Assembly: GCF_000010505.1 (NCBI RefSeq)
Contig: NC_010729.1
Coordinates: 668,501 to 732,500 of the forward strand
DNA from: Porphyromonas gingivalis ATCC 33277
Lineage (GTDB): Bacteria > Bacteroidota > Bacteroidia > Bacteroidales > Porphyromonadaceae
Length of the DNA stretch: 64,000 bases
Direction of reading: 5' to 3'
A program made the translations under genes and the position numbers. A model generated the notes under the pieces. The model had not been told where the DNA came from, searched no databases, and saw only the letters and a program-made list of their open reading frames with translations. This document shows positions 1-64,000 of the stretch, piece by piece. Within the stretch, counting starts at the first letter, position 1; the number at the start of each line of letters is the position of its first letter.

Positions 1-933
1 CTCTTTCTCCAGCTCTTTGTACTCATCCTTCATCACGAAGCAAGCGTTCATGATAGAGCGGTCTTCAGGATTAACCGTGCCGCGGAAGATCTTGCTGCTG
101 TCGATGGCATCGTAGATAAGGGCTGCCTTGTCCAGATTCATCTTTTCCAACACCTTCACACCGCCGAGTTCTTTGTACCACTTCATCGTCTGGAGTGCTA
201 CATAAACGGGGAATACGGGAGGAGTGTTGAACATAGAGTCTTTCTTGATGTGGATCTGATAGTTCAGCATATCGGGTAGAGGACGATCTACTTGTCCGAG
301 CACATCCGTTTTTACCAATACGAAAGTAGCTCCGGCCGGACCGATGTTCTTCTGAGCACCACCGTAGATGAGGTCATACTTGGAAACGTCTATCGGACGA
401 GAGAAAATGTCGGAAGACATGTCTGCTACAAGGCGAGTCTTCGTGTCGAAGTCCTTACGAATTTCAGTACCGTAGATCGTGTTGTTTGTCGTGAAGTGGA
501 AATAATCTACGTCCTCAGGAATAACGAAATCCTTGGGGATGTATGAGAAGTTCTTGTCTTCAGATGAAGCCAAAACCTCTACTTCTCCACCATATACCTG
601 CGTCATGATCTTGGCCTGCTTGATGGCGTTGGTTGCCCATGTACCGGTGTTGATAAAGGCTGCTTTCTTCTTTAGCAGGTTCAGCGGTACTTGGTAGAAT
701 TGGAGGCTGGCGCCACCACCGAGGAACAGTACTTCATAGCCTTCGGGCACATCAAGAAGTTCTTTGAAGAGATTGCGAGCTTCGAGCATTACAGCATCGA
801 ACTCTTTGTCGCGGTGAGAAACTTCAAGAACAGAAAGACCCGTTCCTGCAAAATTGAGACATGCTGATGCAGCATCTTTCAAAACTAAGTCATTGAGAAT
901 ACAGGGTCCTGCGGTGAAATTGTGCTTCTTCAT
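1..933 (-). CDS. serC: Phosphoserine aminotransferase, 3' end outside window
   Basis: PLP-dependent class V aminotransferase that converts 3-phosphohydroxypyruvate and glutamate to phosphoserine in cytosolic serine synthesis; it also serves pyridoxal phosphate synthesis in many bacteria. The protein begins [15 protein letters not shown], the typical SerC start, and 311 codons are visible of an expected length near 360, so the C-terminus lies beyond base 1. The motif [11 protein letters not shown] near residue 196 carries the Schiff-base lysine. The start at 931-933 is the first Met before the conserved FTAGP. A TAnnTTTG promoter lies about 90 bases upstream. Frame is open throughout. Family assignment is firm. 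Confidence 0.96.
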
Positions 934-993
934 CTGAGAAAACAATGTTTAAGTGGTTAGTTATTAGTAATTTTTCTTGTTCTGCAGTCATTG

Positions 994-1009
994 GATGCAT
1001 AGGTGCATC
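994..1009. promoter_or_regulatory. Short palindrome in serC leader
   Basis: GATGCA and TGCATC are separated by TAGG, a perfect 6-bp inverted repeat just downstream of the predicted serC transcription start. Position is compatible with an operator or a small leader hairpin. No regulator is known to me for this site. Confidence 0.25.
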
Positions 1010-1020
1010 TTTTGCCAGCG

Positions 1021-1050
1021 CAAAGGTACCAAATAAAACATATCGGCAAA
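1021..1050 (-). promoter_or_regulatory. Candidate serC promoter
   Basis: On the minus strand TACCTTTG (1021-1028) is preceded after 18 bases by TTTG (1047-1050), matching the Bacteroidota -7/-33 consensus. The transcript would start near 1012-1015, giving a leader of about 80 bases to the serC ATG. Inferred from pattern only. Confidence 0.5.
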
Positions 1051-1266
1051 CTAATTCCTTAGGAAACAGCTCTCTTGCAAACTGCGATCATCAGAATCAT
1101 TGGTGTCAGATAAAAACGTTTCTTTCTGCGGTTTGCGTAAGACATTCATCTGAGGCCGATGAAAAATTTACGAGAAAAAGTATGCCGGTAAGATAAGAAG
1201 GAAGCCCCCCTTGTGGTTTGCAGACCGATTATCTGTCTGTAGGATTTTTCTTTTAGGAGTGATACA

Positions 1267-2532
1267 CTACAGTTTGTGATACTTTTTCCCTTGGGGTAGA
1301 ATGCCCTTCACATCGTAGATAATGGTGTTGGCTGTGGATGATTTTTCGAGATCGATATTCGAAAAATCTCTATGCGCTACAGCAATAATAATGGCATCGA
1401 ATTTTCCTTTAGGGAATTCATTGTGAATCTTTATGCCATATACTTGCTCAGCGATAGAAGGATTTGCCCAAGGATCGTGTACTATAATATTCTTCGTGTA
1501 TTCTTGCAGGGTGCTGTACGTGTCTATCACTTTGGTATTGCGGATATCCGGACAGTTTTCTTTGAATGTAAATCCTAAAATCAGAATTCGTGCATCTTTC
1601 ACCATGATGCCTGCTTTATTCATTTGCTTGATGGTTTGCGAGGCTATATAGGAGCCCATGCTGTCATTCAGCCTTCTCGCAGACATCAATACCCGAGGAT
1701 AAACTCCATATACCTGTGCTCGTTGAATAAGGTAATAGGGATCTACCCCTATACAATGCCCACCGACCAAGCCCGGCTGAAAAGGTAGGAAGTTCCATTT
1801 TGTAGCTGCAGCCTCCAATACTTCGCGCGTATCAATTTCCATTGCATTGAAAATCTTCGCAATTTCGTTCATAAACGCAATGTTTACATCTCGTTGGGCA
1901 TTTTCTATGATTTTTGAAGCCTCTGCAACTTTTATGGAAGATGCTTTGTGTGTGCCATTGACCAACACGGTATTATACATTCTATCCACATAGTCGGCTA
2001 TTTCCGGAGTAGAACCGGATGTCACTTTTTTTATATTCTCTACTGTGTAAACTTTATCTCCCGGATTGATTCGTTCGGGACTGTATCCGGCAAAGAAGTC
2101 CACATTGTATTTGAGACCCGAAACTTTCTCGATAATCGGAATACATTCGTCTTCTGTTACACCGGGATACACCGTACTTTCGTACACCACCACATCTCCT
2201 TGGTCGATTACCTTTCCGATTGTTTCGCTGGCTGCCAAAAGTGGCCGTAAGTCCGGGGTGTGATTGTGATCTATAGGGGTAGGAACTGTCACGATATAGA
2301 AGTTACAATCCCTAATCTCTTCAATTTTTGTTGTACAAAGTAACCCCTTTTGCAAGGCTTCCTGTAATAATTCATTTCCAATTTCCCCCGTGCTGTCATA
2401 TCCTGATATTAGTTCTTCTACACGGTTCGGGTTGATGTCGAAGCCGATTGTCGGAAATTTTGTGGAAAACAGACGAGCTAAAGGGAGACCCACATATCCC
2501 AAACCGATGATAGCAATCCTAATGTTATTCAT
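1267..2532 (-). CDS. Nucleotide-sugar 6-dehydrogenase (TviB/WbpO-like)
   Basis: UDP-sugar dehydrogenase of the UDP-glucose/GDP-mannose dehydrogenase superfamily; it oxidises C6 of a UDP-hexose or UDP-HexNAc to the uronic acid with two NAD. The N-terminal Rossmann motif GLGYVGLPLA, the segment TVPTPID, the catalytic-region motif GGHCIGVDPYYL and a C-terminal UDP-binding domain (LGFTFKENCPDIRNTKV) are all present. The TVPTPID and PYYL features resemble VipA/TviB enzymes acting on UDP-HexNAc, so a role in surface polysaccharide or LPS is likely; the substrate is inference. The frame extends to 2670, but I chose the ATG at 2530-2532 (421 aa) because it directly precedes IRIAIIGLGYVG and the promoter box at 2675-2682 would put transcription start at about the longer ORF's ATG. 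Confidence 0.85.
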   Translation of the reverse strand: MNNIRIAIIGLGYVGLPLARLFSTKFPTIGFDINPNRVEELISGYDSTGEIGNELLQEALQKGLLCTTKIEEIRDCNFYIVTVPTPIDHNHTPDLRPLLAASETIGKVIDQGDVVVYESTVYPGVTEDECIPIIEKVSGLKYNVDFFAGYSPERINPGDKVYTVENIKKVTSGSTPEIADYVDRMYNTVLVNGTHKASSIKVAEASKIIENAQRDVNIAFMNEIAKIFNAMEIDTREVLEAAATKWNFLPFQPGLVGGHCIGVDPYYLIQRAQVYGVYPRVLMSARRLNDSMGSYIASQTIKQMNKAGIMVKDARILILGFTFKENCPDIRNTKVIDTYSTLQEYTKNIIVHDPWANPSIAEQVYGIKIHNEFPKGKFDAIIIAVAHRDFSNIDLEKSSTANTIIYDVKGILPQGKKYHKL

Positions 2533-2674
2533 CTCTTTCGTATTGATTATTGTCAATGCCTTATATGGTTTCATTTTCGCACAATGAGGGATCGTTTTTT
2601 TGTGCAAAGGTGTGGTTTCTCCTTCTCGAGATATGTCATCTTTAATTCCAATATTTCGTCTTAGGAACACCGAA

Positions 2675-2682
2675 CAAAGGTA
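2675..2682 (-). promoter_or_regulatory. Candidate -7 box for the nucleotide-sugar dehydrogenase
   Basis: TACCTTTG on the minus strand, the Bacteroidota -7 consensus. A -33 TTTG is not obvious. It implies a leader of about 135 bases to the chosen start at 2532. Confidence 0.4.
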
Positions 2683-2746
2683 GAATTTTTAAGGAGAAGG
2701 ATAAATGAAAAAACCGTTAAAAACATGAAAGTAGGAGATAAGTGTG

Positions 2747-2787
2747 AGAAAGAGTGCGCCTGATCTTTGTGATCGGCGCACTCTTTT
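2747..2787. terminator. Bidirectional terminator between HU-like gene and dehydrogenase
   Basis: Stem AAAGAGTGCGCC (2749-2760) pairs with GGCGCACTCTTT (2775-2786), with GATC pairing inside, flanked by A and T runs. It follows the HU-like gene on the minus strand. Confidence 0.7.
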
Positions 2788-2836
2788 CGTTGTTTGGTCC
2801 TATGGACAGTCTATTGGTATCCGGATCGTATTCGGG

Positions 2837-3343
2837 TTAGAGCCCTCCTCCTCCTGATCCCTGATTGCCACCACCGGTTTGAGAATTGCTATCGCCTGCA
2901 TTGGATGAAGCACCTGCCGGAAGCGGCTTGCCGTACTCGGCGAACTTGAGATCCGGAGCGATCAGCGTACAATCCCGTTCGCGAGTGACCGTATTGTAAC
3001 GACACTCTGCCCTGAAATTGACCCGAACGGAGTTGAACTGGGAGGCTTTCACATCCTCTTTCTTCTCCACTCCCGATCCTTTGGCCTGTGCAATGAGACG
3101 GAAACAACCGATGCCGTCGAGCTTGATCTTCTTGCCCGAAGCCAATTCCCTGCGCATGACGATGCCCAAATCGCGCAGGATACCGAATACATCGCCCGGG
3201 CTGGCTCCCGAAAGTTCTGAGATTTGTTCTGCGATGTGCAGGGTGGAGGCAGTGCTGCCGTTGATGACTGTCTGCGGATACCACAGCTTCTTGCCTGTTG
3301 CCTTGTGGGCAATACAGGATTGTCTTCTTTTGAAGAATAACAT
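2837..3343 (-). CDS. HU-related DNA-binding protein with Gly-rich tail
   Basis: 168-residue protein of the HU-like family common in Bacteroidota (HU_rel/HU-HIG type). The first 120 or so residues fit an HU fold: VINGSTASTLHIAEQISELSG, then GDVFGILRDLGIVMRREL and KIKLDGIGCFRL, equivalent to the helix pair and the start of the beta-arm region of HU. The last 35 residues are low complexity, ending in QTGGGNQGSGGGGL, a tail often seen in this family. Expected role: nucleoid-associated DNA binding in the cytoplasm. It is transcribed away from efp and is preceded by a good promoter. Target sites are unknown; a phased AT-rich box array lies 300-400 bases upstream. Confidence 0.85.
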   Translation of the reverse strand: MLFFKRRQSCIAHKATGKKLWYPQTVINGSTASTLHIAEQISELSGASPGDVFGILRDLGIVMRRELASGKKIKLDGIGCFRLIAQAKGSGVEKKEDVKASQFNSVRVNFRAECRYNTVTRERDCTLIAPDLKFAEYGKPLPAGASSNAGDSNSQTGGGNQGSGGGGL

Positions 3344-3454
3344 AATAATTGAAAGAATTAATGATTTAATAATGCGGACTTTTCCTGTCCATTAATTTAA
3401 TAATAGCAATCGAGAGATCGATTCGGCGCCATCCTCTTCTCTCTGTTTGCACTG

Positions 3455-3487
3455 CAAAGATAAGGGTAAAGAATCCGATCGTCCAAA
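3455..3487 (-). promoter_or_regulatory. Candidate promoter of the HU-like gene
   Basis: Minus-strand TATCTTTG (3455-3462) with TTTG (3484-3487) after a 21-base spacer. The leader to the ATG at 3343 would be about 105 bases. Confidence 0.5.
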
Positions 3488-3497
3488 TGTTTTGCAG

Positions 3498-3849
3498 AAA
3501 AAAGTTTTCAACAACGAAGGGTGCTTTGCTCTTTATATATAAAACGGCTTCCGTATTTCTTAGAAAAAGGCTTCGAAGCACTCTTCCGGCTTTCGTAAGG
3601 GGAGCTGAAATCCGGTTATTCGGAGTTGTCCGAATGATTTATATATAAAGTATTTTCGATTAATATATAAATCGATTTTTATTTATATATTAATCGTTTT
3701 CATTTTGTATATAAATCGAAAACGTTTTATATATAGATCGTCAGCCGTTCGATGGGGAAAAGACGCCGAAGAAACTTTTCTTGAAAGCATAAAAAAGCAA
3801 GGCACCCGCTCGGAGTTCGACAGGAACTTCGGCGGGTGCCTTGCTTTTT
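3498..3849. repeat. Phased AT-box element, copy A
   Basis: Contains AAAAGTTTTCAACAACGAAG (3500-3519, preceded by two more A), then five TATATAAATCG-like boxes starting at 3640, 3664, 3684, 3708 and 3730, then a GC-rich hairpin at 3797-3844. Copy B at 42541-42858 repeats the same order. In both copies the motif-to-first-box distance is exactly 142 bases, although the sequence between is not similar. No ORF. Function unknown. Confidence 0.65.
3791..3849. terminator. Strong bidirectional terminator downstream of efp
   Basis: A 13-bp perfect stem, GCAAGGCACCCGC (3797-3809) with GCGGGTGCCTTGC (3832-3844), with further pairing inside, flanked by A6 and T5. It ends the efp transcript on the minus strand and also closes repeat copy A. 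Confidence 0.8.
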
Positions 3850-3878
3850 GTCGTGAGGGATAGAGTCCCTTTTCTTGT

Positions 3879-4445
3879 TTATTCCTTTACTCTACCGATG
3901 TAGGAACCGTCTCGAGTATCCACTTCGATGAGTTCTCCCTCCTGAATGAAGAGTGGTACGCGTACTTCAGCTCCCGTCTCCACAGTCGCCGGCTTCAAGG
4001 TGTTGGTGGCGGTGTCGCCCTTGAGTCCCGGCTCGGTGTAGGTCACACGCAGCTTAACGTGCGGAGGCAATTCGCAGGTGAGCACCGTTTCGCTGGTGGC
4101 ATGTACCATGGCTTCTACCATATCGCCGTCTTTGAGGAACTGGACGCCGTCGATGCTTGCACCCGGTATGGTGATCTGCTCGAACGTTTCGGGGTGCATG
4201 AAGTTGTATCCCATCTCGTCCTGATAGAGGTACTGATAGGGACGTCGTTCTATTCTGACCTCTTCGACCTTGACGCCGCTGTTCCAGGTCTTATCGAGGA
4301 TACGTCCTGTAGCCACGTTCTTGAGTTTGGTGCGGACGAAAGCCGGGCCTTTGCCGGGCTTGACGTGAAGGAATTCGACGATGAAGTAGTACTGTCCCTC
4401 AATTTCGAGACACATGCCGTTGCGAAAGTCTGCCGTTGTAGCCAT
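3879..4445 (-). CDS. efp: Elongation factor P
   Basis: 188 residues, the normal size. EF-P binds between the P and E sites of stalled ribosomes and relieves polyproline stalling. The N-terminal KOW-like domain carries the tip loop [17 protein letters not shown], with the lysine of PGKGPA near residue 34 in the position modified in some bacteria. Two OB-type domains follow, ending in the conserved [14 protein letters not shown]. The start at 4443-4445 gives the normal [12 protein letters not shown] terminator follows. A 131-base gap separates it from the upstream lamin-tail gene, with a TATTTTTG box at 4548-4555 as possible promoter. Confidence 0.97.
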
Positions 4446-4547
4446 TTGGGTATAATCGTTTTTTTAATGATGACGAAAGGGGTAGGGGGCGGTTCTCGAA
4501 ATGCTGCCGATCCTTCGGGATATAGGCAAAGCCTCCTGTTGCGGAGG

Positions 4548-4555
4548 CAAAAATA
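4548..4555 (-). promoter_or_regulatory. efp: Possible -7 box for efp
   Basis: Minus-strand TATTTTTG fits TAnnTTTG about 100 bases before the efp ATG; no clear -33 element. Confidence 0.3.
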
Positions 4556-4576
4556 AGAAAAATTGTCGGTGCCGGC

Positions 4577-6133
4577 TTAGAGCGTAACGATACACTTTCG
4601 GGCGTAGACCATGCTATCCGGCCGCTGAATCCATACGACAATCAGGTAGGAATAGCCACTGGGCAAGCCCATGGACTCACCCAGATCCTTCCCTTCGGAG
4701 AATTTGCGGCACCATCGTTTGGTAGCTGTCCCGTCCATGTGTTTGACCGTTTTTGCAGACATCAGATAGATAGCACTGCCGCATAGCGAGCCTTTCGGCA
4801 GGAGGAGAATTTCTTCGGCTATACTTGCCGGTGGCAGGTAGCTTTTTCCGTTGCCTTCTGTTTCGTTATTGGGTAGCCCTAACTGGGTGGTATCTGCATT
4901 GGAGGATTGGGAGTTGAGGTAGCCCGGAGTAGCATATCCTGCCGATGGGAGTCCGCCTGCCCAGTTGGCCGGATCGGATGCCGGAGTCTCGAAGGAGATA
5001 CGCTCAAGTGATACCCCTCGTCTCGTTACATTTCCTTCTCCGAGCATTTTAGGTGAATAGACCACTTCTTCAAGAGGTTGATCAAGGCCTTCTTCGAACA
5101 GTCCGATCGTAAATCCCTTATTGGCCAGCTGAGGCAGGTTGCTCATCGTGACAACATTTTGCGCTTGGGGGTAGAAGTCAGTGACTCCCTCACTCTTCTT
5201 GGCAAAGACGATGTATTGTCCCGGATAGAGTGTGTCGGCTACAGTCGGCAGTGCAGTTGTGGTGGTGTAGCTTCCATTGTGGAGTATGCCTATGGCGAAT
5301 TTAGAGGGAACGACAGGTTTGTCCGTAGGGTTGTATAGTTCGATGTATTCGCTTCCTCCTTCCAGTGGGTTGGCCATCAGTTCGTTGAGTGTAGGTTTTC
5401 CGAGAGGGATTGGTTCTTCCTCTTCTTCTGGTGGAGACACGGTGCCTTCCGTGACACTGAGGTTGTCGAAAGAGAAAGCCTTGGATCGGCTTTTGGTGTA
5501 GAAGCAGTCGATGCCGAGGCCACCCGATTGGAAAGGGGATTCGACATCGAAAGAGGAGCTTCCGATGAGGACAGTCTCGTTGCCGGTATCATTGGCCCCA
5601 TTGACCCAAAGCTGCCAACCGCTGCCAACTGCGTATGTGACCGTAAAGCTCGTGAATGGCTTTGTTCCCAGCGGGTATGCGCTACCATCGATGAGAATAT
5701 CGGATCGGACGATGCTGCTCTCGCCTGAAGGGAGAACGCGGAGTCGGACATCCAGCAGATCCACCCCTTTCGAGCCGCTACCCCAGCGAAGAGCTACATA
5801 GTCGAACTCGGAGTCGCTGATCTCTCCATAACAGTACAGGTAGCAATAGAGATAGTTGTTGATGGTCGGGCGGAAGTCCAGCTTGACATCGCCTTTCCAT
5901 GTTGTAGTCTTGAAGTACGGGACGGTGATAGCTATGCGCGATTCGTTCAAGTCGTCGGGATATTCCACGTAGAGCTTGAGTTGTTTTTTGATGATGGCAA
6001 AGTCTGCGATCTGTCCTCGCCAAGGTGGAGAGGTCAGTGCTGTTATGTGGTCGAAATTTTCAGCCCACTGAGCCGAAAGAGGCGGACACACGATGCTCAG
6101 CAAGAAAAGCCAAACAGTAAGACGACGTATCAT
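4577..6133 (-). CDS. Exported lamin-tail-domain (LTD) protein
   Basis: 518 residues. The first 21 or so residues are a signal peptide (MIRRLTVWLFLLSIVCPPLSAQ). Residues about 25-230 form a beta-rich region reading like a concanavalin-type lectin/glucanase fold (FDHITALTSPPWRG, DFRPTINNYLYCYLYCYGEIS, SFDNLSVTEG). After an acidic EEEEEP linker, residues about 247-360 match a lamin tail domain (PTLNELMANPLEGGSEYIELYNPTDKPV). The last 60 residues are not clearly a type IX CTD. LTD proteins of Bacteroidota are usually exported and often act in surface adhesion or sit next to hydrolases; the specific role here is unknown. It stands alone between efp and the divergent asd. Confidence 0.7.
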   Translation of the reverse strand: MIRRLTVWLFLLSIVCPPLSAQWAENFDHITALTSPPWRGQIADFAIIKKQLKLYVEYPDDLNESRIAITVPYFKTTTWKGDVKLDFRPTINNYLYCYLYCYGEISDSEFDYVALRWGSGSKGVDLLDVRLRVLPSGESSIVRSDILIDGSAYPLGTKPFTSFTVTYAVGSGWQLWVNGANDTGNETVLIGSSSFDVESPFQSGGLGIDCFYTKSRSKAFSFDNLSVTEGTVSPPEEEEEPIPLGKPTLNELMANPLEGGSEYIELYNPTDKPVVPSKFAIGILHNGSYTTTTALPTVADTLYPGQYIVFAKKSEGVTDFYPQAQNVVTMSNLPQLANKGFTIGLFEEGLDQPLEEVVYSPKMLGEGNVTRRGVSLERISFETPASDPANWAGGLPSAGYATPGYLNSQSSNADTTQLGLPNNETEGNGKSYLPPASIAEEILLLPKGSLCGSAIYLMSAKTVKHMDGTATKRWCRKFSEGKDLGESMGLPSGYSYLIVVWIQRPDSMVYARKCIVTL

Positions 6134-6144
6134 GAATTTTATTG

Positions 6145-6177
6145 TTTGTTTCGAAGCGTGGTTTTTCCGTATTTTTG
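6145..6177 (+). promoter_or_regulatory. asd: Candidate asd promoter
   Basis: TTTG (6145-6148), a 21-base spacer and TATTTTTG (6170-6177). The leader to the asd ATG is about 145 bases. It lies just upstream of the divergent LTD gene. Confidence 0.45.
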
Positions 6178-6228
6178 TGCATTCTTTTAGAACAATACTT
6201 TTTAGGGTATTATTCTCACCAAGGACAA

Positions 6229-6236
6229 CAAAGGTA
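6229..6236 (-). promoter_or_regulatory. Candidate -7 box of the LTD-protein gene
   Basis: Minus-strand TACCTTTG, about 95 bases before the ATG at 6133. Together with the asd box it makes a divergent, overlapping promoter region. Confidence 0.4.
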
Positions 6237-6322
6237 ATGAGAAAAGAAGTGGTTCAGACGTTGTGCCTGAGCCTGTCTCTCCGAGTTTTTGGGAAGTATA
6301 TCAAATAGAAAATACAGAGTAG

Positions 6323-7342
<1,020 letters not shown>

Positions 7343-7381
7343 CAGCAGTATCGCTTTGCGACATAGTCTGAAAAGGATAAA

Positions 7382-7428
7382 CTCCGAAAGCCAACTTTAA
7401 CCCTCCTGCTTTCGGGGTTTGCTTTTGT
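7382..7428 (+). terminator. asd terminator
   Basis: CCGAAAGC (7384-7391) pairs with GCTTTCGG (7408-7415), followed by a T-rich stretch. Confidence 0.6.
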
Positions 7429-7473
7429 CGTATTATAATGTTCTGTTCCAATAAGAATCGATCTAAAAAAGAT

Positions 7474-7869
7474 ATTGCTGTCCGGTAAAAAATGAAGATT
7501 CTATCTTGAATTTCCTAACTGCCCAAGTTTTACCGATAGCAATATGAAAAAGAGACCATTGCACAATAACTCTTCTATCCTTTCATATTGATCAAGACAG
7601 ACACAAGCATTGATTCGACGAAGTAAGGAGTGCTTCATGCAGTCTTCGCGAACCTCAAGTATGGAAACTTGGGGAATATGTCGGCTTTTACAGTCACTTT
7701 AATCATCCGGAACGTGATTGGGAAACTCAATTTGCAAGGGGAAGAAACCCCGCCGGAGCCTAATCTTTTTGGATGGGGGCTTACTAAAGCGAAAAACGCT
7801 CTAAAGCGACCTATTTACTGGAATTACTTGTCGTTTTTATCCCTACTCTGAGGTTTATCGGACAGCAAT
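7474..7869. mobile_element. Composite miniature inverted-repeat element before rsmH
   Basis: Bounded by ATTGCTGTCCGGTAAAA (7474-7490) and, inverted, TTTATCGGACAGCAAT (7854-7869); a further inverted copy, TTTTACCGATAGCAAT, is at 7528-7543. Inside, 7552-7676 matches the left half of the MITE239-type elements at 23749 and 36286, starting with a GAGACCATTGCA end. The right MITE239 half is missing. A 73-codon frame inside (7630-7851) is not convincing as a gene. No target duplication was found at the outer ends. The ATTGCTGTC ends suggest a second, unrelated element family. Confidence 0.6.
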
Positions 7870-7950
7870 GAATCTAGACATATACCTTCGGTGTTGATAA
7901 GTTTTTGTTCGTATCTCCAAGATTATTTCTCTCGTTTATGCGTTATTGGC

Positions 7951-7958
7951 TAACTTTG
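7951..7958 (+). promoter_or_regulatory. Candidate -7 box of the dcw cluster
   Basis: TAACTTTG fits TAnnTTTG and lies about 55 bases before the rsmH ATG, outside the miniature element; no clear -33 TTTG at the usual spacing. Confidence 0.4.
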
Positions 7959-8012
7959 GAGCGTGGTATAATACAATTACTGCAAGTGAAGATTTAGAAG
8001 AGACCAACCAGC

Positions 8013-8948
8013 ATGCATTGTCCTGATAAAGAGAGTGTTTATCACATACCGGTGATGCTCGGCGAGTGTTTGGAAGGATTGCGTATTGATCCTGACGGGT
8101 GCTATGTCGATGTCACGTTCGGCGGCGGCGGACATTCCCGGGCTATCGTGGAAAAATTAAGCTCCAAAGGACGGCTGTACGGGTTCGACCAAGATGCCGA
8201 TGCTTGTCGAAACGTTCTCCAAGATGAGCGCTTCACCTTTGTACCTTCCAACTTCCGCTACCTCGCCAACTTCATGGATTATTACGGAGAGGATGGAGTC
8301 GACGGCATATTGGCAGACCTTGGTGTATCGTCACATCATTTCGACGAAGAGGAGCGCGGATTCAGTTTCCGTTCGGAAAGTCCTCTTTTGGACATGAGAA
8401 TGAATGCTCGTGCCGGCCGCAATGCAGCTGCCATCTTGAACGAATACGATGCCTCGTCCCTGTCCGCCCTCTTCTATCACTATGGGGAACTGAAACAGGC
8501 ACGTCGTCTTGCTGCATCCATTGTCCACTACAGGGAGTCTCTTTCCGGCGGACTGCAAACCGTGGGGCAACTTCTCGAGGCCGTGCGCGGTCTCATCTCT
8601 CCGCGAGAAGAAAAGAAACAGTTGGCCTGCATCTTCCAAGCCTTGCGCATCGAGGTAAACGATGAGTTGGGAGCTTTGCAGCAAATGCTCGAAGCAGCCC
8701 TCGGCTGTCTGAGAAGTGGTGGGCGACTTGTGGTAATGACGTACCATTCGCTTGAGGACAGGATGGTCAAAAACTTCCTTCGCTACGGAACCGTAAAGGC
8801 ACCCGATGAAGATTCTTTGCGTCTGTACGGAGCACCACAGAGTCCTTGGCAACAGATCACTCGCAAGCCGCTGACAGCTTCGACAAAAGAGCTGTCCGAC
8901 AACCCCCGTTCAAGAAGTGCCAAACTACGAATAGCAGAAAAAATATAA
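8013..8948 (+). CDS. rsmH: 16S rRNA m4C1402 methyltransferase
   Basis: 311 residues (former MraW). SAM-dependent N4-methylation of C1402 in 16S rRNA. The start YHIPVMLGECLEGL and the SAM-binding motif VDVTFGGGGHSRAI are typical, as are GILADLGVSSHHFDEEERGFSFR and VMTYHSLEDRMVKNF. First gene of the dcw cluster; mraZ, which normally precedes it, is not present here, and a miniature element lies in that place. Its TAA overlaps the next ATG by one base. Confidence 0.97.
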   Translation: MHCPDKESVYHIPVMLGECLEGLRIDPDGCYVDVTFGGGGHSRAIVEKLSSKGRLYGFDQDADACRNVLQDERFTFVPSNFRYLANFMDYYGEDGVDGILADLGVSSHHFDEEERGFSFRSESPLLDMRMNARAGRNAAAILNEYDASSLSALFYHYGELKQARRLAASIVHYRESLSGGLQTVGQLLEAVRGLISPREEKKQLACIFQALRIEVNDELGALQQMLEAALGCLRSGGRLVVMTYHSLEDRMVKNFLRYGTVKAPDEDSLRLYGAPQSPWQQITRKPLTASTKELSDNPRSRSAKLRIAEKI

Positions 8949-9421
8949 TGGCAGACACTGCGAAAAACAATATCAGCGAAGAGGAGGACATCCTTTGCGA
9001 GAAAGAAGGGGGCTCTCCTGAGTGGGAGACCTCGACAGAAGAGGAAGCATTCCTTCACAACTCTTACTCCGCGGCTTCAAAGAGAAAGAATAGTTTTTGG
9101 AACGTGATGGGAGGATCTTTCCTCGATCACCCATGGATAGCCAGCAACTGGAAGTTGGGACTGGTCATCGTCGTGATGTCCGTCATTAACATTTGGAACG
9201 GCTACCAAGCCATCGAGCAGGTGCGCGAAATAGGCCGTCTGGAGGAACAAGTGAAAGATTATCGCTATCGTGCCCTGTTCAAAGCCTCTGAAGTTACTGC
9301 TATGAGTCAGAAACTGAATGTAGAGAAAGCCATCCAATCGCAAAACCTCGAGCTGACACTCTCGCAGACTCCGCCATACATTCTCTATCGTCCTGTCGAT
9401 ACTGATCGGCGCAAGAAATAA
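8948..9421 (+). CDS. ftsL: FtsL-like cell division protein
   Basis: 157 residues. An acidic cytoplasmic N-terminus of about 75 residues, one membrane segment (KLGLVIVVMSVINIWNGYQ) and a short periplasmic coiled coil (IEQVREIGRLEEQVKDYRYRAL). Position between rsmH and ftsI, topology and coiled coil identify it as the Bacteroidota FtsL-type divisome protein (FtsL_2 family). The frame is open upstream to 8846, but the ATG at 8948 in TAATG coupling with rsmH is the natural start. The long acidic N-terminus is usual in this phylum. Confidence 0.85.
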   Translation: MADTAKNNISEEEDILCEKEGGSPEWETSTEEEAFLHNSYSAASKRKNSFWNVMGGSFLDHPWIASNWKLGLVIVVMSVINIWNGYQAIEQVREIGRLEEQVKDYRYRALFKASEVTAMSQKLNVEKAIQSQNLELTLSQTPPYILYRPVDTDRRKK

Positions 9422-9430
9422 AACACCGAT

Positions 9431-11632
9431 ATGAAACAGGAAGAGACAAACAATCCGGTGACCATCAAGGCCGTACGCCGCTACCGCATCGTGGGAGCGT
9501 TGATGATTGTATTCTTGCTCGTGGTATTCGGTAAGATTCTGAAGACAATTTTTGTTGAAGGGGACAAGTGGCGTACCATCGGAGAAACTCTTCATCGCCC
9601 CGAACCGGTGGATCTGGCACCTATTCGCGGCAATATATACGCTGCAGACGGGAGAGCCGTGGCCATAACGGCTCCTTACTTTCGTCTGTACTTCGATTTC
9701 CAAGCGGATCCGCTCAAAGCAATCAAAAAGGATAGTCTGAATAAGCTGCTTGATACGCTGGCTCTCAATATCAGTCGCAGGCTCTCTACCCAATACGAAA
9801 AGATAAAACCGGCCGACCTGAAAAAGAAATGGCGAGAAGGCATGGCAAAGAAGAGTCGCTATTGGCCGGTGATCAATCGAGATATATCCTATCTGCAAAT
9901 GAAAGAACTGTACGACATGGCACCTCTGGTGCGTGTGCCTCGCAAAGGGCCGGGCCCGATACCGAGGAGTATACGTCCGGAAGAGAAAGCCAAGCGAATG
10001 ATGCCGTTCGGCTCATTGGGCAGTCGTACCATCGGCAGCGTTTACGGATCGATGGAAGGGGGTTTGTCACAAGGGAAAAACGGTATAGAACTCTTCTATG
10101 ACAAGCAGCTCAGGGGAGAAATAGGCAAAGCCAGCCGTGTGTATGTCGGAGGACGAAGAATACTGAATACGATACAGGCTCCCAAGCGTGGCTGCGATGT
10201 CTATACCACTCTCGACATGGATATGCAGAGCATAGTCGAAGTGGAGTTGCGCAGCAAGCTCGAAGAGGTGCAGGGAGAAAGTGGAACCGCCATCCTCATG
10301 GAGGTAGCTACAGGGCAGGTAAAGGCTATCACCAATCTACAGCGCACGCCCTCCGGCGGATATATCGAATCCAAGAACTACGCAGTAGCCGATATGTCAG
10401 AACCCGGTTCTACGTTCAAGACCGTGTCGATGATGGTAGCACTCGATGCCGGCATTGTGCATCCGGAGGACATCATCGAAACGGGCAATGGTCTCTTCTC
10501 CGTAGGCAAGCGTACTGTAAGAGACCATAATGCACACAAAGGAGGGTATGGCCCCCTTACGGCAGCTCAGACGATTTGGTACTCAAGCAACGTAGGCGTA
10601 GCCAAAATCATTCTCAAAGGCTTTGCCCACGATCCCGACAAATACGTGGAGGCGGTCAGGCGAACCGGTATCACGGACAAGTTCCGTCTGGAAATACCCG
10701 GAGAAGCTCCGGCCGTAGTGCGCAAGCGTGCCGACAATCCTGACCGCTGGTATGGCACGACCCTTGCATGGATGTCATTCGGATACGAAACCCAAATCCC
10801 GCCGATCCATACATTGGCTTTCTACAATGCCATTGCCAACGGTGGTAGAATGATGCGTCCCTACTTCGTAACGAAAGTGATGGATAGAGGGGAGGTCGTA
10901 CAGGAGCACCGGCCGGTAGTATTACGCGATTCCATCTGCAAGCACTCTACGCTTATCGCCATACAGGATATGCTCTCGAACGTAGTGGCCAAAGGGACCG
11001 GCTCGCCGGTCAAAAGCTCTACGGTAAACATCAGCGGCAAGACCGGTACAGCGCAGATCTCTCAGGGCAAAAGCGGTTATCGTGCGGGTGGCACCATGCA
11101 CTTGGTATCTTTCTGTGGTTATTTCCCATCCGAAAATCCCAAGTACACGTGTATGGTGGTTGTACGGGGGCCCCGTGGCGTATATCCCTCAGGCGGCGGA
11201 ATCTCCGGAGTAGTGGTAAAACAGATAGCCGAAAAGCTGCTGGCCATTCAAGAGCCGGAGCCGTTCGACACGGTAAGCCCATTGCCGGATATCAAATATC
11301 TGCCGACTGTACGTGCCGGCCAACGCGAACCAATCGTATCGGCATTGAAATCATTGAATCTGCCCGTCAGAATAGCGTCCGAATGTGGCAAAAATCAGTG
11401 GGTACGTCCTACGGTGGAGAGCGGGCGTATAAGCCTGAAGCCATTGCCCTCTGTCAAACGTGGCGTAATGCCTGATGTCCATGGACTCTCGGCACAGGAT
11501 GCTTTGTACATGCTACAGCTCTCAGGGTTGAAAGTAAGGACGAACGGATGGGGACATGTAGTGGCTCAGTCCGTTCCGTACGGCTCTAAAGTGAAAGTGG
11601 GGCAGACTGTCGTCATAGACTTATCTATGTAA
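9431..11632 (+). CDS. ftsI: Division transpeptidase PBP3/FtsI with PASTA domain
   Basis: 733 residues. Septal peptidoglycan DD-transpeptidase. A short cytoplasmic tail and membrane anchor ([20 protein letters not shown]) come first, then the PBP dimerisation domain with [10 protein letters not shown], then the transpeptidase domain: SxxK in EPGSTFKT near residue 326, SSN in YSSNVGVAK, and KTGT in SGKTGTAQ near residue 537. A C-terminal PASTA domain ([18 protein letters not shown]) occupies the last 60 or so residues, as usual for Bacteroidota FtsI. Ten bases after ftsL and ten before murE, so co-transcribed. Confidence 0.96.
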
Positions 11633-11642
11633 AGAACAAGGA

Positions 11643-13106
11643 ATGAAACTCGAACAATATCTCTCGGAACTGCGGCCGATAGCTGTCATTGGCAATATCG
11701 AACAGGAAGTATCAGATATTGCATCCGATTCTCGCAAGGCTACGGACGGTGCACTCTTCGTAGCCGTTCGTGGAACACTGACAGATGGGCACAGATACAT
11801 ACCGCAAGCATACACACAAGGCTGTCGCGCCTTTGTCGTGGAGGACCTTCCCGATGAAAAGCCGGAAGGATGCTGTTTTGTCCAAGTATCGGATACAGCC
11901 GAAGCATTAGCTTCTTTGGCCTCTGCATACTACGGACATCCATCTCGCCATCTGACTCTGGTCGGTGTAACCGGTACGAACGGCAAGACCACCGTTGCCA
12001 CTCTACTATATCGACTATTCCGAAAAATGGGATATAAAGCCGGTCTGGTGAGTACGGTTTGCAACTATGTAGATGACCGGTCCGAACCGACCACTCACAC
12101 CACACCGGATCCATTGGCATTGAATGCTCTTTTCCGTCGAATGGCAGATGCAGGTTGCGAATATGCTTTTATGGAAGTTAGCTCTCATGCAGCGGCACAA
12201 AAGAGAATCGGTGCTCTTGACTTCGACGGCGGAATCTTTACGAATCTTACTCGTGACCATCTTGACTATCACGGCTCCGTACCGGAGTATTTGCGAGCCA
12301 AAAAGAGTTTTTTCGATGGCCTCGGTGCTCAAGCTTTCGCATTGGTCAATGCCGATGATAAGAACGGCCTCGTAATGGTACAAAACACCCGAGCACGTGT
12401 ATGTACCTATGCACTGAAGAGCATGGCAAACTATCGAGCCAAGATAGTAGAAAGACATATCGATGGAATGGATATGTATATGGATGACAGAGAAGTCTTT
12501 GTCCGTCTGGTAGGAGATTTCAATGCCTACAACCTGCTGTGTGTGTACGGGGCATCCTGCGAATTAGGACAGGATAGGGAGGAAGTACTGCGTATCCTAT
12601 CGGAATTGACCTCCGTGGATGGTCGTTTCCAAACGTTTACATCCAAGGACGGTTATGTAGCCATCGTAGACTATGCGCACACGCCGGATGCACTGGTCAA
12701 TGTATTGGATACCATACGACCACTGGCAAAATCGCACAAGGTGATCACAGTGGTAGGAGCAGGAGGTAATCGGGACAAAGGCAAGCGTCCGATCATGGCA
12801 AAGGAGGCAGCCCGCAGAAGCGAACGTTTGATCCTGACATCGGACAATCCGCGTGATGAAGAGCCTCAAGAAATAATCCAAGAAATGGCTATCGGACTTT
12901 CGACAGAAGACAGGAAGAAAACACTGCTCATTACTGATCGGGCGGAAGCCATCCGCACGGCCTGCATGCTGGCAGAGAAGGGAGACTTTGTTTTGATAGC
13001 CGGCAAAGGTCATGAAACTTATCAGGAAATCAGAGGTGTCAAGCACCATTTCGATGATCGCGAAGTGGTCTGCGATGCCATGTCGAAAGATCGTATCGTT
13101 CAATAA
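11643..13106 (+). CDS. murE: UDP-MurNAc-tripeptide synthetase
   Basis: 487 residues. ATP-dependent addition of the third stem residue to UDP-MurNAc-L-Ala-D-Glu. The ATP loop is [15 protein letters not shown] (near residue 110), the central motif is [19 protein letters not shown], and the C-terminal ligase domain has [14 protein letters not shown] and [13 protein letters not shown]. The DNPR motif is the family mark of diaminopimelate-adding enzymes as opposed to lysine-adding ones. Mur ligase three-domain order is complete. Confidence 0.97.
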
Positions 13107-13120
13107 ACTCTATAGATCCC

Positions 13121-14380
13121 ATGTTGTACTATCTGTTTGATTATCTCGAAAAGCTACAGCTCCCCGGAGCGCGACTGTTCCATTACGTGTCATTCCGGTC
13201 GGCTGTGGCCATTATCTTGGCTTTGCTGCTTGCTACCGTCATCGGCAACCGAATCATCGAAAGGCTACGAAAGGCTCAAATAGGCGAGACTATTCGCGAT
13301 TTGGGGCTGGAAGGACAACTCAGCAAAAAAGGAACACCCACGATGGGAGGTCTGATCATTATCATCTCCATTCTGATCCCCACTCTATTGTTGGCCCGTC
13401 TTGATAATGTATATATCCTGCTCATGATCGTCACCACTCTCTTGCTCGGCTCATTAGGCTTTTTGGATGACTACATCAAGGTTTTCCGTAAGAAGAAAGA
13501 GGGCTTGCACGGACGTTACAAAATAATCGGACAGGTCGGACTTGGCTTCATCATCGGTATAGTACTGTATATGAATCCTGCGGTCGTGATCAAAGAAAAT
13601 AGCGAAGTGCTTCGGGATGGACAGGTCGAACGTGTACACTTCAACAAACAGGAGGTAAAATCGACTAAGACAACGATCCCCTTCGTCAAGAACAATAATT
13701 TCGACTACGCCGATATACTTCCCTTCGAAGGCAAAACAAAAGTGCTGTTCGGCTGGATTCTCTTCGTCTGCGTAGCTGTTGTGGTAGTCACCTTTATATC
13801 CAACTGTGCCAATCTGACTGATGGGTTGGATGGTTTAGCGACGGGGTCTTCTGCTATTATCGGAGTTGTACTGGCTATTTTTGCCTATGTCTCCTCCCAT
13901 ATCGAGATGGCCTCATATCTGAATATCATGTTTATCCCCGGAGCAGAGGAGCTGACCATTTTTGCTTTTGCTTTCGTTGGTGCCACGATCGGTTTTCTGT
14001 GGTACAATGCTTATCCGGCACAGGTCTTTATGGGAGATACAGGAAGTCTCACTTTGGGAGGAATCATCGCTGTTTTCGCTCTGATCATTCGCAAAGAAAT
14101 GCTACTGCCCATCCTCTGCTTCGTATTTATCATAGAGGGTCTTTCCGTGATGATTCAGGTCTTCTATTTCAAGTTGACGAAGCGGAGGACAGGTGAAGGT
14201 CGGCGCATTTTCAAAATGACTCCCCTCCACCACCATTTCCAAAAGCCCGGTAATGCCGGCATAGATGCATGGCTACAGAAGCCTATGCAGGCTATTCCCG
14301 AATCGAAAATCACCGTTCGCTTTTGGCTCGTAGGGATTATCATGGCTGCAATTACAATAGCAACACTCAAGATGCGATAA
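13121..14380 (+). CDS. mraY: Phospho-N-acetylmuramoyl-pentapeptide transferase
   Basis: 419 residues. Integral membrane enzyme that makes lipid I from UDP-MurNAc-pentapeptide and undecaprenyl phosphate. Typical motifs: KKGTPTMGGLIII, FLDDYIKVFRKKKEGLHGRYKI, NCANLTDGLDGLATG, FMGDTGSLTLGG and the C-terminal KMTPLHHHFQ. About ten membrane segments. Longer than the roughly 360 residues of E. coli MraY because of an insertion near residues 155-195 (NPAVVIKENSEVLRD and following), a feature of Bacteroidota versions. Fifteen bases after murE. Confidence 0.97.
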   Translation: MLYYLFDYLEKLQLPGARLFHYVSFRSAVAIILALLLATVIGNRIIERLRKAQIGETIRDLGLEGQLSKKGTPTMGGLIIIISILIPTLLLARLDNVYILLMIVTTLLLGSLGFLDDYIKVFRKKKEGLHGRYKIIGQVGLGFIIGIVLYMNPAVVIKENSEVLRDGQVERVHFNKQEVKSTKTTIPFVKNNNFDYADILPFEGKTKVLFGWILFVCVAVVVVTFISNCANLTDGLDGLATGSSAIIGVVLAIFAYVSSHIEMASYLNIMFIPGAEELTIFAFAFVGATIGFLWYNAYPAQVFMGDTGSLTLGGIIAVFALIIRKEMLLPILCFVFIIEGLSVMIQVFYFKLTKRRTGEGRRIFKMTPLHHHFQKPGNAGIDAWLQKPMQAIPESKITVRFWLVGIIMAAITIATLKMR

Positions 14381-14403
14381 CGAATAAATAACGATCTGGG
14401 AAG

Positions 14404-15756
14404 ATGGACCGATTGAAATATGATATAGTCGTTCTCGGAGCAGGAGAAAGCGGAGTAGGAGCAGCTCTTTTGGCTCAAGCCAAAGGTCTGCATGTATTTG
14501 TATCCGACTACGGAAAGATAGCCCCGAAATACAAGGAAGAACTTAACCGATATGCCATACCGTACGAAGAAGGTAGGCACACAGAGGCGATAATCCTCGA
14601 AGCAAAAGAAATTATCAAAAGCCCGGGTATTCCCGACACTGCTCCTGTTATTCGACAAGCTGTTGCCAAAGAGATAGGTATCGTTTCGGAAATAGAGTTC
14701 GCCGGACGTTACACCGATGCATTTATGGTGTGCATCACGGGTAGTAATGGCAAGACAACAACAACCATGTGGTTGTATCACACGCTCTGTAAGGCAGGTT
14801 TGGATGTAGGTTTGGCAGGCAATGTCGGTTTTAGTCTGGCCAGACAGGTCGCTTACGATCCTCATCCTTATTATGTAATAGAGTTGAGCAGTTTTCAACT
14901 GGACAACATGTACGACTTCAGGGCTAATGTGGCCATTCTGCTCAATATTACACCGGATCATTTAGATCGATACGATCACCGATTCGAGCTTTATGCAGAA
15001 GCGAAAATGAGAATCACTCGGAATCAGCAACCCGAGGATTGCTTCATCTACTGGGAGGATGATCCTTTTATCAGCCGATGGGTAGCCGAACATCCTCCTG
15101 TAGCCCGTCTTCTACCGTTCGCCATGGAAGCTCGAACGGATAATACAACTGCTTGGATCAATGAAAAGAACGAATTGGTTGTCATGAATCTTAATTCACC
15201 TTTTGTTATGGATGAGGAACTTTTAGCTCTGTCCGGCATGCACAACAGGCACAATGCTATGGCAACTGCCATTGCTGCCAAAGCTATGGATATTAAGAAT
15301 GAGGCTATTCGAGAAGCCTTGCAGGATTTCAAGAATGTACCGCATCGACTGGAAAAGATTGCTCGCGTAAAGGGTGTCGATTATATCAATGACTCCAAAG
15401 CTACGAACGTAAATTCTACCTGGTATGCTCTGGAGAGCATGAAAACCAGAGTAATACTCATTCTCGGAGGGACAGACAAAGGCAATGACTATACAGATAT
15501 AGAGAATCTGGTATTGTCTAAAGTCGATGGACTGATCTTTTTGGGCATAGATAATGAGAAACTCCACAAATTCTTCGATGGCAAGATCTCGCGGATTGCA
15601 GATGCATGCTCGATGCATGAAGCTGTTTCTTTAGCATACAAGATGGCATCCAAAGGTGATACGGTACTCCTTTCTCCAGCTTGTGCCAGTTTCGATCTTT
15701 TCCAAAACTACGAAGATCGTGGCGATCAGTTTCGGAAAGAGGTGTTAAATCTATGA
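14404..15756 (+). CDS. murD: UDP-MurNAc-L-Ala:D-Glu ligase
   Basis: 450 residues. Adds D-glutamate to UDP-MurNAc-L-alanine. The N-terminal Rossmann-type domain begins VVLGAGESGVGAALLAQ; the ATP loop is TGSNGKTTTTMWLYH; then ELSSFQLDNMYDFRANVAILLNI-type central motif and the C-terminal domain with NDSKATNVNSTWYAL and SPACASFDLFQNYEDRGDQF. All Mur ligase parts are present. Confidence 0.97.
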   Translation: MDRLKYDIVVLGAGESGVGAALLAQAKGLHVFVSDYGKIAPKYKEELNRYAIPYEEGRHTEAIILEAKEIIKSPGIPDTAPVIRQAVAKEIGIVSEIEFAGRYTDAFMVCITGSNGKTTTTMWLYHTLCKAGLDVGLAGNVGFSLARQVAYDPHPYYVIELSSFQLDNMYDFRANVAILLNITPDHLDRYDHRFELYAEAKMRITRNQQPEDCFIYWEDDPFISRWVAEHPPVARLLPFAMEARTDNTTAWINEKNELVVMNLNSPFVMDEELLALSGMHNRHNAMATAIAAKAMDIKNEAIREALQDFKNVPHRLEKIARVKGVDYINDSKATNVNSTWYALESMKTRVILILGGTDKGNDYTDIENLVLSKVDGLIFLGIDNEKLHKFFDGKISRIADACSMHEAVSLAYKMASKGDTVLLSPACASFDLFQNYEDRGDQFRKEVLNL

Positions 15757-15767
15757 GACATTAGGAA

Positions 15768-17024
15768 ATGGCTTGGAAAAAATTGTTTCAAGGAGATAGG
15801 ACTCTTTGGGTCATCTTCTCCTTTTTTGTCGTCATCTCTTTGGTCGAAGTCTATAGTGCTTCCAGTACTTTGGCATATCAGGGACGGATGATGTCTCCTA
15901 TACTGAAGCATACGGCTTTTATCGTCATGTCCATCGTAACGGTAGTGGTAGTATCCCGATTCAACTCGGGTACACTAAAGTTTATGGGAGGAGGGCTTTA
16001 TATCTTATCCTTCATACTGTTGATCATCGCGTTTTTCAATGGCACGAGTATAAATGGTGCTTCGCGTTGGATTCCTTTACCTTTCGGACTCACTTTCCAG
16101 CCGTCCGAGCTGATGAAGATAGCTCTGGTGATGGTGGCTGCAATTATCTATACATTATTGGGACATTTGTCCGCAAAGAAAAGATTTATCTGGTTTTCGA
16201 TACTTGTGGCAATCCCGATCCTCATCATTGCAAAAGACAATCTGTCCACTGCCATCCTCATTGCGGTGTTCTTTTTCTTTATTTCGTGGATCGGAGGTGC
16301 TCCCGGCAAGAATCTTTTCTGGCTGTTGATCGCAGGTTTATTCTTCGTCGTTCTGGCATATATCCTGTTGCTCACCTTACCTCCACAAACGCTGAGTAAG
16401 CTGTCAAATCGTGCTCCAACATGGAAAAATCGTGTAGTAAGTGATCCTGCATTGAAAGATCTGAGTCCTGAGCAGCGAGACTCGATGATGTACGTCATTA
16501 CGGATGACAACTTTCAGGAATCGCACGCTAAAATAGCTATCGCTCGTGGAGGACTTTTCGGTGTGATGCCCGGGAACAGTATCGAAAGGGACATTTTACC
16601 ACAGGCATTCTCAGATTACATCTATGCCATCATCATCGAAGAGATGGGATTCATCGTCGGAGGGATATTGATCCCGCTGGCTTATTTTGTCCTGTTCTTC
16701 CGATTGGCACAATTAGCTCAAAGGACAGCAAGTCGCTTCGAAGGAATGCTTTTGATGGGATTCGGATTATTATACCTGTTACAGGCTATGTTCAATTTCA
16801 TTGTCGCCTCCGGATTTATCGTGACGGGACAAACTCTTCCTCTGATCAGCAAGGGAGGAACATCATATCTGATCACAAGTCTGGCCTTCGGAATTATGAT
16901 GAGTATCTCGCGACGAATAGCCTTGAACAAAGAGAACGGAGAAGAGACAGCCGAAGTAATGACCATAGAGTCCGAAGTATCCGACAACGATGAACTACAA
17001 GAAATAAATATATTGGACGCATGA
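15768..17024 (+). CDS. ftsW: SEDS glycosyltransferase FtsW
   Basis: 418 residues with about ten membrane segments. Septal peptidoglycan polymerase partner of FtsI. Family marks: EVYSASSTLAYQG after the first membrane helix, NGASRWIPLPFGLTFQPSELMKIA-type motif, and the C-terminal GQTLPLISKGGTSYL signature. The acidic cytoplasmic tail (EVMTIESEVSDNDELQEINILDA-like) is short. Its TGA overlaps the murG ATG in ATGA, so translation is probably coupled. Confidence 0.95.
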   Translation: MAWKKLFQGDRTLWVIFSFFVVISLVEVYSASSTLAYQGRMMSPILKHTAFIVMSIVTVVVVSRFNSGTLKFMGGGLYILSFILLIIAFFNGTSINGASRWIPLPFGLTFQPSELMKIALVMVAAIIYTLLGHLSAKKRFIWFSILVAIPILIIAKDNLSTAILIAVFFFFISWIGGAPGKNLFWLLIAGLFFVVLAYILLLTLPPQTLSKLSNRAPTWKNRVVSDPALKDLSPEQRDSMMYVITDDNFQESHAKIAIARGGLFGVMPGNSIERDILPQAFSDYIYAIIIEEMGFIVGGILIPLAYFVLFFRLAQLAQRTASRFEGMLLMGFGLLYLLQAMFNFIVASGFIVTGQTLPLISKGGTSYLITSLAFGIMMSISRRIALNKENGEETAEVMTIESEVSDNDELQEINILDA

Positions 17025-18160
17025 ATAATGAAAAATCAAACGCCAAACTGCGTTTTATCATAAGTGGGGGAGGAACTGGCGGACATATTTTTCCGGCTAT
17101 TTCCATCGCTGATGCCCTGCGTCGCCGCTATCCCGAATGTGAAATCCTTTTTGTGGGTGCTGAGGGACGGATGGAAATGGAGCGTGTACCCCGATCCGGC
17201 TACGAGATCGTAGGTCTACCCATCAAAGGGTTAGACAGAAAGCATTTGTTGTCGAATTACAAGGTAGCCATTGCTGTTATCCGAAGCATGAGGCTGGCTA
17301 ATAAGACCATAAGGAATTTTCGTCCTGATATGGTAATCGGTGTAGGAGGCTATGCCAGTGGCCCAACCTTACGCAGAGCACATTCCCTCGGGATCCCCAC
17401 CCTCATTCAAGAGCAAAACAGCTATGCCGGTGTAACGAATAAACTGCTGAGCCGAGGAGCGCATAAAATCTGCGTGGCTTATCCCGAAATGGATAAATTC
17501 TTCTCTCCTGAAAAGATCGTTTTTACCGGCAATCCGGTTCGCCCTGAAATAGAATTCGGCCACCCCAGCCGCTCGGAGTCTCTTCGCTTTTTCGGCTTCG
17601 AGCAGTCCGAATCGCCTGTCGTCTTGGTAGTCGGAGGGAGCTTGGGAGCCCTTACTATTAACAAGAGTATCACCGACAAGCTCGGCAAATGGGCAGAAAG
17701 CGGTGTACACCTTATATGGCAAACGGGAAAGAACTATATCGAGACAGCCAGAAAAGCAGTAGAGAATCATCCCGGGTTGAAATGCTATGTTAATGATTTT
17801 ATCACTCGAATGGATTATGCATACTGTGCAGCCGACTTGGTAGTGTCACGAGCCGGAGCTTGCTCCATTTCAGAGCTTTGCTTGCTGGGAAAACCTACGA
17901 TACTGGTTCCCTCGCCCAATGTAGCAGAAGACCATCAAACAAAGAATGCATTGGCTCTTTCTACGCGCGCTGCTGCCGTTCTGATTCCGGATACCGAGGC
18001 AATAGAACTGTTAACCGACACAGCTCTATCCTTGGTTCGCAATCTGGCAGAATTGAGTTCTCTGAGCGAACAGATACGAACGCTGGCCAAACCTCAGGCA
18101 GCTGATCGAATTGTGGATGAGATAGCAAGAATAGTGGAACACGAGAAAAGAGCGAATTGA
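17021..18160 (+). CDS. murG: Lipid II synthase (UDP-GlcNAc transferase)
   Basis: 379 residues. Peripheral membrane GT28 enzyme that transfers GlcNAc to lipid I. N-terminal ISGGGTGGHIFPAISIAD is the glycine loop; VIGVGGYASGPTLRRA, IQEQNSYAGVTNKLL, VVGGSLGALTINKSI and VSRAGACSISELCLLGKPTILVPSP complete the family pattern. Starts in ATGA overlap with ftsW and its TGA overlaps the murC ATG. Confidence 0.97.
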   Translation: MNNEKSNAKLRFIISGGGTGGHIFPAISIADALRRRYPECEILFVGAEGRMEMERVPRSGYEIVGLPIKGLDRKHLLSNYKVAIAVIRSMRLANKTIRNFRPDMVIGVGGYASGPTLRRAHSLGIPTLIQEQNSYAGVTNKLLSRGAHKICVAYPEMDKFFSPEKIVFTGNPVRPEIEFGHPSRSESLRFFGFEQSESPVVLVVGGSLGALTINKSITDKLGKWAESGVHLIWQTGKNYIETARKAVENHPGLKCYVNDFITRMDYAYCAADLVVSRAGACSISELCLLGKPTILVPSPNVAEDHQTKNALALSTRAAAVLIPDTEAIELLTDTALSLVRNLAELSSLSEQIRTLAKPQAADRIVDEIARIVEHEKRAN

Positions 18161-19530
18161 TGAAAAGGGTCTATTTCATTGGGATAGGAGGGATTGGTAT
18201 GAGTGCTATTGCTCGCTACTTCCATGCAAGGGGATTTAATGTGTGTGGGTATGATCTGACTCCGAGTCCCATTACCGATCAATTGATCAAAGAAGGGATT
18301 GAGGTTCATTTCAGTGATGACCTGAATATGATCCCGAAAGCTTTTTTTTCTCCCACCGATTCGTTGATCGTTTACACCCCTGCTGTGCCGGCCGACCACT
18401 CGGAATTGACCTACTTCAGATCCAATGGTTATCGCGTGGTGAAGCGAGCAGAAATTCTCGGCGAGATAACTCTTATAGAACGTGCACTCTGTGTCGCCGG
18501 AACACATGGCAAGACTACGACCTCTACTTTGCTGGCACATTTGCTCAAACAGAGTCATGTGGACTGCAATGCGTTTCTGGGAGGGATTTCCAACAATTAT
18601 CAGTCGAATCTGTTGCTCTCGGACAAAAGTGATTTAGTAGTCGTCGAAGCAGACGAATTCGATCGTTCATTCCACCATCTGAAACCTTTTATGGCTATTA
18701 TCACATCTGCCGATCCCGATCATATGGATATATACGGCACGGCAGAGAATTATCGCGACAGCTTCGAACATTTCACCTCTTTGATCCAGTCTGGCGGAGC
18801 CCTGGTGCTTAAGTACGGTGCACCGGTCAATCCTCGACTGGGAAGCGATGTCAGCTTGTTTACATATTCATCTGACGATCGGCAGGCTGACTATTTCGCC
18901 TCCGACATTACGATCAGGGATGGTCGCCTTTTTTTTACTTGGCATTATCCGGGTGGACAACTGGAAGAGGTAGAACTCGGTGTACCTGTACACATCAACG
19001 TAGAGAACGCTGTAGCCGCCATGGCTATTGCACATCTTAACGGCGTCACCGTGGAAGAACTTCGAAGCGGTATCGCCTCTTTCAAAGGTTCACACCGCCG
19101 CTTCGAAAAGGTCTTGGATACAGAGCGCGTAGTCCTGATCGATGATTATGCGCACCATCCGGTGGAATTGGATGCAGCTATTCGCTCTGTACGTGAAATC
19201 TATTCGAGAAAACATATCATGGGGATCTTTCAACCCCATCTGTATAGTCGTACGGCAGACTTTTATCAGGATTTTGCCAGAAGCCTTTCCATGTTGGACG
19301 AGGTGGTTTTATTGGACATTTATCCGGCACGAGAACTCCCTTTGCCAGGTGTGACCAGTCGTTTGATATTGGATTTGATCGAGAATCCCAATAAAACGCT
19401 GGTGAGCAAAAACGATCTGCTCGATTATTTACACGGCAACGAGATACCCGATGTCGTATTGATACTCGGAGCCGGCGATATCGATCGTTTAGTGATTCCT
19501 GTCAAACAATATCTCCAAACTTTATGCTAA
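18160..19530 (+). CDS. murC: UDP-MurNAc:L-alanine ligase
   Basis: 456 residues. First Mur ligase, adding L-Ala to UDP-MurNAc. N-terminal FIGIGGIGMSAIARYF, ATP loop VAGTHGKTTTSTLLAHL, VVEADEFDRSFHHL and DDYAHHPVELDAAIRS are classical MurC motifs. The reading frame is also open from a TTG at 18157, but the ATG at 18160 in TGATG overlap with murG is preferred. Confidence 0.97.
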   Translation: MKRVYFIGIGGIGMSAIARYFHARGFNVCGYDLTPSPITDQLIKEGIEVHFSDDLNMIPKAFFSPTDSLIVYTPAVPADHSELTYFRSNGYRVVKRAEILGEITLIERALCVAGTHGKTTTSTLLAHLLKQSHVDCNAFLGGISNNYQSNLLLSDKSDLVVVEADEFDRSFHHLKPFMAIITSADPDHMDIYGTAENYRDSFEHFTSLIQSGGALVLKYGAPVNPRLGSDVSLFTYSSDDRQADYFASDITIRDGRLFFTWHYPGGQLEEVELGVPVHINVENAVAAMAIAHLNGVTVEELRSGIASFKGSHRRFEKVLDTERVVLIDDYAHHPVELDAAIRSVREIYSRKHIMGIFQPHLYSRTADFYQDFARSLSMLDEVVLLDIYPARELPLPGVTSRLILDLIENPNKTLVSKNDLLDYLHGNEIPDVVLILGAGDIDRLVIPVKQYLQTLC

Positions 19531-20300
19531 AGAAGGTTCTTTATATACTGGGGTTCTTTCTTGTACTGGCCTATCTTGTTGCAGCCATAGTTTACTTTTC
19601 GGACTATTCCGATAGCACTCGCTGCTCAGGTTTGGAAGTTCGAGTCGAGGGTAAGACGAAACATGCATTCATGCAAAAGGTCGATGTGGAGCGAGACTTG
19701 AAGCGTCTGGGTTTCACCCCCTATGGCAAGCCGCTCGACTCTATCGATCTTTACCGAATGGAAAGAAACCTTCGTACCAATTCCCTTTTCCGCGGAGCGG
19801 AATTGTATGCCTCTCCATCCGGCCAACTGTATCTGACAGTGGAACAAAAAGATCCGCTCTTTATGGTAGTACGATCCGACACCTCTTTCTATGTCTCTAC
19901 CGACAGGAGCGTGATCGTTCCCAACTTGCAGTATGCTGCCCCCGTACTGATGGCCTCAGGGGATATATCTCTGTCCTTAGCTACCGGCCCTCTCTTCGAC
20001 CTCATTGCATTTATCAGCGATGATCCATTCTGGTCAAACTTTTTCGCTCAGGTTTATGTGCCGGATAACGGTCAGATCATATTAGTTCCCCGTCTGGGCA
20101 AAACTGAAATTATCATAGGCAGTACACCTAATTGGGCAGAAAAATTGTCGAACTTACGCCTTTTTATGGACAAAGCCATTCCAAAATATGGATGGGACAC
20201 GTTTAAAACATTAAATTTGGAGTTCAAAGATCAGGTGGTTGCCACTCCTTTTCCCTCTTCCCCTCTTTATCCTGCAGTTGCGCGTGCGCAAGTGCAATAG
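19524..20300 (+). CDS. ftsQ: Cell division protein FtsQ
   Basis: 258 residues. One N-terminal membrane segment (VLYILGFFLVLAYLVAAIVYF) followed by a periplasmic region with a POTRA-like beta/alpha section (VDVERDLKRLGF, SIDLYRMERNLRTNSLFRGAELY) and the FtsQ domain containing the sequence LGKTEIIIGSTPNWAEKLSNL. Low overall conservation is normal; position between murC and ftsA supports the call. Starts seven bases inside murC. Confidence 0.9.
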   Translation: MLKKVLYILGFFLVLAYLVAAIVYFSDYSDSTRCSGLEVRVEGKTKHAFMQKVDVERDLKRLGFTPYGKPLDSIDLYRMERNLRTNSLFRGAELYASPSGQLYLTVEQKDPLFMVVRSDTSFYVSTDRSVIVPNLQYAAPVLMASGDISLSLATGPLFDLIAFISDDPFWSNFFAQVYVPDNGQIILVPRLGKTEIIIGSTPNWAEKLSNLRLFMDKAIPKYGWDTFKTLNLEFKDQVVATPFPSSPLYPAVARAQVQ

Positions 20301-20348
20301 ACGAGGATAGAGATATTTCATTGCGAGTAGCTACCTTCACCATATAGT

Positions 20349-21788
20349 ATGAGCAGAATGAATACAATTTATGCAGTCATTGACTTGGGCAGTTGGTATA
20401 TCCGAGGTATGGTGGCTCGCAAAATGGAGGATGGACGGGTTTCTCCGATTTCTTTTTATGAGGAGCCTGCCAATAATTGCATCCGTCATGGATGCGTACA
20501 CAATATCGATGAGGCAGCAGCCATTATTCGACGCATCGTCAACCAATTGAACGAGAATCTTGAGGACAATACCCATATTACTTCGCTATATGTGGGCGTG
20601 GGAGGACAGTCGATCGCTTCTCAGGAATTCATCGTCCGCAAAGCCATGGTGCCCGAGGGAGAAGTCATTCGTACAGAACATATCGAATCCCTCTGGGCTG
20701 AAATGCGAGGAGCCTCTTTCCCCGATAAGGAAGTTTTGGATGTGACTGATCCGCTCTTTTATGTGGACGGAAAACAGGAGATACAGGCCAAGGGAGTATT
20801 TTGTCATGAGCTTGAAGCCCGCTTCCAATTGATCACTGCTCGCCGTTCGGTAAAGCAGAATATCCGCATCGCCATAGAAGAACGTCTGGGATTGCGCTTG
20901 GCAGGCATCCTCGTCACACCGCTTTGCGAAGCACAGGTATTGCTCTCGGACGACGAGCTGACATTGGGATGTTGCTACGTCAATATAGGTGCCGGCTGTA
21001 CATCGGTATCCATCTATAAAAACAGGCTGTTGGCCATGCTTCGCGTACTTCCGATGGGAGGTTATAACGTCACACGCGATTTGACCAGCCTGCGACTGAC
21101 AGAACAGGAGGCGGAGAACATGAAGCTCAACCACGTGTCGATGATCAACGACAATAAGTCCAACGGATCATTCCGCATGACCTTTGCCGACAAATTCTCC
21201 GAAAGAGAGTTCCGCTCCTCCGAAGTCAATCGCTTGGCCAAGGCCCGCATGGACGAAATCACAGCCAACTACCTCAACATCCTACGCCTCTCAGGCCTCC
21301 TTGAAGATATCGGCGCCGGCATTATTCTCAATGGAGGTGGCACCAAGATCAACAACTATATGGCTGCCATGAAGAAGATACTCGGAGAGGTTACTCCGGC
21401 CAAAATTCGAATGGATCGCATCGACACGGATAATGCTATTTCTTTTATCGAAGAGCATATCTCTACCATCGGTTTGGCATATAAGGCTACCCAACCCTGC
21501 ACGGATTATATCACGACCAATTTGGGTGAACTGGTAAGTCAGATAGAGACCAAAGAAGAAATACCGGCCAACGATACCGTACAAGATCTATTCGCACAAG
21601 ACCGACAAACGGAGAGAAAGGAAAACGAACAAAGGGACAATACTGACCGACAACGTGAAGATACCCCCAAACAGACGGTCAAAAAGAAAGAAAAGACCGG
21701 GCCTTCATTTGGAGATAAGCTCAAGGGAGCTTTCATCAAGTTTGGCTCCTTGTTCGACGAAGACACTAATCAAGATAATAACAGATAG
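20349..21788 (+). CDS. ftsA: Cell division actin homologue FtsA
   Basis: 479 residues. Actin-fold ATPase that anchors FtsZ to the membrane. Phosphate-1 motif VIDLGSWYIRGMVAR at the N-terminus, the SHS2-type 1C domain around residues 85-165, phosphate-2 in CCYVNIGAGCTSVSIYK, and the adenosine motif ILNGGGTKINNYM. A charged low-complexity linker (about residues 400-455) leads to the C-terminal amphipathic membrane helix GDKLKGAFIKFGSLFDED. Longer than the E. coli protein because of the linker. 48 bases after ftsQ, two bases before ftsZ. Confidence 0.96.
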   Translation: MSRMNTIYAVIDLGSWYIRGMVARKMEDGRVSPISFYEEPANNCIRHGCVHNIDEAAAIIRRIVNQLNENLEDNTHITSLYVGVGGQSIASQEFIVRKAMVPEGEVIRTEHIESLWAEMRGASFPDKEVLDVTDPLFYVDGKQEIQAKGVFCHELEARFQLITARRSVKQNIRIAIEERLGLRLAGILVTPLCEAQVLLSDDELTLGCCYVNIGAGCTSVSIYKNRLLAMLRVLPMGGYNVTRDLTSLRLTEQEAENMKLNHVSMINDNKSNGSFRMTFADKFSEREFRSSEVNRLAKARMDEITANYLNILRLSGLLEDIGAGIILNGGGTKINNYMAAMKKILGEVTPAKIRMDRIDTDNAISFIEEHISTIGLAYKATQPCTDYITTNLGELVSQIETKEEIPANDTVQDLFAQDRQTERKENEQRDNTDRQREDTPKQTVKKKEKTGPSFGDKLKGAFIKFGSLFDEDTNQDNNR

Positions 21789-21790
21789 AT

Positions 21791-23164
21791 ATGGAAGACG
21801 AATTGCTGAACTTTAATTATACGGATTCCGGTTTGCCCGTTATTATCAAGGTAATCGGAGTCGGCGGTGGTGGTGGCAATGCTGTCAAAAACATGTACCA
21901 CGGCAAGGTGCGGGATGTATCGTTCCTCCTGTGTAATACCGATGTGCAGGCTCTCGACCGAAGCGAGGTACCTGATCGGCTGGTACTCGGCCGTGAGGTG
22001 ACCAACGGCCTGGGAGCCGGTAGCCGTCCGGAAGTGGCACGACGAGCTGCAGAGGCCAGCGAAGCCGACATACGCAAGATATTGGATGATGGCCATACCC
22101 GTATGGTCTTCGTAACGGCCGGTATGGGTGGCGGAACGGGTACCGGTGCGGCCCCTGTCATCGGTCGGATAGCACGTGAACTCAATATCCTCACTGTCGG
22201 CATCGTTACCATTCCATTCGTTTTCGAAGGCAAGCGCAAGATTCTGCAGGCACTCGAAGGGGTGGAGGAAATGCGCAAAAACGTAGATGCCTTGCTCGTG
22301 GTCAATAATGAACGGCTCCGCATCATATACAAAGATCTTAAGCTCGACAATGCTTTTGCCAAGGCAGACGAGACACTGACCAACGCAGCCAACGGCATTG
22401 CCGAAATGATCATGAAAGAAGGGACGATCAACCTCGACTTTGCCGATGTGCACACGACACTCAAAGACGGTGGTATAGCCATCATCAGTACCGGCTATGG
22501 TGAAGGTCCCGACCGTATGGAGCAGGCCATCAATGAGGCTCTTACCTCTCCTCTGCTCAATAACAACGACATTTTCAAGGCAAGGCGTGTACTCTTCAAT
22601 ATCTATCAAGGCACGGAAGACCCCCTGGGTACGGACGAACTATCGGCCATCAACGAACTCACGGCCAAGATAGAAACCGGGTTCGATACTATTTGGGGTT
22701 ATACCACCGATCCGGAGTTAGGCAAGAAAGTGAAGATCACCATTCTGGCTTCCGGTTTCGATCTGGACACCACACGCGAAAGTATCCGCATCGGAGACAA
22801 CCTTGGCAATGTCATCAACGACCCCATCTCTTCTCGCGAGATCGAGACGCAGAATGAACGGGACAATGATCTGATCAACCGTTACTATCGCCCCGATGAA
22901 CTGGAGAAAGTGAAGGTGGTGGACTTCAAACCGATCATACTCAACCTCGACGAGTTGGACAATGACGAACTGATCATGGCCCTCGAAGAGAAACCGGCCT
23001 ACAGTCGCACCGGGGTACTGCTCTCTCGTATCGACAATATACGTATGCGGATAGCAGAATCGGCCGGTCGTATGAAGAAGGATGTTGTCCGATCGGAAGA
23101 GAGCGAACGACCTGCCTTCGAAAGCGAACGTCCAAGCTCTCCGACCACCATTTCATTCAATTAA
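21791..23164 (+). CDS. ftsZ: Cell division tubulin homologue FtsZ
   Basis: 457 residues. GTPase that polymerises into the Z ring. N-terminal VIGVGGGGGNAVKNM, GTP signature TAGMGGGTGTGAAPVIG (near residues 110-126), and the T7-loop segment TINLDFADVHTTLKDGG. The C-terminal 120 residues form a variable linker with a conserved-looking peptide in the middle and a Ser/Pro-rich end. Last essential divisome gene of the cluster. Confidence 0.98.
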   Translation: MEDELLNFNYTDSGLPVIIKVIGVGGGGGNAVKNMYHGKVRDVSFLLCNTDVQALDRSEVPDRLVLGREVTNGLGAGSRPEVARRAAEASEADIRKILDDGHTRMVFVTAGMGGGTGTGAAPVIGRIARELNILTVGIVTIPFVFEGKRKILQALEGVEEMRKNVDALLVVNNERLRIIYKDLKLDNAFAKADETLTNAANGIAEMIMKEGTINLDFADVHTTLKDGGIAIISTGYGEGPDRMEQAINEALTSPLLNNNDIFKARRVLFNIYQGTEDPLGTDELSAINELTAKIETGFDTIWGYTTDPELGKKVKITILASGFDLDTTRESIRIGDNLGNVINDPISSREIETQNERDNDLINRYYRPDELEKVKVVDFKPIILNLDELDNDELIMALEEKPAYSRTGVLLSRIDNIRMRIAESAGRMKKDVVRSEESERPAFESERPSSPTTISFN

Positions 23165-23195
23165 CAATACATCCGAACCAATACAAGCCTATACA

Positions 23196-23645
23196 ATGGA
23201 CTACTTTGAACTCATCAGCAACGATATCAAGACCGCTATGCTCGCTCGCGACAAAGTGAAGCTCGAAGCCCTTCGCGGAGTGAAGAAAGAATTTCTCGAA
23301 GCCAAGACAGCTAAAGGCAGCGATGGCACTCTGTCCGAAGATGCAGCCCTCAAGATCATGCAAAAGATGGTGAAGCAGCGCCGCGAGAGTGCTGCCATCT
23401 TTGTAGAAAACGGCAGACCCGAACTGGCCGAACCTGAGCTCGCCGAAGCCGAGGTTATCGAGGCCTATCTACCCAAACAACTCTCACGCGAGGAACTGAC
23501 CCCCATCTTACAGGAAATAATCAGCCGTCTCGGCGTCACTGACAGTAAAATGATGGGCAAAGTAATGGGAGTAGCCACCAAAGAATTGGCAGGCAAAGCA
23601 GATGGCAGCCTCATCAGTACGATCGTAAAGGAATTGCTAAGCTGA
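23196..23645 (+). CDS. GatB/YqeY domain protein
   Basis: 149 residues, the size of stand-alone YqeY proteins. The helical domain resembles the tail domain of the GatB amidotransferase subunit: LARDKVKLEALRGVKKEFLEAK, MVKQRRESAAIF, EAYLPKQLSREEL and MGKVMGVATKELAGKADG. Possible tRNA-linked role; no established reaction. The frame is open upstream into ftsZ; the ATG at 23196 gives the usual start. It is 31 bases after ftsZ and ends the cluster, as in many Bacteroidota. Confidence 0.88.
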   Translation: MDYFELISNDIKTAMLARDKVKLEALRGVKKEFLEAKTAKGSDGTLSEDAALKIMQKMVKQRRESAAIFVENGRPELAEPELAEAEVIEAYLPKQLSREELTPILQEIISRLGVTDSKMMGKVMGVATKELAGKADGSLISTIVKELLS

Positions 23646-23668
23646 CAACAATCTCCCTCACTCTAACG

Positions 23669-23708
23669 GAAAAGCCATGAATCCCGACTATCGGATTCAT
23701 GGCTTTTC
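23669..23708 (+). terminator. Terminator of the dcw cluster
   Basis: GAAAAGCCATGAATCC (23669-23684) pairs perfectly with GGATTCATGGCTTTTC (23693-23708), loop of eight; A and T runs on both sides. Confidence 0.8.
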
Positions 23709-23748
23709 TGTTGCACAACTCTCCCGGCAATAATCTTTTCGTTTTCAT

Positions 23749-24296
23749 TAGACCGTTACACAATAACCCTTCCACCCCCTCATATTGATCAAGACAGACA
23801 CAAGCATTGATTTGACAGAGAAAGGAGAGCTTCATGCAGTCTTTGCGAACCTCAAGTATATACCTGAAGGAAACTTTGGGAAATCTCTGTTTACTTGGCA
23901 GTCATAAACCTGCTCATTGATCTTTCCCTGAGATACAAAGAATGAACTCATACGAGAGGATACTATGGTCACATACGAGAGGATACTATGGTCACATACG
24001 AGAGGATACTATGGTCACATACGAGAGTATACTATGGTCTCATACGAGAGGATACTATGGTCTCATACGAGAGGATACTATGGTCTCATACGAGAGGATA
24101 CTATGGTCTCATATGAGAGGATACTATGGTCTCATATGAGAGGATACTATGGTCACATACGAGAGGATACTATGGTCTCATACGAGAGGATACTATGGTC
24201 TCACATGAGAGGATACTATGGTCTATTGATGGAAGATACCATCTGCTATGTGTCGGACGGCTGGTTCGGGGAGTCGGAGGTTCCGTATGAGCTGTA
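23749..24296. mobile_element. MITE239/BrickBuilt-type element with 23-bp array
   Basis: 23749-23949 is homologous to the left part of MITE239 at 36286, starting with a degenerate end (TAGACCGTTACA) and sharing the stretch GATCAAGACAGACACAAGCA. Where MITE239 goes on to its right end, this copy enters a 23-bp tandem array (23954-24227) followed by a tail (about 24223-24296) that is shared with the second array at 59476-59556. A clear right terminal repeat and target duplication were not found. Published 'BrickBuilt' elements of P. gingivalis have this build. Confidence 0.75.
23954..24227 (+). repeat. 23-bp minisatellite array 1
   Basis: Twelve units, eleven complete, starting every 23 bases from 23954 to 24207. 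Each starts GAGAGGATACTATGGTCTC or the variant with GGTCAC, then four variable bases (mostly ATAC or ATAT). Plus-strand frames stay open because most units have no stop triplet and 23 is not a multiple of three, so long frames encoding a 23-residue repeat (RILWSHTRGYYG...) are a side effect. No spacers, so not CRISPR. Confidence 0.95.
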
Positions 24297-24380
24297 AAAC
24301 CCTGTCGCATGGCATTTTCTTGGAGATTTCATTGTCAATTGACTGATTTTTCAGTGTCGTTATAGATACGAATACCTCTA
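24297..24380 (-). mobile_element. Degenerate copy of the ~100-bp miniature element
   Basis: From CCTGTCGCATGGCATTTTCT (24301) for about 70 bases this matches the reverse complement of 49527-49626 with a modest number of differences. Its outer end (ACCCTGTCGCATGG) is a decayed GAGACTGTCGCATGG. The other end has diverged. It directly abuts the tail of BrickBuilt array 1. Confidence 0.55.
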
Positions 24381-24428
24381 AAGCTCCTCCATGACTTGTG
24401 CGTTACGCTCATAAGTACAGTCAAAAGC

Positions 24429-24460
24429 AAAAAAGTCGCCTTTTGATTGGCGACTTTTTC
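24429..24460. terminator. Bidirectional terminator after the TRIC gene
   Basis: AAAAGTCGCC (24431-24440) pairs with GGCGACTTTT (24449-24458), with A and T runs. It lies downstream of the minus-strand TRIC gene and of the repeat block. Confidence 0.75.
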
Positions 24461-24581
24461 AGTTTGCATATGAAGGCAAACGCGATAAAGAGAGAGCGGA
24501 ATATCACTCCACGGCTATCGTAATAAGATGATAGTCAAGGGGGGGCTGCCACCAAAAGAGAGCTTCTGTTTTGGGAACAGT

Positions 24582-25214
24582 TTATACGGCCCCGCGGAAA
24601 GTGGGGATGCTGATATGGTATTTCACCGAGACGAACCGCACAGCCACGACAATAAAGGCAGCAATGAACTGTATGATTTCGATCGGGAGAGTCGTGTACA
24701 TGAGTCCCACATAGACCGCTCCTCCGATCAGGCACGCCATGGCATATATATCCTTGCGGAAAATAAGCGGTGTCTGATTGATCAGAATATCCCGAATCAT
24801 ACCACCGAACGACCCTGTAATCGTACCCATCGCAATGGCCAGCCACCACGCATATCCGCACTCGAAAGTTTTAGCCACACCCACTATGGTGAACAAGCCT
24901 ATCCCGACAGTATCGAAAATGAAAACCGTATGATTCAGTCGCACTACATACTTCCGAAATACAATCGTGAAGATGAGAGCGAGCATAGAGATAAAAAGGT
25001 AGGAAGGCCGGAGCATCCAAAACGGCGGGACATTAAGCAAAATGTCGCGCACCGTACCGCCACCAACAGCCGTAACCACACCGACCACATAGGCTCCGAA
25101 CCAATCGAAGCGTCGGGCTGCAGCCAAACGAATACCACTGATGGCGAATGCAAAGGTTCCGAGGTAATCGCACCAAGTGATAAATTCGGTAAGCCCTTCT
25201 TCTATTCCATGCAT
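24582..25214 (-). CDS. TRIC/UPF0126 (YicG-type) membrane channel
   Basis: 210 residues, seven predicted membrane segments made of two tandem UPF0126 repeats. Repeat one contains FAISGIRLAAARRFDWFGAYVVG and GGGTVRDILL; repeat two contains FIFDTVGIGLFTIVGVAKT and GGMIRDILIN. The glycine-rich GGGxxRD and GGxxRD motifs are the family mark. Bacterial TRIC homologues form trimeric cation channels, mainly for monovalent ions; the physiological role is not settled. It is 51 bases downstream of panB on the minus strand, probably same transcript. Confidence 0.88.
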   Translation of the reverse strand: MHGIEEGLTEFITWCDYLGTFAFAISGIRLAAARRFDWFGAYVVGVVTAVGGGTVRDILLNVPPFWMLRPSYLFISMLALIFTIVFRKYVVRLNHTVFIFDTVGIGLFTIVGVAKTFECGYAWWLAIAMGTITGSFGGMIRDILINQTPLIFRKDIYAMACLIGGAVYVGLMYTTLPIEIIQFIAAFIVVAVRFVSVKYHISIPTFRGAV

Positions 25215-25265
25215 AGTCGACCGCTGATAATTGCGAGGAAAACGTAAGATTCAGGGAAAACAGGA

Positions 25266-26087
25266 TCAGTACTGCTCGTCCTTATTGGGGAAGTCCATAC
25301 TCTTCACATCAGCGATATAATGCTTGAGTGCCCGATCTATCTCGTTGGCCAGATTGGCATAACGGCGCAGGAAACGGGGACTGAACCCCTCCGTGATACC
25401 GAGCATGTCGTGCATCACCAGCACCTGACCGTCCACTCCACCTCCGGCACCGATGCCGATAACCGGAATGCTCAGCTCCGAAGCTACACGTGTAGCCAGT
25501 TCGGCCGGTATTTTTTCGAGGACGAGAGCGAAGCATCCGAGTTCTTCCAAGAGGTGAGCATCCTGAAGCAGCTTCTCGGCTTCGGCCTCTTCCTTGGCGC
25601 GGACATTGTAGGTGCCAAACTTATTGATGCTCTGAGGCATCAGTCCGAGGTGTCCCATGATGGGAATACCGGCCGAGAGGATTCGCACAATGGACTCGCG
25701 CACCTCTTCTCCTCCTTCGAGTTTGATACAGTCGGCATGTGTCTCCTTCATCACACGGATGGCCGAGCACAAGGCTTCTTTGGAGTTGCCCTGATAGGAT
25801 CCGAAAGGAAGATCTACGACCACAAGAGCACGCTTGACGGCCTTGACCACAGACTTGCCGTGGTAGATCATCTGATCGAGAGTGATGGGCAGGGTGGTGA
25901 CATTGCCGGCCATAACGTTCGAAGCCGAATCACCTACAAGAATGACATCCATACCGGCCTCATCGACCAGCTTAGCCATTGAGTAGTCATAAGCTGTGAG
26001 CATGGAGATTTTCTCCCCACGGCTCTTCATCTCGATGAGGCGATGTGTAGTTACCTTACGAGTATCTTCCGGTTGGTACGTGGACAT
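25266..26087 (-). CDS. panB: Ketopantoate hydroxymethyltransferase
   Basis: 273 residues. Transfers a hydroxymethyl group from methylene-THF to 2-oxoisovalerate, first step of pantothenate synthesis. (beta-alpha)8 fold with metal-binding [12 protein letters not shown], then [51 protein letters not shown] and [22 protein letters not shown], all family motifs. Follows guaA after 70 bases on the same strand. Confidence 0.97.
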
Positions 26088-26157
26088 GAAAGCAGTTTTT
26101 TATAATAGTGAATAGGATCGGTGGTCGCTGTACAGATTCCTGTATGGGCTGACATTG

Positions 26158-27678
26158 TTATTCCCATTCGATCGTGCTGGGGGGTTTGGAGGAGATGTCG
26201 TAGACTACGCGGTTTACGCCACGCACTTTATTGATTATTTCGTTCGACACCTTGGCCAGAAAATCATACGGCAAATGCACCCAATCGGCACTCATGGCAT
26301 CCATAGAAGTCACGGCACGCAGTGCCACGGTGTATTCGTAGGTACGCTCGTCGCCCATTACGCCTACGGACCGAACCGGCAGCAGGATGGCTCCGGCCTG
26401 CCACACCTGATCATACAGCCCCCACTCGCGCATAAGGCTCATATAGATGTCATCGGCGTTCTGCAAGATGGTAGCTTTCTCTTCCGTGATCTCTCCGAGA
26501 ATACGGATGCCGAGACCGGGACCGGGGAAAGGATGGCGATGGATCAGGTGTGGCATCATGCCGAGCTCGAGTCCCACGCGACGGACTTCGTCCTTGAAGA
26601 GCATACGGAGCGGTTCCACGAGGCGGAGATTCATCCGCTCGGGCAGTCCTCCCACATTGTGGTGACTCTTGATCACCATACCGGTGATACTCAGACTTTC
26701 AATGACATCGGGGTAGATCGTGCCCTGACCAAGCCATTTGATATCTTTCAGCTTCCGGGCTTCTTCGTCGAACACTTCGATGAAGCCGCGACCGATAATC
26801 TTCCGTTTTTGCTCGGGATCGGTAACGCCGCTAAGGGCTGCGAAGAATTTTTCTTTTGCATTCACCCCGATTACATTGAGACCCAAGTGCTCGTAATCCT
26901 GAAGTACGCGTTCGAATTCGCCCTTACGCAGCAAGCCGTGATCGACGAATATACAAGTCAGGTTGCGGCCGATAGCTTTGTTCAGAAGCACCGCCACCAC
27001 CGAACTGTCCACACCTCCGGAGAGTGCCAGGATCACCTTGTCATCACCTAAGCGTTCGCGAAGTTCCTGCACAGTCGCTTCGATGAAAGAAGCCGGAGTC
27101 CAATCACGCTTCATACCGCATATATCGAGGAAGTTGCCAAGCAGTTTGGTACCTTCTTCCGAGTGGTAGATCTCGGGATGGAACTGTACGCCCCACGTTT
27201 TCTCTCCTCGGATGCGAAATGCTGCATTGGGTACATCCTCGGTACCTGCTATGACCTCGAATCCTTCAGGCAATGACGTAATGGTATCGCCGTGGGACAT
27301 CCACACCGTAGTGCCGGATTGCAAGCCTGTCAGCAGTGCATCTTCAGGCTGCCGGAGGGTCAGATGTGTTCGCCCGTATTCGCGACTGTCGCACGGCTCT
27401 ACTTTGCCACCGGCTTGATGGACAAGGCTCTGTGCACCGTAGCAGATGCCCAAGAGAGGCAACTTGCCCCGTAATTCGCTCAGTTCGATACGAAAGGCTT
27501 TGCTGTCATACACGGAATAAGGACTCCCCGACAGGATGATGCCTCGCACTCCTGAGAGGTCTTCCGGCAGTTTGTTGTAGGGATAAACCTCGCAGTAGGT
27601 GTTCAGCTCGCGAATTCGTCTGGCGATGAGCTGTGTGGTTTGAGAACCGAAATCCAGAATAATGAGCTTTTCCAACAT
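26158..27678 (-). CDS. guaA: GMP synthase (glutamine-hydrolysing)
   Basis: 506 residues. Converts XMP to GMP using glutamine and ATP. The N-terminal class I glutamine amidotransferase has nucleophile LGICYGAQ and [12 protein letters not shown]; the ATP-pyrophosphatase domain has the PP-loop [14 protein letters not shown]; the C-terminal dimerisation domain ends [14 protein letters not shown]. The frame extends to 27729; the ATG at 27676-27678 ([13 protein letters not shown]) is chosen because it precedes the conserved start and follows a promoter box by about 34 bases. Confidence 0.97.
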
Positions 27679-27711
27679 GGAGAAAACAGTCTTTATGATT
27701 GCATTGCAGCG

Positions 27712-27744
27712 CAAAGGTATATGAAACACCTTAAACCCGCCAAC
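27712..27744 (-). promoter_or_regulatory. guaA: Candidate guaA promoter
   Basis: Minus-strand TACCTTTG (27712-27719) with GTTG (27741-27744) after 21 bases. It lies inside the longer ORF, which supports the shorter guaA start. Confidence 0.5.
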
Positions 27745-28260
27745 GACTGCTTCGAATAATTCTCATAAGGCAGACCGAAACGGGACAGAAACCTCTCTTC
27801 GAGAGGGAGCAAACCGATCCGATCCACTCCCTATATATTATAGGTATATGACCGAGGACTGCAACTTCATTTCCTCGATGCTCCCGATAGAAGGATTTTG
27901 GCCAAAGATTTTTTGTCTAAAAGAGAGCCTTAGGACTTTCATAGGCGAATAGAGATAAAAAACGAGAACGAAGTAAAACTTCGATCCGTCCCATTTACGT
28001 TCGTGAAATTTTTTGTTTCATGCTCTTAAAAATGTGGCGTGAGAATTTTTTTATTTTGGTTCGGGAACAAAAAAAATCTCGAACCAAAACGAAATAATTT
28101 ACGTTCCACTTTTTCAAAATTCTCGCGCCACAATTACAACGATTGCGGTTCGTAAAATCCGACACACGATTCATCGACATACACGAGCATGCGTCCCCTC
28201 CTGCTTATCTTAGGAGCATGAATGTCCGACATGAATGATCGAACTCATTTTTGACTCGGC
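27745..28260. other. Gene-free region between guaA and rpmE2
   Basis: No convincing ORF. It contains a short hairpin CCTCTCTTCGAGAGG (about 27792-27806) and the nested palindrome at 28034-28131 described separately. AT-rich in its second half. Confidence 0.5.
28034..28131. repeat. Large nested palindrome
   Basis: Outer arms GTGGCGTGAGAATTTT (28034-28049) and AAAATTCTCGCGCCAC (28116-28131) pair at 15 of 16 positions. Inner arms TTTTGGTTCGGGA (28054-28066) and TCTCGAACCAAAA (28077-28089) pair at 12 of 13, with a ten-base A-rich loop. The 26 bases between 28090 and 28115 are unpaired on one side. No ORF; too elaborate for a simple terminator. Confidence 0.7.
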
Positions 28261-28268
28261 CTAACTGC

Positions 28269-28298
28269 TTGCCAAGTAAAATAATATCCCTACCTTTG
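28269..28298 (+). promoter_or_regulatory. rpmE2: Candidate rpmE2 promoter
   Basis: TTG (28269-28271), a 19-base spacer and TACCTTTG (28291-28298). The leader to the ATG is about 90 bases. Confidence 0.55.
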
Positions 28299-28394
28299 CC
28301 GTCCGGAAATCTCTATCCGATTATAAACGAACGGTTACCAATCCAGAGTGCGTCAATAGCGAACGAAAACAAGAACAAAACTAAATAGACAGCA

Positions 28395-28652
28395 ATGAAA
28401 AAAGGTATTCATCCCGAAAATTATCGTCCGGTGGTGTTTAAGGATATGTCCAACGAAGACATCTTTATCACACGCTCTACGATGGAGGCAAAGGAGACGA
28501 TCGAGATCGACGGCGTTACTTACCCTTTGATCAAAGTGGAAATCTCCAATACGTCGCATCCGTTCTTCACAGGCAAGGCCAAACTTGTCGATACGGCCGG
28601 TCGTGTGGATAAGTTCATGAGCCGTTACGGCGACCGCAACAAGAAGAAGTAA
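28395..28652 (+). CDS. rpmE2: 50S ribosomal protein L31, type B
   Basis: 85 residues. The longer, zinc-free paralogue type of L31: it begins [19 protein letters not shown] and has no cysteines at all, so the CxxC zinc site of type A is missing. [11 protein letters not shown] and VDKFMSRYG are family motifs. Type B L31 often replaces type A under zinc limitation, but in many Bacteroidota it is the only copy. Single-gene unit with its own promoter. Confidence 0.96.
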
Positions 28653-28733
28653 GTATTTCTTCCGCTTTTTTTGGAATACTCATTCGCATCGAAAGCTCTA
28701 CAGAGCCTCAAGGATGCGGAGAGGATTAGTTTG

Positions 28734-28772
28734 ACACCCGCTCAAAGCTATTTTGCTGAGCGGGTGTTGCGC
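28734..28772 (+). terminator. rpmE2 terminator hairpin
   Basis: ACACCCGCTCA (28734-28744) pairs with TGAGCGGGTGT (28757-28767). The following T content is only moderate. Confidence 0.6.
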
Positions 28773-28868
28773 TTTCTGCTTGCAGCCCAATAAACCTGAT
28801 GCCCTTACCGGCGTCTATCTAAGCATAAACGACAAAAACACATTAGTCAAACTTTAAGAGAACATTGT

Positions 28869-30365
28869 ATGAACAAAGTGTGGAAATACGTGACGGGAGC
28901 CTTTGGCGTAGCAGCCGTCAGCGCAGTAGCATCGGTGGCAACAGTGGCTGCTTTGGGACACTACCGAGGCGAATCTTTCATAACCGATGGTACGGAAAAC
29001 GAATTCGGATTCAAGCAGACATCTTACACAACGACATCCGGAGCCTCCGCCGCTCTACCCAATTTGGTCGAAGCTGCAGAAGCATCGGTACACGCCGTAG
29101 TACACATCAAAGTGGAGTCCGAGCAGCGAATGGACTCTCAGCAGTACTTCGATCCGTTCGAATTCTTCTTCGGAGGCGAATCCAGAAACTTCCAGCGTCC
29201 CCAAACACGGCAGGTAGTAGGCTACGGTTCGGGGGTGATCATCAGCACAGACGGATATATCATCACGAATAATCATGTAGTAAAGGGAGCCAAAGAAATG
29301 ACGGTAACGCTCAATGACAATCGTACCTTCAAGGCCAAACTGATCGGTAGCGATGCCACGACCGACATAGCCTTGCTGAAAGTAGATGCCAAGGGGCTGC
29401 CGACAATTCCTTTCGGCGACTCTGACAAGCTTCGTGTGGGAGAGTGGGTATTGGCCGTAGGCAATCCTTTTAATCTTACTTCCACGGTAACGGCCGGCAT
29501 CGTCAGCGCAAAAGGTCGCTCCACTCAGCAGGTGGCCAGAGGCGGTTCGCTCCAGATAGAATCTTTTATTCAGACGGATGCTGCTGTCAATTCAGGCAAC
29601 AGCGGCGGTGCGTTGGTGAATGATCGTGGCGAACTGATCGGTATCAATACGATGATCTACAGCCAAACGGGCAACTATGCCGGCTACTCATTTGCCGTAC
29701 CTATTTCCATAGCGGCGAAAGTGGTAGCCGACATCAAGCAGTACGGTACCGTACAGCGCGCCGTGCTGGGCATTGCCGGCGGAGATATATCGGACGAAGC
29801 AGTCAAAGAATACGATCTGAAGGTGCGCGAGGGTGCTCTCGTAGCAGACTTTGCCGAAGTCAGTGCAGCTATCTCTGCCGGTATGCAGAAGGGGGATGTG
29901 ATCACCGCCGTAGAAGGCAAACAGATAAAGAGTTTCCCACAACTGCAAGAAGCCATCAGCCGCTACAGACCGGGAGACAAAGTGAAGCTGACCATCAATC
30001 GTAAGGGAGCGACCAAGGAACTGACCGTCACGCTCAAGAACAATGAAGGAAGTACTTCGGTAATCACCGGCGAATCGACCGGAAATGTATTGGGAGCATC
30101 ATTCAAAGACCTCAGTGCCGAACAAATGCGATCCTATGGTGTTTCTTATGGTGTAGAGGTAACCTCTGTAAGCTCGGGGAAATTCAAGGATGCAGGTATC
30201 AAGAAAGGATTCATCATCCTTTCGATCAACCGCCAACCGGTAAGCTCAGGTGCCGATGTCAGCGACATCGTTCGTGAGGCCGGACAGAGCCGATCGGGTC
30301 GCTTGATCATCGTGCGTGGGTTTTATCCGGACGGTAATATCCGGACCTTCGAAGTAGAACTATAA
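28869..30365 (+). CDS. htrA: Periplasmic HtrA/DegP-type serine protease
   Basis: 498 residues. Exported trypsin-fold protease and chaperone for misfolded envelope proteins. A hydrophobic N-terminus (VTGAFGVAAVSAVASVATVAAL) acts as signal peptide or anchor. Catalytic triad: His in ITNNHVVKG (near 135), Asp in TTDIALLKV (near 165), Ser in NSGNSGGALV (near 245). Two PDZ domains follow (about 290-385 and 400-490). P. gingivalis HtrA is known to help with oxidative and heat stress. Followed at 190 bases by rpoD. Confidence 0.96.
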   Translation: MNKVWKYVTGAFGVAAVSAVASVATVAALGHYRGESFITDGTENEFGFKQTSYTTTSGASAALPNLVEAAEASVHAVVHIKVESEQRMDSQQYFDPFEFFFGGESRNFQRPQTRQVVGYGSGVIISTDGYIITNNHVVKGAKEMTVTLNDNRTFKAKLIGSDATTDIALLKVDAKGLPTIPFGDSDKLRVGEWVLAVGNPFNLTSTVTAGIVSAKGRSTQQVARGGSLQIESFIQTDAAVNSGNSGGALVNDRGELIGINTMIYSQTGNYAGYSFAVPISIAAKVVADIKQYGTVQRAVLGIAGGDISDEAVKEYDLKVREGALVADFAEVSAAISAGMQKGDVITAVEGKQIKSFPQLQEAISRYRPGDKVKLTINRKGATKELTVTLKNNEGSTSVITGESTGNVLGASFKDLSAEQMRSYGVSYGVEVTSVSSGKFKDAGIKKGFIILSINRQPVSSGADVSDIVREAGQSRSGRLIIVRGFYPDGNIRTFEVEL

Positions 30366-30430
30366 GGACCGGGGATACAAGATCTCGATTATAGGCCGCG
30401 CGCACCCGACAGAGATTATTCCCGCTGCAG

Positions 30431-30496
30431 TCGCTCTTCTCTCTACCTTCCTCTCATCCCGCGAGGAAAGATCGAGAGAGGAGCGATTGTATTTTT
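30431..30496 (+). terminator. htrA terminator
   Basis: TCGCTCTTCTCTC (from 30431) pairs with GAGAGAGGAGCGA (30474-30486) with one small irregularity, followed by TTGTATTTTT. Confidence 0.6.
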
Positions 30497-30517
30497 CCGA
30501 TTACTAAGGATATTTAC

Positions 30518-30525
30518 TATTTTTG
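30518..30525 (+). promoter_or_regulatory. rpoD: Candidate -7 box for rpoD
   Basis: TATTTTTG 30 bases before the rpoD ATG; the -33 motif is unclear. An SD-like AAGGAG lies at 30544-30549, unusual in Bacteroidota where SD motifs are generally absent. Confidence 0.35.
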
Positions 30526-30554
30526 CAAACCAAATTAAAGCGTAAGGAGCAAGA

Positions 30555-31418
30555 ATGAGGCAACTTAAAATTTCCAAGTCGATCACGAATCGTGAAAGCG
30601 CGTCTCTGGACAAGTATCTGCAGGAGATCGGTCGCGAGGACCTGATCTCGGTCGAAGAAGAAGTAGAGTTGGCGCAAGCCATTAAACGCGGTGATCGCAA
30701 AGCTCTTGAAAAGCTGACTCGTGCCAATCTTCGTTTCGTAGTATCCGTAGCCAAACAATACCAGAATCAGGGTCTCAGTTTGCCGGACTTGATCAATGAA
30801 GGAAACCTCGGATTGATCAAAGCGGCAGAGAAATTCGACGAAACGCGCGGTTTTAAGTTTATCTCGTATGCCGTATGGTGGATCCGCCAGTCCATCCTGC
30901 AAGCATTGGCCGAGCAGTCTCGTATCGTCCGCCTGCCACTGAATCAGGTGGGAACACTCAACAAGATCATCAAGGCCCAGCAGAAATTCGAGCAGGAGAA
31001 TGAGCGTCGCCCCTCATCAGCAGAGTTGGCTAAGGAGCTGGACATTGCAGAAGACAAAATTGCCGATACGATGAAAGTATCCGGACGGCATATCTCTGTG
31101 GATGCTCCTTTCGTGGAAGGTGAAGACAACAGCCTGCTGGATGTACTCGTCAATGAGGATACCCCCAATACGGACAAGTCGCTGATCAATGAATCGCTGG
31201 CCGTTGAGATAGAAAGAGCTTTGTCCACACTGACGGAGCGCGAAGCAGAGATCGTGAAGCTGTTCTTCGGCATTGCCGGCTGTCAAGAGATGACACTGGA
31301 AGAAATCGGCGACAAATTCGGTCTCACCCGCGAACGCGTCCGTCAGATAAAAGAGAAGGCTATTCGCCGTTTGCGACAGAGCAACGAGTGCAAGAATCTG
31401 AAAGGTTATCTCGGCTAA
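30555..31418 (+). CDS. rpoD: Primary sigma factor (RpoD/SigA, Bacteroidota type)
   Basis: 287 residues. Region 1.1 and the non-conserved region of E. coli sigma-70 are absent, which is normal for the primary sigma of this phylum. Region 1.2 is [16 protein letters not shown]; region 2 has [27 protein letters not shown] and [18 protein letters not shown]; region 3 follows; region 4 ends with a helix-turn-helix [20 protein letters not shown]. It recognises the TTTG/TAnnTTTG promoters seen across this window. Confidence 0.96.
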
Positions 31419-31444
31419 CGCCCGATAGCCACAAAATATTCGGG

Positions 31445-31475
31445 TTGCGTATTTGCACGAATGTGTGTACCTTCG
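31445..31475 (+). promoter_or_regulatory. Candidate promoter of the rpsF operon
   Basis: TTG (31445-31447), 20 bases, then TACCTTCG (31468-31475), one mismatch to TAnnTTTG. It gives a short leader before the rpsF ATG at 31515. Confidence 0.45.
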
Positions 31476-31514
31476 CGGCCGAAATTATCGAATAATTCAC
31501 ATAAAGGTTTAACA

Positions 31515-31868
31515 ATGAACAACTACGAAACCGTTTTCATTTTGACTCCCGTTTTGTCTGATGCTCAGATGAAGGAAGCGGTAGACAAGTTCACCGGTCT
31601 CCTCAAACAGGAAGGAGCCGTGATCGTGAACGAAGAAAACTGGGGCTTGCGCAAGCTCGCCTATCCGATCCAAAAGAAATCGACCGGCTTCTATCAGCTC
31701 GTCGAATTTCAAGCTAACCCCGATGTAATCGCCAAGTTGGAGACGAACTTCCGTCGTGACGAGCGCGTGATTCGCTTCTTGACTTTCCGTCAGGATAAGT
31801 TCGCAGCAGAGTATGCAGCAAAGAGAAGAAGTCTGAAAGCAAAAACAGAAGAAGTAAAGGAGGCGTAA
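31515..31868 (+). CDS. rpsF: 30S ribosomal protein S6
   Basis: 117 residues. The S6 fold is clear from [38 protein letters not shown] and [13 protein letters not shown], with a charged C-terminal tail. The frame is open to 31461, but the longer start would overlap the promoter box at 31468-31475; the ATG at 31515 is used. First gene of the conserved rpsF-rpsR-rplI operon; S6 and S18 bind 16S rRNA together. Confidence 0.97.
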
Positions 31869-31871
31869 ATC

Positions 31872-32144
31872 ATGGCAGCTAACAATCAAGGAGAAATTCG
31901 TTACCTGACTCCGTTGTCGGTAGACACAAAGAAGAAGAAATACTGTCGGTTCAAAAAGAGCGGTATCCGCTATATCGACTATAAGGATCCCGAATTCCTG
32001 AAAAAGTTCCTGAACGAACAAGGCAAGATCCTGCCGCGTCGCATCACCGGCACTTCGTTGAAGTTCCAACGCCGTGTCGCTCAGGCAGTGAAGCGTGCAC
32101 GCCACTTGGCGCTTTTGCCCTACGTAACCGATATGATGAAATAA
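31872..32144 (+). CDS. rpsR: 30S ribosomal protein S18
   Basis: 90 residues. S18 motifs [23 protein letters not shown] and [32 protein letters not shown]-type core are present. Three bases after rpsF. The single cysteine in KKKYCRFK is the usual one. Confidence 0.98.
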
Positions 32145-32168
32145 TAAAAACAGACGAGGAGACAGAAT

Positions 32169-32708
32169 ATGCAAGTTATTTTGAAAGAAGATGTAGTCAA
32201 TCTTGGCTACAAAGACGATATCGTGACAGTCAAGGACGGTTACGGTCGCAACTTTCTAATCCCGCAGGGTAAAGCAGTGATCGCATCGGAATCAGCCAAG
32301 AAAGTATTGGCTGAGAACCTGAGACAACGCGCTCACAAAATCGCTCAGATCAAGAAAGAGGCTGAAGAAAAAGCTGCATCAATGCAGGGCATCAGCCTGA
32401 CGATCAAGGCCAAGACAAGCAGCACGGGCACAATCTTCGGATCGGTAACGAATATCCAGATCGCAGAAGAGCTGGCGAAAAAAGGCGTGGAAGTGGATCG
32501 TAAGATCATCGTCCTCAAGCCTGCCGTTAAGGAAGTGGGCAACTATACGGCTGTAGTGCGCCTGCACAAGGAAGTTACTGTAGAAATTCCCTTCGAAGTA
32601 GTTTCCGAAAATGAAACTATCATAGAAGCAAAGCCGGAAGGAGCTCCTGTTCCCGTAGCGGAAGAGCCGGCCGCTGAGGCAGAACAAGCAGAAGTTGCTG
32701 CAGAATAA
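32169..32708 (+). CDS. rplI: 50S ribosomal protein L9
   Basis: 179 residues. N-terminal L9 domain: [23 protein letters not shown] and [14 protein letters not shown]; then the long connecting helix and the C-terminal domain with [16 protein letters not shown]. Compared with about 150 residues in E. coli it has an Ala/Glu-rich tail of about 25 residues ([18 protein letters not shown]), common in this phylum. 24 bases after rpsR. Confidence 0.97.
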
Positions 32709-32807
32709 GCACACTGAGATTGTTCCTTTTTAGCCTGTCCTCCAATGCTTGGATGGACATGGATAAAGGAATAACAGCTTTGTCAGCATTCGGAATAAAA
32801 CGATATG

Positions 32808-32845
32808 AGAGGGTGGACCAAAACGCATAGTTTTGGCTCACCCTC
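32808..32845 (+). terminator. Terminator of the rpsF-rpsR-rplI operon
   Basis: GAGGGTG (32808-32814) and ACCAAAAC pair with GTTTTGG and CACCCTC (32839-32845) around a five-base loop, with a small internal mismatch. T-run after the stem is weak. Confidence 0.55.
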
Positions 32846-32943
32846 TTCGGTTGTCCGGGACAATCGACAAATACAATCTCCGGAACAGAAGAAAAGGAGC
32901 ACGAGAACGTGCTTCCCTGCTCATAGCTCAAGCACCTTTTTCT

Positions 32944-32951
32944 TACTTTTG
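32944..32951 (+). promoter_or_regulatory. Candidate -7 box for the lptF/G-like gene
   Basis: TACTTTTG, 33 bases before the ATG at 32984. No clear -33 partner. Confidence 0.35.
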
Positions 32952-32983
32952 TAGGGACTAACAAGGAAGCGCAACCCGCCAAG

Positions 32984-34939
32984 ATGAAAAAACTACCGGT
33001 CAAGAGGCTCTACCTTTTCATGCTACAGACTTTTCTGCCACTCCTGCTGATGACTTTTGCCATCTGTTGGTTTGTAGTTTTGATGCAGTTTCTGTGGAAA
33101 TATGTGGACGACATGGTCGGCAAAGGACTGAGTGCCATCATCTTGTCCAAGATGCTTTTCTACGCAGCCATGACCTTGGTTCCCATGGCACTCCCACTGG
33201 GTGTCCTGTTGGCTTCATTGATGACCTTCGGAAATTTGGGCGAACGCTTGGAATTGCTCGCCATGAAGTCGGCCGGAGTACCGCTCTATCGCATCATGAA
33301 ACCTCTTTTCTTCTCTGTCGTAGCCATTGCTTGCGGGCTTTTCATCTTTCAGAACGATCTGATGATCCAGTCCCAAGTGAAATTCTACACGATCCTGTTT
33401 TCTGCGAGAAGGGCGACTCCGGAACTGGAAATTCCCGAAGGTTCTTTCTACAATGGTATTCATGGGTACAATCTCTTTGTAGCCAAGAAAGATCGCCGCA
33501 CGGGAATGCTCCACGACATGATGATCTATGACCACTCTCAAGGGTTTGCCGATGCCCGGATTATTGTCGCTGACAGCGGCAAGCTGAAGATGGATGAGGG
33601 CAAAACATTCCTTACCCTCATGCTCCACTCCGGCGAAACGTTCCAAAATCTCCGCTCGCAACAGACGGAAAGCAATGCCCCCACACCATACATGCGCGAA
33701 CGCTTCCGTACCAAAGAGATCGTCATCCCCTTCGATGCCAACTTCAGTCTGATGGACGAAGGAGCTATGCGTGGGGAATATGTGGGCAAGAACCTGATCC
33801 AGTTGCAACGATTCATAGACACTGTCACTCTCCGTGTCGATAGTGCTTCGTTCCGAAATGCGAACAATCTATATATCCAGACCTACAACGCCCGCTATGC
33901 GACATCGCCGCTTTCTCCTCTCGATACATCGGCAATTTCGATTGCCTACAGAACTAAAATAGAGCAGGCTGCCAAGGCAATACCGACAACGCTGGACAGC
34001 ATAGAGAGCAGATCGACCCTTTCGCAGCGTTTGGAAGCCCGATCCGTAATGATAAACCGATTCGACACCTACATCGGCGAATGCATGATCATGAAAGAAT
34101 CCACCGCATTCGAAAGAGACAGACGTATCTCCCATATGAGGGAGTGGCACACCAAGTTTACCTATCCGGTAGCCTGCCTGATCTTTTTCTTTATCGGTGC
34201 GCCATTGGGTGCTATCATACGAAAAGGAGGACTCGGCACGCCTATTGTGGCATCGGTGCTTTTCTTTGTTCTCTATTATATGGTAGATACCTTTGGTGTT
34301 AAGATGGCCAAGACCGAAGAGTGGCCTGTCTGGTTGGGAATGTGGCTGAGCACTTTTGTGTTAGTGCCGTTTGGCTTTTTCCTCACCTATAAGGCTACAC
34401 GCGACTCCTCTACGCTAAATGTGGATACCTATGTGAACTGGATCAAACGTGTCTTCAGACCTCAACGGCTACGCCTGCTGGAAAGGAAAGAGCTTGTAGT
34501 CGAAGAGGCAGACTATGAATACGCTTTGGGTGAAATAGCCAATGTCCGCTCTGATGCACAGCAAATGCTCGGTTCGCGAATCATGAGCCGTCCGCTCCCC
34601 TTCATCTGGCTGTTTGGCGGTGATCTATCCTTACAAAAGGAACTCAGTACTCGCGTAGATACTATGGTGGAATACCTCCATAATACCACCGACAACCTCA
34701 TTTTTGCCAAGCTGATGGATGTACCTCCGCTGCCCACTACTCTTTCGCACTGGTTACCCAAGGACAAACGATCGGGCATCGCTCTGGGACTACTCCTGCC
34801 GATCTCTCTCCCGATGCTTATATACCTCGGAAGCCGGCGCAAACTATTGAAAGAAGAACTGCATACGTTGATCAAGACGTGTGACGAATTGGAAGAAATA
34901 ATCAACAAGAAAAAATACAAACCAAATCATATAAAGTAA
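32984..34939 (+). CDS. LptF/LptG-type (YjgP/YjgQ) permease
   Basis: 651 residues. Inner-membrane subunit of the LPS transporter that moves lipid A-containing glycolipid from the inner membrane to the Lpt bridge. Three membrane segments at the N-terminus ([50 protein letters not shown]; then near residue 100), a periplasmic beta-jellyroll section (about 120-370), and three more around residues 390-480 ([27 protein letters not shown]). About 170 additional C-terminal residues, with a further membrane segment near the end, make it longer than the roughly 360 of Proteobacteria; Bacteroidota proteins of this family commonly have this length. Overlaps ribBA by one base. Its partner ATPase LptB is at 60290. 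Confidence 0.85.
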
Positions 34940-36159
34940 TGATGGAAGAAATCAAGCTGAATACTATTGAAGAAGCCCTGGAAGACTTCAAGGAAGGTAA
35001 GTTCCTGATCGTCGTGGATGATGAAGATCGTGAAAATGAAGGCGACTTTATCATCGCAGCGGAGAAGATAACGCCGGATAAAGTGAACTTCATGATGCAC
35101 CACGGCCGCGGCGTCCTCTGCGCTCCCATATCCGAAGAGCGTGCTCACGAGCTGGAGCTGGAGATGCAAGTGCCGGACAATACCTCGGTACACGAGACTC
35201 CCTTTACCGTTACGGTAGACCGCCTCGGCAATGGCTGTACCACGGGTGTTTCCATGTACGACCGTGCACAGACGATTTTGGCTCTGGCCGATCCCAACAC
35301 ACGTCCGTCGGATTTGGGACGTCCGGGGCATATCTGCCCACTCCGTGCGCGCAGCCGTGGTGTTCTGCGTCGGGCAGGACACACGGAAGCGGCTGTGGAT
35401 TTGGCACGTCTATGCGGCATGCAACCGGCTGCAGCCCTCATAGAGATTATCAATGAGGACGGTACCATGGCACGTTTGCCACAGCTATGGGAGGTCTCCA
35501 AGCGTTTTGGACTGAAGATCATTGCCATCAAAGATCTGATAGCCTACCGCCTCAAACAAGAATCCATCGTAGAAAAGGGTGTAGAAGTGGATATGCCTAC
35601 CGAATACGGACACTTCCGACTCATACCTTTCCGTCAAAAATCCAATGGACTGGAGCACATAGCTTTGTTCAAGGGGACGTGGGACGAAAATGAACCGATA
35701 CTCGTTCGTATGCACTCATCTTGTGCCACTGGCGACATATTCGGCTCTATGCGTTGTGACTGTGGCGGCCAATTACTGCAAGCAATGGAGAAGATCGAGA
35801 AAGAAGGCAAGGGAGCTATCATCTATCTGAATCAGGAAGGCCGCGGTATCGGCCTGATGGAAAAGATGAAGGCTTATAAGCTACAGGAACAGGGTATGGA
35901 TACGATAGACGCCAACCTCTGCCTCGGACACAAAGCCGATGAACGTGATTATGGCATAGGTGCCCAAATTCTGCGTCTTTTGGGCATCAAGAAAATGCGC
36001 TTGATGACAAACAACCCGGTCAAACGTATCGGACTGGAAGCTTTCGGCTTGGAGATCGTAGAAAATATCCCCCTGGAAACTGCCCCAAATCGCTACAACG
36101 AGTTCTATCTGCGCACCAAGAAAGAACGTATGGGGCACGAGCTGCACAACATCAAATAA
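34939..36159 (+). CDS. ribBA: Bifunctional DHBP synthase / GTP cyclohydrolase II
   Basis: 406 residues. Two fused riboflavin-pathway enzymes. Residues 1-205 are 3,4-dihydroxy-2-butanone-4-phosphate synthase ([32 protein letters not shown]). Residues 206-406 are GTP cyclohydrolase II, with the zinc site [18 protein letters not shown] and the motif [19 protein letters not shown], then [19 protein letters not shown]. Zinc cysteines are intact. Starts at ATG 34939 in TAATG overlap; a second ATG at 34942 is possible. Confidence 0.97.
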
Positions 36160-36188
36160 GAAGCGATTCCGCCTCTTAACAGGTTCTT

Positions 36189-36232
36189 AAAAAGGCCGTC
36201 GGACGTTTGTCATACGTTCCGACGGCCTTTCT
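36189..36232 (+). terminator. ribBA terminator
   Basis: AAAGGCCGTCGGA pairs with TCCGACGGCCTTT around a short loop, with A and T runs on either side. Confidence 0.8.
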
Positions 36233-36285
36233 CTTTAATCGGCGAAAGGCGATGTGCATGCGGTTCCCTCCTCTTTATCCGTTAT

Positions 36286-36526
36286 GAGACTGTTGCACAA
36301 TAACCTCCCACCTCCTTATATCGATCAAGACAGACACAAGCATTGATTCGACGAAGAAAGGAAGTATTTCATGCAATCTCTTCAAAGCTCAAGTATACCT
36401 CTGATGGAAACTTGGGGAAATTTCTGTTTGCTTGGTAGCCATATCTTGAGGTTTGATCTTTCCCGAAGACACTAAGAATCAGCTCTGCGGCAAAAGAGTT
36501 CAATGAAACTCCCATGCAACAGTCTC
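36286..36526. mobile_element. Intact MITE239-type element
   Basis: 241 bp with perfect 12-bp terminal inverted repeats, GAGACTGTTGCA (36286-36297) and TGCAACAGTCTC (36515-36526), flanked by a direct repeat CGTTAT (36280-36285 and 36527-36532). No ORF. Homologous left halves are at 7552-7676 and 23749-23949. The ends match the ISPg1 ends at 10 of 12 positions, which suggests mobilisation by an IS5-family transposase. Confidence 0.88.
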
Positions 36527-36534
36527 CGTTATAT

Positions 36535-37873
36535 GAGACCTTTGCACGGCGATTGGTGTGTATTTTGCCTGTTAATTCATTGTATAATAGGGAGTTATTT
36601 TGTATATTTGAGTAGTAAAAACAGCATAATATTCCTCCCATGGCATACCAATTCAAGAATACCGATGAGCATGTAACATTTGCAGACGCACTCCTTTCAA
36701 AGCGTTATCGCAAAGCACAAAACGACTTCCTCAATCAGGTTGACAGGCTTATCGATTGGCGTCCGATCAGGACGCTGATCAACAAGAAAAACACGAAGCG
36801 ACAAAATGCCATCGGTGCCCCGGCTTATGACGTGATTCTCTTATTCAAGATGTTGCTTTTGGAGACATGGTACAACCTCAGTGATTGTGCTTTGGAGGAG
36901 CGCATCAATGATTCAATCACCTTTTCCCGATTCTTGGGACTGAAGATGGAAGAGGTATCTCCCGACCACAGCACCATCAGTCGATTTCGTTCGGCACTGA
37001 CAGAGTTGGGTCTCATGGACAAACTATTGGCGCAGTTTAACAAACAACTTTCGCGCCATCACATTTCGGTCAGGGAAGGGGTGCTTGTCGATGCAAGCCT
37101 TGTGGAGACGCCACATAAACCCAACGGAAGCATTACGATTGAAGTCGCAGACGACAGAGAAGACAATCGGAGCGAGGAGGAAAAAGAGGCAGAGGAGGAT
37201 TATCAAAAACAGGTTGTCCGTCAGCGTAAAGGGACGGATGAAGAAGCCCGTTGGGTTTACAAACAAAAGCGTTATCACTACGGATACAAAAAGCATTGTC
37301 TGACCAATGTTCAAGGCATTGTTCAAAAGGTGATAACGACAGCAGCGAACCGCAGTGACACGAAGGAGTTTATTCCGCTATTGCAGGGTGCAAACATACC
37401 TCAAGGCACAGCCGTCTTGGCGGACAAAGGATATGCTTGCGGGGAAAATCGTTCCTACCTGCAAACCCATCACCTTCAAGACGGCATCATGCACAAGGCA
37501 CAACGCAACAGGGCATTGACCGAGGAAGAGAAGCAACGAAACAAAGCAATCGGTCCGATACGGAGCACCATCGAACGCACCTTTGGCAGTATTCGCCGGT
37601 GGTTTCATGGCGGACGATGTCGATACCGGGGACTTGCCAAGACCCATACTCAAAACGTTCTTGAAAGCATCGCCTTTAATTTATACAGAACCCCGGGGAT
37701 AATTATGTCCTCATCCGTAGGATAAGGCATAACCACCCTTGAGGAGCTCGTACAAGTAGCTCCTCAAAGGGGGGATTTACAACTACTTTCACTCCTTACT
37801 GCCACCCCTTTCACTCGCTCCTTTTATGCCAAGAACTCCTCTTCCCTCCATCTCCTTATTTTTCAAAGGTCTC
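36535..37873 (+). mobile_element. IS1126/ISPg1-type insertion sequence (IS5 family), intact
   Basis: 1339 bp. Ends GAGACCTTTGCA (36535-36546) and the inverse of GAGACCTTTGAA at 37862-37873 match at 11 of 12. A 5-bp target duplication TATAT is at 36530-36534 and 37874-37878. Length, ends and 5-bp duplication match what I recall of IS1126. One complete transposase gene. It sits two bases beyond the MITE239 target repeat and 58 bases before the porQ ATG. Confidence 0.93.
36640..37725 (+). CDS. IS5-family transposase of ISPg1
   Basis: 361 residues. DDE transposase. N-terminal DNA-binding domain (about 1-100) includes FADALLSKRYRKAQ and YDVILLFKMLLLETWYNLSD; DHSTISRFR marks the DUF772-like region of IS5 enzymes. 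The DDE triad fits D151 (VLVDASLV), D262 (VLADKGYA) and E312 (IRSTIERTFGSIRRW). No frameshift or stop, so the element may still be mobile. A charged segment around 170-200 (DDREDNRSEEEKEAEEDYQ) separates the first two acidic residues. Near-identical copies are expected elsewhere in the genome. Confidence 0.95.
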   Translation: MAYQFKNTDEHVTFADALLSKRYRKAQNDFLNQVDRLIDWRPIRTLINKKNTKRQNAIGAPAYDVILLFKMLLLETWYNLSDCALEERINDSITFSRFLGLKMEEVSPDHSTISRFRSALTELGLMDKLLAQFNKQLSRHHISVREGVLVDASLVETPHKPNGSITIEVADDREDNRSEEEKEAEEDYQKQVVRQRKGTDEEARWVYKQKRYHYGYKKHCLTNVQGIVQKVITTAANRSDTKEFIPLLQGANIPQGTAVLADKGYACGENRSYLQTHHLQDGIMHKAQRNRALTEEEKQRNKAIGPIRSTIERTFGSIRRWFHGGRCRYRGLAKTHTQNVLESIAFNLYRTPGIIMSSSVG

Positions 37874-37897
37874 TATATGTTCAATGATGGAAAAATG

Positions 37898-37905
37898 TAT
37901 CTTTG
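37898..37905 (+). promoter_or_regulatory. porQ: porQ -7 box next to the IS end
   Basis: TATCTTTG lies 27 bases before the porQ ATG at 37932. The -33 position falls on the IS target duplication (37874-37878), so the insertion lies at or within the native -33 region. Confidence 0.45.
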
Positions 37906-37931
37906 CTCACTATCCACATAACCTTGTGTTC

Positions 37932-38924
37932 ATGATTCGCAAGCATTTCGGTATCATTTTGGGATTTCTTTCTCTTGTGTTTTCGGCAGGTGCTCAACAA
38001 GAGAAGCAGGTGTTTCATTTTCTGAACCTTCCGGCTACTGCACAGGCTTTGGCTGCCGGAGGCAAAGCTATCACCATCGTAGACGACAATCCCGGACTGG
38101 CTTTTGAGAATCCGGCTCTGCTCGGATATGAATCCGGTGGCCGCGCCTTTCTTTCCTATTTATATTATATGAGTGGTTCGCATATGGGCAATGCCTGTTA
38201 TGCCTCGTCCGTCGGAGAACGTGGCATGTGGGGTGTTGGCATGCGTTTCCTGAACTACGGGTCTATGCAAGGATACGATCAGAATGCGATTGCCACCGGC
38301 TCTTTTAGTGCTTCGGATATAGCTGTACAAGGATTTTACAGTCATGAACTGAGCAACCACTTCCGCGGTGGAGTCAGCCTAAAAGCATTGTATTCTTCTA
38401 TCGAGACGTATAGTTCCTTTGGCCTTGGTGTGGATGTCGGTATCAGTTATTACGACGATGACAAAGGATATTCCGCTTCCGCTCTGTTCAAGAACGTAGG
38501 GGCGCAACTGAAAGGCTATAATGAAGAACGGGAACCGTTCGATTGGGATTTCCAGCTCGGCTTTTCCCGCAGTTTTATCAATGCTCCGTTTCGCTTGCAC
38601 ATCACGTTGTTCAATCTGAATCCGCACTATTTCAAGCGTCTTGTACCACGTGATCTGTCCAAGATGCAAAAGTTCCTCCGACACTTCTCGATAGGAGCAG
38701 AATTTACTCCTTCTGAGAAGTTTTGGGTCGGGTTGGGATATACGCCACAGATTGCACAGGATTTCGAGGTGGAAGGCGGCAACAAATGGGGAGGTCTTTC
38801 GGCCGGCGTCGGTTTCACTTCAGGTGTAGTACGTGTAGGCGTATCTGCTGCCACCTATCATCCTGCAGCTCTTTCGTTCATGTGTTCGGTAGGTATCCGT
38901 TTGGACGATAAGAGCATCTTCTAA
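37932..38924 (+). CDS. porQ: Type IX secretion protein PorQ
   Basis: 330 residues from the ATG at 37932; the frame is open from 37884, but the later ATG gives a proper signal peptide (MIRKHFGIILGFLSLVFSAGAQQ) and lies after the -7 box. PorQ is an outer-membrane beta-barrel of the FadL/PorV type (GGKAITIVDDNPGLAFENPALLG) that belongs to the T9SS attachment complex with PorU, PorV and PorZ. The rest alternates barrel strands, for example GERGMWGVGMRFLNYGSMQGY. PG0602 in W83 by memory. The cargo cluster at 43401-49338 is nearby. Confidence 0.88.
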   Translation: MIRKHFGIILGFLSLVFSAGAQQEKQVFHFLNLPATAQALAAGGKAITIVDDNPGLAFENPALLGYESGGRAFLSYLYYMSGSHMGNACYASSVGERGMWGVGMRFLNYGSMQGYDQNAIATGSFSASDIAVQGFYSHELSNHFRGGVSLKALYSSIETYSSFGLGVDVGISYYDDDKGYSASALFKNVGAQLKGYNEEREPFDWDFQLGFSRSFINAPFRLHITLFNLNPHYFKRLVPRDLSKMQKFLRHFSIGAEFTPSEKFWVGLGYTPQIAQDFEVEGGNKWGGLSAGVGFTSGVVRVGVSAATYHPAALSFMCSVGIRLDDKSIF

Positions 38925-38953
38925 TACACCATTAACTATCAGCTTACTTTCTT

Positions 38954-39649
38954 ATGACTGATCCGATCATTATTGCCATCGATGGGCATAGCTCATGCGG
39001 GAAAAGTACCATGGCCAAGGATTTGGCTCGTGCCATCGGTTATATATATGTCGATACCGGTGCGATGTATCGTGCCGTAACGTTGTACTCCATTCGCCGG
39101 GGGCTGTGGAAGGACGGAGTTCTCGATACAGAGACTCTGCGGGACGAGATGTCCGATGTCCGGATTACTTTCCGGCTCAATGCGGAGACGGGACTGCCTG
39201 AGACTTACTTGAACGGAGAGAATGTAGAGCAGGATATTCGCAGCATGGAAGTCTCTGCCAAAGTCAGCCCGATCGCCACACTTGATTTTGTACGCGAAGC
39301 AATGGTGCGTGAGCAGCAAGCCATGGGTAAGAGCAAAGGCATAGTAATGGATGGCCGTGATATAGGTACTACGGTCTTCCCCGAAGCGGAAATGAAGATA
39401 TTCGTGACGGCCCTGCCGCATGTGCGTGCACAGCGCCGCTTGGACGAATTGCGTGCCAAGGGTGATGCAACCACTACTTTCGACGACGTACTGGCCAATA
39501 TAGAAGAGCGCGACAGGATCGACTCCACACGTGCCGTTTCACCTTTGAGACAGGCTGAGGATGCTTTAGTGCTGGACAATTCTCATATGACCATTCCGCA
39601 GCAGAAGGCATGGTTGCTGGAGCGTTTTCAGGAAGTGACCGGTTCATGA
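38954..39649 (+). CDS. cmk: Cytidylate kinase
   Basis: 231 residues. Phosphorylates CMP and dCMP. P-loop [18 protein letters not shown] at the N-terminus, then [36 protein letters not shown] and [21 protein letters not shown], the classic Cmk pattern with its NMP-binding insertion. Its TGA overlaps the ispH ATG by four bases, so the pair is coupled. Confidence 0.97.
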
Positions 39650-40515
39650 TTCCAATAGAAATAGACAGCGGATCGGGATTTTGCTTCGGTGTGGTGAATG
39701 CTATTCGTCATGCCGAGAAGCAATTGGAGAAAAACTCCGATAAGCTGTACTGCCTGGGCGATATCGTACACAATACGCTGGAGGTCGAACGGTTAGGAAA
39801 GAAAGGATTGGAGACGATCGATTACGATGCTTTTTCCCGACTGCGTGGGGCAAAGATACTGTTGCGTGCCCATGGAGAACCTCCCGAAATCTATCGGATG
39901 GCAGGAGAAAACGGGGTGACGATCATAGATGCCACTTGTCCTGTTGTACTCCGCTTGCAAAACAAAATCAAATCACGATACGAAGCCACGCGCAGCCTCG
40001 GCGCACAAGTCGTCATCTATGGCAAAAGAGGGCATGCGGAAGTAAACGGTCTGGTCGGGCAGACCGAAGGAACGGCTATCGTCATAGAGAGCGAGGAGGA
40101 GCTGGACAAAATAGATTACACACGTCCTGTCATTCTCTTTTCCCAAACGACCAAGAGCCTGGAGGGATTCGGGCAGATCATCGACAGCATCAGCACACGT
40201 ATGCAGCCGGGTGTAACTTTCGAGCATCACGATACCATCTGTCGCCAAGTGGCCAATCGAATCCCGCATATCGGAGCTTTCGCCACAGCACACGAACTGG
40301 TGTTCTTCGTAGCCGGAGAGAAAAGCTCCAACGGGAAGGTACTCTTCGGGCATTGTCTGGCAGCCAATCCGCGCAGTATCTTTATTTCCTCCCCGGAGGT
40401 CATCGTGCCGGATATGCTGGTTCCTCTGCCGGCCAGCATAGGCATCTGCGGAGCCACCTCTACGCCCCGATGGCAGATGGAAGAGGTGGCATCGCACATC
40501 AAGGCTCTATTGTAA
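39646..40515 (+). CDS. ispH: HMBPP reductase (4Fe-4S)
   Basis: 289 residues. Last step of the non-mevalonate isoprenoid pathway, making IPP and DMAPP. The three cluster cysteines lie in GFCFGVV, DATCPVV and [22 protein letters not shown] is close to the conserved HG motif region and [10 protein letters not shown] to the C-terminal STP motif. The frame is open from 39610 inside cmk; the ATG at 39646 ([15 protein letters not shown]) in ATGA overlap is used. The last 17 bases overlap the convergent nuclease-family gene. Confidence 0.95.
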
Positions 40516-41554
40516 ACTCGGCCGTCACCGGCAAGTGGTCGCTATATCCTCCTTTATAATGCATCCCCTGATAGGTGCGATTGGGTGCGATACGCGCCAC
40601 ATTGTACGGAGCGGAGTGTACCAAATAAGGCAGGACTACATTCTTGGCCGATCCGGTTCGGTAGCTGACCCGTGAATCCGGCTTCAGGAAATTGCCCGAC
40701 ACGATGATGTGATCCAACTGCTCCCATTTACCCTTATACAGAGTTGTCCCGGGAGGTATCTGAGAGAGAGGACAGCCCGAGAGGTTGTACAACTCCCCTG
40801 CTCCGGCTTTGCCGGCTTCGGGCAGAACCGTACCGGCCCGTAAGGTCTCGATCAGAGGGGATTCATCCGGATTGCTGTTCAGGTCTCCCATGATCAGAAT
40901 GAAGGGATTGTGCCGGCGGCTTAGTATCTCATTGCATTTCGTTCTCAGCAGAGTGGCGGCATCGTGCCGATAGGCATCCGATTGGCGCACACCTCCTCTG
41001 CGAGAGGGGAAGTGGCAGACGAATACATCCAGCGTGTCGCCGCCGGCCAATCGCCCCTGTGCATGCAGGATATTCCTCGTTCGTCTGTTCCTCTCGCCGC
41101 GAAAATGTACTCTATACTCTTCTTTGTGATCCAGACTGAACAGCTCCGGTCGATAGAGCAGGGCTACGTCTATGCCGCGCTTGTCCGGGCTGTTCGTCAT
41201 CACGTAGCGGTAGCTCTGTTTGCCGAGGGGAGTACGGCTCAGCAGGTTGTTCATGACCGTATCATTTTCCACCTCTACAAGAGCCACCAGTGCCGGCCAA
41301 TCGGGGCCACCTACAGCCTTGATCACCGAAGCCACCTGCTTGAGCTTGCGGTTGTAGCGGCTCTGCGTCCACCTCAGTTTTCCCTCGGGGAGAAACTCAC
41401 TGTCGTCCTTGCCGATATCGTCGTAACAGTCGAACAGGTTCTCGACATTGTAGGTCATTACTCGGAATGAAACCGGCTTCGGATGAGGGGCGAAACCTCC
41501 CGATACGACAGCGATACCGATGGAGGGAATGATAGCCTTCATGATCTTTTTCAT
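40499..41554 (-). CDS. Exported endonuclease/exonuclease/phosphatase family protein
   Basis: About 351 residues from ATG 41552-41554, or 347 from ATG 41540-41542. The N-terminus MKAIIPSIGIAVVSGG looks like a signal peptide. The EEP fold is clear: FRVMTYNVENLFD (Asn), LVALVEVEND (metal-binding Glu), ILIMGDLNSNPDES and [11 protein letters not shown] (catalytic Asp-His). Likely a Mg-dependent phosphoesterase acting outside the cytoplasm; substrate unknown. The frame extends to 41740 but upstream residues look random, and a -7 box at 41560-41567 lies within it. Convergent with ispH, overlapping by 17 bases. Confidence 0.8.
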   Translation of the reverse strand: MKKIMKAIIPSIGIAVVSGGFAPHPKPVSFRVMTYNVENLFDCYDDIGKDDSEFLPEGKLRWTQSRYNRKLKQVASVIKAVGGPDWPALVALVEVENDTVMNNLLSRTPLGKQSYRYVMTNSPDKRGIDVALLYRPELFSLDHKEEYRVHFRGERNRRTRNILHAQGRLAGGDTLDVFVCHFPSRRGGVRQSDAYRHDAATLLRTKCNEILSRRHNPFILIMGDLNSNPDESPLIETLRAGTVLPEAGKAGAGELYNLSGCPLSQIPPGTTLYKGKWEQLDHIIVSGNFLKPDSRVSYRTGSAKNVVLPYLVHSAPYNVARIAPNRTYQGMHYKGGYSDHLPVTAEFTIEP

Positions 41555-41559
41555 CACCC

Positions 41560-41567
41560 CAAAGGTA
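41560..41567 (-). promoter_or_regulatory. Possible -7 box of the EEP-family gene
   Basis: Minus-strand TACCTTTG only six bases before ATG 41554, so the transcript would be almost leaderless from that ATG; this slightly favours the start at 41542. Confidence 0.35.
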
Positions 41568-41632
41568 GTGAGTCCTGTCCATTTATCCGGAGGTTTCGGT
41601 GGAGCCTTAGAGAGGCTTCGGAGAGCTAAGTG

Positions 41633-41663
41633 TTTGATAGATTGGCCAAAACGCTTATCTTTG
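41633..41663 (+). promoter_or_regulatory. Promoter of the thioredoxin-fold gene
   Basis: TTTG (41633-41636), 19 bases, TATCTTTG (41656-41663): a very good match. The leader to ATG 41804 is about 135 bases. Confidence 0.6.
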
Positions 41664-41803
41664 CCGCTGTGGTTGCTTCTACAAACCCTTAGCGAAGGGT
41701 GGGCTATCACCTCGAAACCCTCCGAAACACGGGGGCTCAAGCTTGCCGGATCCGTCGCTCTGACGGGTGGTTGCTTGGGGATGTCTAACTATAACGGAAT
41801 GGT

Positions 41804-42298
41804 ATGAAATTAAAGAGGATACTTTCCGGCTCATTGGTCGCGGCAGCCTTGCTTTTGTCGGGTAGCTCGGCCACCTCTCCATCCGAAGCCATAGATGGCT
41901 TGGCAGTAGGGGCAGCGGTGCCGGAGGTAAAGTCTTTGGTCGTACAATCGGACGGCAGCTCAGAGGCTGCTTCGTACACGCTGATCCACTTCTGGGCGGC
42001 ATACGATGGAGAGAGCAGGGCCGGTAATGTCCGATGGTCTCGTTATTTTGCCAAAAGACCCGACAGTCGGGTACGGTATGTAGGTGTTTCGATGGACAAA
42101 AACCTGTCGGTATTCACAAATACCTTGGCTTTCGACCAAATAGACTTGTCTGCCCAGCGACTGGTGGAAAATAGTAAACGCGATCAAATGCTCAACATCT
42201 ATGGCTTGAAGATCCGTTTCCACAGTTACCTGGTGGACGCACATGGGATTATACGGGCAGTAGATCCGAATCCCGATCAACTGGAGACAATTCTCTAA
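41804..42298 (+). CDS. Exported thioredoxin-fold protein lacking redox cysteines
   Basis: 164 residues. Signal peptide MKLKRILSGSLVAAALLLSGSSA without a lipobox cysteine. The remainder reads like a TlpA/AhpC-type thioredoxin fold: GAAVPEVKSLVV, then YTLIHFWAAYDGESRAGNVRW where WCxxC would be expected, then VRYVGVSMDKNLSVFTNTL, and SYLVDAHGIIRAVDPNPDQLETIL matching the cis-Pro/VDxxGxI end. There are no cysteines in the mature protein, so thiol chemistry is excluded; a binding or scaffold role is inferred. It has its own strong promoter and terminator. Confidence 0.7.
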   Translation: MKLKRILSGSLVAAALLLSGSSATSPSEAIDGLAVGAAVPEVKSLVVQSDGSSEAASYTLIHFWAAYDGESRAGNVRWSRYFAKRPDSRVRYVGVSMDKNLSVFTNTLAFDQIDLSAQRLVENSKRDQMLNIYGLKIRFHSYLVDAHGIIRAVDPNPDQLETIL

Positions 42299-42322
42299 GC
42301 CGGATCAGTCCGGCCTGTACAG

Positions 42323-42360
42323 ACGAGGGTGCACCCACAGGGGGTGCACCCTCGTTCCGT
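42323..42360 (+). terminator. Terminator hairpin after the thioredoxin-fold gene
   Basis: ACGAGGGTGCACCC (42323-42336) pairs perfectly with GGGTGCACCCTCGT (42342-42355), followed by a short T-rich end. Confidence 0.75.
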
Positions 42361-42540
42361 TTCGAGGTGAATACATCAGTGCTGCCCTGCTTACCACTGC
42401 TGCCACCTTCTCCGGACGTATCCACAGCGGAGCCATCGGCTATCTCTCCCCAAAAAACTTCTTGAAAACACCTTCGAAAATTCAAAGAGACCACAAAAGG
42501 GTAGCTGTAAATACAATTACTCACTCAAAAATCATGCGCC

Positions 42541-42858
42541 AAAAAAGTTTTCAACAACGAAGACGAGTTTGGAACGATTCCAAATAAGCATCCGTGGAGA
42601 AGAAAAAAGCAAGGCAAAAGTGATGGGAAAATGGACTTTTACAGATCGAAATACCACTTAAAACAAGTGAGACAACGATCTGTATATAAAACATTTTCAA
42701 TTTATATATAAATCGTTTTTGTTTTGTATATAAATCGTTTCCAATAAATATATAGATCGTAAATGATTTGTATATAAATCGCAGGCTCAAAAAAGCCTTT
42801 TCAGTAGCTGATATAAAAGAAGCACCCGCCGAGTTCTACGGAGAACTCCGACGGGTGC
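42541..42858. repeat. Phased AT-box element, copy B
   Basis: Contains AAAAGTTTTCAACAACGAAG (42543-42562, preceded by two more A), five TATATAAATCG-like boxes starting at 42683, 42705, 42727, 42749 and 42771 (exactly 22 bases apart), and a hairpin GCACCCG...CGGGTGC at 42822-42858. Same order and orientation as copy A at 3498-3849. No ORF. Confidence 0.65.
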
Positions 42859-43400
42859 AGTCCGGATATGTATGTGGTGGGGCCTATGCCAAGATGCTAT
42901 CTTACTGCATGTGATTTGAAGTAGATGTACGACTTTCCTCTACAATCTCGGATCGGATCGGGGGCTGTTGCTGTGCCGGAATATCCGAATAGGAGCCTGT
43001 TCGGGCTTGATGCCGGATGATCGGTCATGGTCGGTGGTTTATGGATGTGTGGCATACTAATATAATACTCTCTTTTTTCAGTTAATTGCTCGCTTCCAAT
43101 ACACGGGGAAATCCATTGTTCGGAGCAATGCTTTTCGGAAGGCAAAATTAGCCAAATCTTTTTTCTTCCACCAACGGCTATTGCACTTCAGGGTGTAAGC
43201 TGCATGATGCAATTTTTGGGGGAAATATTTGCATAATTTAAATTCATTTTCTACATTGTGGCCGAAAAACAACTGTATAGAAACCATCTTATGAAAAACG
43301 GCGAAAATCCACCAAGCACATTGGCGGCAGACTTGTAAATACAGAGTCACGTCGCACCTCTCCGTGAAAAATAATCAACTAAAATCATTTGAAGACAAAT
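42859..43400. other. Long leader/intergenic region before the exported-protein cluster
   Basis: No gene recognised. It includes a possible promoter (TTTG at 43228-43231, 20 bases, TACATTGT at 43252-43259, imperfect), implying a leader of about 130 bases. Confidence 0.35.
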
Positions 43401-44342
43401 ATGAAGATGAGAAAAACAATAATTTTCTACTTGTTGCTCGCCCTGTTTAGCTGTTCTTGGGCACAAGAAAGAGTCGATGAACGTGTGTACTCCGCCGGCA
43501 CCAGTATCCTAACCGGGATTCTTGAAAAAGTGAAAGCACCGAATATGTATGGAGATCAAGAAGTATGGGGTATGGCTCGTGCAACCGAAGAGCACTACTT
43601 TGTGCTTCCTATTACGGATGACCTCACTCCCGTGCTCTTTCACAAACGCTTTACAAACGAACCCTACTTCGTCTCAGACGAAGGGATAACCGAGTTTTTC
43701 AAGTTTGCCCAAGAGGGTGATATGATTGAAGTAGAGGGTGTATTTGAGTTTATGGGTTTCGAGCTTTTGTACTATCGTTTTGTGCCGACAAGGATTACCT
43801 CCTATAATGCTCCCATTGAAGGTGTTGTGAGCAAGACGGGAAATCCTGCTTTTACAATCCCGATGCTCCCGGGGGTTTCTGATTGCATAGAAATCTCAAA
43901 CAACCGCAAAGTCTTTCTGACCAATCAATTAGGGGTTGTAAACATCACTGACGGGATGGGACCTCCGATTATTGCCGGAGTCTCTGCTTCCTATGGATCT
44001 TCCGTCCGGGTGTATGGTCATGTCTCACAGCGGTGGGACATCATAGGCCATTGCTATTTGGATATCTACCCAACCAATTGCTATCCGCTCAGCACGAAAC
44101 CCGTTGCAGGAGACGATGAGGTTTTCGTCAAACAACAAGGCAGGCAAATAGAGATCGATAGCAACAGTCCCATAGTCCAAGTGGTCGCCTACGATCTTGA
44201 GGGGAAAAGTGTTTTTCGCAAAAGAATGACCGAAAATGCTTATACCCTATCCTTTAGAGCACCCATGCTCGGCTTTATGACCATCATGATCGAAACGCAA
44301 AATTCGATTACCAACAAGAAACTTAACATTACACAGCGATGA
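43401..44342 (+). CDS. Exported protein with type IX sorting CTD (tandem paralogue 1)
   Basis: 313 residues from ATG 43401 (the frame also opens at a TTG, 43389). Signal peptide MKMRKTIIFYLLLALFSCSWAQ. Residues about 30-225 form a domain repeated in the two following paralogues (GILEKVKAPNMYGDQEVWGM; FAQEGDMIEVEGVFEF; RITSYNAPIEGVVS). The last 75 residues match a T9SS type A CTD: DEVFVKQQGRQIEIDS, VVAYDLEGKSVFRKR, and end in KKLNIT. Likely secreted and anchored by the PorU/PorQ/PorV system. Function of the main domain unknown. PG0611 in W83 by memory. Confidence 0.8.
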   Translation: MKMRKTIIFYLLLALFSCSWAQERVDERVYSAGTSILTGILEKVKAPNMYGDQEVWGMARATEEHYFVLPITDDLTPVLFHKRFTNEPYFVSDEGITEFFKFAQEGDMIEVEGVFEFMGFELLYYRFVPTRITSYNAPIEGVVSKTGNPAFTIPMLPGVSDCIEISNNRKVFLTNQLGVVNITDGMGPPIIAGVSASYGSSVRVYGHVSQRWDIIGHCYLDIYPTNCYPLSTKPVAGDDEVFVKQQGRQIEIDSNSPIVQVVAYDLEGKSVFRKRMTENAYTLSFRAPMLGFMTIMIETQNSITNKKLNITQR

Positions 44343-44542
44343 AACGAATAATTTTATTGCTTAGCGCGCTTTGTCTCTATGCGGCACCTTATGTACAAGC
44401 GCAGAATGAAGGTTCAGATGCTTATTATCAACAAATGTTTGAACTAATCCGCTCCGACTTCGAACGGGATATGCTCTTGCCACAAGTGACCTCAGTAACA
44501 CTTCCGTCCGGACCGCTCTCTGTGGTAAAGATTTCTATATGA
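44339..44542 (+). CDS. Small exported peptide of unknown function
   Basis: 67 residues. Signal peptide MKRIILLLSALCLYAAPYVQAQ, then 45 residues (NEGSDAYYQQMFELIRSDFERD...). ATGA overlap with the upstream gene supports real translation. No domain recognised; it could be the truncated start of a longer protein. The next gene begins 23 bases on. Confidence 0.6.
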   Translation: MKRIILLLSALCLYAAPYVQAQNEGSDAYYQQMFELIRSDFERDMLLPQVTSVTLPSGPLSVVKISI

Positions 44543-44565
44543 TTTTGGCTCTTAACTAAAAGTTT

Positions 44566-45261
44566 ATGATGAAAAAAGCATTTGTTTTCGTACTACTGGT
44601 TTGCCTATTCTCCTCGTTCAGCAGTTCCGCCCAAACAACGACGAACAGTAGCCGGAGTTATTTTACAGGACGAATCGAGAAGGTGAGTTTGAACTTAGGG
44701 GTCCCCCCCGTAAGCACAGAGATTTGGGGAATGACCCATGATGCGAACGGTCTCCCTTTCGAAATACCTATCTCTTTCAGTCGTTTCATCCGTCGGGACG
44801 ACGTAACCACAACCACAGAGTATTACATAGCGAATAACGAGGCGACCCTGAATGAGTGGTGCGACTATGCACAGTCTGGCGGCATCGTGAGGGTAGAAGG
44901 TCGTTTTTGGAAAATGACTTACAACATACCAACCTACAATGCAGTCTGCACCCGGATTACATTCGAAAATCAAGAAATAGAAGGAACGATCGTCTTGATA
45001 CCCAAACCCAAAGTCTCGCTGCCTCATGTGTCGGAATCGGTGCCTTGCATCCGAACCGAAGCCGGGAGGGAATTTATCCTTTGCGAAGAAGACGACACCT
45101 TTGTGTCTCACGATGGTAACGAAGTAATGATAGGCGGTAAACCTTTCTTGCTCAATACCAACGTAAAGATTGTGGGGGACGTATCCCAAAAGTATGCCGT
45201 GGGCGTAGGAGAAATTCGATTCCTGCAGATTTGTGCCAAAACAGTATCACAACAAAAATGA
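44566..45261 (+). CDS. Exported paralogue 2, without CTD
   Basis: 231 residues. Signal peptide MMKKAFVFVLLVCLFSSFSSSAQ. The main domain is related to paralogues 1 and 3: GRIEKVSLNLG, STEIWGMTHDANGLPFEIPI, WCDYAQSGGIVRVEGRFWK, CTRITFENQEIEGTIV, EVMIGGKPFLL. The protein stops at AKTVSQQK where the others continue into a sorting domain, so unlike them it should stay in the periplasm or leave by another route. Four cysteines remain in the mature part. ATG at 44566 or 44569. Confidence 0.72.
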   Translation: MMKKAFVFVLLVCLFSSFSSSAQTTTNSSRSYFTGRIEKVSLNLGVPPVSTEIWGMTHDANGLPFEIPISFSRFIRRDDVTTTTEYYIANNEATLNEWCDYAQSGGIVRVEGRFWKMTYNIPTYNAVCTRITFENQEIEGTIVLIPKPKVSLPHVSESVPCIRTEAGREFILCEEDDTFVSHDGNEVMIGGKPFLLNTNVKIVGDVSQKYAVGVGEIRFLQICAKTVSQQK

Positions 45262-45268
45262 ACACAAG

Positions 45269-46195
45269 ATGAAACAAACAATACTCGGCATACAGCTACC
45301 GCAATGGACAAGGATTTGGCTTTCATTTTTCATGATTGCAGGATGTACAGTAGCATTATCGGGGCAATCGCAATCGAGAGGATACGCAACGACCGGCATC
45401 TTAGAGCCTGTTATGTTGCCCGACACAGTCCCGGTCGATTATCACTCGGTCTGGGGGATGGTCTGTGATGCACAACTGAATGCCTTTGACAAGCCGATAG
45501 CCTTTAGGCCTCCGCATAGTATCCATTATTATCCTACAGCTTATTATGGGGGGTTAAGGGAGTTCTGTCCATACGCCAAGTTGGGCGATATGCTCATTAC
45601 AGAAGGTCGTTTCCATGAATTCGATGCCTACTATGAACTGATGTGCACACGCATCACTCTCCCCAATCGAACTTTCGAGGGAGTGGTTACCGAGATCCCT
45701 ATGCCGCAATTTACGTATCCGGAAGTGACAGCGACTATTGTTTGCGTAAAAGACGACAGCGGCTTCGAGATCGCAATCAAAGATGACGAAGGCAACTTTA
45801 TCAGTAGTGAAAACGGAGAAGTAATGATAGCCGGAAACTCCTATCCCCTCCAAACGCGCGTCAGGGTAGAGGGAGACATTGTGCAGGATTATCAGCTGAA
45901 GTATCCCATTATCTTCTATAGCACGGTTGCCAAATCATGCCATACGACAGACAGCCAAACAGTTGTACCTTCGTCGGACGATATAAACGTCTACGTCCAA
46001 GGAACGACCATCGGCATCAAGGCAGAAAAACAGATCAAATCGGTCTATATTTATGATATGGCAGGACGGATGCTTTTTGCCACGAGTCAGACACAGGGCA
46101 GAGAATTTTGTATCGACTTAATGACGAAAGGCCATGTTCTCGTCACTGTTTTGTTCGCAGATAATACACAGACATCTAAGAACATCATCCTGTAA
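45269..46195 (+). CDS. Exported protein with type IX sorting CTD (tandem paralogue 3)
   Basis: 308 residues from ATG 45269; the frame opens earlier at a GTG (45233) within the previous gene. Signal sequence MKQTILGIQLPQWTRIWLSFFMIAGCTVALSGQ. Shared domain: GILEPVMLPDT, YHSVWGMVCDAQLNAFDKPI, YAKLGDMLITEGRFHEF, CTRITLPNRTFEGVVTEIP, GEVMIAGNSYPLQTRVRVEGD. C-terminal CTD: DINVYVQGTTIGIKAEKQI, VYIYDMAGRMLF, and the end TSKNIIL. PG0614 in W83 by memory. Unknown activity; secreted by T9SS is a strong inference. Confidence 0.8.
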   Translation: MKQTILGIQLPQWTRIWLSFFMIAGCTVALSGQSQSRGYATTGILEPVMLPDTVPVDYHSVWGMVCDAQLNAFDKPIAFRPPHSIHYYPTAYYGGLREFCPYAKLGDMLITEGRFHEFDAYYELMCTRITLPNRTFEGVVTEIPMPQFTYPEVTATIVCVKDDSGFEIAIKDDEGNFISSENGEVMIAGNSYPLQTRVRVEGDIVQDYQLKYPIIFYSTVAKSCHTTDSQTVVPSSDDINVYVQGTTIGIKAEKQIKSVYIYDMAGRMLFATSQTQGREFCIDLMTKGHVLVTVLFADNTQTSKNIIL

Positions 46196-46249
46196 GATGG
46201 GTATCGTCAGCTGAAAAACTCTATCAAGAGATATCTTTGGAATCCGATT

Positions 46250-46286
46250 GACGCCGATGAGAACACTTTCGTCGGCGTCTTTCTTT
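46250..46286 (+). terminator. Terminator of the exported-protein cluster
   Basis: GACGCCGATGA (46250-46260) pairs with TTCGTCGGCGTC (46268-46279), followed by TTTCTTT. Confidence 0.7.
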
Positions 46287-46369
46287 GCCTGCAAATGCAA
46301 CGCTCTTGCAGATGGAATGTGCAGAATCCGAACACTTGGATATCCATTCCGAAAAACAGCCTGTTTTAC

Positions 46370-46377
46370 TACCTTTG
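46370..46377 (+). promoter_or_regulatory. bipA: Candidate -7 box of bipA
   Basis: TACCTTTG, 25 bases before ATG 46402. It lies inside the longer open frame, supporting the shorter start. Confidence 0.45.
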
Positions 46378-46401
46378 TCCCCAATTACTCAGAAGAAGAA
46401 A

Positions 46402-48201
46402 ATGCAGGACATCAGGAACATTGCCATCATTGCCCACGTAGACCACGGTAAAACCACGCTCGTGGACAAGATGCTCTTAGCCGGCAAGCTTTTCAGGGAT
46501 GACAAGGCTGCCGAAGTGGATACTTTCCTCGATAGCAACGACTTGGAACGCGAACGCGGTATCACCATTCTTTCCAAAAACGTCAGTATTCGCTATAAGG
46601 GTTGTAAAATCAATATCATCGATACCCCGGGACACGCCGACTTCGGCGGTGAAGTGGAGCGCGTGCTCAATATGGCCGATGGATGCCTCCTGCTGGTGGA
46701 TGCATTTGAGGGGCCGATGCCGCAGACTCGGTTTGTGCTGCAAAAAGCCATCGAGATGGGACTCAAACCCATCGTCGTCATCAACAAAGTAGACAAACTC
46801 AACTGCCGCCCGAGCGAAGTGCAGGATATGGTGTTCGACCTCATGTACAGCCTCGATGCTTCGGAAGATCAGCTCGATTTCCCCACCATATACGGCTCGG
46901 CCAAGCAGGGTTGGATGAGTACCGACTACAAACATCCCACACAGGACATTGCTCCGCTACTCGATGCCATCATCCGACATATCCCCGCTCCCGAACAGCC
47001 GGAGGGTGCCACGCAGATGCTCATTACATCGCTTGACTATACTTCCTATGTGGGGCGTATTGCCGTCGGGCGAGTACATCGCGGCACACTCCGCGAAGGG
47101 CAGGACATTATGCTCTGCAAGCGTGATGGCACGATGCAGAAGCAGCGAATCAAGGAGCTGAATACCTTCGAAGGCTTGGGACGAGCCAAAGCCGACCATG
47201 TGGATGCAGGAGATATATGCGCTATCATCGGTTTGGAAAGTTTCGAAATCGGAGAGACCATTGCCGATGCCAATGCTCCCGAAGCTCTTCAGGCTATTGC
47301 GATCGATGAGCCGACGATGAGTATGCTCTTTACCATCAACAACTCGCCGTTCTACGGCAAGGAGGGTAAGTATGTCACCAGCCGGCATATTCACGACCGT
47401 CTGATGCGAGAACTGGACAAGAATCTGGCTCTTCGTGTGGAGACCACCGATAACGCCGACAGCTGGCTCGTATTCGGGCGTGGCGTACTGCATCTTTCCG
47501 TTCTTATCGAGACCATGCGCCGCGAGGGGTACGAACTTCAAGTGGGGCAGCCCCAAGTGATCATCAAAGAGATAGACGGCGAGCGGTGCGAACCGATAGA
47601 GCTTCTTTCGATCAATCTGCCGGAAGAGTCCTCCAGTCGTATCATAGACATAGTGACCCGTCGCAAGGGAGAGATGGTGATGATGGAAAACAAGAACGAC
47701 CGGGTGTTTATGGAGTTCCACATCCCTTCACGAGGGATCATCGGACTCAACAATGCCGTACTGACAGCATCGGCAGGAGAGGCCGTAATCGCGCACCGCT
47801 TCTTGGAATTCCAACCGTGGAAAGGGGAGATAGAGCGTCGCAACAACGGATCGATCATTGCGCTCGAAAGCGGAACGGCCTATGCCTATGCCCTGAATAA
47901 TCTCCAAAGCCGTGGACGCTTCTTCATCTCTCCGCAGGAGGAGGTCTATGCCGGTCAGGTCGTGGGCGAGCACACGAAGGAGGGCGATCTCTGCGTCAAC
48001 GTCTGCAAGAGCAAAAAGCTTACCAATATGCGTGCTTCCGGTAGCGATGATAAGGTGTCACTGGCTCCACCGGTGGTATTCAGCCTCGAAGATGCTTTGG
48101 AGTATATCAAGTATGACGAGTATGTGGAGGTGACGCCGAAAAGCATGCGCATGCGTAAAATTATCCTCGACGAGACAGAACGTAAACGACAAGGACGATA
48201 A
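46402..48201 (+). CDS. bipA: Ribosome-associated GTPase BipA/TypA
   Basis: 599 residues. EF-G-like translational GTPase involved in ribosome assembly at low temperature and stress. G1 [12 protein letters not shown]2/G3 with [12 protein letters not shown] and [17 protein letters not shown]4 [10 protein letters not shown]; then EF-Tu domain II, two EF-G-like domains and the BipA-specific C-terminal domain ([36 protein letters not shown]). The frame is open from 46285; ATG 46402 ([16 protein letters not shown]) is the family start and follows the -7 box. Confidence 0.97.
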
Positions 48202-48303
48202 CAGAGGCAAAGTATTTGCAGATTTCATCTATCTATCGTATTTTGGTGCCCGAAATACGGAAAATCAAACAAAATGTTTCACTAACAAAAAAGATAAACG
48301 AAC

Positions 48304-49338
48304 ATGAAAAGATTATTACTCTCTGCTGCTATCCTAAGTAGTATGGCTTTGTTTAATGTCAATGCACAAGAGTTGAAAACCTCTGCTGACATGAAAGGTT
48401 CTTTTAAGAAGAATGTGGTGTTGGAGGTATTTACTGCCGAATGGTGCGGTTACTGTCCAGGTGGTAAAGAGCGCATTGCAAAAGCAATTGAAATGTTGGA
48501 TGATGAATATAAGGAGCGTGTTTTTCAGACATTTGTTCATTATAATGATGGGATCTCAAAAAAATGGCCTCGTGTTGGCCAACTTTTCATTGCATTGGAT
48601 CAAACATTGGGCATTCCGGGTTTTCCGACTTTTTCAGTTTGCCGTATGGAGAAAAAAGGTGAAAATCTTTCAATAGGTGCTCCAATAGCAATTAAAAATA
48701 AGATTATGAAAGGTTTTGGTGATGGTACAGCCCCTGCAGAGGTAAACCTTAAATTGACCAAAGGTGCAACACCGGAAGATGTATGTACAGCTACATTTAC
48801 TGGTAAAGTCGATGCTGACCTCATAGGGAAACCTCTTATGTTGACTGCATATGTATTGAAAAACAATATGAAGCCTATTAATCCGCAAAATGGAGCTGGG
48901 GATGGATATCTCCACCAACATACTGTGTTAATGATTCTCTCCACAGATGTAAAAGGAGACGCTTTAAATATTGCAGCCGATGGAAGTTTTACCATCAAGA
49001 AAGAATTTAAGTTGGATGGCTTTGAAATTAAAGATACAGATGTTCTTGCTTTCGTACACCATCCAATGTCCAATGCGGAAAACCATTCTATTATCAATGC
49101 CGGGCAAGAAAGTCTTGATAAAGCAGAGCCTACAGCTACAGAACAAATTGTTGCTACCCCCTCTGTCAAAGCATATGTTCAGAATGGCAAAATTGTTGTA
49201 GAGGAAGAGTATTCCAAGATGGAAGTATTCAATGCAACTGGTCAACTTGTCAAAAATGAATCCCTTGTCCCCGGTGTCTATGTTGTCCGTATAACGGCAA
49301 ACGGTGTAATGCATTTCCTTAAAGTCTTAGTTCCTTGA
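48304..49338 (+). CDS. hbp35: HBP35, hemin-binding thioredoxin-like T9SS cargo
   Basis: 344 residues. Surface and extracellular protein of P. gingivalis that binds hemin and has a thioredoxin motif. Signal peptide MKRLLLSAAILSSMALFNVNA; thioredoxin active site C48 and C51 in AEWCGYCPGG; GIPGFPTFSV is the cis-proline segment (near residues 101-110); the last 70 residues are a type IX CTD (VKAYVQNGKIVVEE, MEVFNATGQLVKNES, PGVYVVRI, ending VLVP). An internal start near Met135, giving shorter forms, has been reported. Lower GC than most neighbours. Secreted by the T9SS, of which PorQ is encoded 10 kb upstream. PG0616 in W83 by memory. Confidence 0.95.
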   Translation: MKRLLLSAAILSSMALFNVNAQELKTSADMKGSFKKNVVLEVFTAEWCGYCPGGKERIAKAIEMLDDEYKERVFQTFVHYNDGISKKWPRVGQLFIALDQTLGIPGFPTFSVCRMEKKGENLSIGAPIAIKNKIMKGFGDGTAPAEVNLKLTKGATPEDVCTATFTGKVDADLIGKPLMLTAYVLKNNMKPINPQNGAGDGYLHQHTVLMILSTDVKGDALNIAADGSFTIKKEFKLDGFEIKDTDVLAFVHHPMSNAENHSIINAGQESLDKAEPTATEQIVATPSVKAYVQNGKIVVEEEYSKMEVFNATGQLVKNESLVPGVYVVRITANGVMHFLKVLVP

Positions 49339-49363
49339 TTTATTGAGCTAAGATTTAAACGAA

Positions 49364-49410
49364 AACTGCGTCTTCTTAATGTTTCATAAGAAGGCGCAGT
49401 TTCCTTTTTT
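49364..49410 (+). terminator. hbp35 terminator
   Basis: AACTGCGTCTTCTTA (49364-49378) pairs with TAAGAAGGCGCAGTT (49387-49401; one mismatch), followed by CCTTTTTT. Confidence 0.8.
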
Positions 49411-49526
49411 CCTCATTCCATTCTCCGGGTGGTCGTCGAAGGGGACTGCCTGTCATCTTTCAAACGAGGAATATCAGCTCCCCTCACCTAACACGATGTC
49501 CACAAATCCATGTTCATAGCCTATTT

Positions 49527-49626
49527 GAGACCTTTGAAAAAAGAGAAGATTTCTTATATCTATAAAGGCACTAAAAATCAGTCGATTGACAATAAAATCT
49601 CCAAGAAAATACCATGCGACAGTCTC
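49527..49626. mobile_element. ~100-bp miniature element upstream of ahpC
   Basis: Exactly 100 bases between GAGACCTTTGAA (49527-49538) and ATGCGACAGTCTC (ending 49626). The first 24 bases match the ISPg1 right end (reverse complement of 37850-37873) at 21 positions; the right end resembles the MITE239 end (TGCGACAGTCTC versus TGCAACAGTCTC). A degenerate copy in the other orientation is at 24297-24380. No clear target duplication. It lies 41 bases before the ahpC promoter. Confidence 0.6.
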
Positions 49627-49667
49627 ACTTATATAGATGCGGTCAATGGTCTGATATATCGAAGCTG

Positions 49668-49698
49668 TTGCGGACGGAGGATAGTACACATAGTTTTG
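49668..49698 (+). promoter_or_regulatory. ahpC: Candidate ahpC promoter
   Basis: TTG (49668-49670), 20 bases, TAGTTTTG (49691-49698). The leader to ATG 49742 is about 37 bases. ahpC-ahpF of this species is known to be activated by OxyR; I cannot point to an operator with confidence. Confidence 0.5.
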
Positions 49699-49741
49699 CA
49701 CCTGAAACAAACGTTCATACTAAACTAAAAACAAAAGCATT

Positions 49742-50308
49742 ATGACTCCTATCCTGAACACCGTTTTCCCCGAGTTCAAACTCAATGCCTATCACAATGG
49801 CGAATTCAAAGTAATCACCAACGAAGACCTGAAAGGCAAGTGGTCTTTGGTCGTTTTCTATCCCGGTGACTTTACCTTTGTATGCCCGACGGAATTGGAA
49901 GACCTGGCCAATAAATATGAAGAATTCAAGCAACTTGGAGTAGAGGTTTACTCTTGCAGTTGCGATACCCACTTCGTACACAAGGCTTGGGCGGACGCTT
50001 CTCCTGCTATCAAGAAGGTACAGTATCCCATGTTGGCCGATCCCTCCGGTGCACTCACTCGCGATCTGGGTATCCTGATCGATGATGTTCATATGGCTTA
50101 TCGTGGCTCTTTCGTGATCAACCCCGAAGGCATTATCAAAATCGTAGAGCTGAACGACAACAGCGTAGGCCGTGATGCAGAAGAGATCCTCCGTAAGATC
50201 AAGGCTGCACAATACGTAGCTGCTCACGATGGTCAGGTATGTCCGGCCAAGTGGCGTGAAGGTCAGCAGACACTGAAACCGAGCATTGATCTCGTTGGTA
50301 AGATCTAA
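49742..50308 (+). CDS. ahpC: Alkyl hydroperoxide reductase, peroxiredoxin subunit
   Basis: 188 residues. Typical 2-Cys peroxiredoxin reducing H2O2 and organic peroxides, with electrons from AhpF. Peroxidatic Cys48 in FYPGDFTFVCPTELEDLA; resolving cysteine in HDGQVCPAKW near residue 166. Conserved GALTRDLGILID and YRGSFVINPEGIIK. Separate terminator, so it is likely to be made in excess of AhpF. Confidence 0.98.
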   Translation: MTPILNTVFPEFKLNAYHNGEFKVITNEDLKGKWSLVVFYPGDFTFVCPTELEDLANKYEEFKQLGVEVYSCSCDTHFVHKAWADASPAIKKVQYPMLADPSGALTRDLGILIDDVHMAYRGSFVINPEGIIKIVELNDNSVGRDAEEILRKIKAAQYVAAHDGQVCPAKWREGQQTLKPSIDLVGKI

Positions 50309-50324
50309 GCAGTAAACCGAGGAG

Positions 50325-50377
50325 AGAGGGTGTGTCGGAATCGCAAAATGAGGCGATCACAACACACCCTCTTTCTT
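50325..50377 (+). terminator. ahpC terminator
   Basis: AGAGGGTGTGT (50325-50335) pairs with ACACACCCTCT (50362-50372), followed by TTCTTT. Confidence 0.7.
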
Positions 50378-50473
50378 TAAGGCACGAAAGAGTTCTCCAT
50401 ACTGTTTCTCCGAATACAGTGAGATAATCGGAACTCTTGATTAAGATCCTTTTTAATCATTATCCTAACGACT

Positions 50474-52021
50474 ATGCTTGATAAAGATACTCTTACCCAA
50501 GTGGGCTCTTACTTTGCCCAACTGAAAAAGTCCTATACATTACGACTCAATGCTCATACGTCTCATCCCTCCTACAACGAGGCGAAGGAAATGCTCGATG
50601 GGCTTGCATCCGTTTCGGATCATGTTCGTGCGGAATACAATGCGGCAGATGATTTTCGTATCGATCTGCTCGTAGACGGAGCGGATAGCGGGATCGGCTT
50701 CCGTGGTATTCCGGGTGGCCATGAATTTAGCTCACTGCTTCTTGCTATTCTCAACAATGACGGTATCGGAAGGAATATCCCCGATGGAGGAGTACAGGAT
50801 AGAATCCGCCGTATCAATGGGCCGATAGAGCTGAAAACCTATGTATCCCTCTCTTGTACGAATTGTCCCGATGTGGTGCAGACCCTCAATATGATTGCCA
50901 TTCTCAATCCGACTATCAACCACACCATGGTCGATGGTTCTTTCTTCCCGGACGAAGTGGAGTCGTTGGGTATCGCTTCCGTTCCGACGGTTATGGCCGG
51001 AGATGAAGTGATCCATGTGGGGCGTGGCGATATGGCTGCCTTGCTGAACAAGATAGAAGCCAAATATGGCTCTGTCCCTGCCGAGTCGGCAGATAAGACG
51101 CTGCGGCCTTTCGACCTCCTTGTCGTGGGTGGTGGCCCGGCCGGATCGGCTGCAGCCATCTATTCTGCTCGCAAGGGGCTGAAGGTAGCCATCATAGCCG
51201 AACGGGTAGGCGGCCAAGTAAACGAAACGGTCGGGATCGAGAACCTGATTTCCGTGCCTTACACCACAGGATCGGAACTTGCATCCAACCTCAATTCTCA
51301 CATCAAGGCCAATACGATCTCCCTCTTCGAGGCCCGAACCGTGTCGTCCATCACACAACAAGAAGGTATATCCCGTGTGGAAGTGACTTCCGGAGAAGTC
51401 TTCACGGCTCCTTCTCTTATCATGGCTACGGGTGCTTCATGGCGCAAGCTCGGTGTACCCGGCGAGAAAGAATATACGGGTAATGGTGTAGCCTACTGCG
51501 CTCACTGCGATGGGCCTTTCTTCAAAGGCAAGCGTGTGGCCGTGGTCGGTGGAGGCAATTCCGGTCTGGAAGCTGCCATCGATTTGGCCGGTATATGCGA
51601 GCATGTCACTGTAGTAGAGTTTCTGGATGTACTCAGGGCTGATGAGGTGCTTCAAAAGAAAGCACGTGAAACGGCCAATATCGACATCCTCCTCAGTACT
51701 GCTACCAAAGAAATCATGGGCAACGGACAGAAAGTGGAGGGAATACTGCTTACCGATCGCAACACGGGAGAGGAAAAGCAAATCGCACTCAGTGGCGTAT
51801 TCGTACAGATCGGTCTTGCCGCCAATACATCCCTTGTGAAAGATTTGGTGGAAACAAACAGCCGAGGCGAAGTACTCATCGATACTTCATGCCGTACCAA
51901 TACGCCCGGCATATATGCTGCAGGTGACTGTACCACTGTGCCCTACAAACAGATAGTCATTGCCATGGGCGAAGGAGCCAAAGCTGCTCTTTCTGCTTTC
52001 GAGGATCGCATCCGTGGCTGA
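50474..52021 (+). CDS. ahpF: Alkyl hydroperoxide reductase subunit F
   Basis: 515 residues. NADH-dependent flavoprotein that reduces AhpC. The N-terminal domain (1-200) is two thioredoxin-like folds with C128 and C131 in SCTNCPDVV; the thioredoxin reductase-like part has FAD motif [16 protein letters not shown], the active disulfide CAHCDGPF (near residue 342), the NADH motif [16 protein letters not shown] and the C-terminal [28 protein letters not shown]-type FAD motif. Lies 165 bases after ahpC, across a terminator. Confidence 0.97.
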
Positions 52022-52068
52022 TCCCGATCGGAGATCTGTATTATCATAGTAACTCTGCCCTAAGGAGA

Positions 52069-52111
52069 GGCTGCGTCGAGATTGTTTTTTTCGACACAGC
52101 CCCTTCCCTTT
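52069..52111 (+). terminator. ahpF terminator
   Basis: GGCTGCGTCGA (52069-52079) pairs with TCGACACAGCC (52091-52101; one mismatch); T run in the loop and a T-rich stretch downstream. Confidence 0.65.
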
Positions 52112-52180
52112 TTGTCCGGTGCTGCTCTTGCTGTCGGGATGTATAAATGTATAGAAGTATAGAAGCCCGACGGGATTTCA

Positions 52181-52188
52181 TATATTTG
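52181..52188 (+). promoter_or_regulatory. lon: Candidate -7 box of lon
   Basis: TATATTTG, 38 bases before the lon ATG. No clear -33 TTTG; no HrcA/CIRCE-like inverted repeat is visible. Confidence 0.4.
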
Positions 52189-52226
52189 TAGCTCGGTATT
52201 TTGAGCCGAGCTAAAGAAGACTAAAG

Positions 52227-54764
52227 ATGATTGATAGAAAATATATACGCCTGGGAGAGGACGACGAGGATGATGGTTTCCCCGTATTCTTTCCGGTGCT
52301 TTCCGTTTGTGAAGAAGATGAGGATTTCAAGGTGAAAGAAGATCATATGCAGGAGGAGATGCCGATTTTGGCTCTCCGCAATATGATTCTCTTCCCCGGT
52401 GTGGCCATGCCTATCATGGTCGGACGAGAAAAATCGCTCAAGCTGATCCGCTACGTGGAGAAGAAGGGTGTCTATTTCGGTGCCGTTTCACAGCGCGATA
52501 TGGATGTGGAGGAACCGGATCGTGCCGATTTGTATGATGTCGGGGTCGTGGCTGAAATCATCAGGGTGCTGGAGATGCCCGATGGTACTACCACGGCTAT
52601 CGTACAAGGCCGCCAGCGATTTGCACTGCAGGAGATAACGGCTACGGAACCTTTTATGAAGGGTCGCGTGAAGCTGCTCCCAGACATTCTCCCCGGGAAG
52701 AACAAAGATCACGAGTTCGAAGCACTCGTCTCCACCATACAGGATATGAGTCTGAAGATGATGGAGCTGATGGTCGAGAGACCCCCTCGGGAGCTTATCC
52801 TCTCGATGAGACGGAACAAGAATCCGATGTATCAGATCAACTTTGCATCGGCCAATATATCCACGAGCATAGCCGTCAAGCAAGAATTGCTGGAAATCAG
52901 CAAGATGAAGGATCGTGGCTATCGTCTTCTCTACCTCTTGCACAAGGAGCTTCAGGTAATGGAACTGAAAGCTTCTATTCAGATGAAGACGCGCGAGGAG
53001 ATGGACAAGCAGCAGAAAGAGTACTTCCTGCAGCAGCAAATCAAGACGATTCAGGAGGAACTGGGAGGCAATATAAACGACATCGAGGTGCAGGAGCTGC
53101 GTACCAAAGCTACTACGATGAAGTGGAGCAGCGAGGTGGCAGAGACTTTCGAGAAAGAACTCCGCAAGCTGGAACGGCTACATCCTCAATCGCCCGACTA
53201 CTCCGTACAGATGCAGTATGTACAGACCATCATCAGTCTGCCATGGGGCGTATTCAGTAAAGATAATTTCAACCTGAAGCGTGCCCAATCCGTTTTGGAT
53301 AGAGATCATTTCGGCCTTGAGAAAGTAAAAGAGAGAATCATAGAGCATCTGGCTGTCCTCAAGATGAAAGGCGATATGAAGTCGCCCATCATCTGTCTGT
53401 ACGGCCCTCCGGGAGTGGGTAAGACCTCTCTTGGCAAGAGCATTGCCGAGAGCTTGGGTCGTAAATACGTACGCATTTCTTTAGGGGGCTTGCATGACGA
53501 AGCTGAGATTCGTGGACACCGACGTACCTACATCGGTGCTATGTGCGGACGGATCATTCAGAGTTTGCAGCGAGCAGGTACATCTAATCCCGTCTTTGTC
53601 CTCGACGAAATAGACAAGATCGACAGCGACTACAAGGGCGATCCTTCTTCTGCTTTGCTCGAAGTCCTTGATCCGGAGCAGAACAATGCTTTTCATGACA
53701 ATTATCTGGATATAGACTTCGACCTCAGTCATGTCCTTTTTATCGCTACGGCCAACAGTTTGAGCAGTATCTCTCGTCCTCTTTTGGACAGAATGGAGCT
53801 GATCGATGTGAGCGGTTATATCATAGAAGAAAAAGTGGAGATCGCTGCCCGCCATCTGATTCCAAAGCAACTTGTGGAGCATGGATTCAGAAAGAACGAC
53901 ATCAAGTTCTCCAAAAAAACCATAGAAAAGCTGATCGACGACTACACCAGAGAGAGTGGAGTGCGTACGTTGGAGAAGCAGATCGCAGCTGTGATCCGTA
54001 AGATAACAAAGGAGGCCGCCATGAATGTGGTACATACTACCAAGGTGGAACCGTCCGACTTGGTTACTTTCTTGGGAGCGCCCCGCTATACGCGTGATCG
54101 ATATCAAGGCAATGGCGATGCAGGCGTTGTGATCGGATTGGCTTGGACTTCGGTGGGAGGGGAGATCCTGTTCATCGAGACGAGTCTGCACCGCGGACGC
54201 GAACCGAAGCTCACGCTTACGGGTAATCTGGGCGATGTGATGAAAGAGTCGGCCGTAATAGCCTTGGATTATATTCGTGCCCATAGTGATGAGTTGGGCA
54301 TCTCTCAGGAAATTTTCAATAATTGGCAGGTACACGTACATGTTCCCGAAGGTGCTATCCCGAAAGACGGTCCGAGTGCAGGTATTACGATGGTGACTTC
54401 GCTGGTGTCGGCTCTTACCCGTCGAAAAGTGCGGGCCGGTATTGCCATGACAGGAGAAATCACTCTAAGAGGAAAGGTGCTTCCTGTAGGTGGAATCAAG
54501 GAGAAGATATTGGCTGCCAAACGTTCCGGTATCACGGAAATAATCCTGTGCGAAGAGAATCGCAAGGACATAGAGGAGATAAACGATATCTATCTGAAGG
54601 GCTTGAAGTTCCACTATGTGTCCAACATTAACGAGGTGTTGAAAGAAGCTTTGCTCGAAGAGAAAGTCATCGATACCACCGATATATATTCCTTTGGCAA
54701 GAAGACCGAGGAGGAGAAAGCCGAAAAAGTGGAAAAAACGGAGAAGAAGCAAAGAAAGAAATGA
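52227..54764 (+). CDS. lon: ATP-dependent protease Lon
   Basis: 845 residues. Cytosolic AAA+ serine protease for misfolded and regulatory proteins. An acidic N-terminal extension of about 40 residues, the LON substrate-binding domain (ILALRNMILFPGVAMPI), a coiled-coil section, the AAA+ module with Walker A GPPGVGKTSLGKSIAE near 392 and Walker B FVLDEIDKID, then the protease domain with Ser in KDGPSAGITM (near 716) and Lys in GGIKEKILAAKRSG. The C-terminal tail is Lys/Glu rich (EEEKAEKVEKTEKK). Overlaps the next gene by four bases. Confidence 0.97.
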   Translation: MIDRKYIRLGEDDEDDGFPVFFPVLSVCEEDEDFKVKEDHMQEEMPILALRNMILFPGVAMPIMVGREKSLKLIRYVEKKGVYFGAVSQRDMDVEEPDRADLYDVGVVAEIIRVLEMPDGTTTAIVQGRQRFALQEITATEPFMKGRVKLLPDILPGKNKDHEFEALVSTIQDMSLKMMELMVERPPRELILSMRRNKNPMYQINFASANISTSIAVKQELLEISKMKDRGYRLLYLLHKELQVMELKASIQMKTREEMDKQQKEYFLQQQIKTIQEELGGNINDIEVQELRTKATTMKWSSEVAETFEKELRKLERLHPQSPDYSVQMQYVQTIISLPWGVFSKDNFNLKRAQSVLDRDHFGLEKVKERIIEHLAVLKMKGDMKSPIICLYGPPGVGKTSLGKSIAESLGRKYVRISLGGLHDEAEIRGHRRTYIGAMCGRIIQSLQRAGTSNPVFVLDEIDKIDSDYKGDPSSALLEVLDPEQNNAFHDNYLDIDFDLSHVLFIATANSLSSISRPLLDRMELIDVSGYIIEEKVEIAARHLIPKQLVEHGFRKNDIKFSKKTIEKLIDDYTRESGVRTLEKQIAAVIRKITKEAAMNVVHTTKVEPSDLVTFLGAPRYTRDRYQGNGDAGVVIGLAWTSVGGEILFIETSLHRGREPKLTLTGNLGDVMKESAVIALDYIRAHSDELGISQEIFNNWQVHVHVPEGAIPKDGPSAGITMVTSLVSALTRRKVRAGIAMTGEITLRGKVLPVGGIKEKILAAKRSGITEIILCEENRKDIEEINDIYLKGLKFHYVSNINEVLKEALLEEKVIDTTDIYSFGKKTEEEKAEKVEKTEKKQRKK

Positions 54765-55309
54765 CTACAGCCAAGCCAAATACAGTAGAGCAGTTCGAGC
54801 ACGTGATTGATATTTGTCGTGAGGTTTTTCAGAAAAAACTGCACGACTATGGAGCCTCGTGGCGAGTGATGCGTCCGTCGTCTCTGACCGATCAGCTTTA
54901 TATCAAGGCCAACCGCATTCGAAATATTCAGATGAAAGGTTTGAGTAAGGTGGATGAAGGAGTGGAGTCTGAGTTTATAGGTGTTGTCAATTATGGAGTA
55001 ATAGCTCTCATCCAATTGGAGCTGGGAGTAGCTGACACACCTAAGATGGAGACAGAGGAAGCTCTGCGCCTGTATGACCTCAAGATTCGTGAAGCCATGT
55101 CGCTGATGCTTGATAAGAATCATGACTATGGAGAGGCGTGGAGACAGATGCGTGTGTCATCCTTTGCCGACTTGATTCTGACTAAGGTATTTCGCACTAA
55201 AGAGATAGAAGATCTCGGAGGTGATACATATATATCCGAAGGGGTGGATGCCAACTACATGGATATGATCAACTATGCCATCTTCGCATTGATACAGTTG
55301 AACGGATGA
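54761..55309 (+). CDS. DUF1599 domain protein
   Basis: 182 residues made of two similar halves: first CREVFQKKLHDYGASWRVMRPSS with TDQLYIKANRIRNIQ, then REAMSLMLDKNHDYGEAWRQMR with ADLILTKVFRTKEIE. This duplicated pattern is the DUF1599 family, almost restricted to Bacteroidota. The helical repeats with conserved Asp/Glu look MazG/dUTPase-like, so nucleotide hydrolysis is a guess only. Coupled by ATGA to lon upstream and to the DoxX/MauE gene downstream. Confidence 0.85.
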   Translation: MTTAKPNTVEQFEHVIDICREVFQKKLHDYGASWRVMRPSSLTDQLYIKANRIRNIQMKGLSKVDEGVESEFIGVVNYGVIALIQLELGVADTPKMETEEALRLYDLKIREAMSLMLDKNHDYGEAWRQMRVSSFADLILTKVFRTKEIEDLGGDTYISEGVDANYMDMINYAIFALIQLNG

Positions 55310-56598
55310 AACGTTTCCTTGCTGAGCTTTCTCGAATCATATTAGGTCTGACCTTCGTTGTTTCGGGCTTTCTGAAGGCTATCGATCCGCAGGGAGGAGC
55401 GATCAAAATCAGTGAGTATTTTACTGTTTTTGCTTTGCCTAAGTCCGAGGGCTTATCCCTTATTCTTAGCATTTTGCTTTGCTGTAGTGAGTTCATCGTG
55501 GGAGCGTTTCTCTTGATGGGTATCTACAGACGCATGGCAGCTCGCTTCATCTTTCTCTTTATGGCTGTCATGACTCCGCTTACACTCTATTTGGCCATAT
55601 TCAACCCGGTGGCCGACTGTGGATGTTTCGGGGAAGCTTTTCTATTGACTAATTGGCACACATTCTTCAAAAATGTGGTTCTCTTTGCGGCAGCAGCTTT
55701 CTTGCTGAAAAAACCTCGTCGAATACAAACGCTATATTCCGTCAATGGACGTTGGCTTCCGGCTATTCTGGCCGTCAGTGGTATCATAATCTTTACCATA
55801 GCAAATCAGATCTATTTGCCGATGGTAGATTTCAGACCTTTCAAGGTCGGTAAATCGCTGCGTGAGCTTACGCAGGTGCCTACCGGTGCTCCGGAAGACG
55901 TATATGAATATGTCTTTGTGTACGAAAAGAATGGCAAGCGACAGGAGTTCGATATGGATCATCTGCCTGATGACAGCTGGACATACGTAGATCGGCACGA
56001 GAAACTGATTAAAAAAGGCTATACACCTCCCGTCACTGACTTCCTTTTGCTTCGTGGGGGTGAAGATGTTACATCCGAAATCGTCAATAAAAAGGGGATT
56101 ACTCTCTTGCTCCTTTCACCCGATTGGGAGAATGCAAGCGACGATAAGATGGACAATATAAGTGAGATGTATGATTATGCTCAGGAACATGCTTGGGACT
56201 TCTACGGTGTATCGGCTTCCACTTCGGATGATATTTCCACATGGCGATACAATACCGGTGCTGATTACCCGATGCTTTTCCTCGATGCTGTTACCGTTAA
56301 GACCATTACACGCGGCAATCCCTCTTTGGTTATTTTGCGGGATGGTGTAATCCGAGGCAAGGTTAGTGATGCGAATTTCCCCGGTGTGGGACAAGCCCAA
56401 GCTTTTTTCGATCGTTATATAGGCAATGAGCTTTATCAACCTTCTTATTGGGGGAGGTTGCTTGTATTGGCTTTGTGGGTTATTCTCCTTTTGTTCGGAT
56501 GTATTCGCAAGGTCGTTTTTTGCATCGGGTCGCTTCGTAAAGGAGTCGAAACAGAACAAAGCGAAACAGAAAATAATAGCAAGGCATTGAAATATTGA
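55306..56598 (+). CDS. DoxX/MauE-type membrane protein (BT_3928 family)
   Basis: 430 residues. Residues 1-150 are four membrane segments of the DoxX/MauE type (LSRIILGLTFVVSGFLKAIDPQGGAIK; FIVGAFLLMGIYRRMAARF; FNPVADCGCFGEAF with a CGC-type cysteine pair). A further membrane segment precedes a periplasmic region (about 185-380) resembling a thioredoxin-fold domain without a clear CxxC (GITLLLLSPDWENASDDKM; YPMLFLDAVTVKTITRGNPSLVILRDGVI). A last membrane segment is near residue 395. MauE-type proteins supply electrons to periplasmic thiol proteins; that role is inferred. Typical neighbour of tpiA in Bacteroidota. Confidence 0.78.
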   Translation: MKRFLAELSRIILGLTFVVSGFLKAIDPQGGAIKISEYFTVFALPKSEGLSLILSILLCCSEFIVGAFLLMGIYRRMAARFIFLFMAVMTPLTLYLAIFNPVADCGCFGEAFLLTNWHTFFKNVVLFAAAAFLLKKPRRIQTLYSVNGRWLPAILAVSGIIIFTIANQIYLPMVDFRPFKVGKSLRELTQVPTGAPEDVYEYVFVYEKNGKRQEFDMDHLPDDSWTYVDRHEKLIKKGYTPPVTDFLLLRGGEDVTSEIVNKKGITLLLLSPDWENASDDKMDNISEMYDYAQEHAWDFYGVSASTSDDISTWRYNTGADYPMLFLDAVTVKTITRGNPSLVILRDGVIRGKVSDANFPGVGQAQAFFDRYIGNELYQPSYWGRLLVLALWVILLLFGCIRKVVFCIGSLRKGVETEQSETENNSKALKY

Positions 56599-56629
56599 CA
56601 GATACTAATCCTGTAAAACCATTATCAGT

Positions 56630-57385
56630 ATGAGAAAAAACATCGTAGCAGGCAACTGGAAAATGAACAAAACCCTCCAAGAGGGGCTTGCATTGGCAAA
56701 GGAGTTGGACGCAGCTTTGAAAGGGCGTACGATCAGCTGTGACGTGATTATCGGAACCCCATTCATCCATTTGGCAAGTATTGCGGCAGCCATCGATACC
56801 ACACGTATCGGAGTTGCAGCTGAAAACTGTGCCGATAAGGAGTCGGGTGCATATACCGGAGAGGTCTCTGCTGCCATGGTGGCCAGTACCGGTGCTCGGT
56901 ATGTGATTATAGGACATAGCGAACGCCGTGCTTACTATCATGAAACATCCCCAATCCTGATGGAGAAGGTGAAGTTGGCTTTGTCCAATGGTTTGACCCC
57001 CATTTTCTGTGTTGGCGAAGTCTTGGAAGAGCGCGAAGCAGGCAAGCACTTCGAGGTAGTCGCTCGTCAGGTGGAAGAAGCCCTGTTTACTTTGGATCAG
57101 ACCGACTTTGCCAAATTGATCCTTGCTTACGAGCCTGTGTGGGCCATCGGTACGGGTAAGACGGCTACGGCAGACCAAGCTCAAGAGATGCATGCACATA
57201 TTCGTAAGAGTATAGCCGCTAAATATGGAAAAGAGGTTGCGAACGGTTGTTCCATTCTCTATGGAGGCAGTTGCAATGCAGCCAATGCCAAAGAACTCTT
57301 TAGCCGTGCGGATGTAGATGGTGGGCTTATCGGAGGGGCTTCTCTCTCGGTAGACAAATTCTTGCCTATCATCGAAGCATTCTGA
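56630..57385 (+). CDS. tpiA: Triosephosphate isomerase
   Basis: 251 residues. Interconverts dihydroxyacetone phosphate and glyceraldehyde 3-phosphate. Catalytic parts: Asn and Lys in [10 protein letters not shown], His in [10 protein letters not shown], Glu in [14 protein letters not shown]; phosphate loop [14 protein letters not shown] and GGLIGGASL. Full length, 31 bases after the DoxX/MauE gene. Confidence 0.98.
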
Positions 57386-57446
57386 GATTGCTTATTGTTT
57401 CACACCCTTCCGGGCGAGTTTTATTTCAAAAGGAGAAACGAACGAG

Positions 57447-57953
57447 ATGAAACCGATTTTCTTTTTTAGTCTCCTAATGCTTTCGTTGGTTTGCCATTCG
57501 TCATCGGAAGCTCAGGTTTCCACATCGGCGCATAGCAAAGCCCCGATCAGCATCTTCGAAGCTCTCAGTGCGGAGCACGAAGGAGAAGGCATCATCACCA
57601 TCTATCAGCCTGCATCCGTAAAAGCTGCCGTGGGCAAGGTATCCGGACGTTTGGCCGGTTTGATCGAGGGCGAGAGCAATATCCGTTTGATCCAAGGCTA
57701 TCGGATACAGGTATACAATGGCAATATGGCTGCCTCTAAGCGAGAAGCCAATCGACGAGCAGCTCAAATAACGCAGCTGCATCCGGAGATGCATTGCTAT
57801 CTGACTTACCGAGCACCTTTTTGGCGGCTCCTTGTAGGAGATTTCAGCTCTCGTGAGGAAGCTGAAGAAGCTAAGCAACAACTCAAAAAATCATTCCCTT
57901 CATATGCACGGGAGATTTATGTCGTACGAGATAAGATTCGTCAAGGATACTGA
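57447..57953 (+). CDS. Exported SPOR-domain protein
   Basis: 168 residues. Signal peptide MKPIFFFSLLMLSLVCHSSSEA. Residues about 85-165 form a SPOR domain (IQGYRIQVYNGNMAASKREANRRAAQI; YRAPFWRLLVGDFSSREEAEEAKQQL), which binds denuded glycan strands at division sites. Between lies a short region of unknown fold. Probably periplasmic and septum-associated. Three bases before folE, in the tpiA operon. Confidence 0.85.
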   Translation: MKPIFFFSLLMLSLVCHSSSEAQVSTSAHSKAPISIFEALSAEHEGEGIITIYQPASVKAAVGKVSGRLAGLIEGESNIRLIQGYRIQVYNGNMAASKREANRRAAQITQLHPEMHCYLTYRAPFWRLLVGDFSSREEAEEAKQQLKKSFPSYAREIYVVRDKIRQGY

Positions 57954-57956
57954 CAA

Positions 57957-58538
57957 ATGACAGAAATAGAAAAAGAAGAAGCCTGCAGCCGCTTGCAACA
58001 GCATTACGCCCAAGTACTGTCGTTGCTCGGCGAAGACCCTAAGCGTGAAGGGCTGCTCAAAACTCCGCTACGTGTGGCTAAGGCCATGCAGTTTCTGACC
58101 AAAGGATATAACGAGGATCCTGAAGCCATCCTTCGCGCAGCGATGTTCGAAGAAGACTATCAGCAAATGGTCATCGTCAAGGACATCGATTTCTTTTCGA
58201 TGTGTGAGCACCACATGTTGCCGTTCTTCGGTAAGGCCCATGTGGGCTATATCCCCAATCGGTATATAACCGGACTGAGCAAGTTGCCCCGAGTGGTCGA
58301 TGTATTTGCCCGTCGTCTTCAGGTACAGGAACGGCTGACTACACAAATCAAGGAGTGCATCCAGAATACGCTGAACCCTCTCGGGGTGATCGTCGTTATC
58401 GAAGCACAGCACATGTGCATGCAGATGCGTGGAGTGGAGAAGCAAAACTCTCTGACTACGACCAGTGACTTTACAGGAGCTTTTGAGGAATCGACCACTC
58501 GCGAAGAGTTTCTCAATCTGATCGGTCGCAGGCGATAA
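57957..58538 (+). CDS. folE: GTP cyclohydrolase I
   Basis: 193 residues. Makes dihydroneopterin triphosphate from GTP, for folate or queuosine-type pathways. Zinc site: Cys and His in [21 protein letters not shown] and a second cysteine in [11 protein letters not shown]. Other marks: [23 protein letters not shown] and SDFTGAF. Full length, last gene of the operon. Confidence 0.97.
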
Positions 58539-58603
58539 GCCTATCTCTTTCGGAAGAGATTACGGACATCCTCCGTTTTTCTTGATCGTATTAACTTTTG
58601 AAC

Positions 58604-58656
58604 AGGCCTTTTAGATTCTGCGAACAAAGTGCAGATTTAGAAGGCCTTTTCTTTTT
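58604..58656 (+). terminator. folE terminator
   Basis: AGGCCTTTTAGATTCTGC pairs imperfectly with GCAGATTTAGAAGGCCT around GAACAAAGT, followed by TTTCTTTTT. Confidence 0.75.
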
Positions 58657-58700
58657 AAGTCCGGCCGCTCTTTCTCCCTCTGTTGTTTCTTGGCTCTTTT

Positions 58701-58829
58701 ATCCTAAATTTGAGTCGAACTGACGTTAAGTTGAGTATTGATGTCTCCGATTTGGGACGGGGCAATTATGTCGTCGATATGCAGTGCAAAGGCCATAGGA
58801 AAATCAGCCGGCTGATAACAAAAGAGTAA
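58701..58829 (+). pseudogene. Relic of a type IX sorting CTD
   Basis: In one frame the region reads VKLSIDVSDLGRGNYVVDMQ, then CKGHRKISRLITKE and a TAA at 58827-58829. This is the pattern of the final strands of a T9SS CTD (DL..G.Y.V......K..RLI.K). Upstream there is no start, signal sequence or cargo domain, and the folE terminator lies just before it. It looks like the 3' end left from a deleted surface-protein gene. Confidence 0.5.
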
Positions 58830-58872
58830 ATCGCCATTCTCTCCCGAGGGGGAGGGCCGTCAATAGAAATAG

Positions 58873-58943
58873 AAGGGTGTATCACAACCCAATTTCGAGC
58901 TTAAGTCTCGTGGAATTGGAGTTGTCGATACACCCTTTTTATC
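58873..58943 (+). terminator. Terminator-like hairpin after the CTD relic
   Basis: AAGGGTGTATC (58873-58883) pairs with GATACACCCTT (58927-58937), then TTT; inner CAAC/GTTG also pair. Probably the terminator of the lost gene, which supports a formerly complete gene. Confidence 0.6.
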
Positions 58944-59068
58944 TTTTCCTATACTCAATGGACTGTAGGGGGCAGTGCTTTTCCGCTATTGTGTGTAGGC
59001 TTCTCTCTTTCTCCTCCGATACCTTGAGATCGGGTGTTGTGTTTCGAGCTAATAAGGTGAGTTTATAC

Positions 59069-59478
59069 GAGAGGATACTATGGTCTCATACGAGAGGATA
59101 CTATGGTCTCCTATGAGAGGATACTATGGTCTTATACGAGAGGATACTATGGTCTCCTATGAGAGGATACTATGGTCTCATACGAGAGGATACTATGGTC
59201 TCCTATGAGAGGATACTATGGTCTCATATAAGAGGATATTATGGTCTCATACGAGAGGATACTATGGTCTCCTATGAGAGGATACTATGGTCTCATATAA
59301 GAGGATATTATGGTCTCATACGAGAGGATACTATGGTCTCATACGAGAGGATACTATGGTCTCATATAAGAGGATACTATGGTCTCATACGAGAGGATAC
59401 TATGGTCTCATACGAGAGGATACTATGGTCTCATATGAGAGGATACTATGGTCTCATATAAGAGGATACTATGGTCTA
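59069..59478 (+). repeat. 23-bp minisatellite array 2 (BrickBuilt)
   Basis: Eighteen units, seventeen complete, every 23 bases from 59069; the last starts at 59460. Core GAGAGGATACTATGGTCTC with the four variable positions ATAC, ATAT or CTAT; some units start AAGAGG or have GGATATTATGG. The tail after the array (59476-59556) matches that after array 1. The left MITE239 half found at array 1 is absent here. Long open frames across it are a by-product of the stop-poor unit. Confidence 0.95.
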
Positions 59479-59609
59479 TTGATGGAAGATACTATCTGCT
59501 CTGTGGCGGATGGCAAGTTCGGGGGGTGGAATGTTCGGTGAGAGCCGTATATAGTTGCGGTTGGGGAGGTTTGGGATAAGGACTGTCATGGTACAAGCAG
59601 ATGCAAGAA

Positions 59610-59648
59610 GGCCGCAGGTGAACACCGTATGATGGTGTGCCTGCGGCC
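59610..59648 (-). terminator. Terminator of the RRM-protein gene
   Basis: GGCCGCAGG and ACACC (59610-59626) pair with GGTGTG and CCTGCGGCC (59634-59648) around a seven-base loop. On the minus strand it is followed by CTTCTTG, a weak T tract. Confidence 0.6.
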
Positions 59649-59746
59649 TGTCTTGTAATTCGTGTCGTTAGAATAATAGAGGGAGACCTCTCAGAGAGAA
59701 AGCTGTATCGGCGTTGTGATACGGCTTGCCGGAAGTGGGAGAAGGA

Positions 59747-60040
59747 TCAATAGCGATCTTCGTGACGGAAAGTACGGCGAGGAGCACGTTCGGGACGTTC
59801 CAATGCCTCTTTGACGATCAGCTTGCGACCTTGGAATTCCTGATCGAACAGCTCTTCGATGGCACGGCGTGCATCGTTCTCGTCTTCCATTTCGACGAAG
59901 CCGAATCCGCGTGAGCGGCCGGTCTCTCTGTCTGTGATTACTCTTGCGCTCGTTACGGCGCCATACTGTTGCAACAGACCTGTGAGGTCTTCTTCGCGAA
60001 CCCGATAGTTCAGATTCCCTACGTAGATGTTCATACTCAT
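59747..60040 (-). CDS. RRM-type RNA-binding protein
   Basis: 97 residues. One RRM: RNP2 MNIYVGNLNYRV at the N-terminus and RNP1 SRGFGFVEM near residues 43-51, with the usual DRETG loop before it. A short basic tail (RPERAPRRTFRHEDRY) follows, instead of the Gly-rich tail of many homologues. Small RRM proteins are the usual single-strand RNA-binding proteins of Bacteroidota, where Hfq is often absent. Start at 60040 or two codons later (60034). The 249 bases upstream hold no gene; they are probably leader. Confidence 0.93.
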   Translation of the reverse strand: MSMNIYVGNLNYRVREEDLTGLLQQYGAVTSARVITDRETGRSRGFGFVEMEDENDARRAIEELFDQEFQGRKLIVKEALERPERAPRRTFRHEDRY

Positions 60041-60289
60041 CTTTGGTTTTTTAATGAAACAAGGTAAAAGAGAAATTGCCGAATTCGGTTAACGATCTGT
60101 GTGTCATATCTTCATATCCATACCAAAGAAATAAAGAAATCTACCGGTTCCTGCTAAACCATTCACTCTGCATTACTGCTTTCACTGGACGCAAAGGAAA
60201 TCAAATAAACTGATTGGACAAGCGGACAGTATGCCTGAAATGACGAAAAAACAGCTATAAGGTACCGGCAAACGGCAGGTGCAGCGAAG

Positions 60290-61045
60290 TCAGTCGAATC
60301 GTTTGCGGCGGAGTTCGAAGTCGCGTCCCAGATACTTTTCCCTTACGACTTCGTTCGCAGCCAGCTCTTCGGCCGTGCCCTGATACAGCACTTTGCCCTC
60401 GAAAAGGAGGTAGGCGCGATCCGTGATGCTGAGCGTTTCGTGGACGTTGTGGTCGGTGATGAGGATGCCGATGTTTTTGTCCTTGAGTTTGGCCACAATG
60501 GCCTGAATGTCCTGTACGGCGATAGGATCGACACCGGCAAAGGGTTCGTCCAGCATGATGAAGCGAGGCGATATAGCCAGGCAGCGGGCTATCTCGGCAC
60601 GGCGTCGCTCGCCGCCGGAGAGGCGGTCGCCAAGGTTTTTGCGTACTTTCTCAAGGTGAAATTCGGCTATCAGGCTTTCCAGCTTTTCGTGCTGATAGGT
60701 CTTGGGCAGTCCGGCCATTTCGAGGACGGAGAGGATGTTGTCCTCCACGGACATTTTGCGGAATATGGATGCCTCTTGTGCCAGATAGCCGATGCCGGCA
60801 CGCGCTCGTTTGTAGACGGGGTATTGGGTGATGTCCTGATCATTGAGGAATATCCGTCCTTCGTTGGGGACGACCAGCCCCGTGGTCATATAGAAAGTCG
60901 TCGTCTTGCCGGCTCCGTTCGGTCCGAGCAACCCTACGATCTCTCCTTGCCGAACCTCTATCGATACGTGATTCACGACCGTACGGTTCCGGTAGCGTTT
61001 GACCAGATCTTCGGTGCGCAGCACCATGGTTGTATTTTCTTCCAT
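60290..61045 (-). CDS. lptB: LPS export ABC transporter ATPase
   Basis: 251 residues. Cytoplasmic ATPase that powers LPS extraction through LptF/G. Walker [18 protein letters not shown]-loop [18 protein letters not shown] (LptB-typical), signature [13 protein letters not shown], Walker [17 protein letters not shown], switch His in [10 protein letters not shown]. Alternative start MVLRTEDLV at 61027. Lies 58 bases after nadK on the minus strand. An LptF/G-type partner is at 32984. Confidence 0.95.
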
Positions 61046-61103
61046 TATGGGAGTAGTCTATGGTAAGTGTCCGTTGGCTCGTTTTCCGCCGTCGCAAGTG
61101 TCT

Positions 61104-61970
61104 TTATCTTACGGCTGCTCCCCACATGAGCTTACGCCTCAGGGTTTCGGCGAAGGAGTGCGGACGCAGACGGATCATTCGCAGCGTGTGAGGAGCTCGT
61201 TTGAGCAGGATGGAGGTATCGCAGGGCAGCGTTCTGGTTCGTCCGTCGAGCACCAAGAGGTAATTCCGACTGCGCGAATCCACTTCGAGGCGGATCGCCG
61301 TATCGTCCGGAACGACCAGCGGACGCATATTCAGCGAGTGGGGGGCGATGGGCGTAAGGACGAAGTTCCGACAGGCAGGCATGATGATAGGCCCGTTCCC
61401 GCTCAGCGAGTAGGCTGTGGAGCCGGAGGGCGTGGCCACTACGAGGCCGTCGGCATCGTAAGCCGCCAGATAGTCGTCGTTGAGGCAGGCATTCACCCGA
61501 ATCATCGAACCGGTTTCACGCTTGAGTATGGCTGCTTCGTTCAGGGCGTAGGAGGGAGAGGAGCCGTTGTCTTCGGTCACTTCCAGCAGGGAACGGGTCT
61601 CGATGGTGAAGTCGCCGTCCAGCAGGCGTGTGATCAGCTCCGAAGCCTCGTGGCAATCGACATCGGTGAGGAAGCCCAGTCGGCCGGTATTTACGCCCAA
61701 GACAGGGATCTGCGAAACGCCGATTTGATGCGCCGTGCGCAGGAATGTACCGTCACCGCCCATACAGATCACGTAGTCGATATGCTCGGGCAGGGTGTCT
61801 ATCACTCCGCAAATGGCCGGATGGAAGTCCAGATCCTGCTCAAGAAAGGAGAGGAATTTGCGCTCTATATAAAGAGGTGTGCCGGCTTCTTCCAGCTTCA
61901 GGATCAAAGCCTTGATGGAAGCTCCCTGTTCGCTCTTGTGACGGCTGCCGAATATGGCTATTTTCTTCAT
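61104..61970 (-). CDS. nadK: NAD kinase
   Basis: 288 residues. ATP-dependent phosphorylation of NAD to NADP. N-terminal KKIAIFGSRHK, the catalytic GGDGTFLRTA motif (near 91), LGVNTGRLGFLTDVD, then ALNEAAILKRETGSM, DGLVVATPSGSTAYSLSGNGPIIMP and CDTSILLKRAP. Full length. Divergent from pdxJ, with both promoters in the 77-base gap. Confidence 0.96.
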   Translation of the reverse strand: MKKIAIFGSRHKSEQGASIKALILKLEEAGTPLYIERKFLSFLEQDLDFHPAICGVIDTLPEHIDYVICMGGDGTFLRTAHQIGVSQIPVLGVNTGRLGFLTDVDCHEASELITRLLDGDFTIETRSLLEVTEDNGSSPSYALNEAAILKRETGSMIRVNACLNDDYLAAYDADGLVVATPSGSTAYSLSGNGPIIMPACRNFVLTPIAPHSLNMRPLVVPDDTAIRLEVDSRSRNYLLVLDGRTRTLPCDTSILLKRAPHTLRMIRLRPHSFAETLRRKLMWGAAVR

Positions 61971-62010
61971 GAGTCTCTTTCTCTTCTCGTAGGGATCAGC
62001 AAATAAACGT

Positions 62011-62018
62011 TACATTTG
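62011..62018 (+). promoter_or_regulatory. pdxJ: Candidate -7 box of pdxJ
   Basis: TACATTTG, 29 bases before the pdxJ ATG. Confidence 0.4.
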
Positions 62019-62027
62019 CATGGTTCG

Positions 62028-62035
62028 CAAAATTA
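62028..62035 (-). promoter_or_regulatory. nadK: Candidate -7 box of nadK
   Basis: Minus-strand TAATTTTG, 57 bases before the nadK ATG; back to back with the pdxJ box. Confidence 0.35.
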
Positions 62036-62047
62036 GTAATAATCAGA

Positions 62048-62764
62048 ATGACAAGGCTAAGCGTAAACGTAAATAAGATAGCTACCCTCCGCAATGCACG
62101 CGGAGGCAATGTCCCCGATGTCCTCCGAGTGGCTCTCGACTGTGAGCGGTTCGGTGCACAGGGGATTACCGTCCATCCGCGTCCCGACGAACGCCATATC
62201 CGTCGGTCGGATGTGTACGACCTCAAAAAGGCACTGACCACAGAGTTCAACATAGAGGGCAATCCCGACGAGCGTTTCATCCGTCTGATCGAGGAAATCC
62301 GTCCCGAGCAGGTGACCATGGTACCCGATGCTCCCGATGTCCTGACCTCCAATGCCGGATGGGATGTAGCCCGAAACTACGACCATCTCTGCCGTCTGGT
62401 GGAGCAGTTCCATGCCTGGGGTATCAGGACTTCCATATTCATCGATACCGACTTGGACAATATCTCGTGGGCTGCCAAGACAGGTACAGACCGGATAGAG
62501 CTTTACACCGAGCCGTATGCAGCCGCCTATCATAAGGACATGGCTGCTGCCGTACAGCCCTATGTCAAGGCTTCGGCACACGCTCATTCGCTCGGTCTCG
62601 GTATCAATGCCGGACACGATTTGAATCTGGACAACCTCCGTTACTTTGCCGAACGACTGCCCTATTTGGACGAAGTTTCCATCGGCCATGCACTGATTGC
62701 CGATGCTCTCTATTTGGGACTGGAGGAGACTATCAGACAATATCGAGACCAACTTGCGTTATAA
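62048..62764 (+). CDS. pdxJ: Pyridoxine 5'-phosphate synthase
   Basis: 238 residues. Condenses 1-deoxyxylulose 5-phosphate with 3-amino-2-oxopropyl phosphate to PNP. TIM barrel marks: [93 protein letters not shown] and [12 protein letters not shown]. SerC, also in this pathway in many bacteria, is at the window's left end. 37 bases before exbB. Confidence 0.97.
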
Positions 62765-62801
62765 ATAAAATTGAAACAGTAACAATCACATTGATAATCC
62801 A

Positions 62802-63536
62802 ATGAATATTCCAAGCATTCCCTTTCTGCAAATTCCCGTTCAGTCGGCAGGGACTCCTATCGACTCCCTTGCTACCGTCAATACTCCCGTTACCACACCG
62901 ACAGAAGCTACCCTGTCCATTATGGATCTGGCTCTCAAAGGCGGTTGGATCATGATCGTATTGGCTGCCCTTTCGCTCTTGGCCATCTACATATTCGTTC
63001 GCAAGGTGATGGAGATCAGGGCTGCCGGCAGAGAAGACAATTCGTTCATGGAGCGGATCAAGGATTATATCCACGAGGGTAAGATAGAATCGGCCATGCG
63101 TCTTTGTCAGGACAGGGCTACCCCTTCTGCCCGTATGATAGCCAAGGGGATCACCCGACTGGGACGACCGATGAACGACATACTGGTAGCCGTCGAGAAT
63201 ACCGGAAACATCGAAATTGGTAAGCTGGAAAAAGGACTGCCTATTATTGCTACCATTGCAGCCGGAGCACCTATGATCGGTTTCTTGGGTACCGTAACGG
63301 GTATGGTGCGTGCTTTCTTCGATATGGCCAATGCCGGTAACGGCGGGGTGGACGTAGCTCTCCTCTCGGGAGGTATATACGAAGCCTTGGTAACGACTGT
63401 AGGCGGTCTCGTTGTCGGTATCGTAACGCTTTTTGCCTACAACTATCTCGTAGCTCAGGTGGATAAGGTCGTCAATAAGATGGAAACCAAGACTCTTGAG
63501 TTTATGGATCTCCTTAACGAACCCATCAAAAAATGA
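62802..63536 (+). CDS. exbB: ExbB/TolQ-type proton channel subunit
   Basis: 244 residues. Inner-membrane motor subunit that uses proton-motive force to energise TonB- or Tol-type systems. A first membrane segment (GGWIMIVLAALSLLAIYIFVRKVM), a cytoplasmic domain, then the MotA/TolQ/ExbB signature: PIIATIAAGAPMIGFLGTVTGMVRAF, and IYEALVTTVGGLVVGIVTLFAYNYLV. The N-terminal 45 residues are an extra Pro/Thr-rich stretch. ATGA overlap with exbD. Confidence 0.92.
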   Translation: MNIPSIPFLQIPVQSAGTPIDSLATVNTPVTTPTEATLSIMDLALKGGWIMIVLAALSLLAIYIFVRKVMEIRAAGREDNSFMERIKDYIHEGKIESAMRLCQDRATPSARMIAKGITRLGRPMNDILVAVENTGNIEIGKLEKGLPIIATIAAGAPMIGFLGTVTGMVRAFFDMANAGNGGVDVALLSGGIYEALVTTVGGLVVGIVTLFAYNYLVAQVDKVVNKMETKTLEFMDLLNEPIKK

Positions 63537-63952
63537 GTCTGAAACGTAAAACCAAGGTCACAGAGGTTTTTAGCATGGCTTCTATGACCGACGTGATTTT
63601 CCTGCTGCTCATCTTCTTCATGGTGACCAGTACGCTCATCGTACCCAATGCGCTACGCGTATCTCTTCCCTCTGCCAATAAACAGCCTGCCCCCGAAGCT
63701 CCTTTGGCGCGGATCACCATTTCAGAAGATATGCGCTATTTCGCCGCTTTCGGTCAGGACAAAGGGCATGAGGTCGCTTTCGAGGAGATACTTCCCCTCT
63801 TGCTTCAGGAGCAAAGTCGCAATCCCGAAATGTACGTAGCCATATATGCCGATGAGAATGTCCCGTATCGTGAGATCGTGAAGGTGTTGAGTATGGCCGG
63901 GGAGAACAAGATGAAGGTGGTGTTGGCCACCAAAGCCCAAAGTAAAAAGTAA
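63533..63952 (+). CDS. exbD: ExbD/TolR-type transport protein
   Basis: 139 residues. One membrane segment near the N-terminus (MASMTDVIFLLLIFFMVTSTLI) with the proton-accepting Asp of the family in SMTDVIFLLLIFF, followed by a periplasmic domain ending VLSMAGENKMKVVLATKAQ. Works with ExbB. Starts in ATGA overlap with exbB. Confidence 0.92.
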   Translation: MSLKRKTKVTEVFSMASMTDVIFLLLIFFMVTSTLIVPNALRVSLPSANKQPAPEAPLARITISEDMRYFAAFGQDKGHEVAFEEILPLLLQEQSRNPEMYVAIYADENVPYREIVKVLSMAGENKMKVVLATKAQSKK

Positions 63953-63956
63953 GTTC

Positions 63957-64000
63957 ATGCAACAAGAGAAAGTCAAACGCAATGCCGTTGCCATAGCCGT
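63957..64000 (+). CDS. Start of a downstream gene, possibly TonB-like (cut by window end)
   Basis: ATG at 63957, four bases after the exbD stop; reads MQQEKVKRNAVAIAV to the window edge. A short basic N-terminus followed by the start of a hydrophobic stretch would fit a TonB-family protein, the usual third gene after exbBD, but only 14 codons can be seen. Confidence 0.45.
   Translation, partial: MQQEKVKRNAVAIA

Follow-up and report, generated by a model that had tools for sequence, protein, structure and literature searches.

A window of 64,000 nucleotides, the whole stretch of DNA analysed, forms part of the chromosome of Porphyromonas gingivalis ATCC 33277, a single contig of 2,354,886 bases (termed G000 below). 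Two copies of an intergenic repeat element, copies A and B, are found in it. Copy A lies between a gene for a HU-HIG DNA-binding protein and efp, the gene for elongation factor P; it consists of a leader motif, an array of five AT-rich near-dyads and a GC-rich hairpin. The coordinates are in Table 1.

Table 1. Features of copies A and B and of the genes next to copy A (positions in the window)
Feature	Position	Strand	Remarks
HU-HIG DNA-binding protein gene	2837..3343	-	PF18291; adjoins copy A
Candidate -7 element of HU-HIG promoter	3455..3462	-	TATCTTTG; by eye; points away from copy A
Copy A leader motif	3500..3519	+	exact match to AAAAGTTTTCAACAACGAAG
Copy A core 9-mer	3505-3513		TTTTCAACA; DnaA-box-like; within leader
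Copy A extra AT-rich dyad	3532..3543		TTTATATATAAA
Copy A array of five AT-rich near-dyads	3635..3740		cores 3642, 3664, 3686, 3708, 3730
Copy A GC-rich hairpin	3792..3849	-	T-runs next to hairpin on both strands
Elongation factor P gene (efp)	3879..4445	-	other side of copy A
Copy B leader motif	42543..42562	+	exact match to AAAAGTTTTCAACAACGAAG
Copy B 9-mer	42548-42556		TTTTCAACA; within leader
Copy B 17-bp palindrome	42568..42584		TTTGGAACGATTCCAAA
Copy B array of five near-dyads	42676..42781		cores 42683, 42705, 42727, 42749, 42771
Copy B terminator hairpin	42822..42858	-	of presumed minus-strand small transcript
Copy B candidate -7 element	43143..43150	-	TAATTTTG; of presumed small transcript reaching terminator

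Several parts of copy A had been predicted from the letters of the window. The shared upstream motif is borne out by the exact leader matches in both copies, and the gene described as HU-like does match the HU-HIG profile PF18291 (E 9.1e-16). The GC-rich hairpin that follows the boxes has a perfect stem of 18 bp (3792-3809/3832-3849), and we infer that minus-strand transcription from efp ends there. The five boxes themselves are real. Their mean spacing of 22.5 bp is not, since a TATATAAA-type core read in one register gives a period of exactly 22 bp (TRF also reports 22); the box starts given as 3640 and 3684 were 2 bp out of register and belong at 3642 and 3686. In copy B the period is likewise exactly 22 bp across all five near-dyads. 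The distance from motif to first box, originally said to be exactly 142 in both copies, measures 142 in copy A but 140 in copy B; among the copies listed, 140 is the commonest value, and 118 and 141 are also present. Matches to TATATAAATCG with at most two mismatches number 34 in the window, as against 17.5 +/- 4.0 in shuffled sequence (0 of 100 shuffles reach 34).

Copy A is an odd member of its family, having neither the small transcription unit nor the palindrome TTTGGAATSATTCYAAA, which other copies carry near the place equivalent to 3532..3543. It also belongs to an 1818-bp block comprising the HU-HIG gene, the element and efp, which is present twice at 100% identity (window 2749-4566 and, on the minus strand, G000 1565369-1567186). 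The edges of the duplicated block are at the HU terminator and just upstream of efp. Two efp-side relatives, both at contig ends, are found at 90-92% identity in another Porphyromonas species, G007.

A typical copy, read on the minus strand, starts with TAnnTTTG, the Bacteroidetes -7 promoter consensus, which is followed by a region of ~250 nt and an intrinsic-terminator hairpin. Beyond the terminator, five AT-rich near-dyads follow one another every 22 bp; next come a spacer of constrained length, the 17-bp palindrome and the leader with TTTTCAACA.

Copies A and B are not the only two. A BLAST search of G000 with one copy returned 29 copies covering at least 268 of the 381 query bases, together with partial matches; with the copy-A pair and a copy split by an insertion sequence (IS), the 2.35-Mb chromosome has 32 element loci. 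The IS that interrupts the split copy (L223, G000 1810900-1813200) carries an open reading frame for a DDE transposase. Allowing up to three mismatches, the leader motif has 36 matches in G000 (24 exact) and, read backwards, none. A pattern of leader plus palindrome occurs 30 times in G000, 41 times in G007 and 27 times in G008, a third Porphyromonas species; it is absent from the remaining 23 of the 26 Porphyromonas genomes compared, four of which are less than 90% complete. One genome, G022, gave a single weak BLAST match (E 6e-4).

The 32 copies show no significant clustering along the chromosome (KS P 0.45). The densest 0.7-Mb arc holds 18 of them (P 0.04, with the arc length picked post hoc). 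In centromeres of the parS type a few sites are clustered near the origin; here 32 sites are spread along the chromosome. GC skew in 20 sampled stretches is mostly positive to ~0.73 Mb, mixed, and mostly negative beyond ~1.08 Mb, and the mixed interval leaves no terminus fixed.

At 15 of the 20 G007 loci fetched, a flanking gene is common to a G000 copy, which indicates that many element copies are old and have been kept. Three G008 copies share flanking genes with G000, on both sides in the pair L031/L066 and on one side in L016/L126 and L003/L121; their array identities are 59%, 23% and 27%, respectively. L004 and L141 concern one gene that is preceded directly by a solo leader in G000 and by a whole element in G007, and the G007 element has the opposite orientation to the nearby G000 copy. 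The difference is possibly due to inversion or loss.

What is kept between species is the spacing. In-register dyads and leaders were counted in 29 of the 32 G000 loci (copy A, its duplicate and the IS-split copy were omitted), in 20 of the 41 G007 leaders (those fetched) and in 19 of the 27 G008 leaders (20 were fetched; L066/L079, the L031 orthologue with a different box form, was omitted). Measured from the palindrome end, the strongest mean dyad peaks in G000 and G007 are at 96, 118, 140, 162 and 184, with weaker peaks elsewhere, and those in G008 are at 96/97, 119, 163 and 185. Dyad centres fall at 96+22k with residue 0 in 71 of 82 cases in G000 and 51 of 55 in G007; in G008, 27 of 33 fall at residue 0 or +1. 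When residues 0 and +1 are both taken as in register for all three species, the counts compared with 300 dinucleotide shuffles are 79 versus a mean of 0.95 (maximum 7) for G000, 51 versus 0.70 (maximum 4) for G007, and 27 versus 0.39 (maximum 4) for G008, all of these counts taking in related and hence non-independent copies. An origin of the boxes in AT-rich background is ruled out by the shuffles, both for the boxes of the window and for the in-register dyads.

The letters of the arrays are far less constant. By ungapped identity, G000 and G008 arrays agree at 34%, and G008 arrays among themselves at 43%. At least one in-register dyad is present in 13 of the 19 G008 copies and two or more in 8, while 6 have none; of the 27 in-register dyads, 19 occupy the second or fourth slot, so that the G008 case rests mainly on these two slots. 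In 14 orthologous G000/G007 pairs, the leader is gap-free in all 14 and the spacer in 13, the exception being one single-base gap; four pairs differ in array length by one 22-bp unit and two by a single base. This comparison omits L004/L141, whose copies are in opposite orientation. That geometry is under selection, as the original prediction had proposed, is supported by the 68 copies from three species, in which spacing is kept and sequence is not, with the shuffles as control; neither the copy number, at 32 loci in this one P. gingivalis strain, nor the background speaks against it. The register outlasting the letters in G008 thus supports selection on geometry and, at the level of sequence comparison, a putative phased protein-binding array.

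The leader has a second kind of conservation. The 9-mer TTTTCAACA is the most conserved stretch within 70 surrounding bases in each of the three species. Among leaders found with the pattern, which itself favours TTTTCAACA, it is present in all 30 of G000, in 39 of the 41 of G007 and in 18 of the 27 of G008; six of the G008 leaders read TTATCAACA instead. Sites of the class TTWTCAACA are found twice upstream of dnaA in both G000 and G007, 69 bp apart and ~240 and 306 bp away from the gene. Upstream of dnaA in 23 Porphyromonas genomes there are 13 such sites (shuffled mean 0.56, maximum 3), and the canonical class TTWTNCACA has 18 in the same genus (shuffled 1.78). Outside the genus the enrichment of TTWTCAACA is marginal: the 29 genomes compared have 5 such sites, against a mean of 1.22 in shuffles (maximum 5). 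The enrichment of this 9-mer class upstream of dnaA is suggestive of the leader core being a DnaA-type box, and of a link between the element and replication, and is suggestive only.

The 15-mer TTWTCAACAMYSAAG has five matches without mismatch in G000 that are not in elements, and there are six matches with one mismatch. Three of the five are upstream of genes, namely dnaA, rsmH (window 7892) and a ribonucleotide reductase gene, and a fourth is a solo leader at 586816; the fifth, at 638034, is inside a topoisomerase gene and was taken as a chance match, not an element. The match near rsmH belongs to a solitary leader-like motif with TTATCAACA (window 7886-7905, minus strand), ~110 bp upstream of the gene, whose 20 letters are identical to the leader of some G008 copies.

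In Porphyromonas the presence of TTWTNCACA upstream of dnaA varies with residues of DnaA domain IV: it is found in 1 of 14 genomes with HA or HS and in 9 of 10 with HT (Fisher 7e-5, a value overstated because the genomes are related). For TTWTCAACA no association with the DnaA residue was found, either in Porphyromonas (7/14 versus 2/10, P 0.21) or with 29 genomes of the order added (12/42 versus 2/10, P 0.71). According to a passage of one published study, oriC of Bacteroidetes is commonly far from dnaA (PMC4755523), so that sites upstream of dnaA need not mark an origin. On the same ground, an origin at dnaA, which had been assumed for relating element orientation to replication, was set aside as unsafe.

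Certain features of the element are shared with known systems. The BOX elements of Streptococcus pneumoniae, mentioned by name in PMC10969869, are modular intergenic repeats with variable internal units; modular build, intergenic position and a variable number of internal units are common to both, a likeness by description only, and we know of no phased dyads or DnaA-type box in BOX elements. The datA and DARS loci and DnaA-box clusters are non-coding; each kind groups several boxes at a locus and is limited to one or a few such loci. The present element is also non-coding with a putative DnaA-type box; in contrast, it has 27-41 loci with one box-like site each. In iteron origins of plasmids such as P1, F and RK2 a DnaA box is accompanied by about five repeats at about 22-bp pitch. 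The element differs in having dyads, in being chromosomal and dispersed, and in that no rep gene was seen.

BrickBuilt of P. gingivalis has 19 copies in ATCC 33277 and homologues in P. gulae and, as described in PMC4596501, resembles the element in its intergenic position and its leader-repeats-tail plan. That description differs in giving 23-nt repeats of other sequence, long variable arrays and, in some copies, IS5-like terminal inverted repeats. The two are not the same, as judged from the BrickBuilt consensus quoted there, the 23-nt AGAYCATARTATCCTCTCRTRTG, versus the 22-bp CGATTTATATATAAATCG-type repeat of the element (PMC4596501). BrickBuilt ends (GAGACC..., three types, at most two mismatches) are near only 4 of 29 G000 copies, and on both sides only at L013. 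Two 23-bp tandem arrays elsewhere in the window (23947-24224 and 59065-59477) have a unit resembling the BrickBuilt minisatellite consensus. The repeats of the element have probably been seen before: according to the same 2015 paper, 22-nucleotide tandem repeats had been reported earlier in strain W83, without locations (PMC4596501), and these may be the present arrays; the repeat length is the same, and sequence and architecture are absent from the passage concerned. PINSR of Prevotella intermedia, of 188 bp with 177 copies in OMA14, is also intergenic, lineage-specific and present in many copies, a likeness by description only (PMC4755523). In the literature searched, which was open-access and left most subscription papers outside its scope, a description of the element was not found.

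The element has general traits of a MITE, being short, intergenic, multi-copy and, with genes called by a home-made codon score, without a transposase gene. No terminal inverted repeats or target-site duplications of its own were seen by eye at the ends of L013 and L033, and no clean empty sites were found for L033, L135 and L142. From its sequence, it may be described as an intergenic repeat of the interspersed kind that resembles a phased protein array in character.

The transcription unit has to be weighed as well. TAnnTTTG lies 229-278 bp ahead of the terminator in 19 of 19 G008 copies and, among copies with a located terminator, in 16 of 18 in G007 (231-277 bp) and 23 of 26 in G000 (183-303 bp), these being counts without a shuffle control. 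In the terminator, 11 of the 17 pairs have changed on both sides of the stem, a count that holds for each of two alignments, one of 17 of the 18 located G008 transcripts (L119, a near copy of L077, was omitted) and one of 13 of the 20 G000 and 8 of the 12 G007 located transcripts. Such compensatory changes are family-wide evidence, copy B itself being outside both alignments. For four further helices in G008, pairing is 63.1%, as against 28-43% when slid, and 0 of 500 shuffles are as high; this structure was hand-drawn from the row of L127 plus one RNAalifold helix and leans to L127. The promoter motif, the covarying terminator and the helices are what would be expected of a multi-copy family of small-RNA or small-peptide genes, with the dyads as downstream or regulatory DNA. 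In favour of a peptide, 4 of the 12 usable orthologous pairs also retain an open reading frame that matches in length and place, with pN/pS of 0.84, 0.59 and 0.38 in three of the four (3 to 6 synonymous changes), which makes a weak case for a small coding gene. However, the transcript region is gapped in 11 of the 14 orthologous pairs, and at L005, L031 and L032 a protein gene replaces it, with array and leader retained. RNAalifold gave the terminator and no other helix for the G000 and G007 transcripts. Rfam returned no family at gathering score in the 64-kb window, and four matches with E up to 1 at 15 loci, all below gathering score. An RNA or peptide gene as the essence of the family is improbable.

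A somewhat better chance, though still an unlikely one, is given to an interspersed repeat of the same sort as BOX, BrickBuilt or PINSR, selfish or a relic and without function, whose geometry would come from master copies. Multiple intergenic copies with varying numbers of repeat units would fit, as would further repeat arrays in the same window and a near-identical pair in G000 (1233513 and 986082, 96%). The flanks of L033 (in G007) and L135 (in G000), copies for which no counterpart was found in the other genome, map far apart, as at rearrangement breakpoints. A relic does not readily account for a register kept in G008 at 34% identity, nor for the compensatory terminator changes. The age of many copies, seen in the shared flanking genes, also argues against it, as do the lack of a transposase in the element and the scarcity of BrickBuilt or IS5-type ends. 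Far less probable again is that the neighbouring HU-HIG protein, to whose gene the original prediction had pointed, uses the element as its site for loading or organisation. The HU-HIG gene does adjoin copy A, and another, at 1574.6 kb, has a one-mismatch motif upstream. The distribution speaks against it: of the 17 HU-HIG genes only 2, which both belong to the duplicated copy-A block, lie next to an element, and HU genes share the motif with the family, not the array. Two of the 17 HU-HIG matches in G000 have an internal stop. HU-class proteins bind DNA with low sequence specificity, and HU-HIG is an unlikely binder of the array.

The reading preferred here, at a probability of about 0.45, is that the element is a dispersed compound intergenic unit whose dyads would be bound by a dimeric protein and whose leader possibly holds a DnaA-type box. 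Dyads two helical turns apart would present the same DNA face, and a dimeric DNA-binding protein on adjacent dyads could form a nucleoprotein patch that separates the small transcription unit from the gene that follows. The letters of the boxes would be free to shift together within a species as the binding protein shifts, and the pitch would not. More weakly, a DnaA-type box in the leader might fix the position of the patch relative to DnaA, and the leader may link the patch with replication or serve, at 27-41 sites, to titrate DnaA; each element has one such box, and this small number counts against titration. The small RNA could act in trans or might merely mark the unit. A bolder form of the proposal is a class of nucleoprotein site with a DnaA-type box, a palindrome, five phased dyads and a structured transcription unit, present 27-41 times per genome, in which the preference of the binder has switched between species and the sites have changed in concert with the 22-bp pitch fixed. 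This form is doubtful, and less probable than the relic repeat.

In the P. gingivalis group such a nucleoprotein site, if it were real, would link DnaA with the organisation of the chromosome or with transcription nearby. Repeats scattered through bacterial genomes are usually classed as remains of mobile elements. In the present case spacing outlives sequence from one species to another; this points to a functioning protein array and offers a direct route to fishing out its binder. Should the leader be a DnaA box, control of replication would become testable in an important oral bacterium.
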